From a virus, in the IMG/VR virus record IMGVR_UViG_3300019776_000711, positions 1 through 38,363 of that record: a stretch of DNA of 38,363 nt; one strand, given 5' to 3'. A program made the position numbers and the translations under genes. The notes under the pieces are model-generated. The model saw only the letters and a program-made list of their open reading frames with translations. It was not told where the DNA came from and searched no databases. Within the stretch, counting starts at the first letter, position 1; each line of letters begins with the position of its first letter. This document shows positions 1 through 38,363 of this stretch, piece after piece.

Positions 1-42
1 GTCTAGGTGTTAAAAGGCTGTAGAGATTTGAACCGCCCCCGG
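1..42. other. Cos-proximal non-coding end of the genome
   Basis: These bases follow the HNH stop codon on the minus strand. Read on that strand they begin with a G-rich run (CCGGGGGCGGTTC) and then CAAATCTCTACAGCC. In phages with P27-type terminases I recall a similar G-rich, CAAATCTCT-like stretch between the HNH gene and terS, in the cos region. Joined to the other end of the window, the gap from HNH to terS would be about 115 bases. That this is one side of cos is inference. Confidence 0.4.
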
Positions 43-372
43 TCAGTTGTTCCAGTGATGATTACCATCGATCGGCAATCCATCAACATCACATCCTGAG
101 ATCGCCCCTGATTTCTCAAGCCGTTGCTTGTGGCTATCATGGCAAGTCTCGCAAAGCGCCTGCCAGTTACTACGATCCCAAAACAACTTCTCATCACTGC
201 GATGCGGAACAATATGATCAACAACCGTTGCAGCAACAACATAGCCGCGTTTTTTGTGATCCTCGCAAAACGGATGATGCTGCAAAAAATCCTCACGTGC
301 TTTCTGCCACCGGTAACCATAACCACGCTTTGAGGATGATTCCCTGTTGTCATCGTACCGGCGTTTATGCAT
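43..372 (-). CDS. HNH endonuclease, packaging-associated type
   Basis: A 109-residue HNH nuclease. Visible motif: D52-H53 in DHIVPH, N69, then C74-x2-C77-H78, with a further Cys at 36, giving the usual His-Asn-His core and Cys pair. In HK97-type phages a small HNH protein coded beside the terminase cooperates with it in cos cleavage. Here the gene reads toward terS across the window join, which fits that role. The only usable ATG directly follows the T-run of an intrinsic terminator, and no Shine-Dalgarno is visible. Translation may therefore depend on readthrough, coupling or a non-standard start. Family call firm; packaging role inferred from position. Confidence 0.85.
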   Translation of the reverse strand: MHKRRYDDNRESSSKRGYGYRWQKAREDFLQHHPFCEDHKKRGYVVAATVVDHIVPHRSDEKLFWDRSNWQALCETCHDSHKQRLEKSGAISGCDVDGLPIDGNHHWNN

Positions 373-398
373 AAAAAAAGCCAGCTCGAGGCTGGCTT
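373..398 (-). terminator. Intrinsic terminator ahead of the late genes
   Basis: On the minus strand AGCCAGC-loop-GCTGGCT is followed by seven T. It lies between the late-regulator-like gene and HNH/terminase, where a Q-type antitermination target would be expected. Confidence 0.85.
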
Positions 399-409
399 GA
401 TTGACGTTC

Positions 410-856
410 TCAATGTGCTAGGCACACTTCTGAACAATTTAACGCATTTATATCAAATTCGTGCACGTCATGCAACAACAAATTTAAATTCTTTGCCACC
501 AACTCATGCGCAGCTTCCAAATAATTATAGTAAGCACGCTTCGAAATCCCGCATGAATGCGCCTTAACAGCCGTATCCTTGTACGCCAAAACATACTCAA
601 CGCGCACAACCGCCAAATGCACGAACGGCAACAACTCAACAGCTCCATTCGTCTGCGCGCACTCAGAATCAACCTCATCCAAAAAACTCACAGCCTCAGT
701 ACCACGCACACCGCTCAAATTCATGAACGACGCCTGCTTAGGAAACCCAAGCGCAACACCGCTCTTCATCTTCCACTCACCCCAACGCACCAACCGAGAC
801 CGCACCATGCCTTTATCAAACGAATACAAATCACCCATCGCGCACCCCTCACTCAT
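410..856 (-). CDS. Late transcription regulator-like protein (Q/ArpU/RinA-like)
   Basis: A 148-residue protein. The C-terminal third reads LPFVHLAVVRVEYVLAY, then a helix-turn-helix-like stretch around residues 95-120 (CGISKRAYYNYLEAAHELV). This is the layout of sigma-region-4-like phage late regulators such as ArpU, RinA and some Q proteins. The reading frame is open further upstream, but I chose ATG 856: GGTGG lies about seven bases before it and it overlaps the stop of the preceding gene (GATGA). It is the last gene before a strong terminator and the late operon, the classical place for an antiterminator or late activator. Family membership is by pattern only; mode of action is inferred. 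Confidence 0.55.
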   Translation of the reverse strand: MSEGCAMGDLYSFDKGMVRSRLVRWGEWKMKSGVALGFPKQASFMNLSGVRGTEAVSFLDEVDSECAQTNGAVELLPFVHLAVVRVEYVLAYKDTAVKAHSCGISKRAYYNYLEAAHELVAKNLNLLLHDVHEFDINALNCSEVCLAH

Positions 857-1058
857 CGTTAAACCACCGGCACCGGAACCCAACACGCGGCACACCGCGC
901 TGCTGGCTATTCCGCCCATCCAAGCACACCACCTTACCCAACACCACATCATGCGACCGGCAAGCCCTGCAACCGAGAGCAGACAACTGAGCACGCTCCA
1001 CAACATCTGCAGGATCTCCGTAAAACGGACGCGGCAAAGCCCTACTTGCGCCGGCCAC
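849..1058 (-). CDS. Small cysteine-rich phage protein
   Basis: A 69-residue protein starting with GTG behind a good ribosome-binding site (GAGGTG four bases upstream). It has CRAC at residues 30-33 and two later cysteines (C45, C63), a spacing that could hold a small zinc ribbon. The stop overlaps the start of the late-regulator gene and the start overlaps the previous gene, so the three are translationally packed. I do not recognise a named family. Zinc binding is inference from the cysteine pattern. Confidence 0.55.
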   Translation of the reverse strand: MAGASRALPRPFYGDPADVVERAQLSALGCRACRSHDVVLGKVVCLDGRNSQQRGVPRVGFRCRWFNDE

Positions 1059-1284
1059 TTTTCACCTCTGCAACACAATCCAACTCAATCTCACTCAACT
1101 TCACCGTTCTATCCGGATCAGAAACCGACCGAGTACCGACACACCGCCCGTTCTCTTCCGCATAAACCAGCTTCACGCCGTTTCCGAACTCTTTACGAAT
1201 GGCATCAGCAAACTCCGTTACTTTCGGAAACATAGCTTTAGTCTCATCCGCAGTTCTACATATAACCTTGACTGGATCAACCAT
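1042..1284 (-). CDS. Hypothetical phage protein, replication/late-control cluster
   Basis: An 80-residue protein beginning MVDPVKVICRTADETK. ATG 1284 has AGGGG eight bases upstream; the longer frame to 1308 lacks this. It is soluble and charged, with no membrane segment and no motif I can name. It is the first gene downstream of the TTCCATACC repeat cluster in the leftward operon. Its end overlaps the next gene's start. Function unknown. Confidence 0.55.
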   Translation of the reverse strand: MVDPVKVICRTADETKAMFPKVTEFADAIRKEFGNGVKLVYAEENGRCVGTRSVSDPDRTVKLSEIELDCVAEVKSGRRK

Positions 1285-1310
1285 TGAGCAAACCCCTAAA
1301 AAAACCAACC

Positions 1311-1567
1311 TTCCATACCTATAATCAGGTATGGAACAAGTATGGGAGTTGCCGAGCCTTTATTCATAACCTTCTTCCATACCTCCATACCTTCCATACT
1401 GAAAAATAAATATCCACACACGCGCGCACACGCACACACGTGCGCGCCTGTCCGTATGTACGCGGGAGGTGTCATGTATGGAAGGTATGGAAGGTATGGA
1501 AGAACAAGCCTCCATGCGCCTTTCCAGGTTCCATACTTGTTCCATACCTCACGCAAGGTATGGAACA
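1311..1567. repeat. GGTATGGAA/TTCCATACC repeat cluster, candidate replication origin
   Basis: About a dozen copies of a 9-base word occur in 257 bases. Exact or near copies start at 1311, 1328, 1375, 1384 (8 bases), 1392, 1475, 1484, 1493, 1529, 1540 and 1557, with a weaker one at 1340. At each outer edge two copies face each other as TTCCATACC-N8-GGTATGGAA (1311-1336 and 1540-1565; the second has 11-base arms, 1538-1567). Inside, three head-to-tail copies (1375-1400) oppose three more (1475-1501) around a roughly 75-base loop, which contains an alternating CA/CG tract near 1414-1447. It directly abuts the primase-helicase stop codon. Iterons beside a replication gene suggest an origin; this is inference. 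Confidence 0.7.
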
Positions 1568-1569
1568 TT

Positions 1570-3969
1570 TCAGAACGGAATTCCACCGTCACCCCCTTCA
1601 ACGCCGTCAGCATCGCCCCCATTTGCGCCCGGAGTAACCGGCGCAGGCGGCTGATACCAAAACCTGACAGCGTTCGACCTTTTTTCGATACGCGTGCAAC
1701 CAAGCATGATGAGCGCCTTCCCAACGCGCGTTTGAATATCGCGCGACAACCTTGCCGCATCGATCTTCAAATACTCAACAGCATCGGACATCTTGAAAGC
1801 ACTCACCTGCTGTTCCAAAAATCCCGCCAGAATCTCGACATAACTATCCGTCTGATGCCGCTTAATCTGCTCAGGATCAAAAATCTTCTTCTGCTCATCA
1901 GAATTAGGCCAGAACCGCTTTCCCTGCCTGTAAAGCTCAAACGCCTCAGCAAACAACTGATCGCGTGCTTTCTCCAACCCATCGCAATCAATATCAGCCC
2001 GGCACTCAATCGGCCAAAACCTTCGCCCCCCGGTCTCATCCTTGTTCCAACCCCAGTTGACGTTGGTGCTTCCACTGAACACAAGCTGGCGCGGGCTGCG
2101 AATGTCCCTGCGTCCATACGGCGGGCGGTATTCGTCCACCTGCCGCGATAAAAAAGACTTCTGCCTCGTCGCTTCCGCCCGCGCGATTGAATCAAGCTCG
2201 GAAAACTCATAAAGCCACTTGCCGCGGATCGACCCGAGCGCATCCTTGCTTTGCAGATCAAGGTCCGTATCACCGAACCACTCACCGCCCAGCACGCGCA
2301 ACATCGTCGACTTACCGCGTCCCTGAGAACCCTCAAGCACCAGGCAGCAATCGAACTTCACACCCGGCTGCATCACGCGCGCCACCATGCCCATCAGGAA
2401 CCACCGTGAAACGCGCATCACATAAGGCGACTTCTCAGCACCAACATAATCCGAAATCCAATCATCAACGCGCCGCACACCGTCCCACGTCAGCGAATGC
2501 AAGTAATCGCGCACCGGATGGAAACCATTCGCCCGCGCCAGCGCTTCGACGGCCTCCGCCACCTGCGCAGGCGTAGGCGCAAAACCATACTCGCGCGTGA
2601 GCCACATCGAAGCCTGCACATCGTCGTTCGCCTCCCATTCGCCCACAACACCCAGGTCAAACGGCGGCGCTTTCCGCTTCTCGATCGTGTAAGAAAACTC
2701 ATTGAACGCCAGAACATCATCCCAGCGCTTATCGGTGCGAAAAATATCGTAAATATTCGCTAAACAAGGAACGATCTTGCAGTCTTTATTCAACAACAAG
2801 CCGTTATCTGAACGATTGATAATAACTTTTGGCTTCTGCTTATCCGGTTGCTTTCTGACTTTGCCTATAATTTCTCTCAGATCGAATGCATCAATACCCT
2901 CAGAAATCGCATCCGCAATATCCCATCCATCCGGCTTATCGCCAGGCTTCGGAATATCGACAAACTGAAAATCAACATCCGGATCCAGCTCAATCAAAAT
3001 CTTGTGAATATCGCGCATCGCGCGCATACCGGGCTGATCGGCTTCCGGTAGTAGTGGAACGGATTCCGGATCAACGCCAGCCGCCTTTTCCTCTTTAGTC
3101 AGCTTGCGCCGCTTCGAATCGCAATCCGCCCAGGCAAAAACCTTTCGGCCAATCAACGGACGCCAATCTGCCTTGTGCACAGCCTTCGTACCACCCGGCC
3201 AAGTCACAACAGCATAATGATCTTCCAGCAGCTCAAAACCAGCATCCGAGCACTTCTCACCCTCAACCAGCAACACCGGCAAATCGGCACACGCCGCAAG
3301 CCGGTCAAGCCCGTACAAAGGCCGCGCGTTATCAGAAAACGCCATCCATCGCCAATCCAGCTTGCCGTCATCATTATTGCGGCAATAACAAACCGGCAGC
3401 GTCTCTTTGCCGCCGTCCGAAGTCACAAACCGGTAAACATACCCATTCACCCGTCCATCCGCCGCGCGGTACGTAAAAATCTTTTCCGGCTTCCCGCGCA
3501 CGTAATGTGCCACCGGCGGAACCGGCGCATCATCCGGCACCGGCATAATCGCAACCCACGGGGATTTTTTATGTTTCTCGACCGACTCGACCAATTCGAG
3601 ATGCTTCTCTACCGGTTTCTCATGTTTATTTTTTCGACCAGATTTGAGGTGCTGACCGGAATCCTCGACATCAACACCAACCATCGCAGCAACATCCAAC
3701 GCCGCCTGCTTCTGATCGCAAAACCGGATGTACGCATACAGAGAAATCAGATCACCGCCGGAATCACTGGTAGCGTTATCGATCCACTTGCCGGTTTTCG
3801 CACTGATAACAAAAGACCCAGGCCGGCGGTCATCGCGCGTAGGATTGCGCGGCTTATACTCATCACCCGACCACTCACCACCCGGCAACCACTCCACCAG
3901 CAACCGGCGCGCATGGATTAATGCTGCGGCTGCTATTGCATGGAAATCGATGGGCGGTGATTTTTTCAT
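1570..3969 (-). CDS. Phage DNA primase-helicase (TOPRIM + VapE-type ATPase)
   Basis: A 799-residue replication protein. The N-terminal part (about 1-100) resembles primase leader regions. A TOPRIM-like segment runs about 230-290, with VEGEK at 235-239 and ADCD at 281-284. The C-terminal half is a VapE/D5-like helicase: Walker A GSQGRGKST at 547-555, acidic box YEFSELD near 587-593 and an arginine-rich stretch FSGSTNVNWGW...GGRR at 631-650. The end has a winged-helix-like segment (about 725-770) and a Gly/Asp-rich tail finishing GGDGGIPF, like an SSB tip. ATG 3969 overlaps the stop of the alternate-frame ORF upstream and abuts the methyltransferase stop. It probably initiates phage DNA synthesis at a nearby origin. 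Confidence 0.9.
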   Translation of the reverse strand: MKKSPPIDFHAIAAAALIHARRLLVEWLPGGEWSGDEYKPRNPTRDDRRPGSFVISAKTGKWIDNATSDSGGDLISLYAYIRFCDQKQAALDVAAMVGVDVEDSGQHLKSGRKNKHEKPVEKHLELVESVEKHKKSPWVAIMPVPDDAPVPPVAHYVRGKPEKIFTYRAADGRVNGYVYRFVTSDGGKETLPVCYCRNNDDGKLDWRWMAFSDNARPLYGLDRLAACADLPVLLVEGEKCSDAGFELLEDHYAVVTWPGGTKAVHKADWRPLIGRKVFAWADCDSKRRKLTKEEKAAGVDPESVPLLPEADQPGMRAMRDIHKILIELDPDVDFQFVDIPKPGDKPDGWDIADAISEGIDAFDLREIIGKVRKQPDKQKPKVIINRSDNGLLLNKDCKIVPCLANIYDIFRTDKRWDDVLAFNEFSYTIEKRKAPPFDLGVVGEWEANDDVQASMWLTREYGFAPTPAQVAEAVEALARANGFHPVRDYLHSLTWDGVRRVDDWISDYVGAEKSPYVMRVSRWFLMGMVARVMQPGVKFDCCLVLEGSQGRGKSTMLRVLGGEWFGDTDLDLQSKDALGSIRGKWLYEFSELDSIARAEATRQKSFLSRQVDEYRPPYGRRDIRSPRQLVFSGSTNVNWGWNKDETGGRRFWPIECRADIDCDGLEKARDQLFAEAFELYRQGKRFWPNSDEQKKIFDPEQIKRHQTDSYVEILAGFLEQQVSAFKMSDAVEYLKIDAARLSRDIQTRVGKALIMLGCTRIEKRSNAVRFWYQPPAPVTPGANGGDADGVEGGDGGIPF

Positions 3970-4712
3970 TTAAGATTCACATCGCAGGAGGTTGAATGCC
4001 ATTGCAGCCACTGCCGGTACTTGCCCGTTTCCAATGGCGACAGTTCTGTCCACCCTTGCGGCCATGCCATTACCTCTTCCAAGAATCCAGGATTCGGGTA
4101 TACAGTTTTCTCCGCATTGCTGTATTTCGCCAAGAACTCGCGCAATGTCAGTCCATTGCGATGCGCATGATTCGCGCGCCTCTGTACTTGGTATGGCGTC
4201 GACCCTTTGTGATCCGTTGCCGTCGGTGTAGGCAACAAGCCAGAAACGTTTCCGGTTGTGATGAAACCCGGCGTCGATCGCTCCCATAATTCCCCATCTC
4301 GCATCGAACCCCATGACGGCAAGGTCACCAAGGATTCTGACAAGTCCTCTGGAAACAAGGAGTGGTGAATTTTCCAGGAACACGAACCGCGGTCGAACAT
4401 CATCGATAATGCGCGCCATGTGCTTCCACAATCCGGATTTTTCTCCGTCGATTCCTGCGCCTTTCCCGGCAACGCTGATGTCTTGGCACGGAAATCCGCC
4501 AGAAACGACGTCAACAATTCCGTTCCACGGCTTTCCGTCAAAACTGCATACGTCAGACCAAATCGGGAAAGGTTCGAGAATTCCATCGTTTTGCCGTTGC
4601 GCGAGAACTTGTGCGGCGTAGGCATCACGTTCAACTGCACAGACTGTTCGCCACCCGAGCAACTTCCCCCCGAGTATTCCGCCACCAGCGCCCGCGAAAA
4701 GAGCCAGCTCAT
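3966..4712 (-). CDS. Full-length ORF overlapping the methyltransferase in another frame
   Basis: 248 codons, lying almost wholly inside the cytosine methyltransferase gene on the same strand, one frame apart. The product has PTPTATD at 161-167 and MAWPQGWTEL at 215-224. I recall proteins with such PTPTA(S/T)D and GWPxGWT motifs as frequent hypothetical ORFs at phage methyltransferase loci, often overlapping them. Its ATG forms an ATGA overlap with the stop of the upstream gene (4709), and its TGA forms an ATGA overlap with the primase start (3969). Both are typical of genuinely coupled phage genes. Whether it is translated cannot be shown here. The alternative is a conserved shadow frame of dcm. 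Confidence 0.45.
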   Translation of the reverse strand: MSWLFSRALVAEYSGGSCSGGEQSVQLNVMPTPHKFSRNGKTMEFSNLSRFGLTYAVLTESRGTELLTSFLADFRAKTSALPGKAQESTEKNPDCGSTWRALSMMFDRGSCSWKIHHSLFPEDLSESLVTLPSWGSMRDGELWERSTPGFITTGNVSGLLPTPTATDHKGSTPYQVQRRANHAHRNGLTLREFLAKYSNAEKTVYPNPGFLEEVMAWPQGWTELSPLETGKYRQWLQWHSTSCDVNLK

Positions 4713-4728
4713 TCACCAGCAGCCCCAT
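3970..4728 (-). CDS. dcm: DNA (cytosine-5) methyltransferase
   Basis: A 252-residue C5-cytosine methyltransferase. Motif I is FAGAGGG (11-17), motif IV GGFPCQ (77-82, catalytic Cys81), motif VI LENSP (118-122; usual ENV), motif VIII HHNRKRFWLVA (156-166) and motif X AIGNGQVPAVA (231-241). The stretch between VIII and X is short, so the target-recognition domain is reduced compared with typical 300-400-residue enzymes. The likely role is host-evading DNA modification; the recognition sequence cannot be read. ATG 4728 has GGTAAGA before it; GTG 4716 with GGGG upstream is an alternative. The stop (TAA 3972-3970) directly precedes the primase ATG. A second ORF covers almost the whole gene in another frame. 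Confidence 0.9.
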   Translation of the reverse strand: MGLLVNELALFAGAGGGILGGKLLGWRTVCAVERDAYAAQVLAQRQNDGILEPFPIWSDVCSFDGKPWNGIVDVVSGGFPCQDISVAGKGAGIDGEKSGLWKHMARIIDDVRPRFVFLENSPLLVSRGLVRILGDLAVMGFDARWGIMGAIDAGFHHNRKRFWLVAYTDGNGSQRVDAIPSTEARESCASQWTDIARVLGEIQQCGENCIPESWILGRGNGMAARVDRTVAIGNGQVPAVAAMAFNLLRCES

Positions 4729-5026
4729 TCTTACCGACGATCAACCCAGCATGATCCCGCAAAATCTCAACTACCCAATCCGGATTCAGCCCGCACATAT
4801 CGCAGAAGAAAACATGCGTGCCGCGGGTAAAAAAATCGTATGACATGGTGCGCCAGTATTTATTGCTCGGTGTCTTATCCATCAGATCGGAAATCGCATT
4901 CAGAATCACCGCCAGCATCAGCCTTTGTTCCGGCATATCGAGCTCTGCATGACGAGTCAGCAAATTGGCAATATTCCGCGAATTGCCGCGCGTGAGATCA
5001 TTGTTGTTAAATAATGGGCCAGCCAT
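4709..5026 (-). CDS. Conserved-looking phage protein, replication cluster
   Basis: A 105-residue protein with the C-terminal pattern SYDFFTRGTHVFFCDMCGL followed by NPDWVVEILRDH. It resembles small phage proteins of the type xxFxxICxxLGLDPDWVRxxL, which I know only as uncharacterised. The start is ATG 5026 with GGGGAG seven bases upstream, one base after the CII-like stop. Its end overlaps the methyltransferase start by 20 bases and the alternate-frame ORF by four (ATGA). No enzyme motif is seen. Confidence 0.65.
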   Translation of the reverse strand: MAGPLFNNNDLTRGNSRNIANLLTRHAELDMPEQRLMLAVILNAISDLMDKTPSNKYWRTMSYDFFTRGTHVFFCDMCGLNPDWVVEILRDHAGLIVGKNGAAGE

Positions 5027-5027
5027 C

Positions 5028-5510
5028 TCATCTCCCCCTATTCATCTCAGCCGGGTTAACCATCGATTTAAGCCGCGCGATCAACTCAGCATCGGCGGCC
5101 GCGTAATCCAGATATTCTTTTTCGATACGCTCAATCTCGCGCAGATCGATGCGCCCATCCTGCAACGCATCCCGGCACGCCTCAGCCCACTGCCCGCGCT
5201 CATGCTCGGAGCGGAAAACCAGATCGAGCAACTCCTGATCAGAAACGCCGGAAAACTGCGCCATCGGAATGCACAACATAAACCGCAGCCGCGCAATTTC
5301 CACCGCGATGCGGTCCGTGTTGAGGATCTCCATCAACACCAACAACTCATCCACTCGCAAATGATGCGTGTCACAAGTCGTGCTGACCTTCTTCTGCAAA
5401 ACATCGCCGGTCATGTTCGGAAAACCCATGCCGCGCATCCGCTCAGCAATCGCTGAACACCCGCCCTTGTGAGCGTGCACCTCCGCATAAATCGCATCAA
5501 ATAAACACAT
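5028..5510 (-). CDS. Phage regulatory protein CII, CP76-type
   Basis: A 160-residue protein. The segment LFDAIYAEVHAHKGGCSAIA, then GDVLQKKV, CDTHHL, DELLVLMEIL and a late SDQELLDLVF, matches the layout of the CP76/CII family of phage regulators as I recall it. The N-terminal half is a helix-turn-helix-like DNA-binding part. ATG 5510 is preceded by GAGGAG six bases upstream, better than the longer frame to 5552. It is the second regulatory gene of the leftward operon, after the Cro-like gene and ahead of replication, the usual cII position. It probably influences the lysis-lysogeny choice. Confidence 0.75.
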   Translation of the reverse strand: MCLFDAIYAEVHAHKGGCSAIAERMRGMGFPNMTGDVLQKKVSTTCDTHHLRVDELLVLMEILNTDRIAVEIARLRFMLCIPMAQFSGVSDQELLDLVFRSEHERGQWAEACRDALQDGRIDLREIERIEKEYLDYAAADAELIARLKSMVNPAEMNRGR

Positions 5511-5819
5511 GTCGCACTCCTCAAAAATTCGCCGCTGACAATCCGTTGTCAAAGCCGTATCGTGCTAACTGCGCACTTCTGGAACACCCTGCCACGTCAA
5601 AGGAAGAAAACCGTGGCAGGGCTCCAAGGCTCACGCCCAAATATCCCGCCATGTGGAGCGAGATATAAAAACCATTCAAAAAACCCCGGCCACCCGCGAA
5701 CAAGAACTGAAGAGATTCAGCGAGCGGCCGGACAGTTAGTGGCTCATCATTTACAGATCCGGTTCACCGGCATAGCACCGCTTTTAGCCGAACTGGCGCG
5801 ACTGGCTTCACAACAAAAA
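5511..5819. other. Gap between cro-like and cII-like genes with a strong hairpin
   Basis: I see no convincing gene in these 309 bases. They hold a 10-base perfect inverted repeat, CCCTGCCACG (5587-5596) and CGTGGCAGGG (5612-5621), with a 15-base loop and no T-run. It could be an RNA hairpin in the leader of the CII-like gene, or an operator. A 91-codon plus-strand frame (5562-5837) is unsupported. Confidence 0.45.
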
Positions 5820-6020
5820 TTAAAGGCGTTCCAATGAAACACCCGTCTTACTTGCAACCGCCTTAGCGCTGCGCCGTGAAACACAACCTTGCTTTACCCA
5901 TTGCTGCACAGCCTGCGGTTTAACTCCGACAAGTTTTGCTAAAGCAGTTTGATTGCCGGCCAAAGTAATTGCCTCATCAAGCGCTTGTTTCATCATTAAC
6001 TTTTCATCAACAGCATTCAT
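5820..6020 (-). CDS. Cro-like DNA-binding protein
   Basis: A 66-residue protein whose bulk is a helix-turn-helix: NQTALAKLVGVKPQAVQQWV, then a basic CVSRRSAKAVASKTGVSLERL. This is the YdaS/Cro layout. It diverges from the CI-like gene, with operators between them, which is the Cro position. The start is uncertain: ATG 6020 lacks a clear ribosome-binding site and ATGs at 5996/5993 would give about 57 residues. The leftward promoter at 6052-6080 lies directly upstream and overlaps two operators, so repression by CI and Cro is likely. Note that both this protein and the CI-like one contain the same recognition-helix text PQ(A/S)VQQW. Confidence 0.8.
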   Translation of the reverse strand: MNAVDEKLMMKQALDEAITLAGNQTALAKLVGVKPQAVQQWVKQGCVSRRSAKAVASKTGVSLERL

Positions 6021-6041
6021 TGGATACAAATAATTAATTAA

Positions 6042-6120
6042 TTACAAGTTAATCTTACAATATGAAGAATAATATTACAAGAAATTCTTGCAGTGAATCA
6101 TACAAGGTATGCTTGTATGA
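6042..6120. promoter_or_regulatory. Immunity operators, three ACAAG-N5-CTTG sites
   Basis: Three 19-base sites: TTACAAG-N5-CTTACAA (6042-6060), TTACAAG-N5-CTTGCAG (6075-6093) and ATACAAG-N5-CTTGTAT (6100-6118). The last is a perfect palindrome extending to 6098-6120. Centres are about 33 and 25 bases apart. The same word recurs at 9839-9878. They are the likely binding sites of the CI-like and Cro-like proteins. Confidence 0.8.
6052..6080 (-). promoter_or_regulatory. Leftward lytic promoter for cro-like/cII/replication genes
   Basis: On the minus strand TTGTAA (6080-6075), 17 bases, then TAAGAT (6057-6052). It overlaps two operator sites and points at the Cro-like gene. Confidence 0.6.
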
Positions 6121-6121
6121 T
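6116..6121 (+). promoter_or_regulatory. -10 box of the repressor gene, leaderless start
   Basis: TATGAT ends seven bases before the repressor ATG (6128), which would place transcription start at or next to the start codon. No ribosome-binding site is visible. The -35 region is poor and lies beside an operator, as in lambda PRM, where bound repressor activates. Confidence 0.5.
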
Positions 6122-6127
6122 TCAAAA

Positions 6128-6550
6128 ATGGAAGAATTTAAGGACAGATTAAAACGTTTACTTGACGCCAAAAACGGCGGCAATCAGTCTGAACTTGCCG
6201 ATTATGTAGGTTTAGAGCCACAATCCGTGCAGCAATGGTTAGCAGGAAAAACAAAACCCAGAGGAACGCGCATTGAAAGAATCGCAGAATTTTTAGGTGT
6301 AACACCTTGGGAATTGCTCTACGGAGATCAGTTAAAAACAAACCAGCACTCGGCCGGTGAGTACAAAGTAACGAAAATAAGACCTAACAAGAAAATAACT
6401 AATAAACGAGCATCATTAATACTGAACATCATTGGCAGGCTCGAGCATCTAGGTGTCGAGGATTTAGAGAGGGTTGATATGCTCACCAAGAATCCTTCAG
6501 GAATTCGAGACGACTCAGCATCAGGAAATGGAAACGGGAACAAAGAATAA
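6128..6550 (+). CDS. CI-like repressor lacking a peptidase domain
   Basis: A 140-residue protein. Residues about 5-70 are an XRE-type helix-turn-helix: QSELADYVGLEPQSVQQWLA, then RIERIAEFLGVTPWELLYG. The rest is a short linker and helix ending in a polar tail. There is no LexA/S24 autocleavage domain, so induction must differ from RecA-stimulated self-cleavage. I chose ATG 6128 over the longer frame from 6062 because the latter would translate through the operators and the -10 box. It is divergent from the Cro-like gene. Its likely role is maintaining lysogeny by repressing the leftward promoter and the 9852 promoter, both carrying its presumed sites. Confidence 0.8.
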   Translation: MEEFKDRLKRLLDAKNGGNQSELADYVGLEPQSVQQWLAGKTKPRGTRIERIAEFLGVTPWELLYGDQLKTNQHSAGEYKVTKIRPNKKITNKRASLILNIIGRLEHLGVEDLERVDMLTKNPSGIRDDSASGNGNGNKE

Positions 6551-6610
6551 TGTAGAGAAGCTCAGTGAATGGTGCACCGATCATCAATGCAAATGCAAGA
6601 TAGGATAGAT

Positions 6611-6832
6611 ATGAGAAAAATAATATCTGCCCTAATTATCGCTTCACTACTAACCGGCTGTGCCGGACCAATCCTCACAAAACCAGGCGTAACAGAACAA
6701 CAAGCCGCGAAAGATGAAAGGGAGTGCAATCTTGAAGGCGTGCAATACGCCCATCAAATGGGCATGACTGGGAATTTTTTGGTAATCGGAGACTACAAGG
6801 CCGGATGCCTTAGAGATCGCGGATACCGATAG
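6611..6832 (+). CDS. Small lipoprotein, accessory gene
   Basis: 73 residues with a lipoprotein signal: MRKIISALIIASLLTGC, lipobox LLTGC with acylated Cys17. The mature part is about 56 residues with two more cysteines (C39, C66) and no family I know. ATG 6611 has AGGAT seven bases upstream; the longer frame to 6569 would bury the signal peptide. It is the first gene of the accessory block after the repressor and may be expressed in lysogens. Superinfection exclusion by a surface lipoprotein is a known phage strategy, but nothing in this sequence proves it. Confidence 0.7.
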   Translation: MRKIISALIIASLLTGCAGPILTKPGVTEQQAAKDERECNLEGVQYAHQMGMTGNFLVIGDYKAGCLRDRGYR

Positions 6833-6893
6833 CTCAAAACCACCAACGCCACCGCCTGGATGGCGTAAGAATAAATAAAAAAATGGGAAAATC

Positions 6894-8078
6894 ATGAAAA
6901 AAACAATCCTAAACGCAACCGCAGCACTACTTATCACAACATCCGCAATGGCCAATGCGACGTGGACAATTAAGAGTCTAGGCACTTTAAATGCAAGCTA
7001 TCCCTATGCTTTTGCTTCCGCTATCAACGATTCCGGAGTAGCAGTAGGCGCATCTACTATTTCTATCACTTACTCATTTATCACCACTAATCACGCTTTC
7101 ATTTCCTATCCTGACAGCACAGGATTGACTGACTTAGGCACTCTGAGCGGAATTGGCGGTAGCGCCGCCAGAGGAATCAACAATTCAGGGCAAGTTGTAG
7201 GAGAATCTTCCGCTGCTGACAGAACCCATCATGCGTTTATAACTGGAGCCAACGGCATCGGCATGACCAGCTTGCCATACCCAGATGATGCATTAATGAT
7301 GAGCGCCCAATCAATAAACGACCCAGGGCAAGTGGCGGGTTGGGTCATTACCGCCAACGGCTACCGTTATCCATGTCCCGGCTGCGAAGGTCTTGAGTAT
7401 TATGAATCATATGCTTTCATTACCGGATACAATGGTATTGGTATAACCAAACTTGGTACACTTGGTGGGCCAGAAACTTATGCGTATGACATAAATAATT
7501 CCGGTCAAGTAATTGGAACATCCTCTGTCGGAGGAAGTGGTTCCATCCACGCCTTCATGACAGGCCCTAATGGCGCAGGAATATCTGATCTAGGAACTCT
7601 TGGCGGAACAAATAGCGAAGCTTTGAGCATTAATGATTCCGGACGAGTGACAGGATCATCCTATACTGCTGAAAATGATACCCATGCCTTCATTACCGGG
7701 CCTAATGGCACAGGAATGATTGATCTAGGAACCTTAGGAGGAGATTACAGCGCTGCCAAATCTATTAATAATTACGGACAAGTAGTCGGAGTATCAACTA
7801 CCACTGAAGGCATTGTCCACGCATTTCTCACCGGGATCAATGGCACGGGAATGACCGATCTTAGCTTACTTGCGCCAGTTGTCGCCGCTGGATGGACTCA
7901 ACTTAATCCTTTATCCATCAACAACAAAGGCCAGATCGTAGGTTACGGATCGTTACATGGACATTCGCAAGCATTTCTACTAACCACACCAGAAATTTCC
8001 CCCGTCCCGGAACCATCAACCTACGCGATGTTGCTGGCGGGATTGGGGTTGATGGGGTTTAAACTTCGCAATAAATGA
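6894..8078 (+). CDS. Extracellular HAF-repeat protein with PEP-CTERM sorting tail
   Basis: 394 residues. A signal peptide (1 to about 20, ending AMANA) is followed by about six HAF repeats of 40-50 residues. Each has HAF(I/M/L)TG.NG.G(M/I).(D/K)LGTLGG and then SINNSGQVVG-type text, which suggests a beta-propeller-like fold. The C-terminus is a PEP-CTERM signal: PEP at 372-374, a hydrophobic stretch LLAGLGLMGF, then basic KLRNK. Such proteins are exported and processed by a host exosortase and belong to exopolysaccharide-producing Gram-negatives. A GGGA ribosome-binding site precedes the ATG. In a phage this is a likely lysogenic-conversion gene changing the cell surface or matrix. Family call firm; role inferred. 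Confidence 0.92.
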   Translation: MKKTILNATAALLITTSAMANATWTIKSLGTLNASYPYAFASAINDSGVAVGASTISITYSFITTNHAFISYPDSTGLTDLGTLSGIGGSAARGINNSGQVVGESSAADRTHHAFITGANGIGMTSLPYPDDALMMSAQSINDPGQVAGWVITANGYRYPCPGCEGLEYYESYAFITGYNGIGITKLGTLGGPETYAYDINNSGQVIGTSSVGGSGSIHAFMTGPNGAGISDLGTLGGTNSEALSINDSGRVTGSSYTAENDTHAFITGPNGTGMIDLGTLGGDYSAAKSINNYGQVVGVSTTTEGIVHAFLTGINGTGMTDLSLLAPVVAAGWTQLNPLSINNKGQIVGYGSLHGHSQAFLLTTPEISPVPEPSTYAMLLAGLGLMGFKLRNK

Positions 8079-8090
8079 ACCGGGAATAAA

Positions 8091-8119
8091 TTGAACAATC
8101 TCAATAATTAGTCGATAAT
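8091..8119 (+). promoter_or_regulatory. Promoter for the two-gene accessory cassette
   Basis: TTGAAC (8091-8096), 17 bases, GATAAT (8114-8119), ending 20 bases before the ATG at 8140. It lies in a short gap after the PEP-CTERM gene and suggests independent expression of the cassette in the lysogen. Confidence 0.55.
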
Positions 8120-8139
8120 GAATTGCCTGTCCTATTATT

Positions 8140-8334
8140 ATGAAAATGTTCAAATCCTTTTTCACAAGAAAAAATCAAAAGAATCTCATTGATTTTAATG
8201 AGATTAATGAATCTATTGAGTTGACTCAAGAACAAATTTTAAAAGAACAGGAAAAGTTTCAGGAAAATGCAGAACGAACACGAACCAGAATCCATGGAGG
8301 AGTTAGACCTCCCGGAAAAAAATTCCGTATATGA
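8140..8334 (+). CDS. Small charged protein, first gene of accessory cassette
   Basis: 64 residues, highly charged and mostly helical-looking: Lys-rich N-terminus (MKMFKSFFTRKNQKN), a Glu/Gln-rich middle (LTQEQILKEQEKFQE) and a basic tail (PPGKKFRI). No ribosome-binding site is visible before the ATG, which lies close behind a promoter. It overlaps the next gene by 68 bases in another frame. I recognise no family. Its pairing with the 288-residue partner and the separate promoter and terminator suggest a two-component accessory module. Confidence 0.55.
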   Translation: MKMFKSFFTRKNQKNLIDFNEINESIELTQEQILKEQEKFQENAERTRTRIHGGVRPPGKKFRI

Positions 8335-9133
8335 TTTCCTTTATCACGATATTAATCGGATAAATTCTTTTTTATCTCAATTTGATCCAAATGGATTATT
8401 GCAGAGCACCACAAATCTAGGCTCAAACTCCCAAATCCGCAGCGCATCTGCAACCAAAAAACTCACAGCAAAACTACCTGCAGTTGCGCAGGGCGATTCT
8501 GAAAAAACACATCAAAATAGCGAAACCAATAAGGAAGAGTTATCAAGAACGTATGATCCACTTTGGCAAAACTCTTTATCTTTTCTGGATTATTTAACAC
8601 AAAAAAACTTATTAAACAAAGATATATGCCAATCAAATATTGGTCAATTTGTATTTTTATCGGGTAAGTTATTTATGTTTGATATAGGTTTTTTTCAAAA
8701 AGTATTGCAAAAGACCACTTCAAAGCAAAGATTTATAGATGCTTTTATCAAATCCGCACATAATCAAAAGACAGCCAAAGGAGATGCGCAAGAGACTTTA
8801 GAATTAATTACAGCCCTCCCTAGTTCCATCCAGGCTCGTCTTGTCGGAACAGGATTCTCAACTTGGTCAACGCTCTATACTGATGGTTTGTCGTTGTCTC
8901 CAGACGATCTTTTATTAAAACATGGATTTTACATTGCGGGTGAATGGGAAATTCTAGGTATTCTGGATGCTCTACCCGATATAGATAATGTAAATATTAA
9001 CTATCCTTTTTTGCCGATTTTTCAAAAAACCTTAGCAGATTACTCAATATCGGTTAGACCAAGATTTGGAAGAGACCCAGATTCTTACGGCATAACTCCA
9101 CTTATGATCTTTAGAGAAGTAACGGGAAATTAA
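8267..9133 (+). CDS. DUF6414-like uncharacterised protein, second gene of accessory cassette
   Basis: 288 residues. It opens VYDFLYHDINRINSFLSQFD and later has a Ser/Lys/Gln-rich middle and the block TDGLSLSPDDLLLKHGF, then IAGEWEILGILDALPD. This layout (FLY.D..R..S...Q near the start, EW..LGILDA late) resembles what I recall as Pfam DUF6414, of unknown function; not checked. There is no membrane segment or signal peptide. Base composition is clearly more AT-rich than the phage structural genes, pointing to separate acquisition. ATG 8267 has AGGA close upstream. It ends ahead of an intrinsic terminator. A role against competing phages is possible but only a guess from position. Confidence 0.6.
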   Translation: MQNEHEPESMEELDLPEKNSVYDFLYHDINRINSFLSQFDPNGLLQSTTNLGSNSQIRSASATKKLTAKLPAVAQGDSEKTHQNSETNKEELSRTYDPLWQNSLSFLDYLTQKNLLNKDICQSNIGQFVFLSGKLFMFDIGFFQKVLQKTTSKQRFIDAFIKSAHNQKTAKGDAQETLELITALPSSIQARLVGTGFSTWSTLYTDGLSLSPDDLLLKHGFYIAGEWEILGILDALPDIDNVNINYPFLPIFQKTLADYSISVRPRFGRDPDSYGITPLMIFREVTGN

Positions 9134-9191
9134 TCTTTGACAGATAGCGGCGCAGACCGACTGACAATAACTAACAGCGACACCAACCACC

Positions 9192-9216
9192 AAACCCGCT
9201 TCGGCGGGTTTTTATT
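9192..9216 (+). terminator. Intrinsic terminator of the accessory cassette
   Basis: AACCCGC-TTCG-GCGGGTT followed by TTTATT, about 60 bases after the 9133 stop codon. Confidence 0.9.
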
Positions 9217-9297
9217 GTTTGAAATGTGGCAATCAGAACAGACTTTCGGTTTAAAAAATGGTATTGTGAACTACTTCTTTACAGTGGGAGTACTCAT

Positions 9298-9603
9298 ATG
9301 TGTATCTCTATTAATGGCTTACTAGCAGCTTTAATTTATGGGTCTATTTATATAACGAGTTCAGCGGCTTTTTCTCAATCTACCCCGCCATTTGGCTTGC
9401 CAATCAATGAACAGATTGATACGTCAATATCTGAACGCATTCCAGAAGAGATAGACGGACAGTCTGAAACAACCAATTTCCCTGAAAAAGAGGTGAAGCA
9501 AAAAGATAATTCCGAAACTCTCCCACCTTTAACAAAACCTGTTTTAGAAGAAAATCCAGACAATTCTGTAGGACCCAATAGCAAATATAGATACCCGCAA
9601 TAG
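9298..9603 (+). CDS. Small secreted protein, accessory gene
   Basis: 101 residues. A hydrophobic N-terminus (MCISINGLLAALIYGSIYITSSAAFSQS shown by its first 19 residues MCISINGLLAALIYGSIYI) ends in a signal-peptidase-like SSAAFSQ. The mature part is polar, rich in Pro, Glu, Asn and Lys, probably disordered, ending YRYPQ. ATG 9298 has GGGAG seven bases upstream; the longer frame to 9226 lacks this. It has its own terminator at 9677. I know no family. It is the last gene of the accessory block and likely exported to the periplasm. Confidence 0.6.
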   Translation: MCISINGLLAALIYGSIYITSSAAFSQSTPPFGLPINEQIDTSISERIPEEIDGQSETTNFPEKEVKQKDNSETLPPLTKPVLEENPDNSVGPNSKYRYPQ

Positions 9604-9838
9604 TTTATAAACAACTAGTAAAATCGCATCAACTTATACTCAAATTTATTAATTATTAGCAGTTTTCTATTTATTTAACCCGCCCCGGCGGGTTTTTATT
9701 GCCATTTCCCCATCGCCTTGCCGTCCCGGAAAACTCAGCATCGGTTTCGTTAAACGGGAACTCATGCCCGTTTTATTTCGTTTTACCCACATACCCCAGC
9801 AATCCATTTCTCCACTTCATAAAAAATAATAGCACGGA
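9604..9838. other. Intergenic stretch between accessory block and early promoter
   Basis: It holds two plus-strand hairpins: AACCCGCC-CC-GGCGGGTT with TTTATT (9677-9699), a strong terminator, and AAACGGG-N8-CCCGTTT followed by TATTTCGTTTT (9752-9783), a weaker one. I see no gene here. Together they insulate the early promoter from lysogenic transcription. Confidence 0.6.
9677..9699 (+). terminator. Intrinsic terminator after the secreted-protein gene
   Basis: Eight-base stem AACCCGCC/GGCGGGTT with a two-base written loop, then a T-rich tail. Confidence 0.85.
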
Positions 9839-9881
9839 TTACAAGTTTTACTTGACTTGTTACAAGTCATTCTTGTAATCT
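9839..9881 (+). promoter_or_regulatory. Operator-covered promoter of the early plus-strand operon
   Basis: TTGACT (9852-9857) and TAATCT (9876-9881), 18 bases apart. Two operators overlap it: TTACAAG-N5-CTTGACT (9839-9857) and the perfect TTACAAG-N5-CTTGTAA (9860-9878). They share the word seen at 6042-6118, so the same repressor should silence this promoter. Confidence 0.75.
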
Positions 9882-9959
9882 TATCACATCAACAAAACAC
9901 CATAAGTCGTAAGCGCAGGTGGATGTTGAAAAGAATGAATACTGAAAGGGAGATGAGAA

Positions 9960-10280
9960 ATGAATACAAGCAATGGGATTGGTTACTTCAAAGACAAAAA
10001 CGGCGCCGCATGGTTTAACGCGGAAGACATTGCACGAGCGCTCGGTTACAAAACCGCACGCGAGGCGATTGAAGAATTCGACGCGCGGAATACCCGTTAT
10101 TCAGTCAACTTCTTTTTCAGATGGACACGCGGCAGAAATTCAAAGCTCGTGATGAATGCGAACGCCGCAAAGCGGATTGCGGTGGAATCTTTCCAACACT
10201 GGAACGCTGAAAGTGTTTTCAACATTATCAGCCGCATCGATTCAACAAACGGCAATGTTGCAATGCCAAAACTTGCTTAA
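9960..10280 (+). CDS. Small Bro-N-like protein, first early gene
   Basis: 106 residues. The N-terminal half (GYFKDKNGAAWFNAEDIARALG, cut here at 20 residues: GYFKDKNGAAWFNAEDIARA) resembles the start of Bro-N domains found in phage antirepressors. The rest (NSKLVMNANAAKRIAVESFQ) is less typical and there is no second domain. GGGAG lies six bases before the ATG. It is the first gene behind the repressor-controlled promoter, a place where antirepressors and small takeover proteins are common. DNA-binding or antirepressor function is plausible but unproven. Confidence 0.6.
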   Translation: MNTSNGIGYFKDKNGAAWFNAEDIARALGYKTAREAIEEFDARNTRYSVNFFFRWTRGRNSKLVMNANAAKRIAVESFQHWNAESVFNIISRIDSTNGNVAMPKLA

Positions 10281-10294
10281 GTCAGGATCGAATC

Positions 10295-10654
10295 ATGAAA
10301 ACGGAATACAACAGAGAGCCTGAATTTTCGATGACCTACAAGCACATGGGGATACAGGTTACTTTTTCCGTGAGACTGCTAGCACAAGAGTATCTAACGA
10401 CCGCCGCAGATGACCAAGATAATGAAGAGCACTTGAATACCCTTTTACAGGCAGCAGTTCTGTCTGCAAATCAGCAAGTTTTGTCTCTGCTTCACCGAGC
10501 TCACTCTGAATTCGATAAAGCTCTTGCAGAATCATATGTCGCTCAGATTCGTTCACGGGCTCACCCCTTAGTAAATACTAATCAGGATGAGAAGAATACA
10601 GCACAAGAAGACGAATCACAAAAAGAGCCAATGCCATCCATTACGGGAGGTTAA
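10295..10654 (+). CDS. Hypothetical early phage protein
   Basis: 119 residues, ATG 10295 with AGGA eight bases upstream, 14 bases after the previous gene. Acidic and Gln-rich, soluble; the last 35 residues are rich in Asp, Glu, Asn and Gln and probably disordered. No motif recognised. A 65-codon antisense frame (10359-10556) with coiled-coil-like text covers its middle, but I take the plus-strand reading because it sits in an unbroken plus-strand operon. Confidence 0.5.
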   Translation: MKTEYNREPEFSMTYKHMGIQVTFSVRLLAQEYLTTAADDQDNEEHLNTLLQAAVLSANQQVLSLLHRAHSEFDKALAESYVAQIRSRAHPLVNTNQDEKNTAQEDESQKEPMPSITGG

Positions 10655-10729
10655 TCATGTCAAAAACATAACTATACAAATGATTTTCACGATTAAAACT
10701 TATTTAAAAACCACTTTTGGAGATTTCAA

Positions 10730-11035
10730 ATGAAGAAAATTGCTATTGTTTTTGCGTTGCTGGTTTTTGCGCTTCTGTTCGTTTCATCGCCGGTTCTGGC
10801 TGCTGAAAAATACACAATGACCGGCGTCATGGCGGTGTACCCTGGAACGGTCAACGAACCGTTCTCAGCCCCAATCGTTAACCCGAAGGAATACGCTAAA
10901 AAAAGCGACTGCGAGGACGCCATCACAGAAATCGCATCCGCGCACCCTATTCTGGTCATGATCAATAACGGCAACGTGCTTGAGCCTCAAAAAACGGCCG
11001 GTGGATACGTCGCTGTTGCAGCATCCTGCAACTAA
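10730..11035 (+). CDS. Secreted early protein
   Basis: 101 residues with a clear signal peptide: MKKIAIVFALLVFALLFVSS, cleavage likely after VLA near residue 24. The mature part has two cysteines (C61, C100) that could form a disulfide and contains the text SDCEDAITEIASAHP. GGAG lies about eight bases before the ATG. The family is unknown; similar short DCE-containing periplasmic proteins occur in phages and genomes without assigned function. Periplasmic location is inferred. Confidence 0.65.
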   Translation: MKKIAIVFALLVFALLFVSSPVLAAEKYTMTGVMAVYPGTVNEPFSAPIVNPKEYAKKSDCEDAITEIASAHPILVMINNGNVLEPQKTAGGYVAVAASCN

Positions 11036-11094
11036 TCGATCCGAGAACGCGCCGGGACAGCCCGGCGTAGTTAAACAACCAACTGGGAGCGATC

Positions 11095-11424
11095 ATGACC
11101 GAAACCACAGCAGACCAACTATCGGCAGAACGTCCGATGGATGAATACGGCGACCCTGACATGATGTCCGAACAATCAGCGCTAATGATTCAGCAGGCAG
11201 CAGAACACTATGAAAACAAGCTGCGAGAGTATGTCAGCACCACGCAAATATTACTCACGATCGAAGACGTTCTGAGGCTCTTAGATTTAGACCAAGACCG
11301 CGACGCGGCACGATATGCAATCCCGTCAATCACAAAAGCACTGCGCAACCTTGGCTGCAAAACGGAAAAACTCATCGTCTTCATCCCGCCCAGCCGGATA
11401 CCTGCCGGTGAGATTATTGGTTGA
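11095..11424 (+). CDS. Small winged-helix-like early protein
   Basis: 109 residues. Acidic N-terminus, then TTQILLTIEDVLRLLDLDQD and SITKALRNLGCKTEKLIVF. The latter resembles the C-terminal winged-helix segment of phage primases, including the primase of this window (VGKALIMLGCTRIEKRSNAV near residues 749-768). It may thus be a free-standing copy of such a domain; this is a pattern judgement. GGGAG lies seven bases before the ATG. It overlaps nothing and leads into the DUF2303 gene pair. Confidence 0.5.
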   Translation: MTETTADQLSAERPMDEYGDPDMMSEQSALMIQQAAEHYENKLREYVSTTQILLTIEDVLRLLDLDQDRDAARYAIPSITKALRNLGCKTEKLIVFIPPSRIPAGEIIG

Positions 11425-11453
11425 AATTTTACCCACGACAAAAGGAGAAACAC

Positions 11454-11795
11454 ATGACCAAACCAATTACAGACACGATGCATCACATCGGCAACGGATT
11501 TTTCATCAGCTCCGCAAGCGACAAATTTCAGGAACTGGTTAAAAAAGTCAACGAATCCGGCAAGACCGGAAAGATTGAAATGACGATCAGCATCAAAAAG
11601 ATCGTGAAAAGCGGCGCGATGCACATCACCGGGAAATTCAAGGCACACATGCCTGCGGATGATCCGATGGAAACCGTATTGTTCGCCACTGAAGAAGGCG
11701 GCCTGCAGGTTGATCATCCGAACCAGAAAAAACTACCGCTAACCGTAGTCGAAGAGTCCCAAAAACCATTGAAAACTTTAGAGGTAAATAGCTAA
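11454..11795 (+). CDS. Partner protein of the DUF2303/YfdQ-like gene
   Basis: 113 residues: SDKFQELVKKVNESGKTGKI then repeated beta-type text (EMTISIKKIV, MHITGKFKAHMP) and FATEEGGLQVDHPNQKKLPL. I recall small phage proteins of the form ...L...V..TGK.G.L...I......DP.QP.LPL as usual neighbours of DUF2303 proteins. AGGAG lies six bases before ATG 11454; the longer frame from 11421 lacks one. It is followed after two bases by the DUF2303 gene. Biochemical function unknown; probably early recombination/replication support. Confidence 0.65.
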   Translation: MTKPITDTMHHIGNGFFISSASDKFQELVKKVNESGKTGKIEMTISIKKIVKSGAMHITGKFKAHMPADDPMETVLFATEEGGLQVDHPNQKKLPLTVVEESQKPLKTLEVNS

Positions 11796-11797
11796 TT

Positions 11798-12637
11798 ATG
11801 GATACCGTACAAAACAGCGAGACACAAGAAATCATTGATCTTGCATCGAGAATCGCACCGGTTGAAATCGGTAGCGAGAAACACATCAAGCGCGTTGCTT
11901 TGCCGCCAGAATGGAATCTGAAGGAATATGATGACGAGAAATTACTACCAGTACCAGCGCGCAAAAAAGGAACCGTTCGTCTTGATGAGCAGGTCAGTTT
12001 TATCGAATACATCAATCGCCACAAGGTAGAGAATCATACAACGATTTATTGCCAGGCTGATTACCGTGCATCGAAAATCGATTTTTCTTGCATCATCAAC
12101 GATCACCAAGGAACTCAAGACGGCCAGCAGTGGCGCGATCACATCGCACTATATACGCCAGTTTTCTCTGAAGAATGGAAACGATGGTCCGGCGGAAATA
12201 AGCAGCAACATACACAAGCAGAATTTGCAGCATTCATCGAAGAAAACCTTGAAGACATCGCGACAGTTGCTGGCATGCCGTCCGGCATAGATTTGCTGAG
12301 AATGGCAACAGAGTTTGAAGCAAACCAAGACAAACGTTTCAAATCATTAATCCGGCTGCAGAACGGTGGCGTGCAATTTAACCTGGTGGAAGACGATGAC
12401 GCTCAGACACTGCAAAAAATGCAGATGTTTGAAAAAATCGCGATTGGAATTCCCGTTTTCTGGAACGGAGACGCCTATCGAATAGATGCACGCCTGCGCT
12501 ACAGAGTCAATCAAGGTGTACTCAAGTTCTGGTACGAATTAATCCGCCCGGACAAGAAAATTGAAGACGCAACAAAAACCATGATCGACAAGATCAAAGC
12601 AGAAACCGGCGCACCTCTCTACTTCGGAAAACCATAA
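11798..12637 (+). CDS. DUF2303 (YfdQ-like) phage protein
   Basis: 279 residues, the usual size for the family. Family-like text: DEQVSFIEYINRHK, TIYCQADYRASKIDFSCIIN, DHIALYTPVFSEEWKRWSG, FAAFIEENLEDIA and the C-terminal FWNGDAYRIDARLRYRVNQG. It is common in the early recombination regions of temperate phages, next to a small partner like the gene upstream; biochemical function is not established. Soluble, no membrane segment. The gene belongs to the operon driven from the 9852 promoter. Confidence 0.85.
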   Translation: MDTVQNSETQEIIDLASRIAPVEIGSEKHIKRVALPPEWNLKEYDDEKLLPVPARKKGTVRLDEQVSFIEYINRHKVENHTTIYCQADYRASKIDFSCIINDHQGTQDGQQWRDHIALYTPVFSEEWKRWSGGNKQQHTQAEFAAFIEENLEDIATVAGMPSGIDLLRMATEFEANQDKRFKSLIRLQNGGVQFNLVEDDDAQTLQKMQMFEKIAIGIPVFWNGDAYRIDARLRYRVNQGVLKFWYELIRPDKKIEDATKTMIDKIKAETGAPLYFGKP

Positions 12638-12647
12638 CAAGAGGCCG

Positions 12648-12755
12648 ATGATGATAAACAAACTCAAACTCATCGGCCTAGCCGGTCCGGCAGGATGCGG
12701 CAATATCACAAGAGCCGCCATCAAACTGATGCAACGCATCGAGGAGGCAACGTGA
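12648..12755 (+). CDS. 35-residue ORF, possible remnant of a P-loop kinase
   Basis: MMINKLKLIGLAGPAGCGNI then TRAAIKLMQRIEEAT. The start resembles phage dNMP kinases (LIGLxGxxGxGKDT), but the P-loop Lys is replaced (GCGNIT) and the rest of the enzyme is missing. It may be the two ends of a deleted kinase gene, or a small peptide in its own right. AGAGG precedes the ATG; the TGA overlaps the GTG start of the next gene. Confidence 0.4.
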   Translation: MMINKLKLIGLAGPAGCGNITRAAIKLMQRIEEAT

Positions 12756-12922
12756 ATTATTCTGTTGCTTCACTGGTGCTTGTCACGGTTCCCATGATAT
12801 TCGCTCTTATCAGAGATATAGGAAAACAGTCACCAATGATCGCAGCAACGTTATTTATTGCTCAACAATTCGTGCTGTTCCTGATCGCAATATTTAGTCT
12901 TTTTATAAAGGATTTCTCATGA
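12752..12922 (+). CDS. Small membrane protein
   Basis: 56 residues starting with GTG, with GAGGAGG four bases upstream. Two hydrophobic segments: SVASLVLVTVPMIFALI and AATLFIAQQFVLFLIAIFSL. It overlaps the preceding ORF (GTGA) and the next one (ATGA), so all three small genes are coupled. An inner-membrane protein of unknown role; holin-like size, but in the early operon, so an early membrane function is more likely. Confidence 0.6.
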   Translation: MNYSVASLVLVTVPMIFALIRDIGKQSPMIAATLFIAQQFVLFLIAIFSLFIKDFS

Positions 12923-13092
12923 TCCCATTCGATATAAAGAACTACCGTGCGCAACGCAATCACAGCGTATCCGGACGGTCCGTTATTGGCATTGTTTTAC
13001 TTGTGATGCTGCTGGGATGGATGGGCGAGCGTGACAGTCAGGCGCAGGTTAAGAGGGTGCAGGAAGCTGCTGCGGCTCAGTGTGTGAAATAA
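12919..13092 (+). CDS. Small single-pass membrane protein
   Basis: 57 residues: a polar N-terminus, one hydrophobic segment (SVIGIVLLVMLLGWMG, residues 21-36) and a helical Gln/Ala-rich tail ending AAAQCVK. ATG 12919 overlaps the previous stop (ATGA). The last gene before the C4 RNA module. Function unknown. Confidence 0.55.
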   Translation: MIPFDIKNYRAQRNHSVSGRSVIGIVLLVMLLGWMGERDSQAQVKRVQEAAAAQCVK

Positions 13093-13101
13093 ACAATGAA
13101 C

Positions 13102-13131
13102 TTGACATCACAAACAATTAGGGATTATTCT
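13102..13131 (+). promoter_or_regulatory. Promoter of the C4 RNA/HNH module
   Basis: Consensus -35 TTGACA (13102-13107), 18 bases, TATTCT (13126-13131). It lies just after the small membrane genes and upstream of both the target-like sites and the C4 RNA. Confidence 0.6.
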
Positions 13132-13162
13132 TTACTTATCACTGCAAAATCAGTGATCGGGT

Positions 13163-13220
13163 TTGGAAGCCTGAGTTGGAGCGGCGATATGCCGCAGACG
13201 TTGTGTTGTGCGGCTTTTTT
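13163..13220 (+). promoter_or_regulatory. C4 target-like site, leader ORF start and attenuator-like hairpin
   Basis: TTGGAAG (13163-13169) and TTGGAGC (13176-13182) are complementary, fully or all but one base, to single-stranded parts of the C4 RNA downstream. The second includes the ribosome-binding site (GGAG) of a possible 53-codon leader ORF, ATG 13189 to 13350, which runs through the C4 sequence. A hairpin GCCGCA-N12-TGCGGC plus six T (13191-13220) could terminate transcription when the leader is not translated. Regulatory logic inferred from P1 C4. Confidence 0.5.
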
Positions 13221-13249
13221 GTTGCCTAAGTGTGCTCGTAGTTTATGGG

Positions 13250-13320
13250 TGGACTGGGCGGGGAGCCGCAAGGCTCGCCGGTGCTCCACCGGTCTTCCAA
13301 CCCGTTCGGTTCCGCCCACC
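13250..13320 (+). ncRNA. C4-type antisense RNA
   Basis: The segment folds as a cloverleaf. The closing stem is TGGGCGG (13255-13261) with CCGCCCA (13312-13318). The three hairpins are GAGCC-GCAA-GGCTC (13263-13276), CCGGTG-CTC-CACCGG (13278-13292) and AACC-N5-GGTT (13299-13311). This is the architecture of the P1/P7 C4 antisense RNA. GTGCTCCAC (13281-13289) is perfectly complementary to GTGGAGCAC (13357-13365), which contains the ribosome-binding site of the HNH gene at 13371. CTTCCAA (13294-13300) is complementary to TTGGAAG at 13325-13331. In P1 the target is the antirepressor gene; here it is an HNH endonuclease gene. Confidence 0.8.
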
Positions 13321-13370
13321 TTGTTTGGAAGCAAGGGGCGGTTCATATAACGAACTGTGGAGCACAAATC

Positions 13371-13826
13371 ATGACACAATCTCATAGTTTATCTTTCTTT
13401 CCAGATACCTGCATTTTCCCTTTAGATGGCAAACCTGATAAATTTGGGTACGCTCTACTATCTACAGCTGGTCAGCGTAGAGTTAGGGCGCATCGCATAG
13501 CATATCGATTGTTTAAAGGAGCCATACCGCAAGGTATGGTAGTTATGCATACCTGTGATAATCCCCTGTGCATCAATCCCAAACACCTGAAAATAGGAAC
13601 TCATGCTGATAATTATTCGGACATGATGGAAAAAGGAAGAAACGTTCGTGGACAAGGTTTATGGACAGCTAAATTAACTGAGAATGATGTTAAAGATATT
13701 AGGATTGCAAGGTTACAGAATGAATCTTATGGGGAGCTCGCAAAAAGATATTCTGTAACAAAAGCAACAATAATTAGTGTGATTAAAGGCCGCACATGGA
13801 AGCATGTTCCTGTGGTTGGAGTTTAA
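13371..13826 (+). CDS. HNH homing-type endonuclease under C4 RNA control
   Basis: 151 residues, HNH_3-type: RAHRIAYRLFKGAIPQGMVV followed by MHTCDNPLCINPKHLKIGTH, giving the H...N...H core and the paired cysteines typical of free-standing phage homing endonucleases. The C-terminal part (LTENDVKDIRIARLQNESYG then ELAKRYSVTKATIISVIKG) is a helix-turn-helix used by such enzymes to bind DNA. GGAG lies about nine bases before the ATG and is covered by the predicted C4 pairing. It may be a mobile gene that settled behind the C4 RNA in place of an antirepressor, or may itself act as an antirepressor-like effector; the former is simpler. Confidence 0.88.
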   Translation: MTQSHSLSFFPDTCIFPLDGKPDKFGYALLSTAGQRRVRAHRIAYRLFKGAIPQGMVVMHTCDNPLCINPKHLKIGTHADNYSDMMEKGRNVRGQGLWTAKLTENDVKDIRIARLQNESYGELAKRYSVTKATIISVIKGRTWKHVPVVGV

Positions 13827-13828
13827 TC

Positions 13829-14113
13829 ATGCCAACGCAAAGCAATATCCCATCAAAACGGGATAAATCAGACTCATCATCAAACGTAATCCAAACAAGC
13901 ACCAAGTTCATCGACCCCGAGCGCAGAAAAGCAATTGAATTGCAGAAGTGGCACCAGGAATTAAAAGACTTCCTCAAGCCACTATCAGATTCAGAGATTA
14001 TATTGCTGAATAATTTCACAAGACTTGTGTTTAAGAAGCCAAGGAAAAAACATCAAAAATGCAAGCCAAGTCAAATAATTAAATTCCCTACATTGACAAA
14101 TACAGGTGAATAA
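13829..14113 (+). CDS. Hypothetical protein before SSB
   Basis: 94 residues. Polar N-terminus, then FIDPERRKAIELQKWHQELK and DSEIILLNNFTRLVFKKPRK, and a basic tail. ATG 13829 has GGAG eight bases upstream and follows the HNH stop by two bases; the frame open upstream has no ribosome-binding site. The basic C-terminus could contact nucleic acid. No family recognised. Confidence 0.55.
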   Translation: MPTQSNIPSKRDKSDSSSNVIQTSTKFIDPERRKAIELQKWHQELKDFLKPLSDSEIILLNNFTRLVFKKPRKKHQKCKPSQIIKFPTLTNTGE

Positions 14114-14115
14114 AA

Positions 14116-14553
14116 ATGGCATCTCTTAACCGCGTAACACTCATCGGCAACTTAGGCAATGACCCTGACATGCGATACCTGCCAGACGGTACAGCGGTGG
14201 CAAAAATTTCAATAGCCACGACCGACACCTGGAAAGACAAAAACGGCGATAAGAAAGAAAAAACAGAGTGGCATCACATTGTTATATACCGCAAGCTTGC
14301 AGAAATTGCCGGTGAATATCTAAAGAAAGGCCGATCTGTTTATATCGAAGGCCGTTTGAAAACAGACAAATGGACTGACAAACAAGGCGTTGAACGCTAC
14401 ACCACAAACATTATTGCAACCGATTTAAAAATGCTTGGCAGCAAACAGAATGACCAACAGTCTGAAAGCAATTCCACACCTGCAAAAGCTGGCGCAAGCG
14501 GCGGTAATGATGGCGGGTTTGATGATATGGATGATCCGGACATCCCGTTTTAG
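14116..14553 (+). CDS. ssb: Single-stranded DNA-binding protein
   Basis: 145 residues, OB-fold at about 1-110: LNRVTLIGNLGNDPDMRYLP, then EWHHIVIYRKLAEIAGEYLK and KGRSVYIEGRL. A Gln/Ser/Gly-rich linker leads to the acidic tip DDMDDPDIPF, the peptide by which bacterial SSBs recruit partner proteins. It is typical in size and layout. It coats single-stranded DNA during phage replication and recombination. It lies two bases after the preceding gene, in one operon with the nuclease and excisionase genes. Confidence 0.97.
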   Translation: MASLNRVTLIGNLGNDPDMRYLPDGTAVAKISIATTDTWKDKNGDKKEKTEWHHIVIYRKLAEIAGEYLKKGRSVYIEGRLKTDKWTDKQGVERYTTNIIATDLKMLGSKQNDQQSESNSTPAKAGASGGNDGGFDDMDDPDIPF

Positions 14554-14562
14554 GAGTAAACA

Positions 14563-15132
14563 ATGACACCAGAACAATTAGCATACGACAAGTACAAGAA
14601 TCTAAAGTTAGCAGCAGCTGACATTGGTATCAGCTGGAACACGCTTTATTCACGCCTAAAGAAACAAGGCGTGCCCGTGATTGGCGATAAACTCCGTTAT
14701 GGGTCTGATAGAGATAAATTATCAGCAATGGCTGAATCTGAGTTCAAAAGAATTGTTCCAAATGCTGTGGCAATGAATGATATTAGATGGCAGTACAAAT
14801 ACGATTTTACTGTGGATGGTTATAAGGTAGATGTTAAAAGCTCAATGCCTCAGAAGAAGCTGAAAAGATACGAAAACAAATCATGGGCTTTTTCTCTAAA
14901 AAAACAGACCTTATTCTGTGATTTTCTATGCTGTTTCTGTTTCGATGTAAATAGGAATATAAGTAATATCTTAGTTATTCCGAAAGAGTTTTTTATTGGC
15001 CTGAAGACAATCACTGTTTCATGCAATGGAAATAGCAAGTGGCTTGATTATTCTATTAATGAACATGACTTAAGCAATTTCTTCATATCAATGAATAACG
15101 ATTCGGATCTGCTGGAAATAAATAGCAAATGA
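14563..15132 (+). CDS. PD-(D/E)XK nuclease with N-terminal helix-turn-helix
   Basis: 189 residues. Residues about 12-36 form a helix-turn-helix (KLAAADIGISWNTLYSRLKK). The rest fits a PD-(D/E)XK fold: E60 on a leading helix (MAESEFKR), D81 in YDFTVDG, and D90-V91-K92 in YKVDVKSS, then hydrophobic strands with several cysteines. It resembles group-I-intron-type PDDEXK endonucleases such as I-Ssp6803I relatives. No intron is visible nearby, so it is probably a free-standing homing or recombination nuclease. AGGAG precedes the ATG; the TGA overlaps the excisionase ATG. Confidence 0.7.
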   Translation: MTPEQLAYDKYKNLKLAAADIGISWNTLYSRLKKQGVPVIGDKLRYGSDRDKLSAMAESEFKRIVPNAVAMNDIRWQYKYDFTVDGYKVDVKSSMPQKKLKRYENKSWAFSLKKQTLFCDFLCCFCFDVNRNISNILVIPKEFFIGLKTITVSCNGNSKWLDYSINEHDLSNFFISMNNDSDLLEINSK

Positions 15133-15407
15133 CCAACTACGTCACCATAAAAAAATTCTGCGCTGATACAGGATATTCAGAAAACGCCGTTTATTCAAAA
15201 ATCTCGCGCGGTGACTGGAAACTTGGTAAAGAGTATATTAAAGCCCCTGACGGAAGAATTTTAATCAACATTGAAGGTTACGAGAAATGGGCGGAAAGTA
15301 CCCAGGCGTGCGCGAATCCAGCGAATCATCAATTGAAATCGATTTCTACTATAACGGCCAGCGCTGCCGGGAACGTCTCGCACTCAAGCCCTCCCCCGCT
15401 AACCTGA
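15129..15407 (+). CDS. xis: Excisionase
   Basis: 92 residues. TIKKFCADTGYSENAVYSKI and KAPDGRILINIEGYEKWAES match the winged-helix excisionases of temperate phages, which bend attachment-site DNA and direct integrase to excise. The fold is complete by about residue 58. The remaining 35 residues overlap the integrase gene in another frame and are Ser/Pro-rich, so probably unconstrained. The ATG overlaps the previous stop (ATGA). Confidence 0.88.
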   Translation: MTNYVTIKKFCADTGYSENAVYSKISRGDWKLGKEYIKAPDGRILINIEGYEKWAESTQACANPANHQLKSISTITASAAGNVSHSSPPPLT

Positions 15408-16429
15408 AAAAAGCCTCGCTGCATCGCGCGGCGATTCTCAACGCGATCGAAGCCGGAACGTTCGACTACGCGTACACATTCCCGAAATCAAAAAACGCGC
15501 ACAAGTTCGCGCCATCGCAATACACCGTAAAAACTTACCTCACCGAGTGGCTGGAAAATAAACGGCCTGTGCTGAAAGCCAGCACGCACAAAGACTACAC
15601 CAAGACATTGCTGAATATCATCGTGCCGCGCTTCGGAGCCACGCTGCTGCACATGCTCACCCGTAACGACATCCGGCAATGGATCGCTACGGTGGATTGC
15701 TCGAATAAACGCATCGCAAACATCCTAAGCCCGCTCCGCGCAGCACTGCAAGACGCGCAGCATGATGATCTGATTCAATCGAATCCGCTATTCAGCTGGA
15801 CGTACAAACGCAACGAAGCGCCGCAGAAAACTTATCACATCGATCCGTTTAATAGAGAAGAACAGCAGGCAATCATCAACGCCGCAACCGGGCAGGCGCG
15901 TAATCAGGTCATCACATTTTTTTGGACTGGAATGCGCACCAGCGAACTGATCGCGCTGGAATGGACCGACATCGACTGGCAGCGGAAAAAGATATGCGTG
16001 AATAAGGCCGTAACGCAGCACGCAGAATCTGATGAGACCACAAAAACAAAAACCGGAACTAGGGAAATCGACATACTACCGCCGGTCGAACAGGCGCTGA
16101 TCGATCAGAAAAAACACACCCTGCTGCACGGCAATAAAATATTCCACAACCCTCGCACCGGCGAACCGTGGAAAGGCGATCAAGCGATTAGAAAAACATT
16201 GTGGGTGCCGCTGCTGAAAAAAGCAGGCGTGAGATATCGCAACCCCTACCAAACACGCCACACCTACGCATCAATGATGCTATCGGCCGGGGAGAATCTG
16301 GCTTGGGTATCTAATCAAATGGGGCATTGCGACGTACTGATCACCGCGCGGACATACGCACGATGGATTGTCAGCAATGAAAAGCAGGGAATGAAGGCTT
16401 TGGAAATGTTCGGAGAAAAGAACGGTTAA
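15287..16429 (+). CDS. int: Tyrosine-type integrase
   Basis: 380 residues: an arm-binding N-terminal domain (MGGKYPGVRESSESSIEIDF, DUF3596-like), a SAM-like core-binding domain (about 75-165) and a catalytic domain. Catalytic features: R217 in FFWTGMRTSEL, R324 in PYQTRHTYAS, H347 in QMGHCD and Y357 in TYARW. The histidine of the usual HxxR box is Tyr321, as I recall for the whole NPYQTRHT subgroup. It starts inside xis, with weak GAG/AAGG signals before the ATG. It ends just before the attP region; integration probably targets the 3' end of a tmRNA or tRNA gene. Confidence 0.95.
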   Translation: MGGKYPGVRESSESSIEIDFYYNGQRCRERLALKPSPANLKKASLHRAAILNAIEAGTFDYAYTFPKSKNAHKFAPSQYTVKTYLTEWLENKRPVLKASTHKDYTKTLLNIIVPRFGATLLHMLTRNDIRQWIATVDCSNKRIANILSPLRAALQDAQHDDLIQSNPLFSWTYKRNEAPQKTYHIDPFNREEQQAIINAATGQARNQVITFFWTGMRTSELIALEWTDIDWQRKKICVNKAVTQHAESDETTKTKTGTREIDILPPVEQALIDQKKHTLLHGNKIFHNPRTGEPWKGDQAIRKTLWVPLLKKAGVRYRNPYQTRHTYASMMLSAGENLAWVSNQMGHCDVLITARTYARWIVSNEKQGMKALEMFGEKNG

Positions 16430-16585
16430 ATACCGGGCTTCGGACGGCGGTTCAATTCCCGATACTTCTACAGCTTTACAGAAAATCATTGATAGTCAAC
16501 ATTTGGCCAACATGAATAAAAATATCAATATGAAACAGTTATATATAAACAGTGAAAGCGGGTTCAATTCCCGCCGCCTCCACCA
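16430..16585 (+). other. attP region with two tRNA-like T-arm sequences
   Basis: GCGGGTTCAATTCCCG at 16558-16573, continuing through CGCCTCC to CCA at 16585, is a complete T-arm plus acceptor end with CCA. It fits the 3' end of betaproteobacterial tmRNA as I recall it. A partial copy, GGTTCAATTCCCG, lies at 16449-16461 behind CTTCGGACGGC, 112 bases upstream. No 5' part of a tmRNA or tRNA is present, so the complete copy is likely the att core that restores the host gene on integration. Confidence 0.65.
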
Positions 16586-16616
16586 TTTAATGTATTAATA
16601 TCAACAAGTTAAAACT

Positions 16617-16655
16617 AAAAAAGTGTCCATATTTAAGCATAAATGGTCACTTTTT
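16617..16655. terminator. Bidirectional terminator-like inverted repeat
   Basis: An imperfect inverted repeat, AAAAAAGTG...CACTTTTT, with inner CCAT/ATGG pairing around a short AT-rich loop. It has A and T runs on both sides and lies between the converging integrase and tail genes. The rest of 16586-16733 is AT-rich without a gene and contains GGTCAGC twice (near 16666 and 16678). Confidence 0.55.
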
Positions 16656-16733
16656 AGCATAGTTTGGTCAGCTTTTTGGTCAGCATTCGCAATAGAATAA
16701 TTATCAAATGAGCATTCCATTTCCATTTATTAG

Positions 16734-17897
16734 TTACAAATCCATAGCACCAGAATAAAACGCAGGTTTTGCGATCATCACCTCGAAATCTGTGTTCAGT
16801 CTTTTTGAATATTGACCAACGAATATACGGTTTAATAAATCGTCATCAGCAGCGCCTGGTGTGCGGTCACTATGATGTATATTGCGTTGCGGATGCGGTG
16901 CGCCAGCCAACGGGAATAGGCACTTATTAGGGTGGGATACTTCATAAGCGGCAACGGTAGTAGAATATAAGTCAGCTACAATTTGCCACGTTAATGCATA
17001 TGCCGTTCTAATTTTTACCGTATACCTGCCGGTTTCAAGATCGCTGTAGGATGCACTTTTTTTGAAGAACACGTCAAATTCAAAGAATTCACCAGTTGGT
17101 ACAGGTACTGTATAGTTCTTGTATCTTATGTATTCTTCGAGAATACCAGCGCCACCAGCATTGCTATCTATAATAACCTCCCAGCCTGGAGTTCCAACTG
17201 GGACCCCAAATTCAGCGGCATCCACACTATCCGCACTGATTATTGTCACAATGTGCCGTAATCTTCCATCATTCGATGTAATGTAAGCATTTTTTGTATC
17301 GAAAATCGTGGTACGTCTATTGTCAGTATCGTATTTGCCAGTAAGATCATTAACCCAGAAAAAACAATTAAACCCTATTTGAGCAAAGTCAGAAGATAGC
17401 ATAAGGTTGCGGTTAAGATTAAACCATACCTGTTGCCGGTATCCAACCAATGATGAGGGAGCGGTATAGACTGAGTTATTTACAGCAAGCAATTTGAAAC
17501 TGAGTGCTTTTGTATTTACCCCTTCAATAACCACATCTTTAAGAGATATTTGACAAGATGACTGTACGCCGGACATGTCACTTGTCGGGAAACCATTGTA
17601 ATAATCTATCAAGTACACGCCGTAAAGAGTGGTGGCGTACATCGGCGAACCGGTTGGAGGGCCGTAACCTGTCTCAGTATCCGTGCCTGTAATTGGCAGA
17701 TCACAAACAAAATTCCGGTCATTCGGAACCGTACCCCCATTGGCTATAAAAATCAGGCTTGCCGGATTATCCAGCCCGTGGAAATTATTTGGGCTTGATA
17801 TTGTTACCCCAGCAAAATTTGTTTTGAAAATAGTCTCTATGTTTTCGTTACGTGAACGAATTTTGAAGTTTGATCGCGCGCTATAGTTACCGGACAT
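16734..17897 (-). CDS. Tail-associated protein, likely receptor-binding or fibre tip
   Basis: 387 residues from ATG 17897; ATG 17915 is an alternative that overlaps the previous gene. Beta-rich throughout, with many aromatic residues and Asn/Gly turns (GVYLIDYYNGFPTSDMSG, ETGRYTVKIRTAYALTWQIV). This is compatible with a jelly-roll, lectin or polysaccharide-lyase-like fold. No catalytic motif can be pinned. It is the last gene of the late operon, where host-range proteins often sit, and more AT-rich than the core tail genes. Function inferred from place and composition. Confidence 0.5.
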   Translation of the reverse strand: MSGNYSARSNFKIRSRNENIETIFKTNFAGVTISSPNNFHGLDNPASLIFIANGGTVPNDRNFVCDLPITGTDTETGYGPPTGSPMYATTLYGVYLIDYYNGFPTSDMSGVQSSCQISLKDVVIEGVNTKALSFKLLAVNNSVYTAPSSLVGYRQQVWFNLNRNLMLSSDFAQIGFNCFFWVNDLTGKYDTDNRRTTIFDTKNAYITSNDGRLRHIVTIISADSVDAAEFGVPVGTPGWEVIIDSNAGGAGILEEYIRYKNYTVPVPTGEFFEFDVFFKKSASYSDLETGRYTVKIRTAYALTWQIVADLYSTTVAAYEVSHPNKCLFPLAGAPHPQRNIHHSDRTPGAADDDLLNRIFVGQYSKRLNTDFEVMIAKPAFYSGAMDL

Positions 17898-17901
17898 AGT
17901 A

Positions 17902-18798
17902 TTAGGCCGCCGCATGAATGAAATAGATCGCGCAACTCTCTATTTTCTGTGTATCCGCGATTCCATCAGCAGCCCCATCAACAAGCTTCATGCATACAGA
18001 CAGATAATTAATCGCCGAATCAAGATTAGATATAGCAACCTGGGATGCTCTAGTGGTTGCAGAAATGCCCTGCCATAAAACAGAACCAATAGGCCCAGTT
18101 TTTTTGATGTACGTAGAGTCCTCGATCACCCACACGGGGCGCTCATCCCACCCAACGTTTGCCGCGGAGCTTGTTGTTACTACATCTGATCCATCAAGAA
18201 TAAGCGTGTCGCTTGTGGTACCAAGGGTTCCTAGCCTATATTCACGGTTTAACTTATCAGTTGTTCCTGTTTTTGCCATCGCGAAATCGATAGCTATCCT
18301 GTCACCGACTTGCAATAAAGATTTGCCGTTATTTATAGGTATTGCTACCTGCAGCATAACCTGAGCAGTGTCTTTGTTAGAGGATTTGGTAACGTTATAG
18401 ATATGCCCCATAAGTATTGGCGTGTGCGTTTGATAACGCCACAGCGTGCCGTTGCTGTATAGAACCGGGCTTCCCAATCCAGCCCACGGGCCTGTGATCC
18501 TCCACCCAGGATAAGATGACGGATTTGGAGCGCTAGCGAATGAAGAATAATAAATCTGCGGACTTTCGAGGGTCCAAGACGTTCCACCAGTAACCAGAAT
18601 TCCCCCAGCACCGCGTGAATCTTGGTGTATGTCTGTTATTCTTATCGTAACACCAGTGAAATCAGTAGATACTTTGGTAATAAAGTCAGCCCAAGCAAAT
18701 TCGTAAGGATCAAGCGGATTTCCGTCAATATCCGTCAATCTGCCGCTTGTAATCCGGGTAACTTGTTGGTCCCTTAGCGTGCCAAGTATATTCAGCAT
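17902..18798 (-). CDS. Tail-associated protein, unknown
   Basis: 298 residues, beta-rich, Ser/Thr/Gly-rich, no signal peptide: for example DFTGVTIRITDIHQDSRGAG, LQVAIPINNGKSLLQVGDRI and LNREYRLGTLGTTSDTLIL. It follows the 104-residue gene after nine bases and runs into the next tail gene. It may be a fibre or spike component with that gene. I recognise no family. Confidence 0.5.
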   Translation of the reverse strand: MLNILGTLRDQQVTRITSGRLTDIDGNPLDPYEFAWADFITKVSTDFTGVTIRITDIHQDSRGAGGILVTGGTSWTLESPQIYYSSFASAPNPSSYPGWRITGPWAGLGSPVLYSNGTLWRYQTHTPILMGHIYNVTKSSNKDTAQVMLQVAIPINNGKSLLQVGDRIAIDFAMAKTGTTDKLNREYRLGTLGTTSDTLILDGSDVVTTSSAANVGWDERPVWVIEDSTYIKKTGPIGSVLWQGISATTRASQVAISNLDSAINYLSVCMKLVDGAADGIADTQKIESCAIYFIHAAA

Positions 18799-18807
18799 AT
18801 GTGCCCC

Positions 18808-19122
18808 TTAATAATCACCGAGGTAATCAAGCCGCACGGTTGACGTGACGCCTGCGGTGATAATTCCTACGTAATCGCCGTTACTTACGAACAGCTCATC
18901 GGAATTGTTGTTCCACACCGTGATGCCGCGTTTCGATCCGCTGGCTGCTACGGTTTCAGCATCATCTTTCAATGCCGCAATCCGGTAAAAGACATCGGCA
19001 CCAGAAACAAGCATGCGGTATCGCCCCTTGACTGTAATTGGTCCGATGCTGGATGCCGTTCCTGTTGCGCTGGCCTGTGCCGGGTTGTCGACATTACGCG
19101 CGGAGGTTGCTGTATTGCTCAT
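18808..19122 (-). CDS. Small beta-rich phage structural protein
   Basis: 104 residues: Ala/Thr/Ser-rich N-terminus, then ITVKGRYRMLVSGADVFYRI and a beta-type C-terminus (VWNNNSDELFVSNGDYVGII). GGAG lies before the ATG and an intrinsic terminator lies directly upstream (19137-19168). Its compact beta-sandwich-like character suggests a virion surface or tail accessory protein. Unknown family. Confidence 0.5.
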   Translation of the reverse strand: MSNTATSARNVDNPAQASATGTASSIGPITVKGRYRMLVSGADVFYRIAALKDDAETVAASGSKRGITVWNNNSDELFVSNGDYVGIITAGVTSTVRLDYLGDY

Positions 19123-19136
19123 GTGTCAGGCTCCAA

Positions 19137-19168
19137 AATAAAAAAGCCGCAACGTCTCCGCAGCGGCC
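19137..19168 (-). terminator. Intrinsic terminator before the 19122 gene
   Basis: On the minus strand GCCGC...GCGGC followed by TTTTTTATTTT, then the GGAG of the next gene. Confidence 0.75.
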
Positions 19169-19191
19169 TGATTCACTTCGATTGATCTTGC

Positions 19192-19461
19192 TTACTTCTT
19201 CGGTTTTTCTTTCTGAGCATTCGCCCAATCTGACAGATCTTTATGCCGCGCCTGGCAGTCATAATAAAGCTGCGCACGATCGATGCTGTTTTCCAGGATC
19301 GTCGACAGTTTTCCGTCTCGCGCATCAGGGAGGTTTGGGCAATCGGCCGTCAGTGCCGCCGGCGGAACCCGGCGCGGCGGGTGGACGGGAATTGTAGAGA
19401 AGCAAGCCGTCAGCATCGAGGCTGCAATCAGCGTAACCGCCATTCTTATCAATGTTTTCAT
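19192..19461 (-). CDS. Outer-membrane spanin lipoprotein (Rz1-like)
   Basis: 89 residues with a lipoprotein signal MKTLIRMAVTLIAASMLTAC (lipobox LTAC, Cys20) and a proline-rich segment (IPVHPPRRVPPAAL) just after it. It then has DCPNLPDARDGKL and a helical C-terminus. This is the o-spanin pattern. The start lies inside the i-spanin gene in another frame (137-base overlap), the classical Rz/Rz1 arrangement. It spans the periplasm with the inner-membrane partner to fuse membranes in the last step of lysis. Confidence 0.85.
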   Translation of the reverse strand: MKTLIRMAVTLIAASMLTACFSTIPVHPPRRVPPAALTADCPNLPDARDGKLSTILENSIDRAQLYYDCQARHKDLSDWANAQKEKPKK

Positions 19462-19705
19462 TTGCCTCTTCCTTCACTTTAACGTACACAGTGCGCACCA
19501 CCTCGCGCACGTCTTCATAACGCTGCGCTATTTGGTTGTCCTCTTCGGCTTGCTTGTCCGCAGCAACCTGGATCTCCTGCATCACCTCAAACTGTTCCGC
19601 TTTGTGTCCAGTTTCGCAGTGATCTGTACCGAGCCAATAACCACCACCGAATGACGCCAGCAATGACAGCAACGCAGCCAGTAAAAAATAGGGATTCAAC
19701 AGCAT
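19325..19705 (-). CDS. Inner-membrane spanin (Rz-like)
   Basis: 126 residues: an N-terminal membrane anchor (PYFLLAALLSLLASFGGGYW) followed by a periplasmic coiled coil (EQFEVMQEIQVAADKQAEED then NQIAQRYEDVREVVRTVYVK). It ends in a CSLDADGLLLYNS motif, the usual i-spanin end, and a low-complexity tail encoded where it overlaps Rz1. AGGTGA precedes ATG 19705. It works with the o-spanin above. Confidence 0.85.
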   Translation of the reverse strand: MLLNPYFLLAALLSLLASFGGGYWLGTDHCETGHKAEQFEVMQEIQVAADKQAEEDNQIAQRYEDVREVVRTVYVKVKEEANENIDKNGGYADCSLDADGLLLYNSRPPAAPGSAGGTDGRLPKPP

Positions 19706-19723
19706 GTCATCACCTGTAAAAAT

Positions 19724-19748
19724 AAAAAAAGCCGCTCAGAGGCGGCTT
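19724..19748 (-). terminator. Intrinsic terminator before the spanin genes
   Basis: Minus strand GCCGC-loop-GCGGC followed by TTTTTTTATTTTT, placed between the 19774 gene and the Rz ribosome-binding site. Confidence 0.85.
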
Positions 19749-19773
19749 TCTGGTGTTGCTATAAAACTTATCG

Positions 19774-20107
19774 TTAACTTACGGCTTGCTCGGTTGCAGC
19801 AGCATCGGTAGTTGCCGCATCGGCTGTCGGTGCATCAGGATTTTCCGCATCGGCAACATCCAGATTGCCGTTCAAACGGTTAACCGCATCCACGATTTCC
19901 TGCGGAACATTGGTCGCATTCTCGACCGTTGTTTTCAGCGCACGCACTTCACCGATGATCTTTTCAGTTTTTGGCGTTCGCAGCATTCAATGCATCCAAA
20001 AGTTCTTTCTGATTCATTGCAATCTTCCTCAATAAATATTCCTGCCGTCTCAGAGTATCGACCACAACGGCGGCAGTGACCGCCATGATCTGTTTACGCT
20101 TACTCAT
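19774..20107 (-). CDS. Small phage protein split by a one-base shift
   Basis: Two frames join into one sensible protein. ATG 20107 (ATGA overlap with the holin stop), or ATG 20017 with a good GAGGAAG ribosome-binding site, encodes ...MNQKELLDALNAANAK and then stops at 19964. The frame 19774-19986 continues TEKIIGEVRALKTTVENATN and an Ala/Asp-rich tail. Removing one base from the five-base A-run (minus strand, 19968-19972) fuses them exactly. It may be a sequencing or replication indel, or less likely programmed slippage. The joined protein is Leu/Ala-helical with a probably disordered C-terminus. Function unknown; it sits in the lysis cassette. Confidence 0.6.
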
Positions 20108-20448
20108 GATTTGTTTTTATCGGTCTCTGTTTTTATTTTATGGGCGATGAATTGCTCGATCAGGAAAAGCAGGCGTGTGCCCATGTGACCGCTGATTCCT
20201 GATGCCGCAGCGCACACACCCATCGGCTGATCGTAGGATGCCAGCAGCATGAAAATAGCCACGCCGACAAAACCGCTGATGATGATCTCCCCGATCAATT
20301 CAGCGAAATTGAAAACGCGCGTGTGCCCCTGCTTAACTTTCGCGATCCAATTCACGAAACCGCCGACGAAAGCCATGCCGACAGCCAGCGCCCAAGTTGC
20401 CAGAGACCATGTAGTAGGGTCTTTGAACGGCATGTTATTCATATCCAC
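20104..20448 (-). CDS. Holin, LydA/Hol44-like
   Basis: 114 residues with hydrophobic segments at about 14-36 (SLATWALAVGMAFVGGFVNW) and 50-70 (EIIISGFVGVAIFMLLAS), plus a third weaker stretch. Near the end is GHMGTRLLFLIEQF, which I associate with the LydA/phage_holin_3 type. The C-terminus is charged (KIKTETDKNKS). Holins form the inner-membrane lesion that times lysis. It is next to the DUF883-like gene and upstream of Rz/Rz1, as expected of a lysis cassette. Confidence 0.75.
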   Translation of the reverse strand: MDMNNMPFKDPTTWSLATWALAVGMAFVGGFVNWIAKVKQGHTRVFNFAELIGEIIISGFVGVAIFMLLASYDQPMGVCAAASGISGHMGTRLLFLIEQFIAHKIKTETDKNKS

Positions 20449-20450
20449 AG

Positions 20451-20741
20451 CTAAATCACGGAATGAAGCCAGAACCCGCCGACCGCTCCCAGTGCGAACA
20501 CGAACGCGATGTACAGCGCGGAGTATTTGCTCTCTTTCGCTTTATCAAGCAATCGGTCAGCGACCGGATCGGCTTTTGAGTTCAAGCGCTGGAATTCGTC
20601 GATATGATCATTCGCCGCAACTTTCGCGCCATCGATCGCAGCGGTGACATTCGCCCGCAAATCAGCAAGGCTGCTTTGACTGGCAATATCTTTAACGTGC
20701 TGTAAAGCGCTTTCGATATTTTTTTTAAGTTCTTGCGACAT
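20451..20741 (-). CDS. DUF883/ElaB-like small membrane protein
   Basis: 96 residues: an amphipathic helical N-terminus (SQELKKNIESALQHVKDIAS, ANVTAAIDGAKVAANDHIDE) and a C-terminal membrane segment (YSALYIAFVFALGAVGGFWL). This is the ElaB/YgaM/DUF883 layout. GGAG lies seven bases before ATG 20741, better than the upstream in-frame start at 20753. It may act as an accessory lysis protein or antiholin given its place before the holin; this is inference. Confidence 0.6.
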   Translation of the reverse strand: MSQELKKNIESALQHVKDIASQSSLADLRANVTAAIDGAKVAANDHIDEFQRLNSKADPVADRLLDKAKESKYSALYIAFVFALGAVGGFWLHSVI

Positions 20742-20755
20742 CGTTTTCTCCAAAA

Positions 20756-20782
20756 TAAAAAAGCCGCTGGTAAGGCGGCTTT
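20756..20782 (-). terminator. Intrinsic terminator between fibre-assembly and lysis genes
   Basis: Minus strand AGCCGC-N7-GCGGCT followed by TTTTTATTTT, directly ahead of the GGAG of the next gene. Confidence 0.85.
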
Positions 20783-20801
20783 TGGTTGCGGCGCGGCATT
20801 A

Positions 20802-21359
20802 TTACCACGCGATAGAATCAATCTCTGCTGCCGTTTCGGCTGCTATTACGGCTGCTTTTTTTGTTTGCAGGTTAACGTCTGCTGAAAATGCCCGCTGGAA
20901 AATAGCCGCACCGAGCGCTTGCAAATCGGTGTATGTCATGTAGTGCTGCATACCGGCAACATCGCGCCAGTAAAAACCTTCCGGCACGCTGCCCACGGAA
21001 AGGATTTGTGAAATTAATTGCCATGCGGATGAATCCGCTTTCCAGATTTTCCCGTCATGCACAATATTAGCGAATCCTACAGCGACGCGAGCAGCTTCCA
21101 ATTCTGCGATCTTTGCCGCACGTTTGGCTGGAAGCATGTATTGATCACCGGTTTCGGTCGGCGCCCAAATACCGTCCGAATAAGTCCACCCGCCACCGAT
21201 GAAATACGGCGGAACGCTGTCGACATCTTCAACGGTCAACGTTGTCACGTCTATCCGGCTGAACGACCAACCGTCACCGGTAACCGCATTTTGTTCGATG
21301 GCCAGACTGTCACCGGCGAACAAAACAACGTTGTCGCTGATGCGTTTTACGATTTTCAT
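20802..21359 (-). CDS. Tail fibre assembly-type protein (DUF4376-like)
   Basis: 185 residues from ATG 21359, which overlaps the fibre stop codon (ATGA). The N-terminal half (WTYSDGIWAPTETGDQYMLP) resembles tail fibre assembly proteins. The C-terminal half (RVAVGFANIVHDGKIWKADS, then FYWRDVAGMQHYMTYTDLQA) matches the DUF4376 pattern common in them. It probably chaperones or caps the fibre encoded just upstream. The frame is open to 21410 but has no ribosome-binding site there. Confidence 0.75.
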   Translation of the reverse strand: MKIVKRISDNVVLFAGDSLAIEQNAVTGDGWSFSRIDVTTLTVEDVDSVPPYFIGGGWTYSDGIWAPTETGDQYMLPAKRAAKIAELEAARVAVGFANIVHDGKIWKADSSAWQLISQILSVGSVPEGFYWRDVAGMQHYMTYTDLQALGAAIFQRAFSADVNLQTKKAAVIAAETAAEIDSIAW

Positions 21360-23074
21360 GCCGCGAGTTCCAGAACCTTCGCGCTTAAATACGACGATGA
21401 GTTTCTGCACACTTGCAGGATATGCGTGCCGTCGAGCGCGGTCACGTCAAGATAGCCGTTCGATACCGCCACGCTGGCTTCCAATTTGTCCGCCACGGTC
21501 GACACGATGATATTGTCATCGTTGGTTGCGCGGACCGTGATCCCGTCAATTCCTAGACTTCCCCCGCCGGTCCATGATGCATACGCTGTATTCGCGTCGA
21601 TCTTCGTAGCCGTGATGTCGAGCGACCCGCTGGCGCCGACTCTGATTGTTTTATTGCGCAAGATTGACGGCGTTGTTCCGGAAATATCCAGCAGGAAGAT
21701 CATCACATCGCCGTATGTCCTATCAATACCGGTGACCACCAGCGCACGTGTTGTGCTGAGAATAACCAAACCGAACAGCAGAGACGGTGAAGTTCCAGGC
21801 ATCGCAGCAAAATCCAGAAGCGTGCCCGTCGGTGCCGGTGTAGAAACCGTCACTGACTGCAAGCGCGCCTGAATCTTCTTGCCGGTGTCATTACGGAAGC
21901 ACACCAGCGCTTTGCTGCTGCTGATCTTGCCAACGCGCAGATAAGTTGCCGCGCAATTGGTGGCGCCATCCGTCGCAACCTCCGCGCTCGGGGTGATCGC
22001 GCTTCCAGAAATATCGAGGATGCGTTCTTTCGGCGTAGAAGCAGCAGACCCCTGATACACACACAGCAGTTGCGTTGACGATAATGCCGCGATTGCGGTT
22101 CCGCTGCCGCCGGTTGTTGCATCGATCGTAGCAACCGTGCCCGGCATAATCGTGTTGCCTGAAATATCCAGCACGTAGCCTTTCGTTGCGCCCGTCGAGG
22201 TTTTATAAACTACGGTTGCCTGATTGCTGGCTTGTGCCGCAACGCTGATGTCAAGCGATGCCTCTGCATTGACGGCAGCAGGTGTTCCGGATGCGGAACC
22301 GTAATTGACGATAACCGCGTTCAGATACGTTGTGCTGTTGTTGCGGAAACAGCAGATCGCCTTCGTGCTGCTGAGCATTGCAACTGAGATGTATCGCGAA
22401 TCGACCGCGTTGATCACCTCCGCAGAATTACCTGAATAAGTCTGATCGATAGCCTCACCGCTCACCTGCCACACGCCAGCGCCGCTGCTGATGTCCGAAC
22501 AATGCAGCGCCACTACTTGGCCTGGATTGACGTAACACAGAAACGCCCCGCCGTATTTGTGCACCGCGAAACGGTACTGACCGGCATTCTGGAACACGAA
22601 CACTGGCGCGCCTTTGTTCAGTGTTGATGCGCTTGGCATCGTGACTTTCTTGCTAGATGCCGTCATGCTGATAATTTGCAAACGGCCGCTGGCGCTGGTC
22701 AGTGCAATATCAACCGCGCTGCTGGTGGTATCCGATCCGCCCGGGTTCGTTTTTGTCAGCAGTTGCCAGTTCGTTGGATCAAGCGCTGGATCGATAGTGC
22801 GGCTACCGGTATTCTTGCAGCGGTAATTCAGGAAATCAGTCGGTGACCATGCCACGTTTCCTTCGGTGTATGACCCCGATACCCATTTCGCGACGCTCAC
22901 GGATTCTGCGGCTGCCTCAACATCGGCGGCAAGCCCGGCGACATATTCCGTCTGCGCATTCATCTGCGGGATGCGTTCACGCAATTGCGCCCACGCCAGA
23001 TCGGCTTGCGCGTTGAATGTTTCCGGTACGCTGCTATCCGGATCGGCGGTAATCGTGTCGACTGTCATGACCAT
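21356..23074 (-). CDS. Tail fibre-like protein with repeated beta units
   Basis: 572 residues. The N-terminal part (to about 200) resembles fibre attachment regions: QADLAWAQLRERIPQMNAQT, WSPTDFLNYRCKNTG and TMPSASTLNKGAPVFVFQNA. The rest holds repeats of about 50 residues with VLDISG/ILDISG/LLDISG and LSSTQLLCVY/SSSKALVCFR text, suggesting a beta-propeller or repeated beta-sheet domain. Such a fibre could bind surface glycans. ATG 23074 or 23068 are both possible; the ribosome-binding signal is weak. Confidence 0.7.
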   Translation of the reverse strand: MVMTVDTITADPDSSVPETFNAQADLAWAQLRERIPQMNAQTEYVAGLAADVEAAAESVSVAKWVSGSYTEGNVAWSPTDFLNYRCKNTGSRTIDPALDPTNWQLLTKTNPGGSDTTSSAVDIALTSASGRLQIISMTASSKKVTMPSASTLNKGAPVFVFQNAGQYRFAVHKYGGAFLCYVNPGQVVALHCSDISSGAGVWQVSGEAIDQTYSGNSAEVINAVDSRYISVAMLSSTKAICCFRNNSTTYLNAVIVNYGSASGTPAAVNAEASLDISVAAQASNQATVVYKTSTGATKGYVLDISGNTIMPGTVATIDATTGGSGTAIAALSSTQLLCVYQGSAASTPKERILDISGSAITPSAEVATDGATNCAATYLRVGKISSSKALVCFRNDTGKKIQARLQSVTVSTPAPTGTLLDFAAMPGTSPSLLFGLVILSTTRALVVTGIDRTYGDVMIFLLDISGTTPSILRNKTIRVGASGSLDITATKIDANTAYASWTGGGSLGIDGITVRATNDDNIIVSTVADKLEASVAVSNGYLDVTALDGTHILQVCRNSSSYLSAKVLELAA

Positions 23075-23077
23075 GTT

Positions 23078-24016
23078 TTAAAGTTCCTGTATTTCAATAC
23101 TTGCAGCGGCATAATCCGGAGGAATAAATGAGTGTGAAAATTGTTTATAGAAACCGATTGTGAAAAGACTTTCAGAATAACCATCTGTTGTTTCTATATC
23201 ACCAGCCCACAGAGTGATCTCGCTGTTCAGATCATCAATCATTCCAAGAACACCATCCAGCACACCTTTACTCATCAGTAATTCAATTTGATTGCTCGGG
23301 ATATTGCGTTTTTTGTTGAGCTTGGCTTCCCCATCAGAATTGCGTGTGACCGGTGAAAAGTTCTCGCGCATTACTTTTGCTGTTTCGCGCGCGGTGCCGA
23401 TGTCGAACGGAACGCCAGGAATGATCTGGCCGATCATTATTTTTCCGGACGATTTCGTGAATGTCAGTTTGAATGTGTACGCGCTATTCATCGGCAGATC
23501 GGTGAACAGCGTTTTTTTTACTTGCCGGAACGGCGCATAAGTCCACGTGTACCAGTCGTACACTGCGCGCTGAAGTAGGTTGCGCGTTTCGGTATAAACC
23601 ACCGTGGCGCCGTCGTGTATTTCCAGCGTCACGGCATCCGCGACGATATTGCCGATGCCGATGCATCCAACCCGATCACCCGGATCAACGCTCACGATGT
23701 ACGGAGAATCCGCGCTGTTCTGAGTATTGCGCTCAAGCTGGAACGGCGCGTATTTATTCACCGCGCCCAGGTCGATCCAGTACGCATTGTTCACGTCATC
23801 AGGAAATGCTTCCGGTACTTTCCCGCTGGCCGCGTCGCTGGTGTGTCCAAGCTTGCACTCGAATTTGTGGTACAAATCGCCAATCAGGTACGACCGCGTG
23901 TCACCGATCGCGTAAACTGTCGCATCCGCCCAAGCCGTTTCCCCGGCAACCGGATACGCCACGCTCGATGCCGTGACCATCGCGCCACGGATTTTTATTG
24001 GGATTGTCGTAATCAT
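23078..24016 (-). CDS. Minor tail protein, tail-tip region
   Basis: 312 residues. It includes WADATVYAIGDTRSYLIGDL, a region like carbohydrate-binding modules, and YWIDLGAVNKYAPFQLERNT, a pattern I know from uncharacterised phage tail proteins. There is no membrane segment. It sits between tape measure and fibre, so it is probably a distal-tail or hub component. Its ATG overlaps the tape-measure stop (ATGA). Confidence 0.65.
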   Translation of the reverse strand: MITTIPIKIRGAMVTASSVAYPVAGETAWADATVYAIGDTRSYLIGDLYHKFECKLGHTSDAASGKVPEAFPDDVNNAYWIDLGAVNKYAPFQLERNTQNSADSPYIVSVDPGDRVGCIGIGNIVADAVTLEIHDGATVVYTETRNLLQRAVYDWYTWTYAPFRQVKKTLFTDLPMNSAYTFKLTFTKSSGKIMIGQIIPGVPFDIGTARETAKVMRENFSPVTRNSDGEAKLNKKRNIPSNQIELLMSKGVLDGVLGMIDDLNSEITLWAGDIETTDGYSESLFTIGFYKQFSHSFIPPDYAAASIEIQEL

Positions 24017-27000
24017 GCTGTCGTACCAGTACGCAATGCAGGGCCGTCATCGGTATCGACAATCACGTTATTGATCTTTCTCAAAAGCTCCGCATTCGAT
24101 CCTGCGTTTTCGCCAACCTTCTTGATCAGTTTTTCGAGGAGATCAACCAGATCACCGTTCTGTTCCGAATTAATGATGCGCTCGTTTTTGTGAATCATCG
24201 CAATCCCGGTACGCGGCACCCTTGAAACACCAGTGTCAAAGCTGGCCATCTGTGACAGCATTCCGGGTGTACTTGAACTATGCGCCGCCAAGAATGTGTC
24301 TCTTTGTCTAATTAATTCTCTTAATTGAATATTATCTTCAGATAATTTGGTACCAACAGTATTCTTAAGATTAATAACAGCTTGCGCATTCAATCCTTTT
24401 GCACGCTGAAAATCTATAATGTTAGAAAATTTATCCGAATTCAGATTACTAAGAACAGACAATGCTGCTTGCATATTCTGATCTTTCAGATTGCCACTTA
24501 ATACAATATTTCTTGCCTCTGAAAGAGACAAAGGTTTTATCGAGTCAATAGTTCCACGCAACGCATTGGCTATCCCTTCAAGTTCAGATATTGCATCGGA
24601 AGTTTCTTTAATGCTTTCATTCATCCTCTGAACATATTCAGTATCTTTAACACTCAACGATCCAATATCACTTGCCGCTTTTGTCGTGGCGTTTGCAGTA
24701 TCGTTTAACTGATTAACAAGCTGAGACTGCGCGTTGCGCACGTCCAAAAATGCCGGTGCCAGCTTGAACATATCAGCCACAAGATCGCTACCTGACAACG
24801 CCATCTGCTTAAACTTGGTGAAAAAATCATCCTTGCTGATGTCGCTTGCCAAACCGAGCCGCGCCAATTCTTTGTCGACCGGGTCTTTTCTGATGCGCAA
24901 TTTTTCCGGATCGGAAAGGAAATTATCGAACATGAACTGGATGCCCTGATTGAACGCATCCATTCCGCCCACTTTATCGATAAATGATGAGCGGTTTTTA
25001 ATGTCGATTCCGAACACAAACTGGCGCGCTTGCTCGGATGTTTTGCCCAGCAGCATCGCGGCATTCGTCAGCGACGTGAATTCATTGTTCAACCGTTGCA
25101 GCGCTTGATACGACGTTTCACCAGACTTACTCAGAGAATCGATCGACGGCATAAGCGCATGCACCATCTCATCCGATATTTTAGCGATCTCTTCGGCGAT
25201 CTGCTGATCGGTCAGCGCTTTGCCGCTCTCCGAAATCAAGTTGATACTGTGATGAAAATCATCGAGAGGTTTAACGCTCAAACCAAGAGTGTCGCTGATG
25301 CCGCGCAAATCCGTGTTAACGGAACCGACCGTTTGGTTGATCTGCTGCGCGAGCTGCTGGGCGTACTTGATCATGCTATCCGCGATGCCCTGCAATTTCT
25401 TGTTGTCGGTTTCAGCGGAGCCTGTCAACAAATCAACCCCGGCGAAATCGTGCTTGTCACCAACCAGAAGGCCGCCTTTGGCCTTGAAATTGGTTGTCAG
25501 ATAACCGCTCAACAAACCTGCCGCACCGATGTCGCCGGTCAGTTGCGTTTCTTTTTGCTTCAGTGGGCCGCGACCAAATAGGCCATTTATGAGCGGGATG
25601 ATCGGGATCATATCGCCGATGATCGGAATATCGCCTATTGTGTTCATGATGCTGCCGAACGTTCCACCAAGCCGTTTATTACCGGCCAGCATTTTTAGCC
25701 CTTGCGTTGCCGCAAAAGCGACAAGAAGCGGACCTGAAACTGCCGCGAGCGATGCGCCCATGGATGCAGCAGAAGCAGCACCTGAACTGAAACCGCCGGA
25801 AATCAATCCGCCCAGCGCGTCACCAGCCAGACCGGAACCGAACGCGCCGATATTGCCCGGCATCATCGACAGCGCGCCACCTACCAGAGAATTCGCACCG
25901 AAACCGCCGCGAAACAAACTCATCGCACTGCTGCCGATGTTACCGAGTGACAGCGCAGTCGATAACGTCGACGATCCGCCCGCAGCAGACCCAGCAGCGG
26001 AACCAGCGGCAGAACCTGCGAGCCCTCCAAATATCTGCTGCAATCCCAGAGTTTGCGCAATTTCCAGCGCAGCGAATTCTGCAACCATGCGGCGCACGGC
26101 ATTCAACACGCCGTTGACCATGCCCTTTAATCCATCCTGGAACGGATCAAACAGGAAATTTGCCAGCGAGGTTTGAATATTTCGCGCGGCTTGAACGGCA
26201 TACTGATCAATGTCATTCAGCGCGTCTTTGCCAGTGTCGCGCGTTTTATCGAATTCTTCCTGCGCTTTCTGCAACGCGCGGTTGTAGGTTTCCTGACTGA
26301 TCGCAGTGCCGTCGGTGGCGTTGCGCGCTTCGTTGATGTACTTGACCTGATCCTGATATTTTTCCAGCGCGGTTTTTGTTTCGTCGTTGAGCTTTTTGTA
26401 GCGCTCAAGACCTTTCACGATGTCTTGCGTGGCCATTTCTTCGATACGCTGCGCGCGGTTCTTGCGCTCGATCTCATCGATATAGATTCCTGCCGCATCA
26501 GATACACCCAGGTATTGCGCACGCAATCGCGTCAACGCGGTGCCGGTCACGCCGGTTTCGCGCGCTTCTTTTTGCAGCGCGTCGATAAAGCGCTGCGCCT
26601 CAGTGACAGTTTCTTTTTGCGCGCCCGCTATTTTTTCCAGCGTCGGAGGTTGCAGCTTTTGTTGATCATTCAGCGCGGCTTGGCTCGCGGCTGCTTCTTG
26701 CAGCGCTTGATCTCCGTATTTTATCGTTCTGACAAATTCCGCTGTCGCTTTGGCATTGTTGTCAATCTTAGCAAAATATTGATTACCGATATCAATCGCT
26801 TTTCTCAAATCGAGATTGGTCAACGCAACGACCTGTTTTACTATCCCATCAAACGCCGTGCCGAGTGACAACAATATGTTGTATGACGTTACGGCGCCAA
26901 TGGTAAGCATTTTAAATGCTATACCAGCATATTCACCGGCTTTGTTGAATGCAGTAGCATAGCTGGTCGTTTGCAGAAACGCAGATCCAATATCGCTCAG

Positions 27001-27678
27001 GGCTGGGAGCAAACCAACGACAAAGTTATTTTTCAGCGACGAAACCCTGCCGCGCAGCATTTCAATCGTATCGTTGAATCTATCCGATTCCTGAGCAGAT
27101 TCGTCTGTAAAACCAGAATACTTGCGATGCGCCTCAGCAGCTTCCTCAAGTTTCACCCTGCCTTCACTCAGAAGCGGGATCAGTTCGCGGCCTGATTTTC
27201 CGAATATCTCAGTTGCCAGCGCCGATTTCTCAGCGCCATCGTTGTAGCGGGAAAACTTATCAGCAACATCCAGCAATACTTGATTTGCGTCGCGCAGTTT
27301 GCCGTTCGTATCCTTGATGGTAATTCCCATCAAGTTAAAAACGCGCTCACCGGCTGACATGTTTTTCGACATGATGCCGATTGCTTTTGCTACGGCATCC
27401 AAGTCCGTGCCGTTCAGCTTGGCCATTTTGTCCAAACCGCCAAGCTCGTTTACTGTCATCCCGGTGATTTTGCGCAGATCGTTGAGCTTATCGCCCACAT
27501 CGGCAACGCCTTTTACCATCGCAGCGAGCCCAGCAAAGCTGACACCGACGCCAATCGTACCGAGGACTTTATTCATCGTATCCACGGTACTGCCCACGGT
27601 GCGTTTGGCGTTGTCCATATCGGACACCAGACGCGCCATGTTGGCCATCAGTTGGATTTCAAGTTGCCCTGCGATCAT
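24013..27678 (-). CDS. Tail tape measure protein
   Basis: 1221 residues, the largest gene, directly after the frameshifted chaperone genes. The N-terminus has the typical ANMARLVSDMDNAKRTVGST and hydrophobic GVGVSFAGLAAMVKGV. The central part is long and helical. A Gly/Ala/Ser-rich region of about 130 residues begins near residue 546 with a tripled GSAA repeat and a hydrophobic segment following. It sets tail length; at the usual 0.15 nm per residue it implies a tail of roughly 180 nm. The ATG overlaps the chaperone stop (ATGA). Confidence 0.95.
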   Translation of the reverse strand: MIAGQLEIQLMANMARLVSDMDNAKRTVGSTVDTMNKVLGTIGVGVSFAGLAAMVKGVADVGDKLNDLRKITGMTVNELGGLDKMAKLNGTDLDAVAKAIGIMSKNMSAGERVFNLMGITIKDTNGKLRDANQVLLDVADKFSRYNDGAEKSALATEIFGKSGRELIPLLSEGRVKLEEAAEAHRKYSGFTDESAQESDRFNDTIEMLRGRVSSLKNNFVVGLLPALSDIGSAFLQTTSYATAFNKAGEYAGIAFKMLTIGAVTSYNILLSLGTAFDGIVKQVVALTNLDLRKAIDIGNQYFAKIDNNAKATAEFVRTIKYGDQALQEAAASQAALNDQQKLQPPTLEKIAGAQKETVTEAQRFIDALQKEARETGVTGTALTRLRAQYLGVSDAAGIYIDEIERKNRAQRIEEMATQDIVKGLERYKKLNDETKTALEKYQDQVKYINEARNATDGTAISQETYNRALQKAQEEFDKTRDTGKDALNDIDQYAVQAARNIQTSLANFLFDPFQDGLKGMVNGVLNAVRRMVAEFAALEIAQTLGLQQIFGGLAGSAAGSAAGSAAGGSSTLSTALSLGNIGSSAMSLFRGGFGANSLVGGALSMMPGNIGAFGSGLAGDALGGLISGGFSSGAASAASMGASLAAVSGPLLVAFAATQGLKMLAGNKRLGGTFGSIMNTIGDIPIIGDMIPIIPLINGLFGRGPLKQKETQLTGDIGAAGLLSGYLTTNFKAKGGLLVGDKHDFAGVDLLTGSAETDNKKLQGIADSMIKYAQQLAQQINQTVGSVNTDLRGISDTLGLSVKPLDDFHHSINLISESGKALTDQQIAEEIAKISDEMVHALMPSIDSLSKSGETSYQALQRLNNEFTSLTNAAMLLGKTSEQARQFVFGIDIKNRSSFIDKVGGMDAFNQGIQFMFDNFLSDPEKLRIRKDPVDKELARLGLASDISKDDFFTKFKQMALSGSDLVADMFKLAPAFLDVRNAQSQLVNQLNDTANATTKAASDIGSLSVKDTEYVQRMNESIKETSDAISELEGIANALRGTIDSIKPLSLSEARNIVLSGNLKDQNMQAALSVLSNLNSDKFSNIIDFQRAKGLNAQAVINLKNTVGTKLSEDNIQLRELIRQRDTFLAAHSSSTPGMLSQMASFDTGVSRVPRTGIAMIHKNERIINSEQNGDLVDLLEKLIKKVGENAGSNAELLRKINNVIVDTDDGPALRTGTTA

Positions 27679-28124
27679 GATTGTTCGGTAGTTTCTCTAA
27701 GCGACGCTCTTACGCGCATGTCGTTGATGAATTTTCTTGATTGATACCTGGATGGATCGCTCCACGCTGAATCTGCGTCTTTGTCCGTGGCTTTGTATGA
27801 TTCGCTCAAGTATGTTTCGGATAGTCTCTTGATCGTGCGCACTTCCCATGCGTTGAGACGGATTCCGATGTTGCGCTGATAGCTCTCAATTTCGCCGTGC
27901 GTCAGCGGTTGATCGCCCAGCGTCATGCCGATTTCAAACAACACACCGAGCAAGTATTCCGCCCGGCATTCCGGCATGACGAGCTCGACTTTGTGCGCTT
28001 CGAAAATGTCACGCCTCGTTCTTTTCCCCGCACCCTCTTTGCTGCCGTAATCCGGCGCGGCGTTGAGCCACGCCAAATGCTTGATGTAAGTTTCTAGTTC
28101 GGCGCCGAGGGCTTGGAGAAATTT
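27675..28124 (-). CDS. Tail assembly chaperone, -1 frameshift extension (GT-like)
   Basis: The frame has no usable start: the first candidate is TTG 28076 without a ribosome-binding site. Coding text runs unbroken upstream of it (LQALGAELETYIKHLAWLNA) back to the slippery site at 28118-28124. The C-terminal part reads FEAHKVELVMPECRAEYLLG and ends overlapping the tape measure. It is therefore probably made only as an extension of the upstream chaperone, as in lambda G/GT, giving a fusion of roughly 285 residues that helps the tape measure fold during tail assembly. Confidence 0.8.
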   Translation of the reverse strand, partial: KFLQALGAELETYIKHLAWLNAAPDYGSKEGAGKRTRRDIFEAHKVELVMPECRAEYLLGVLFEIGMTLGDQPLTHGEIESYQRNIGIRLNAWEVRTIKRLSETYLSESYKATDKDADSAWSDPSRYQSRKFINDMRVRASLRETTEQS

Positions 28125-28528
28125 GCGTTGTCCGCGATGAATCGCTCAATTTGATTGCGAATGTAGGTCAGTTTGCGATTTCTGTACAAATCACGCGGAT
28201 CAACCGGGAAATTTGGGCTGATGCTGTGCGTGATGGCAGATAGGAACACGATTTGATCTTCTTCTGCCTCTTCCGATTGATTCCCCGTTTGTTTTCCACG
28301 CAGCATGGCTTGTGCTCTTGCGGTTGCGCGGTTGCCAACTTTATACGATGCGCGCGCGTGCTGTTCGCTGCCTGCGCCATACAGCGTGATAGTGACCGGT
28401 TGTCCATCAGTGCCGCGCAGGTCGTCATCATCGCGCGCGTTGCGCAGTGTCAATGTTGCTGTTTCGTTGAGTTCATAATCAGCAACGTTAAAAACTTTTT
28501 CTTCAACTACTGCAAATTCTTCTGGCAT
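28094..28528 (-). CDS. Tail assembly chaperone (G-like)
   Basis: 144 residues: an acidic beta-type N-terminus (EEFAVVEEKVFNVADYELNE, TATLTLRNARDDDDLRG), an Ala/Glu-rich middle and a helical end (RDLYRNRKLTYIRNQIERFI). ATG 28528 has AGGA eight bases upstream. Position between tail tube and tape measure, plus the slippery AAATTTC near the 3' end, mark it as the first of the two tail chaperones. Confidence 0.75.
   Translation of the reverse strand: MPEEFAVVEEKVFNVADYELNETATLTLRNARDDDDLRGTDGQPVTITLYGAGSEQHARASYKVGNRATARAQAMLRGKQTGNQSEEAEEDQIVFLSAITHSISPNFPVDPRDLYRNRKLTYIRNQIERFIADNANFSKPSAPN
28118..28124 (-). other. Slippery heptamer for -1 frameshift
   Basis: Minus strand A AAT TTC in the chaperone frame is XXXYYYZ. 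Slipping back by one gives AAA TTT C and enters the frame ending at 27675. The downstream frame is closed by a TGA about 30 bases further upstream, which confines the slip to this stretch. Confidence 0.8.
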
Positions 28529-28544
28529 GTCTTTTTCCTTTTCC

Positions 28545-28620
28545 GTGGAGTTAAAAATAAGCCCGTGCCAGCTTGCGCTCCCCACGGTTAAGGAGAGACG
28601 CAAGCCAGCCGGTGCAGGGT
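28545..28620 (-). terminator. Structured gap, possible terminator after tail tube gene
   Basis: On the minus strand GGCTTGCG...CGCAAGC is flanked by further pairing (GCACCGGC...GGGC) and followed by TTATTTTT. The inverted repeat is clear; the T-run is weaker than at the other sites. Confidence 0.5.
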
Positions 28621-28633
28621 AGTGCCGCTAGTG

Positions 28634-29095
28634 TTACGATGCGGCAACGATGACCGGTACACGCTCAACGCTGATAGTTGCTGTGCGTTTCATTGCTTGG
28701 TTTTCGCCGTGTGCTGACATTTTCCAGCTAGATACCAGCACATCCAGGTAATGCACTTCTCCGTCCGCGTAGGTAATTTTCATCGAATAATGACTCTGCG
28801 AACCTGCCGCCGCTTTTAGGATGACTTGTCCGGCATCGGCAGGAATGTCAGCCATTACCATTTGGCCGGAACCATAAGTCGGCGTGCCTTTCAAATGCTT
28901 GACGTTGCCGTTTATCGGGCGGAATTCTGAAACGGGCGCTTCCAGGCCTACTTCAGGGAACGATTCCACTTGCCCGATGGCTGTGTAAGTAATCGTGGTG
29001 GCAGCGTATCCTGCCGCGTCATAGGTTGCCGGAAGCCCCGCGCTGATCGCATATGTCGCACCGGTATAACTTGCTGGATCTGTGTGTGCTGCCAT
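28634..29095 (-). CDS. Major tail tube protein
   Basis: 153 residues, the right size for siphophage tube proteins. It has text typical of them: YTAIGQVESFPEVGLEAPVS, GTPTYGSGQMVMADIPADAG and a C-terminal AMKRTATISVERVPVI. An N-terminal ATTITYTAIG strand is followed by alternating beta segments. It lies between the DUF3168 tail-completion gene and the chaperones, as in other HK97-like phages. It polymerises around the tape measure into the non-contractile tube. Confidence 0.85.
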   Translation of the reverse strand: MAAHTDPASYTGATYAISAGLPATYDAAGYAATTITYTAIGQVESFPEVGLEAPVSEFRPINGNVKHLKGTPTYGSGQMVMADIPADAGQVILKAAAGSQSHYSMKITYADGEVHYLDVLVSSWKMSAHGENQAMKRTATISVERVPVIVAAS

Positions 29096-29131
29096 TTCTC
29101 AATCTCCCGCGCCTCATGGCGTTTGGTTAAT

Positions 29132-29168
29132 AAAAAACCCCGGTAAGCTGGCGCTTGCCGGGGTTTGA
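29132..29168 (-). terminator. Intrinsic terminator before tail tube gene
   Basis: AAACCCCGG...CCGGGGTTT with extra TAAGC/GCTT pairing near the loop; on the minus strand a TTTTTTA run follows. Confidence 0.85.
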
Positions 29169-29181
29169 TCCGTGTTCTTTT

Positions 29182-29580
29182 TTATCGGATGTATTTCACT
29201 AAATAATCGACCGGCTGATCGTGCAGATCGGGGTCGACGATTTCCATATCCGGCCCTTCGATGTCCGGCGTGATGCTGTCGACCTTGATCCCGTTGACCG
29301 TTGCGCGAACCGACGGCAACGCCGCGCGGATCAGCTTGATGATTTCCTTTTTCTGCGGGTAGGTTTCTCCGTGCACCGTAATCTGCACGCGCTCGGTCAT
29401 CATATTGCTGATTCCGCGCTTGATCATTGGGTATTCAAACCCGCTGACTTGAGATATTGAGATTGTTGGTCGCGGCGTATTGATCGGCGCGATCCCGGAA
29501 AATATCCGCGCAGCTGGAACGACTGCGGTCAATGCCGCATCATTCGCCAGCTTGTAATTGATGACTACGACACCGCTCAT
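29182..29580 (-). CDS. Tail completion/terminator protein (DUF3168-like)
   Basis: 132 residues: YKLANDAALTAVVPAARIFS, RPTISISQVSGFEYPMIKRG and TERVQITVHGETYPQKKEII. This is the DUF3168 layout of proteins that end the tail tube or join it to the head. The ATG overlaps the stop of the gp10-like gene. It is followed by a terminator and then the tube gene. Confidence 0.8.
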   Translation of the reverse strand: MSGVVVINYKLANDAALTAVVPAARIFSGIAPINTPRPTISISQVSGFEYPMIKRGISNMMTERVQITVHGETYPQKKEIIKLIRAALPSVRATVNGIKVDSITPDIEGPDMEIVDPDLHDQPVDYLVKYIR

Positions 29581-30104
29581 TCTTCAACCTCTATTTCAAT
29601 ATCCGCAGCATCCAATCCGTTCTTCTTCGCCAACCGTTTTTTGATGTACTCACCGGCAGCGACAACCGCAGCGGGTGCATTGGCATCCAACGCCGGACGC
29701 ATGAATGGGCGCGGAGTCACGCCCGGATGATTGATTTCACCTTTGCCGTTCTTCGCCAGGCTATGCGGCCGCGTTCCGAATTCGACCATGTGCGCATAAA
29801 ATACATTTGCGCCAGATCCTCGAACCTTTCCGCCCGCTTTTACGGATGCTGTTATTTTTCCGGTTCTGGAATCGATACGGGAAGACACGCGAATGCTGTC
29901 ACGCAGAACGCCTTGATAAAGTTTGTAAACTCTAGCGCCTTTGCGCGACGGTTCGCCGACCGGGACGTTTGCTTTTGCAGCGTTCAATATCGGTTTCGAC
30001 GCTGCGCGCAATGCCGCACGCATCACGTTTGCTTCCATTTTCGCGGACAGTTGCTCGAGGAATCTTTGCAATTCATTGAGCCCTTTTACCCTGATGTCTG
30101 CCAT
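29577..30104 (-). CDS. HK97 gp10-like tail component
   Basis: 175 residues: KGLNELQRFLEQLSAKMEAN, RAALRAASKPILNAAKANVP, GEPSRKGARVYKLYQGVLRD and HPGVTPRPFMRPALDANAPA. This matches the HK97 gp10/minor head-tail joining family, where RPFMRPALD is a hallmark. Basic, 10-11 kDa core with an acidic tail (DIEIEVEE). It sits between head closure and tail completion genes. Confidence 0.88.
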   Translation of the reverse strand: MADIRVKGLNELQRFLEQLSAKMEANVMRAALRAASKPILNAAKANVPVGEPSRKGARVYKLYQGVLRDSIRVSSRIDSRTGKITASVKAGGKVRGSGANVFYAHMVEFGTRPHSLAKNGKGEINHPGVTPRPFMRPALDANAPAAVVAAGEYIKKRLAKKNGLDAADIEIEVEE

Positions 30105-30268
30105 TATTCTGTTTTAACTTCAATCGTCATGAACCGACCAATCATATTTTCCAATTTTTTAAGATTGGGATCGGCATTAAATATTGCACAGAAAAATCCG
30201 AGCGTTTCCAAATAAATGAAGAACCACCACGGAAATCTGACCGTGAGAATAATCTGGTTTTTAGCCAT
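30104..30268 (-). CDS. Small membrane-type protein in head-tail cluster
   Basis: 54 residues: NQIILTVRFPWWFFIYLETL then GFFCAIFNADPNLKKLENMI. One hydrophobic segment rich in Trp and Phe, then a polar helix. ATG 30268 lies one base after the head-tail adaptor stop. Similar tiny proteins (one aromatic membrane segment plus an amphipathic tail) often sit at this spot in betaproteobacterial siphophages, function unknown. Its stop overlaps the next ATG. Confidence 0.6.
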   Translation of the reverse strand: MAKNQIILTVRFPWWFFIYLETLGFFCAIFNADPNLKKLENMIGRFMTIEVKTE

Positions 30269-30269
30269 A

Positions 30270-30596
30270 TCAAACCGTGTACGCCTCAATCACACATTCA
30301 ATGTATTCACGTTGCCCGAGTTCTGCCGGTCCGCCGACGATTTGGTGCGCGACGCCATCGATGACGATGCGCATCGATGAGTCGACATCGCCGCGATACC
30401 GCGCACGCCAGCGCTTTTGCTTTGTCCCAACCACCAATCCATTCTTTACCGCTTCGGAGCGGCTTGGCAAAACATCCAGCACGTTGCACCAAACCACCGC
30501 CAGCAGGCTCCACGTTTCAACTGCTGAGCCGTAGGTTGCATCCTTCATGACGGTTTTCTGTTCGATGCGGCAACGTTTATTGAGCTGTACAATCAT
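30270..30596 (-). CDS. Head-tail adaptor/head closure protein
   Basis: 108 residues: LNKRCRIEQKTVMKDATYGS, WSLLAVVWCNVLDVLPSRSE and RWRARYRGDVDSSMRIVIDG. This is the phage_H_T_join (SPP1 gp16-like) pattern, including the V.W..V..L..R E core and the late R..YRGDVD..MRI strand. It closes the connector after packaging. Confidence 0.85.
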   Translation of the reverse strand: MIVQLNKRCRIEQKTVMKDATYGSAVETWSLLAVVWCNVLDVLPSRSEAVKNGLVVGTKQKRWRARYRGDVDSSMRIVIDGVAHQIVGGPAELGQREYIECVIEAYTV

Positions 30597-30605
30597 CGGT
30601 AGCAG

Positions 30606-30755
30606 TCACCTGAAAGCTTCATATACCCAGTAACTACACAAAGCGATCGTGAAACCGCTCAACAAAATGACAATCCTGTCAGTTAAGTAGACACCTGAAA
30701 CAATCCACATAATCAAGCAGATTATTGAGCCGAACTGGTTAAATATTCTCAACAT
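30606..30755 (-). CDS. 49-residue membrane protein
   Basis: MLRIFNQFGSIICLIMWIVS followed by GVYLTDRIVILLSGFTIALC and SYWVYEAFR. Two hydrophobic segments separated by TDR. The ATG directly follows the TAA of the preceding gene and the stop lies nine bases before the head-tail adaptor ATG. No ribosome-binding site is evident; coupling is likely. Role unknown. Confidence 0.5.
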   Translation of the reverse strand: MLRIFNQFGSIICLIMWIVSGVYLTDRIVILLSGFTIALCSYWVYEAFR

Positions 30756-31346
30756 TTACTTTTGCTGCGGAAATTTTCCCGGATCGATCTCTGACCGGCG
30801 CTGCGGACGTGTTCCCGGTTGCTGTTTCTCGCTGTCGATGCGTTCGACTACCACGCCATTCGCGCGCAGTTCTGTGGTGATTTGTTCAAGCCCTTCTTTC
30901 AGTCCACGAAAACCGGTGTGCGCGTGGGTTTCTTCGTAGCGTTCCGGGTCGAAACCGAGCAGCATGATTCTGTTTGCGCCGGCACGGTACGCGATGCGGA
31001 TCGCGGCGAGTGCGTTGTTGCGGATTTCGATGGTTTCACCCGGTGACATCTGCACGCGTTCGTACATCATGCCGGGATAGAGGGCGTCGTAATCCGGGTG
31101 CTCGACGCCAATCACGCGCATGCCTTTAAATTCCAGCCGGTCGGCTTCTTCCCAAAACGGGTGATGCGGGTCGAGCGCGACGAACATATCCGCCCACGGC
31201 GCGAACTTGATCGCACGATTGCAGGCAATGGTTTTGAATCCTTTGGCTTTGGCCGCGAGTTCTTCCGTCATGTCAGGCCCGGCACCGAGGATGGCTACGG
31301 TTTCGCCAAACCAGAGATCGGATGGGATGGTCCAGTTGATTGTCAT
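30756..31346 (-). CDS. Rossmann-like protein (MptE/DUF115-like) inside the head-tail cluster
   Basis: 196 residues from ATG 31346, which overlaps the connector stop (ATGA). FGETVAILGAGPDMTEELAA is a nucleotide-binding-like glycine loop. KTIACNRAIKFAPWADMFVA LD and ANRIMLLGFDPERYEETHAH follow, a layout I associate with MptE-like/DUF115 proteins and their phage relatives. The C-terminus is basic and polar. It is not a known virion component and may be an enzyme acting on a sugar or nucleotide substrate. Role in the phage unknown. Confidence 0.6.
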   Translation of the reverse strand: MTINWTIPSDLWFGETVAILGAGPDMTEELAAKAKGFKTIACNRAIKFAPWADMFVALDPHHPFWEEADRLEFKGMRVIGVEHPDYDALYPGMMYERVQMSPGETIEIRNNALAAIRIAYRAGANRIMLLGFDPERYEETHAHTGFRGLKEGLEQITTELRANGVVVERIDSEKQQPGTRPQRRSEIDPGKFPQQK

Positions 31347-32284
31347 GGGTACACACTCACACAATAAGGATCGAGCAATCCATCGACAAACGAACGCGGC
31401 ATTTCTGTCACGATGTTGCCGATGTTGATTGCATCCGGTTGATCGTATTTCTGCTTCACGCGTTGTTTGATCCAATCTTTGATGGGTTCAGGGACATCCG
31501 CAGCGGCACCATATCCAGCGATAAAGCGGATTTTCACGGCATTCATCTGGTCGCGCGTTGATGGCCAGTCATAACCGTATGCCGGGATTATCCGGCCGCA
31601 ATCGCCGGTTGCATCAACCTGGTATTGTGCGACATCCAGCGTTTGTTCGATGCCATCGGTATCAACGTACGTTATCGCAGTGACAGATTGCAGCGGCGGT
31701 AGCTTGACCATGCGGTTTCCGCTTCTGTCGCAATCCGGAAAGCTGTCGAAGTATGCATCTAGCGTTTGCGTGATCAGGTACCGGCGCATGCGTTTTTCCG
31801 CTTCTTCGCGCGCGGATTTGATAAATCTCAAAATCTGCGCGTCACCGGTTGTGTTGTCGCTGGGAACGGCTGCACCGAGCGACGCATCGGCTATGTTGTC
31901 TGTGTACGTCGTTGCGGTGTTGTTTGCGATCGTTGCCAGCAGGTAATAAACCGATCCGCCTGCCGTCGTACGGTAAATCTTGCGCGCGGTTACCAGTGAA
32001 CCACCGAGCGGAATACCGCTCAGTTCAATTTTTCCATTTGCAGTTTTATCAATTACCGTGACGGCTAAGGAAATATCTCCGCCTTGCGTTTCGCCGTCTT
32101 CGGTTACAAACGTCACACGGTAACGATGCGCGCCGTTGTCGACATTGCCAGCGCCAGAACCGAGCGTCACCGATGGTGCAGATGGCGCCGGTTCCTGATT
32201 GGCGGTATCAATCCGGCAAGCCGTGATGGTTTCAGCAACGGTTACCGGTTCGGTGGCTGGTTGTGTGTAAACTACGATGCGCAT
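31343..32284 (-). CDS. Head-tail connector protein with inserted beta-rich domain
   Basis: 313 residues, about twice the usual size of gp6-like connectors. Residues 1-30 (VTVAETITACRIDT) and 147 onward (DAQILRFIKSAREEAEKRMR, RYLITQTLDAYFDSFP, IKDWIKQRVKQKYDQP) form the normal connector. Between them, about 35-143, is an Ig/fibronectin-III-like stretch: GAHRYRVTFVTEDGETQGGD, KIELSGIPLGGSLVTARKIY and YYLLATIANNTATTYTDN. The insert lies where the first two helices of the connector would join. It probably projects from the neck. Domain call by pattern. Confidence 0.8.
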   Translation of the reverse strand: MRIVVYTQPATEPVTVAETITACRIDTANQEPAPSAPSVTLGSGAGNVDNGAHRYRVTFVTEDGETQGGDISLAVTVIDKTANGKIELSGIPLGGSLVTARKIYRTTAGGSVYYLLATIANNTATTYTDNIADASLGAAVPSDNTTGDAQILRFIKSAREEAEKRMRRYLITQTLDAYFDSFPDCDRSGNRMVKLPPLQSVTAITYVDTDGIEQTLDVAQYQVDATGDCGRIIPAYGYDWPSTRDQMNAVKIRFIAGYGAAADVPEPIKDWIKQRVKQKYDQPDAINIGNIVTEMPRSFVDGLLDPYCVSVYP

Positions 32285-32308
32285 GTTACTGTGCTTCAGT
32301 TACCAGTA

Positions 32309-32731
32309 TTAAACTGGTGGGTTTGCGGTTGGCATGTTTTCAGGGCGTCCAAGAATAGCCATGGCGCAGATCAACGCAGCGCTGGCATTGTTGGCTGGCG
32401 TTATTGTCAAACGGGTGTAGCGTTTTGATCCCTTGTAACCAAGCTTCCGGCATTTGTTGTCATCGTCATACTGGAATCCAGCAAGAACTTCTGTACCCAG
32501 CAGATCGGCATCCGCCACAGCCGTTGCACCAGACATACTTGAATCGTCGCTTTCTTCCAGCAGCACAGTAAACGTCACGTCCGCATCAGCAATCGATCCC
32601 AGTGCAATGGCATATTCCAGCGTATTGAAACCTTGCCGATCTATGATTTGCCCGACTTGCGCGGTATTGTCTGCTACAGATACCGGGCTAATTACCCGCT
32701 TCAGGTCAATATTGTTGTGTCCATCACGCAT
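32309..32731 (-). CDS. Small head-associated protein, possible decoration protein
   Basis: 140 residues. GFNTLEYAIALGSIADADVT, FTVLLEESDDSSMSGATAVA and LGYKGSKRYTRLTITPANNA. This is a conserved type of phage protein that I know mainly as hypothetical, coded just after the major capsid gene. Compact, beta-rich; head decoration or stabilisation is plausible. A terminator separates it from the capsid gene. Confidence 0.6.
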   Translation of the reverse strand: MRDGHNNIDLKRVISPVSVADNTAQVGQIIDRQGFNTLEYAIALGSIADADVTFTVLLEESDDSSMSGATAVADADLLGTEVLAGFQYDDDNKCRKLGYKGSKRYTRLTITPANNASAALICAMAILGRPENMPTANPPV

Positions 32732-32754
32732 TTTTATTTCCTCTTAATTTCACA

Positions 32755-32782
32755 AATAAAAAAGCCCGGCATTGCCGGGCTC
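32755..32782 (-). terminator. Intrinsic terminator after major capsid gene
   Basis: AGCCCGGC-ATT-GCCGGGCT, followed on the minus strand by TTTTTATTT. Confidence 0.88.
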
Positions 32783-32802
32783 TGCATTTAACCGGGGTTT
32801 GG

Positions 32803-34176
32803 TTAGCTGGCTGCAAATTTCATCAGCTTGATGGCTTCGAAATTGATAACTGCACCGCCAACGCGTTTGCGGAAGTTAAATTTCGTGGTGCCTTTGGTTG
32901 TGAGGCTGTCGCGGATCAGCGCGATTCCTCTACGGTCGACGATCCGGTATCCGCGCTTGAAGTTGCCGTAAGCGATCGAATAAGAGTTCGAGCCCATGGC
33001 TGGCATGTAATCGTCAACAATCACGGGCACACCTTGAACGAGACCGGCTGATTGACCGGTAGGATCGAGACTGAATAGGTAGAACTGGCCAGAACCGTCT
33101 TTGATCTGGCGCACTTTCGATAGCGTGGTATCAGCCATCAACATATTCGCGCCATTCCTGTAGGTCATCCGTAATGAATGGATTAGGTCAACGATCTTGT
33201 CAGATGGGTTTGATGCTGCAAAATCACCGGATGCACCCGATGCGATGTATCCCAGCTTGCCCCACACATAACTCGCGTTCGCAACTATCGGATATTTGGT
33301 AATGCCGTGCGGTTTTTTCACGGCATCTCCGTTTATGAAAGCATCGCCCTCTGCTTCGGCGAACGATATGCTTGCTTCATCAGAAACATCCGATTCGAGA
33401 TCGTAGTCAGCATCTTCAAGTGTGTCGTTGAGTACCCATGGTTCAGATTCCATTTCGTTTGCGTTAATCTCAATCGTTGCATATTGCGGATTTTGAGATT
33501 CACCGCCAGCCTCACTCTCACCAACCCAACGCGCGGCAGTTCCTCGGGTCTTAACACGTTTTTTGTGCGAAGCAGAACCAATCACGCGCACATCGGCAAC
33601 CATACGCATGGCTGACATTGTGCTGGTTACACGGTCAATGGCTGTTTCAATGTCGACTGGAACCAGAACGCCACCGTCAACATCTGAACCGCGCCCGAGC
33701 GCTTTTCGCTCCATTGCGGATAGTTGCGATGTATCACCGCCTTTGCGAATATATTGACGGAAAGCGGCCTTGTATTCTTCCTGTTCCGGCGTGAGAATGC
33801 CGCCACCTGTGGTTGATGGACGGTTGCTTTTCTTGGCCACCTCGGCGATGTCTTTCGATAGCTGATTCATGTCAGCGTTGATTTTTTCGATTTTTTCGAC
33901 AACATCAGCCGGGGCATGCCCTTTCTTTTCCAATGCCTCTATTCTTTGATCATTGGACTTCTTTAGTTCTTCGAACGCATCACCCTGTTGCTGCAGCAAA
34001 CGCATGAGCTCGGTAGATGCGACAGCCGTATCGCCCATCATAAAAGGCATCGCTGCTGCCGGCGCCAGAACTTCTGGAGAAATAAACGGTGCGCCGGTTG
34101 CAGATGAAATAACAAACATTACGGATGCGACAAAAATGAATGTCCACAATCTGGACTTGATCAGATAATCAAACAT
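32803..34176 (-). CDS. Major capsid protein, HK97 fold, with hydrophobic N-terminus
   Basis: 457 residues. The capsid fold runs from about 140: GRGSDVDGGVLVPVDIETAI, then AARWVGESEAGGESQNPQYA, MLMADTTLSKVRQIKDGSGQ and DDYMPAMGSNSYSIAYGNFK, all HK97-type. A coiled-coil delta-like domain (about 57-115, ELMRLLQQQGDAFEELKKSN) precedes it, removed by the protease after assembly in relatives. Unusually, residues 1-30 (MFDYLIKSRLWTFIFVASVM, then FVISSATGAP) look like a signal peptide or membrane anchor. GAGGAAA sits before ATG 34176, so this segment is probably translated. Confidence 0.93.
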   Translation of the reverse strand: MFDYLIKSRLWTFIFVASVMFVISSATGAPFISPEVLAPAAAMPFMMGDTAVASTELMRLLQQQGDAFEELKKSNDQRIEALEKKGHAPADVVEKIEKINADMNQLSKDIAEVAKKSNRPSTTGGGILTPEQEEYKAAFRQYIRKGGDTSQLSAMERKALGRGSDVDGGVLVPVDIETAIDRVTSTMSAMRMVADVRVIGSASHKKRVKTRGTAARWVGESEAGGESQNPQYATIEINANEMESEPWVLNDTLEDADYDLESDVSDEASISFAEAEGDAFINGDAVKKPHGITKYPIVANASYVWGKLGYIASGASGDFAASNPSDKIVDLIHSLRMTYRNGANMLMADTTLSKVRQIKDGSGQFYLFSLDPTGQSAGLVQGVPVIVDDYMPAMGSNSYSIAYGNFKRGYRIVDRRGIALIRDSLTTKGTTKFNFRKRVGGAVINFEAIKLMKFAAS

Positions 34177-34189
34177 TTGATTTCCTCGT

Positions 34190-34912
34190 TTAATGGTTTG
34201 AGAGAATAGCGATATTTCGCTGTATTTGTTTTTTTAGTTGATCCATTTCGTCAGCATCGCACTGATTAGCGGATTTGAATCCGTGAGCCAATATCGCTTT
34301 GGCTTCACTGCGAGAAAACCCGGCATCACGCAGGGCGTGCTCGGCTATGCGAATATCGAGGCCGCTTTTCACTTCTGTGACGCGCGCTTCGGTATTCGCT
34401 GGAAATGTCACGAGTGACACTTCCATGAGTTTTATTTTCGTTAATGTACGGTACGGATCGCCCGGTTGCGGTTTCAGGTTTTCTTTCCATTCGAGCGGGA
34501 TGTATCCGATCGATAGACCGTTGATCGCTGGGCGCGGGGTCATTTTCAGCAACGTGTAGGCATCGCGGCCGCGCTGGATGTCAGCAAGTATTGAATCCAT
34601 TTTCAGGCCGGTGTCATCTTCTTCCAGGCTTTCGATGATGCCGATCGGCGTCATGTCTTCGGCGCCGCCCATCCAACCGCCGCCGTGTTGCAGCAGCAAC
34701 GATGGCCAGATTCCGCTTTTTTTCGCTTCCTTGATCGTGTCACGGAATGCACCTTTCTGAATCGAGTCACCGTAGCTGTCGACATTGCCGAATACCGCGC
34801 CGTAACCGGCAAAGCGCATTTCTTTGATGTCTGTCGAGTTATCCGCGCCATCGCCTGACGCGAATTTCAATTCCATCAGGTTGCAGTTAAGGTGTTGCAT
34901 CGTTGTTGCCAT
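34190..34912 (-). CDS. HK97-type prohead protease (S78)
   Basis: 240 residues. Catalytic triad by pattern: H76 in LLLQHGGG, S134 in INGLSIGY and E164 in KLMEVSLVTFPAN. The N-terminal RFAGYGAVFGNVDSYGDSI is the usual family opening. It cleaves the N-terminal delta domain of the capsid protein during head maturation. AAGGA precedes ATG 34912; the gene overlaps the portal gene by 26 bases. The C-terminal 40 residues are helical and charged. Confidence 0.93.
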   Translation of the reverse strand: MATTMQHLNCNLMELKFASGDGADNSTDIKEMRFAGYGAVFGNVDSYGDSIQKGAFRDTIKEAKKSGIWPSLLLQHGGGWMGGAEDMTPIGIIESLEEDDTGLKMDSILADIQRGRDAYTLLKMTPRPAINGLSIGYIPLEWKENLKPQPGDPYRTLTKIKLMEVSLVTFPANTEARVTEVKSGLDIRIAEHALRDAGFSRSEAKAILAHGFKSANQCDADEMDQLKKQIQRNIAILSNH

Positions 34913-36149
34913 TGCTCGGTCCTTGATCTGTTGGATTGTTGTCTACCGTGCCGGGCTGTTCCATGTTCATCGGCGCGCGGTATTCATCGCCGCCATCGTA
35001 TGGATTCATGTCTTCGTATGCTCGGATTTCGTTCGGGTTCAGCGAAGCGATGTTGTAAAGCGTTTGGTAGAACTTCGCCCGATCCGCGAATGTTCCGCGC
35101 ATGAGTGCGTTGACGTTGAATTTCGGGAAGTATCCTTCCGCTCTGTCTTGCTCGCTCAGCAGGTTGACCGATATTGATTGTTCGATACGAGTGAACCACG
35201 GCATCATGGTGTGCACGAGGTGCGCGAGAAACATTTGCTCAGCGCTGGCATACGTTGCCGTTTTGTCCGCGTGCCCGATCATGATCGGCAGTACGCGCAT
35301 GCCACGGCATATTTCCTCAACTTGGAAGCGGCGTTGTTCGAGGTGCTGAGAATCAACGCTGCTGTAGCTCATCGGTTGCCATTTCAGGCCTCCGAACAGC
35401 ACGGCGGTTTTGTAGGCATTTTCTGTACCTGCGTTCATTTCATGCCACTGTGCGCGGACGTCTTCGGCCGCTTCCGGGTTGTAACCGGCATCGGATGACA
35501 GGATTCCGCTCAGGCGCGTGCCATTTGAAAACATTTTTGCGCTGTGCTTTTCCGCAGCCAGCGCAAGGCCTACTGCTTCGCGTGCCAGTTTGATGGCGTC
35601 CATCCCTACAACACCATCCCATGATGGGCCGCGAATGTGCCACATGTCATCTTTTGCGACGTCTATTTTTCTATTCTTCAGATCCCATACTTCGTAACGG
35701 ATATTCCATCCATCGCGGATGACGCGCACTGATTCCGGCGCGAATGGCAGCAGTTCGACTATTTTCCCGCGCAGGCCGCGCACTTTATAAATGTACGCAT
35801 TGCTGTTGATCGCAAGGTGCAAGCCGATTTGCTCGCGTAATTCGAATGCCGTTTGCCATTCATTCGGCTTCAGGTACAGCAGTTCGTAAAGGCTGTGCTG
35901 TTCTGCGGGATCTGATCCTTTTCCGTCCGGTCTTTTTTTATTCAGCTTCAGCGGTACTTGCGCCAATCCTTCAGCAATGACGCGCGCGCAGGCAAAAACG
36001 GTGCTGACTTTAAACGCGGCATCGCGCGTGATCGCTATTCCGCTGTTTGATGTTTGTTGCCCAAACAACGCTTTGTATAAATCACCGGCCTGTGTGATTG
36101 ACGCGCTTTTCCGGCTCCACGGCAATAATGATGAGAGTGTGAATGCCAT
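34887..36149 (-). CDS. Portal protein, HK97 family
   Basis: 420 residues: KVSTVFACARVIAEGLAQVP near the start, LYELLYLKPNEWQTAFELRE, DMWHIRGPSWDGVVGMDAIK and VEEICRGMRVLPIMIGHADK. All are classical HK97 portal signatures. The C-terminus is Asn/Pro-rich and acidic. It forms the dodecameric DNA-entry ring to which terminase docks. It follows TerL after six bases. Confidence 0.95.
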   Translation of the reverse strand: MAFTLSSLLPWSRKSASITQAGDLYKALFGQQTSNSGIAITRDAAFKVSTVFACARVIAEGLAQVPLKLNKKRPDGKGSDPAEQHSLYELLYLKPNEWQTAFELREQIGLHLAINSNAYIYKVRGLRGKIVELLPFAPESVRVIRDGWNIRYEVWDLKNRKIDVAKDDMWHIRGPSWDGVVGMDAIKLAREAVGLALAAEKHSAKMFSNGTRLSGILSSDAGYNPEAAEDVRAQWHEMNAGTENAYKTAVLFGGLKWQPMSYSSVDSQHLEQRRFQVEEICRGMRVLPIMIGHADKTATYASAEQMFLAHLVHTMMPWFTRIEQSISVNLLSEQDRAEGYFPKFNVNALMRGTFADRAKFYQTLYNIASLNPNEIRAYEDMNPYDGGDEYRAPMNMEQPGTVDNNPTDQGPSNGNNDATP

Positions 36150-36155
36150 GGGTTC

Positions 36156-37862
36156 CTATAGGATCATGATGCCTGGTTTTGTTTCCGGTTCTAATTTGTT
36201 CATCAGCGCAACACCTGCTCCCATGACCGCAGCCACCATCAGGTCGATGCGGCCGGTGGCTTTTAATTTGTCCAGCTTGCGGTTACCGGCTGCGTCTTGC
36301 GTGGTTACCGCATTTGCTGCGCACATGGTTAGGATCGGGTGTCCGTTGTGGACTACTTTTCCGTTCAGTAGCGCTGCTTCAAATGATTCAATGGCCGGGC
36401 TCATGTCTTTGTAGCCTTGGCCGAATGGCACCATTTCAGGCAACGTTATGCCGTAATCTGCGGCCATTTGCATCAGGTCTTCAATGCGCCAGCGGTCGTA
36501 TGCTATGCATTGAATGTCAAAGCAGTCTTGCAATTCTTGCAGTCGTTGTAAAACGTGCAGTTTGCTGATCGCGCGGCCCGGTGTTGTTTCCAAGAATCCG
36601 CTTGTTTTCCAGACTAAATATGGGTTTCGGTCGATTTCTTCTTTGTGCAATAAGCCTTCGTTGGGCAGCCATGCGAACGGAACAAGCTGCCAGGGTTCGT
36701 CTTGCGTTTCCGGTTCTACCCATAGCAATAACCCCGTCAAGTCTTGCGTCGATGATAGATCGAGTGCGCCGTATGCGCGGCGGCCTTGCAGGTCGCGCCA
36801 GTCGTAAGTTCTTCTAGCGCCTTGCCAGACTTCGCGAGATATCCAAGGATTCGCTGCTTCTGTCCATTGGCAGAAATTCAGCCGCCGGACGATGGCTTCT
36901 TTGCTGGGCATTCCCTTTGCGTCTTTGACCTGGCTGCGCAGGTATTTTTTACCGGGTATTCCATGCAGCAGGCTCGGGTTCGCTTTCGGCCAGCATTTTT
37001 CGTCGTTGAACGGGTCGTCAGTTTCATCGAGCGCGCAGATGTACGCGAAGAATTCATCATCAATGACCTGCTGTGCGGCAACCTTTACGCCGTAATTGTG
37101 GTGCACGCCGCACGGGCTTTTCTTGTCGCTTCCGCTGTTCGTGATCATGGCGATCATCGGCTGTTTGCGGAACTTGAAACCGGCTTTCATCATGTCGATG
37201 ACGTGCGCGGTTTTGTGTTCGTGCACTTCGTCGATCAGGCCGATGTGCGGGCGCGGTCCGGATTGTCCTTCATCCGATGAGATCGGGCGGAAGAAGCTGC
37301 CGTTTTTTAAATATGACAGGTTCCAGGTTTGTTCGCCACGGCCGCTTTTTTTCAGCGCTTCATTCAATACCGGCGATTGGTCGACCATTGCGACGGCATC
37401 GCGGAACAGGATCATTGCCTGGTCGCGCTTGGTTGCCGCCGCGTATATTTCTGCGCGGCTTTCTCCATCGGCAACGAGTCCGTAGAGTCCGATTCCGGCT
37501 TCGAGCGGTGATTTGCCGCTGCCTTTCCCGGTTTCGATATAAGCCATGCGAAACCGGCGCATTCCGCCATCGTCGACCCAGCCAAAAATGCTTCCGATAA
37601 CAAACTTTTGCCAGTCGAGTAATTCATACGGCTTTCCTTCGTAGTCTCCTCCGTTTAATCGCAGCACGTCGCGGTAGAATCCGATGACGCGCTCTACTTT
37701 TTGCAGGTCGAAAAAAAAGCCCCTTTTTGGGGCTTCGGTCAGGTCGTCAATGTGTCTTTGACATGCGGCCCTGACGTGAGGGCCTGCGATTATTTTACCT
37801 GTAGTTATTTTTCGCGCGTATGTGGTTACCGGGTCACGTGAGGTAGCCTTTACCAGATTCAT
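36156..37862 (-). CDS. Terminase large subunit
   Basis: About 568 residues from ATG 37862 (TTG 37868 is also in frame). Walker A IETGKGSGKS at about 109-118, Walker B HIGLIDEVHEH at about 206-216, the motif ITNSGSDKKSP, and in the C-terminal nuclease half YGALDLSSTQDLTGLLLWVE and CIAYDRWRIEDLMQMAADYG. This matches HK97/P27-type TerL. It pumps and cuts DNA at cos. It overlaps terS by about 29 bases. A hairpin with eight T lies inside the gene at 37711-37735. Confidence 0.95.
   Translation of the reverse strand: MNLVKATSRDPVTTYARKITTGKIIAGPHVRAACQRHIDDLTEAPKRGFFFDLQKVERVIGFYRDVLRLNGGDYEGKPYELLDWQKFVIGSIFGWVDDGGMRRFRMAYIETGKGSGKSPLEAGIGLYGLVADGESRAEIYAAATKRDQAMILFRDAVAMVDQSPVLNEALKKSGRGEQTWNLSYLKNGSFFRPISSDEGQSGPRPHIGLIDEVHEHKTAHVIDMMKAGFKFRKQPMIAMITNSGSDKKSPCGVHHNYGVKVAAQQVIDDEFFAYICALDETDDPFNDEKCWPKANPSLLHGIPGKKYLRSQVKDAKGMPSKEAIVRRLNFCQWTEAANPWISREVWQGARRTYDWRDLQGRRAYGALDLSSTQDLTGLLLWVEPETQDEPWQLVPFAWLPNEGLLHKEEIDRNPYLVWKTSGFLETTPGRAISKLHVLQRLQELQDCFDIQCIAYDRWRIEDLMQMAADYGITLPEMVPFGQGYKDMSPAIESFEAALLNGKVVHNGHPILTMCAANAVTTQDAAGNRKLDKLKATGRIDLMVAAVMGAGVALMNKLEPETKPGIMIL
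37711..37735 (-). terminator. Terminator-like hairpin inside the terminase gene
   Basis: Minus strand AAGCCCC-AAAAA-GGGGCTT then TTTTTT; it encodes EAPKRGFFF near residues 43-51 of TerL. It has full intrinsic-terminator form although it is coding. Confidence 0.55.
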
Positions 37863-38289
37863 TTCCAAATAGGTCGCGTTGCACGCCAGGTGCTACGCGG
37901 GTGCGTGCGGCTGGCGATAGGCCGAATTGTTGCAGGTAACGGTGGCAGTCTTCCATCGCGCGGTTTGCTATGTCGAGCCACGGGTTGCGGATCGGGTAGC
38001 CATTTGGCGATGTGATGATTAGGTCACCTTTTCCTTTTGCTTTGAGTTCTTCTATTTTTTTCTCTGCGTCTTGCCAGCGTCCGTATGATACGCAGTACAA
38101 CGCGAGAGCTGCTGTGTCGATGTCGGTTACAAGTTTGTATTCAACCAGCAGCTTGATTATTCTCTCCCATTCTGCCCTAGCGCTTTTGCTTAGGTGATCC
38201 GGGCAATGCGGTGCTGCGAATTGTGGTTTTCCTGATCCGGCAGTCTTTGGGAAATCAAGAATATTCTTTTCTGATGTTCTTCCTGGCAT
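37834..38289 (-). CDS. Terminase small subunit, P27 family
   Basis: 151 residues: CPDHLSKSARAEWERIIKLL, VTDIDTAALALYCVSYGRWQ, GYPIRNPWLDIANRAMEDCH and RYLQQFGLSPAARTRVA. These are all hallmarks of the P27-type TerS. It recognises the packaging site and presents it to TerL. The ATG lies in an AT-rich leader without a clear ribosome-binding site. It is the first gene after the window join. Confidence 0.93.
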   Translation of the reverse strand: MPGRTSEKNILDFPKTAGSGKPQFAAPHCPDHLSKSARAEWERIIKLLVEYKLVTDIDTAALALYCVSYGRWQDAEKKIEELKAKGKGDLIITSPNGYPIRNPWLDIANRAMEDCHRYLQQFGLSPAARTRVAPGVQRDLFGNESGKGYLT

Positions 38290-38363
38290 TTTTAATATTT
38301 AATTCTAAGAAAACACAGAATTATAATTTAACCCCCCCCACTCCTAATTCAATTTTCTGCAAA
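38290..38363. other. Presumed cos region and leader of terS
   Basis: These 74 bases are AT-rich except for a run of eight C (38332-38339; GGAGTGGGGGGGG on the minus strand). No gene is seen. A G-run between an HNH gene and a P27-type terS is typical of cos regions. That cos lies here, and that this end joins base 1, is inference. Confidence 0.45.

Follow-up and report, generated by a model that had tools for sequence, protein, structure and literature searches.

In phage P4, the alpha protein is primase, helicase and initiator in one, has a C-terminal DNA-binding part and works with nonamer iterons, and in these respects it is like the system proposed below. The iteron word and the primase type are different, however, and in P4 the ori and crr sequences are two separated loci. 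Lambda-type O iterons also form a phage array beside A/T-rich DNA. In lambda, the sites are within the O gene and the initiator is not a helicase, whereas the element described here is mirrored, lies outside the gene and is proposed to be read by the helicase.

The closest described systems are the pri-rep origins of SaPI and PICI satellites, which are found immediately 3' of the initiator helicase gene and consist of two sets of iterons with a presumed melting region between them (PMC6092414). No other known bacterial replicon has this two-set organisation according to the same paper, in which maintenance was tested for the coli PICI (PMC6092414). The SaPI Rep helicase is self-loading and has a C-terminal origin-recognition domain, and in SCCmec the C-terminal domain of the helicase Cch2 likewise binds direct repeats, a putative origin, just downstream of the operon (PMC7581432). 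SCCmec Cch2 uses three 5-nt iterons and a separate primase-polymerase, and neither mirrored arrays nor an alternating tract are described there (PMC7581432).

A related arrangement is present in IMG/VR record IMGVR_UViG_3300019776_000711, analysed over its whole length of 38,363 nucleotides (the window). In contrast to the satellites, this virus contig belongs to a tailed, temperate phage: its 38 kb include genes for terminase, portal, tape measure and integrase. It has a 257-bp element (1311-1567) of mirror-order iterons around a purine-pyrimidine-alternating tract. With a probability of about 85%, this element is considered to be the phage replication origin, of iteron type and bound by the winged helix of the primase-helicase itself. 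Both binding and replication are inferred, in the absence of binding, replication or read-depth data. The reading is based on the position at the primase 3' end, the conserved mirror geometry, the covariation of the iteron word with a primase residue, and the structural match to PriRep1. An iteron-type origin had already been proposed in the initial annotation, and it remains the best supported reading.

Elsewhere in the record, a gene at 6894-8078 (+), perhaps cargo that the lysogen expresses, encodes a protein that looks secreted, with a PEP-CTERM sorting signal and five HAF repeats. An HNH endonuclease gene (43-372) and the terminase subunits (36156-38289) are found at opposite record ends on the same strand, as though the record were cut open close to the packaging site; in VarioGold, an annotated cosR is next to the HNH gene.

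The element contains twelve sites of the 9-base word GGTATGGAA (Table 1), seven exact, four with one mismatch and one degenerate (AGTATGGGA), the last read from the sequence exactly where the family geometry predicts a site. About a dozen copies in a 257-base gap adjoining the primase-helicase gene had been claimed, and both the number and the position are borne out, the primase stop codon being at 1570. The outer pairs do share the identical layout TTCCATACC-N8-GGTATGGAA that had been reported (1311/1328 and 1540/1557), and the arms 1311-1345 and 1531-1565 are 86% complementary. The inner triples are opposed, and 35 bp lie between them and the outer module on both sides. The symmetry described in the initial annotation holds for the triples and the mirrored outer modules; it fails in the middle, where an A/T-rich stretch is present only at the primase-distal end of the tract. 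The alternating nature of the tract was correctly recognised, with a perfect run of 33 nt. Over the whole window, GGTATGGAA with up to one mismatch occurs 19 times, against 6.6 expected from shuffles, and none of 100 shuffles (maximum 14) reached this number, in agreement with the earlier view of an order beyond chance. Eleven of the 19 near-copies fall within 1311-1565. All seven exact copies are confined to the cluster, with none elsewhere in the 38-kb window, and a word scan of the window found no second iteron cluster.

Table 1. Features of the repeat element and of the adjoining primase-helicase gene, in window coordinates.
Feature	Position	Strand	Remarks
Primase-distal outer module	1311-1347	1311-1319 (-), 1328-1336 (+), degenerate 1339-1347 (+)	N8 between the first two sites; layout shared with relatives
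Primase-distal spacer	1348-1374		Fixed geometry (site to triple, 35 bp start to start); conserved spacer box degenerate here
Inner triple array	1375-1400	-	Sites 1375-1383, 1383-1391, 1392-1400
A/T-rich stretch, primase-distal tract end	1401-1413		Candidate melting site; GC of this tenth of the tract is 0.28 in the family
Perfect 33-nt alternating purine-pyrimidine run	1415-1447		CA/CG/TG steps; core of tract 1401-1474
Inner triple array	1475-1501	+	Sites 1475-1483, 1484-1492, 1493-1501
Spacer box GCGCCTTTCCAGG	1516-1528	+	Family consensus GGSTTTCAGS; directly adjoins outer iteron
Primase-proximal outer module	1529-1565	1529-1537 (-), 1540-1548 (-), 1557-1565 (+)	
VapE-type primase-helicase P0001, 799 aa	1570-3969	-	Zinc-binding and TOPRIM parts (DnaG-like) at the N-terminus, then a VapE helicase and, at the C-terminus, a predicted winged helix
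Codons of C-terminal winged helix, about aa 693-780 of P0001	1630-1893	-	Proposed specificity residue F770 at about 1660-1662

The N-terminal part of P0001 matches the DnaG zinc-binding domain 1d0q and TOPRIM domains, and aa 490-703 match the Pfam VapE-like helicase PF05272 (242 bits, E 6.3e-72). The model of aa 391-799 matches dsDNA-bound PriRep1 (7pds; Z 31.5, 386 aa, rmsd 3.6), a homologous self-loading helicase of the SaPI/PICI type. The C-terminal part alone has moderate matches to winged-helix domains (Z 6-7.8), and its predicted fold is helix-strand-helix-helix with a two-stranded wing. Position 770 is the second residue of an R-F-W-Y motif and falls on the predicted wing strand. A match to Zalpha (4lb5, Z 6.2) reflects the shared winged-helix fold and was not accepted as evidence of Z-DNA binding. 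A C5 cytosine DNA methyltransferase gene (3970-4728, minus strand) is located directly upstream of the primase gene.

Similar elements were found with two DNA patterns. A 26-base triple pattern matches 27 viral contigs, and a mirrored gapped pattern matches 43 viral contigs besides the window, as well as 15 contigs from genomes or MAGs of bacteria, the titles of which name Nitrosomonas, Methylobacillus, Methylovorus, Methylophilaceae, Dechloromonas, Rhodocyclaceae, Dactylopiibacterium, Accumulibacter and Burkholderiales, and in two cases only Betaproteobacteria or Proteobacteria. The initial annotation had recommended looking for the word beside the primases of related phages, and 58 of the 59 pattern-found elements (window included) indeed lie at the 3' end of a P0001-homologous primase gene (primases 40-74% identical). 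The 59th is at a contig edge, its contig beginning 207 bp before the element. In eight bacterial genomes with the element, the doubled word is confined to one cluster, save one single match. No match to the element was obtained by blastn against annotated phages.

An alignment of 12 primases fetched 80 further loci, blind to the DNA. Mirrored arrays, 60-160 bp apart and at most 520 bp downstream, are present at 87 of 142 VapE primases, the pattern-found GGTATGGAA loci included, and in none of 95 random windows. Protein-found relatives with more than 600 bits against P0001 and enough downstream DNA have them in 10 of 11 cases, and the eleventh (L073) has an intact primase-proximal half and is cut inside the tract by DNA with an IS630-type transposase frame (PF01710, E 7e-6). 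According to the initial annotation, the origin reading would be refuted by related phages having the same primase and no such repeats; it withstood this comparison. Mirrored arrays were not detected in several distant VapE relatives. A looser search, allowing arrays up to 230 bp apart, gave suggestive matches in VarioGold-type phages, which are not claimed since random windows also scored (7/104).

Nineteen of the 87 array-positive loci use other words, e.g. GGTTGGACG, GGTTGGGAA or ACTGGGACA, and GGTTAGGAA-word elements are a further group with the same architecture. Marinobacter phage PS3 (L067) has the same layout with the words GGGGTGACC/GGTATGACC, and a relative of phage Haddon (L066) has GTGGGACA arrays 99 bp apart, with a centre that is alternating plus A/T-rich. 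Pseudomonas-type relatives (L115, L120, L130, L164-L168) have 13-18 ACTGGGACA sites downstream of the primase; their outer module is repeated in tandem, in variable number. In 91 of 102 spacers, the matched words of the triple and of the inverted outer site are 36 bp apart, and in the family the box GGSTTTCAGS adjoins the outer site on both sides. The box is also found in 13 of 38 spacers of other-word elements, against 1.8% of shuffles. Retention of spacer and geometry while the word changes points to a single conserved machine whose reading head can be exchanged.

Covariation of word and protein was examined only within the GGAA-word subfamily. GGTRTGGAA elements (GGTATGGAA-type) are accompanied by F, H or S at position 770 of P0001 (58 aligned primases, and two more, L098 and L102, with F read by eye), and GGTTRGGAA elements (GGTTAGGAA-type) by Y (13/13). 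Position 770 is the only column of 502 without residues common to both word classes, and its mutual information (0.691) is the maximum possible, the next column having 0.389. In 47 elements, 441 GTATGGA and 72 GTGTGGA were counted and no GTTAGGA or GTTGGGA; 10 elements have GGTTRGGAA, plus a few GTAGGGA/GTGGGGA, and no GGTRTGGAA. One stray GTGGGGA was seen in the GGTRTGGAA class. In a helicase-core tree built without the C-terminal 150 aa, word and residue each change about 8 times, with identical states in every row. At least five of these changes are well supported, and the independent pairs on well-supported branches agree in 5/5 cases, although a sign test on no more than five pairs cannot give p 0.05. 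In L092, a GGTTAGG word goes together with another residue.

In a later DNA scan for the GGTTAGGAA triple, all eight new loci with a visible primase (about 6 distinct) have Y. Excluded from this count were L175, a real element that ends at the edge of the available sequence, and L176, L180, L182 and L186, which were rejected as elements: their GGTTAGGAA repeats are in tandem, without mirroring, and no VapE primase is close by. In these four, the repeats seem to belong to the coding sequence of unrelated genes, as PNLPNLPN-type linkers. The GGTTAGGAA element was not found in 369 class-level genomes scanned, and the GGTATGGAA element was found in only two of 399 order-level genomes, both already known; these scans added no independent test of the word/residue rule. 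As far as can be judged from sequences, direct reading of the word by the primase-helicase would be a simpler account of the covariation than a separate DNA-binding protein.

Statistics of the central tract were obtained from 56 distinct elements, in which it is 65-105 bp long (mean 82). Alternation per step is 0.74-0.88 in the core, 0.35 at the ends and 0.51 in the DNA downstream, and the longest alternating run has a median of 26 nt, compared to 9 (95th percentile 15) in random 550-bp windows of the same loci. Most of the core has a GC content of 0.67-0.80; the primase-distal tenth of the tract has only 0.28, and an A/T-rich end on this side is general across the family. CG and GC account for 44% of the steps and CA/AC/GT/TG for 34%, and the tract meets the Z-DNA-type sequence criterion of a long alternating run rich in CG and CA/TG. 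A role of the GC-rich core as Z-DNA is plausible, only the alternating pattern having been demonstrated. L109, L132 and L133 have AT-rich centres instead, so the class as a whole does not depend on an alternating tract. These relatives, and the free variation of tract sequence and length, would suit a passive spacer, prone to dinucleotide repeats and only keeping the arrays apart. Relaxed DNA would, however, drift to an alternation of about 0.5, whereas the core stays well above this despite sequence turnover; homopurine steps are rare at a GC of 0.7-0.8, and the A/T-rich end keeps its side. A merely passive tract is improbable on these grounds, if not to be dismissed, and what is conserved in the alternating tract is taken to be the pattern and not the sequence. 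Extruded hairpins or a cruciform, terminator-like or for single-strand priming, might also make use of the symmetry in place of double-stranded binding sites, as the outer pairs are 10-12-bp inverted repeats with loops of 6-8 bp and stems of at least 5 pairs occur in 42% of proximal spacers versus 21% in shuffles. Distal spacers have no excess of stem potential over shuffles, and no consistent signal of spacer stem-loops was obtained; the triples are direct repeats, useless for hairpins; and cruciform formation by the tract was rejected from its self-complementarity of 0.55, compared to 0.53 by chance. Such extruded structures are hardly credible as the function of the element.

A location between co-directional genes, with an ORF starting just beyond the element (1042-1308, minus strand), and the presence of CII-like and repressor genes in the window would be compatible with an operator or promoter array, with a transcriptional regulator on the iterons governing the genes that follow the primase and a symmetry that merely reflects cooperative looping. 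This is quite unlikely: it is a primase residue with which the word covaries (no comparable scoring was made of regulators), the architecture keeps its place at the primase 3' end although the flanks differ greatly, and the exact words are confined to the cluster in the window and, save one single match, in eight bacterial genomes with the element. Alternatively, the primase-helicase could bind the iterons mainly for control, by copy-number handcuffing or autoregulation, like plasmid incompatibility iterons or P4 crr, with initiation elsewhere. The variable number of outer modules, as in the Pseudomonas-type loci, is expected if the outer sites modulate. It is the inner triples around the tract, however, that are the most constant part, as for a loading and melting site, and the window lacks a second cluster, which makes control as the main function very unlikely.

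An origin read by the primase-helicase is therefore preferred. The initial annotation had alternatively proposed a cluster of binding sites for an unknown initiator; the binding sites are retained, and the initiator can be narrowed, from the covariation and the predicted fold, to the C-terminal winged helix of the primase-helicase. In the proposed mechanism, this winged helix would bind the iterons, with a putative recognition helix at about aa 743-755, and the wing residue F770 would take part in recognising bases four and five of the word. Two head-to-head hexamers would be loaded by the opposed arrays and may open the central tract, probably from its A/T-rich, primase-distal end. Primers could be made at the opened tract by the DnaG-like N-terminal part, resulting in bidirectional replication. 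The alternating tract would probably aid opening, by a B-to-Z transition or by weakly stacked pyrimidine-purine steps under negative supercoiling. Melting of the tract or its conversion to Z-DNA, both put forward in the initial annotation, is inferred only. GC skew tracks the gene strand, with no switch at the element, and was uninformative. A broader proposal is possible and remains doubtful: there would be a class of phage origins whose alternating GC-rich tract, selected but free in sequence, switches to left-handed Z-DNA and stands in for the AT-rich unwinding element, two head-to-head primase-helicases would open the tract, and the wing residue would set the iteron word, single-residue changes giving new, mutually incompatible origin specificities.

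In its proposed mode of action, the phage element belongs with the SaPI/PICI pri-rep origins, with which it shares the position immediately 3' of the helicase gene and the two iteron sets around a presumed melting region. It is not classed as one of them because its carrier is a complete phage and its centre is not AT-rich, only the primase-distal decile being so, in contrast to the satellite origins and to L109, L132 and L133. Further differences are the strict three-plus-three mirror geometry, the 36-bp spacing, the spacer box and the outer N8 pairs. Among the literature matches listed for the word, only unrelated occurrences were found, and no description of phage origins with Z-DNA was found in the literature. 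The mirror geometry, spacer box, alternating centre and one-residue code appear to be undescribed in searchable papers, from which most subscription journals are excluded.

The origin type served by a self-loading helicase, known from staphylococcal and Gram-negative satellites, would be extended by these elements to whole temperate phages of beta- and gammaproteobacteria, with the winged helix of the primase-helicase identified as the likely reader of the repeats. Since one residue (770) covaries with two bases of the word (GGTRTGGAA or GGTTRGGAA), one substitution would be enough for a direct test of origin specificity. The question is also raised why the centre is GC-rich and alternating rather than AT-rich, be it as Z-DNA, as flexible steps or as a passive spacer. 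A word/residue code of this kind would explain how phages with a common replication module could escape cross-interference.

Follow-up and report, generated by a model that had tools for sequence, protein, structure and literature searches.

A viral methyltransferase locus carries two long open reading frames (ORFs) on the same strand, and the question it raises is whether the second frame is a gene in its own right or is only held open by the conserved methyltransferase sequence that it shares. The locus is located in IMGVR_UViG_3300019776_000711, positions 1 to 38,363, and the window is this whole stretch of 38,363 nucleotides of viral DNA. Two overlapping same-strand ORFs of 252 and 248 codons, one frame apart, lie exactly where an earlier note on this DNA had placed them. 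Its further observations that the second ORF (ORF2, here beta) has ATGA overlaps with its neighbours at both ends, and contains PTPTATD and WPQGWTEL, are also borne out.

The locus and its catalytic chain

The features of the locus are as follows:

3970..4728 (-): alpha, proposed large subunit of a C5-cytosine methyltransferase with motifs I-VIII and X; 252 aa, or 248 aa from the likely start GTG 4716
3966..4712 (-): beta (ORF2), proposed second subunit with a TRD-like stretch and motif IX; 248 aa, +1 frame relative to alpha
4486..4488 (-): catalytic cysteine codon of alpha (C81 in GGFPCQ, motif IV), from the sequence; invariant in alignment A2
3994..4038 (-): alpha motif X, AIGNGQVPAVAAMAF, frame 0, from the sequence; GNGQVP is conserved in A2
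4212..4238 (-): beta LLPTPTATD motif, residues 159-167, shared with the TRDs of one-chain actinophage methyltransferases
4041..4100 (-): beta motif IX-like segment, YPNPGFLEEVMAWPQGWTEL, residues 205-224, placed by conservation and HMM matches
4710..4716 (-): start junction GTG-A-ATG, consisting of the alpha start codon, one base and the beta start codon; NTG-A-ATG in relatives
4709..4712 (-): ATGA, where the stop of the upstream gene (4709-5026) overlaps the beta start, from the sequence
3966..3969 (-): ATGA, where the TGA stop of beta overlaps the start of the downstream primase gene (1570-3969), from the sequence

The start junction reads NTG-A-ATG in 68 of the best 80 of 595 alpha relatives, TTA-A-ATG in 4 and otherwise in 8. 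Because NTG-A-ATG occurs at that point in so many of these alpha-selected loci, the true start of alpha is probably GTG 4716 and not ATG 4728.

Alpha matches PF00145 at 2e-29 with 103.5 bits (cut-off 22 bits) over profile positions 5-169 of 324, which correspond to motifs I-VIII, and it matches phrog_363 at 5e-57. The PCQ and ENV-type motifs that define the class are found as GGFPCQ in motif IV and ENS in motif VI. The earlier note had credited the enzyme with all core motifs; this is correct for I-VIII and X only. Neither motif IX nor a small domain is recognisable in alpha, where the PF00145 match ends at 169/324, and hhalign alignments of alpha with 19 canonical methyltransferases end after motif VIII (columns 5-168). 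One-chain C5-methyltransferases feature motif IX and the small domain in the same chain, which alpha does not. The structure model of alpha has a pTM of 0.71 and its best structural match is M.HhaI (Z 18.8, 205 aligned), with a pLDDT below 50 in residues 170-214, the expected site of the small domain. Alpha has a variable region of its own, therefore the location of the TRD is uncertain.

Conservation of the second frame

Relatives of alpha were picked by alpha alone as the best 80 of 595 confirmed, and the other sets of relatives were the best 80 of 118 and the best 80 of 154; all three sets favour near relatives. The +1 frame carries a stop-free relative of beta in 80/80 of the viral loci nearest to alpha (best 80 of 595). 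Expected stops were obtained by permuting the synonymous codons of alpha while its amino acids and codon usage were kept. Permutation was done on 162 usable loci of 177, leaving out those with a broken or short alpha and the distant phages L087-L096, and redundancy filtering reduced the 162 loci to 116, of which 63, including the window, are alpha-selected. These 63 loci contain 2 stops in the +1 frame versus 276 expected, an overwhelming depletion of the kind that the earlier note had proposed to measure across homologous loci. The observed and expected stops by region are 0/38.3, 0/149.6 and 2/88.9, and both stops (loci L142 and L153) coincide with beta termini 56 and 95 nt ahead of the end of alpha. 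Taken alone, the locus of the window has 0 stops versus 3.2 expected, and 0.5% of 200 synonymous permutations leave its +1 frame open, so the chance of about 1e-5 given earlier for the open frame is too low for the locus alone. As a control, 17 one-chain C5-methyltransferase genes (34 loci tried, of which 17 passed the motif filter and 19 a looser filter) have 320 stops in the +1 frame versus 323 expected, and 0/17 are stop-free.

Constraint on synonymous sites, another check proposed earlier, is evident in alpha, where the homozygosity of 4-fold third positions is 0.54, far above the 0.30 predicted by codon usage. The similarity of beta relatives is 1.81 versus 0.42 under a null that preserves alpha, and it is higher in 12/13 segments; both tests were done on 57/63 loci, with alphas of >290 codons left out. 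The final segment of beta is not conserved (z -2.8). The closest pair has 5 changes that are synonymous in both frames versus 0.9 expected, a weak test of selection on beta. Three flanking genes tried as a neutral yardstick had no plus-strand match at the loci of five relatives, and no control was gained from them. Judged by these sequence comparisons, both frames are conserved and protein-coding.

An internal stop in alpha accompanied by an intact beta was observed at 7/240 loci (L010, L110, L242, L260, L270, L296 and L305), 6 of which were beta-selected. This combination is unexpected for obligate partners.

Relatives of beta

Beta matches phrog_1008 at 1.2e-16. PHROG 363 (alpha) and PHROG 1008 (beta) are both named 'DNA methyltransferase', yet they hold different halves. 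The ORF2 alignment has 77 rows: the window, 73 of 109 listed and three loci of distant phages. In the comparison of 57 loci the motif IX-like segment is among the best-conserved regions of ORF2. An HMM of the C-terminal part of ORF2 matches Nimbo gp63 with 31.1 bits (main segment 25.2), Derg gp4 with 28.5 bits (main segment 22.5) and B22 gp50 with 18.8 bits (main segment 16.8), in each case in frame 0 and between motifs VIII and X; among 220 shuffled proteins, one was reported at E<=1, with 5.1 bits. The motif IX-like part matches one-chain and split methyltransferases directly ahead of motif X. Compared with canonical motif IX it aligns in register, at an hhalign probability of 1.2% and an E of 0.043, which is not significant. 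From the profile matches, the C-terminal part of beta is clearly a homologue of the region of one-chain phage methyltransferases that spans the TRD and motif IX. Since the one-chain counterpart shares its frame with the catalytic motifs, it cannot be a shadow. A point absent from the earlier note is that ORF2 appears to supply the motif IX that alpha lacks. The first 100 residues of beta match no one-chain or split methyltransferase tested, the beta family has no credible match in Pfam, and a search of solved structures with the beta profile found none (best E 0.32, villin). The structure model of beta is poor (pLDDT 57.8, pTM 0.26).

At 10 loci of distant relatives beta has at most 168-218 residues, and in most of those examined it starts inside alpha. 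Alpha picked out four distant nested loci, from Paenibacillus, Sulfitobacter, Nodularia and Porphyromonas phages, which have 0 stops versus 12.9 expected in codons 60-160, and 13 versus 10.5 expected in the first 60 codons. The motif IX part of beta is weak in phiGT1 (11.8 bits) and has no match in Nodularia. Given the short nested betas of distant relatives, the full-length beta of the window is best explained as an older nested gene lengthened at its 5' end.

The beta profile matches 31 places in 25 of 398 Pseudomonadota genomes, and 31/31 overlap alpha at +1; 6/40 of the profile rows in these genomes have internal stops. The earlier note had suggested a search for ORF2 homologues outside dcm, and ORF2 apart from alpha was seen neither in 16 of the 66 matching phage records (L081-L096) nor at the 31 Pseudomonadota places. 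Several phyla are represented among the phages or bacteria in which the nested type was found. The +1 relation also exists in the split actinophage pairs Dylan 7/6 and Blue7 92/91, and there are frameshift-fused forms in L016, L055 and a Picosynechococcus plasmid ORF in L406. The annotation of 15 beta-selected phage records (L081-L095) has alpha only in 12, beta only in 3 and both in 0.

A probable two-subunit enzyme and the alternatives

The small subunit of M.EcoHK31I has 176 aa and is encoded within the gene of the large subunit in another frame; its length may be set beside the at most 168-218 residues of beta in the ten distant nested relatives. In M.EcoHK31I (YGGCCR) the large subunit has motifs I-VIII and X as well as the predicted TRD, and motif IX is in the smaller polypeptide (PMC3404938). 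The locus resembles this enzyme in that alpha carries I-VIII and X and the second ORF lies in another frame of one gene. Unlike in M.EcoHK31I, beta of the window clade equals alpha in length, begins 4 nt downstream of the alpha start and reaches the end of alpha, and it is a phage gene. M.AquI (CYCGRG) also consists of two polypeptides, with motif IX and motif X in the small subunit (PMC3404938). The locus would share with it the two polypeptides and a proposed motif IX in the second, whereas motif X (GNGQVP) is in the alpha frame; the M.AquI layout is followed by Dylan 7/6 and Blue7 92/91. Genes 6/7 of Cluster O mycobacteriophages (Corndog, Dylan) are overlapping methylase genes in two frames, of which the second is a C-terminal methyltransferase part; the authors saw coding potential and left possible both two products and one frameshift product (PMC4351075). 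Their overlap covers only part of the genes and it is the second that carries motif X, whereas at the present locus motif X belongs to the first gene and the second is nested completely. Besides PMC4351075, no publication describing phage dcm genes as double-coding was found, which is weak evidence of absence since most subscription journals are outside the coverage of the search.

The earlier note had left two readings, genuine dual coding or a shadow frame, and the stop depletion supports the former. A shadow frame, in which conserved amino acids of alpha hold +1 open and beta is never made, could draw on the one-chain Streptococcus phage methyltransferase Javan308. Its +1 frame is weakly matched by the middle of the ORF2 profile (37 bits, motifs IV-VIII) and is stop-free over codons 60-160 (0 versus 4.7 expected), so alpha itself accounts for some of the similarity in the middle of beta; the permutation probability of 0.005 at the window alone also leaves this reading some room. 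It is at odds with the 2 stops where 276 are expected with alpha amino acids fixed, the lack of depletion in 17 canonical genes, the third-base homozygosity, the NTG-A-ATG start in 68/80 loci (best 80 of 595) and the occurrence of the beta C-terminal part in frame 0 of one-chain enzymes. The shadow frame is extremely improbable, and as the main cause it is refuted by the stop depletion, the canonical control and the 80/80 open loci among the best 80 of 595.

Programmed frameshifting, which would join alpha I-VIII to the TRD/IX of beta so that the active enzyme is a fusion, has precedents in the three fused forms and was among the possibilities considered for the split Cluster O genes (PMC4351075). 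It is nevertheless very unlikely: in most of 80 loci (best 80 of 595) a separate beta start lies 4 nt past that of alpha, beta residues 1-60 are selected (0 stops versus 38.3 expected) yet would be unused in a fusion, and because motif X lies downstream in frame 0, the fusion would be without it. A beta that is made yet works otherwise than as an enzyme subunit, perhaps as a regulator, an inhibitor or an anti-restriction protein, would fit its unmatched first 100 residues, the family without a credible Pfam match and the 7/240 loci where alpha is internally stopped and beta is not. Such a role is very unlikely in view of the homology of its C-terminal part to the TRD/IX of one-chain enzymes, the absence of a recognisable TRD/IX from alpha and the like division of known split enzymes.

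The motif IX that cannot be recognised in alpha appears to come from ORF2, so both ORFs would code for parts of a single enzyme, and the locus probably encodes a two-subunit DNA (cytosine-5) methyltransferase with both genes on the same DNA in two frames. The pair is best read as forming a heterodimer of the M.EcoHK31I type, judged by the described layout of that enzyme. Translation of alpha would begin at NTG and that of beta at the ATG 4 nt on, and the closely spaced starts may give coupled and roughly matched amounts of both. Alpha and beta would then assemble, with beta providing motif IX and the DNA-recognition domain or part of it, as in M.EcoHK31I. The enzyme would methylate phage DNA, probably as protection from host restriction. 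It is likely that one widespread group among the phage 'orphan dcm' genes is made up of fully nested heterodimeric methyltransferases, the recognition subunit being encoded by the DNA of the catalytic one, and that in the window clade the recognition subunit has been extended by overprinting over the whole shared length, with starts 4 nt apart.

If this holds, genome annotation lacks one half of a phage enzyme, and methyltransferases cloned from alpha alone would seem inactive. The finding bears on the question in mycobacteriophages of whether overlapping methylase frames give two products or one, as posed for Cluster O in PMC4351075. Few same-strand double-coding gene families of bacterial viruses would be longer or more conserved, and the locus, where most bases would serve two selected proteins, would be a natural test bed for double coding.

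The methyltransferase locus and its layout

The earlier note described two overlapping ORFs at the methyltransferase locus, the second joined to its neighbours by ATGA overlaps at both ends, and these features are all present:

4728..3970, minus strand: alpha, C5-cytosine methyltransferase, 252 aa (PF00145, 2e-29; phrog_363, 5e-57)
4712..3966, minus strand: beta (ORF2), 248 aa, one frame on from alpha (phrog_1008, 1.2e-16)

The phrog_1008 family bears the name 'DNA methyltransferase', and beta has no match among the Pfam and NCBIfam families. The beta ATG shares bases with the stop codon of the gene upstream, and the stop codon of beta does so with the start codon of a VapE-like primase gene. 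The neighbours of the pair, this VapE-like primase/helicase (PF05272, 1570-3969) and a CII-like regulator (phrog_101, 5028-5552), resemble a temperate phage early region. The window is a virus record of 38,363 bases with a classification from IMG/VR. Among the best matches listed for a bacterial genome collection, the closest beta relatives (74% identity) sit in Nitrosomonas, which suggests that the host is likely Nitrosomonas-like.

Alpha served as the sole query for viral loci, a choice on which the second frame had no influence, and the best 80 out of the 595 relatives that were confirmed, which are alpha's nearer kin, form the alpha-selected set. In all 80 loci the +1 frame encodes a relative of beta that is stop-free across the matched span. 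The start junction is NTG-A-ATG, in which the beta ATG lies 4 nt after the alpha start codon, in 68 loci, TTA-A-ATG, where the alpha start is necessarily upstream, in four, and of other kinds in eight. A Shine-Dalgarno-like stretch, loosely defined and given without a chance level, accompanies 58 of the 72 loci that have either named junction, lying no more than 18 nt upstream. The window features GTG-A-ATG without a strong Shine-Dalgarno sequence, and for this reason its alpha/beta translation is likely coupled to the upstream gene.

C5-methyltransferase genes related to this locus occur in three layouts. One-chain genes hold every conserved motif in a single frame. In split genes with partial overlap (Dylan 7/6 and Blue7 92/91, which share the M.AquI layout) the first gene encodes motifs I-VIII and the +1 gene encodes the target recognition domain (TRD), IX, and X. 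In nested genes, the type found in the window, frame 0 encodes I-VIII and X, and a TRD/IX-like stretch lies in a second frame inside it. The small-subunit gene of M.EcoHK31I is nested inside the large one, and beta of the window is likewise nested in alpha. M.EcoHK31I is reported with motifs I-VIII and X in one chain and IX in the other (PMC3404938).

Stop depletion and selection in the two frames

The earlier note put the chance of such an open frame near 1e-5. When alpha's synonymous codons are permuted, the +1 frame of the window is stop-free in 0.5% of 200 trials (3.2 stops expected), which is unusual yet far commoner than that figure. The scarcity of stops in the second frame of homologous loci, the test proposed there, supports dual coding: 63 non-redundant alpha-selected loci, window included, contain 2 stops in +1 versus 276 expected, and 61 of them are stop-free versus 0.96 expected. 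The two stops are located in L142 and L153, where beta ends before alpha. No depletion is seen in the +2 frame, which holds an excess of stops (947 versus 742 expected).

One-chain genes (17 kept out of 34 loci tried) have 320 stops in +1 versus 323 expected, and no gene among them lacks a stop. Alpha also retrieved six distant loci, which comprise four nested loci (phages of Paenibacillus, Sulfitobacter, Nodularia, and Porphyromonas), the one-chain Streptococcus phage Javan308, and the differently split Mycobacterium phage Yeet. In Yeet (L329, 1429-3313) the two methyltransferase ORFs, 112 and 114, do not share a frame, an HNH endonuclease ORF is nested in ORF 112, and motif IX-like sequence is in ORF 114. 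Eight further nested loci were found by beta, a choice biased towards open frames, in phages of Pseudomonas, Vibrio, Stenotrophomonas (twice), Bacteroides, Synechococcus, Mycobacterium, and Microbacterium. The four alpha-found loci have 0 stops versus 12.9 expected at codons 60-160 and 13 versus 10.5 in the first 60 codons. For all twelve (totals summed by the author) the corresponding values are 0 versus 34.2 and 33 versus 30.7, with 7 versus 17.6 between codon 160 and a point close to the gene end. Harrison, S-H1, BU730P1, Porphyromonas, and Nodularia have their late stops downstream of the motif IX-like segment. These positions show that depletion tracks the extent of beta rather than the gene as such. 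Beta is full-length in two of the twelve (PS-1 and Vibrio), where the single early stop of each belongs to the start junction. In ten distant nested loci the earliest possible beta start is 23-66 codons into alpha, leaving at most 168-218 residues, and the full-length beta of the window clade is therefore most readily viewed as the result of overprinting that lengthened the gene at its 5' end. The +1 frame of Javan308 is also open across codons 60-160 (0 stops versus 4.7 expected) and matches the middle of the beta profile with 37 bits. Beta-like sequence is therefore partly imposed by alpha's motifs IV-VIII, and similarity across beta residues ~64-155 alone is no proof of beta.

Selection was measured as mean pairwise BLOSUM62 similarity in an alignment of 57 loci. 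Beta similarity is 1.81 versus 0.42 under a null preserving alpha only, and alpha similarity is 3.20 versus 0.42 under a null preserving beta only. Segment by segment, beta is above its null 12 times out of 13 and falls below it in the last (z -2.8, on a scale inflated by common ancestry of the loci). At 47 four-fold third-position columns of alpha, homozygosity is 0.54 versus 0.30 predicted by codon usage. The window and its relative L238 differ by 5 changes synonymous in both frames versus 0.9 expected, in a direct test that is weak in the closest pairs, and by 53 synonymous in alpha but not beta versus 33 expected. Of the two options in the earlier note, the comparison of sequences supports dual coding of alpha and beta.

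Identity of beta

The profile of alpha matches canonical enzymes in motifs I-VIII only, and alpha has no recognisable motif IX. Its predicted structure aligns with M.HhaI over 205 residues (Z 18.8), with pLDDT below 50 at residues 170-214, the expected place of the small domain. In the one-chain actinophage methyltransferases Nimbo gp63, Derg gp4, and Propionibacterium B22 gp50, LPTPxAxD-type stretches follow motifs I-VIII, and a FxEWMMGWPxGWVT-like segment lies immediately upstream of motif X (GNGVCPQQA) in a single frame. The profile of beta residues 155-240 scores 31.1, 28.5, and 18.8 bits with these proteins, respectively, of which the main segments after motifs I-VIII contribute 25.2, 22.5, and 16.8 bits; one of 220 shuffled proteins was reported at E<=1, with 5.1 bits. 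The segment occupies the usual place of motif IX and is no shadow because it shares the reading frame of the catalytic motifs. The profile of beta residues 1-100 has no match among the same one-chain and split methyltransferases. The beta consensus GKLNPTWVEWLMGWP aligns without gaps, though not significantly, with canonical motif IX, RRLTPRECARLMGFPD (hhalign E 0.043, probability 1.2%). Sequence comparison thus points to TRD/IX homology in beta. The model of beta alone is poor (pLDDT 57.8, pTM 0.26), which would fit partner-dependent folding and equally a protein without a fixed fold.

Two related loci have unusual structures. The B22 methyltransferase (L320, 159-2258) has an intein-like insertion directly after the motif IV Cys. 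Poenanya (L321, 914-2004) carries two ORFs, one of them a short methylase ORF, with a frameshift-like appearance relative to the single one-chain gene of the related Nimbo (L318, 750-2774).

Broken and fused loci, distribution, and proposed function

Intactness was surveyed in three sets of 80 loci (alpha-selected viral, beta-selected viral, and profile-selected genomes). The beta frame has neither stops nor shifts in 80, 78, and 77 loci, and the same holds for alpha in 76, 76, and 72, respectively; stop-by-stop inspection shows that several alpha stops are the natural gene end. Alpha has an internal stop beside an intact beta at seven loci (L010, L110, L242, L260, L270, L296, and L305), six of them chosen by beta, while L292 has stops in both frames and L317 in beta only. 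Alpha is broken more often than beta, contrary to the prediction for obligate partners; decay, sequencing error, or an alpha-independent role of beta are possible.

An indel after motif VIII joins the N-terminal part of alpha to beta motif IX in L016 (2497-3393) and L055 (2497-3273), stranding motif X in another frame. In a Picosynechococcus plasmid (L407), inspection by eye shows a nested pair whose +1 frame holds motif IX-like sequence, and a related plasmid (L406, 1723-2736) is frameshift-fused from alpha I-VIII into beta IX, again with motif X in another frame. A frameshift fusion of this kind as the active enzyme is the less likely explanation, since the first 60 residues of beta and its own start, though useless to a fusion, are under selection, and since motif X would be forfeited. 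Most likely, separate alpha and beta would be made together from one mRNA and assemble one to one, and the complex would methylate cytosine in a short recognition site that beta would mostly determine, and so shield phage DNA from restriction.

The beta profile matched 25 of 398 Pseudomonadota genomes (40 rows), and all 31 matched places overlap alpha in +1 on the same strand; beta lies on alpha in all 16 phage records fetched out of 66 too. Some Pseudomonadota copies are decayed, as 6 of the 40 rows contain stops. In a named genome collection, the listed matches extend to records with the labels Phycisphaerae, Verrucomicrobia, Anaerolineales, and Patescibacteria, some of which are metagenome bins and possibly misassigned. 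Three public phage records (L085, L088, and L090) annotate the beta frame only, as hypothetical protein or methyltransferase, and leave alpha out. The nesting principle is already known from M.EcoHK31I; what would surprise specialists is how broadly it occurs in phages, that the overlap is full-length, and that annotation misses it.
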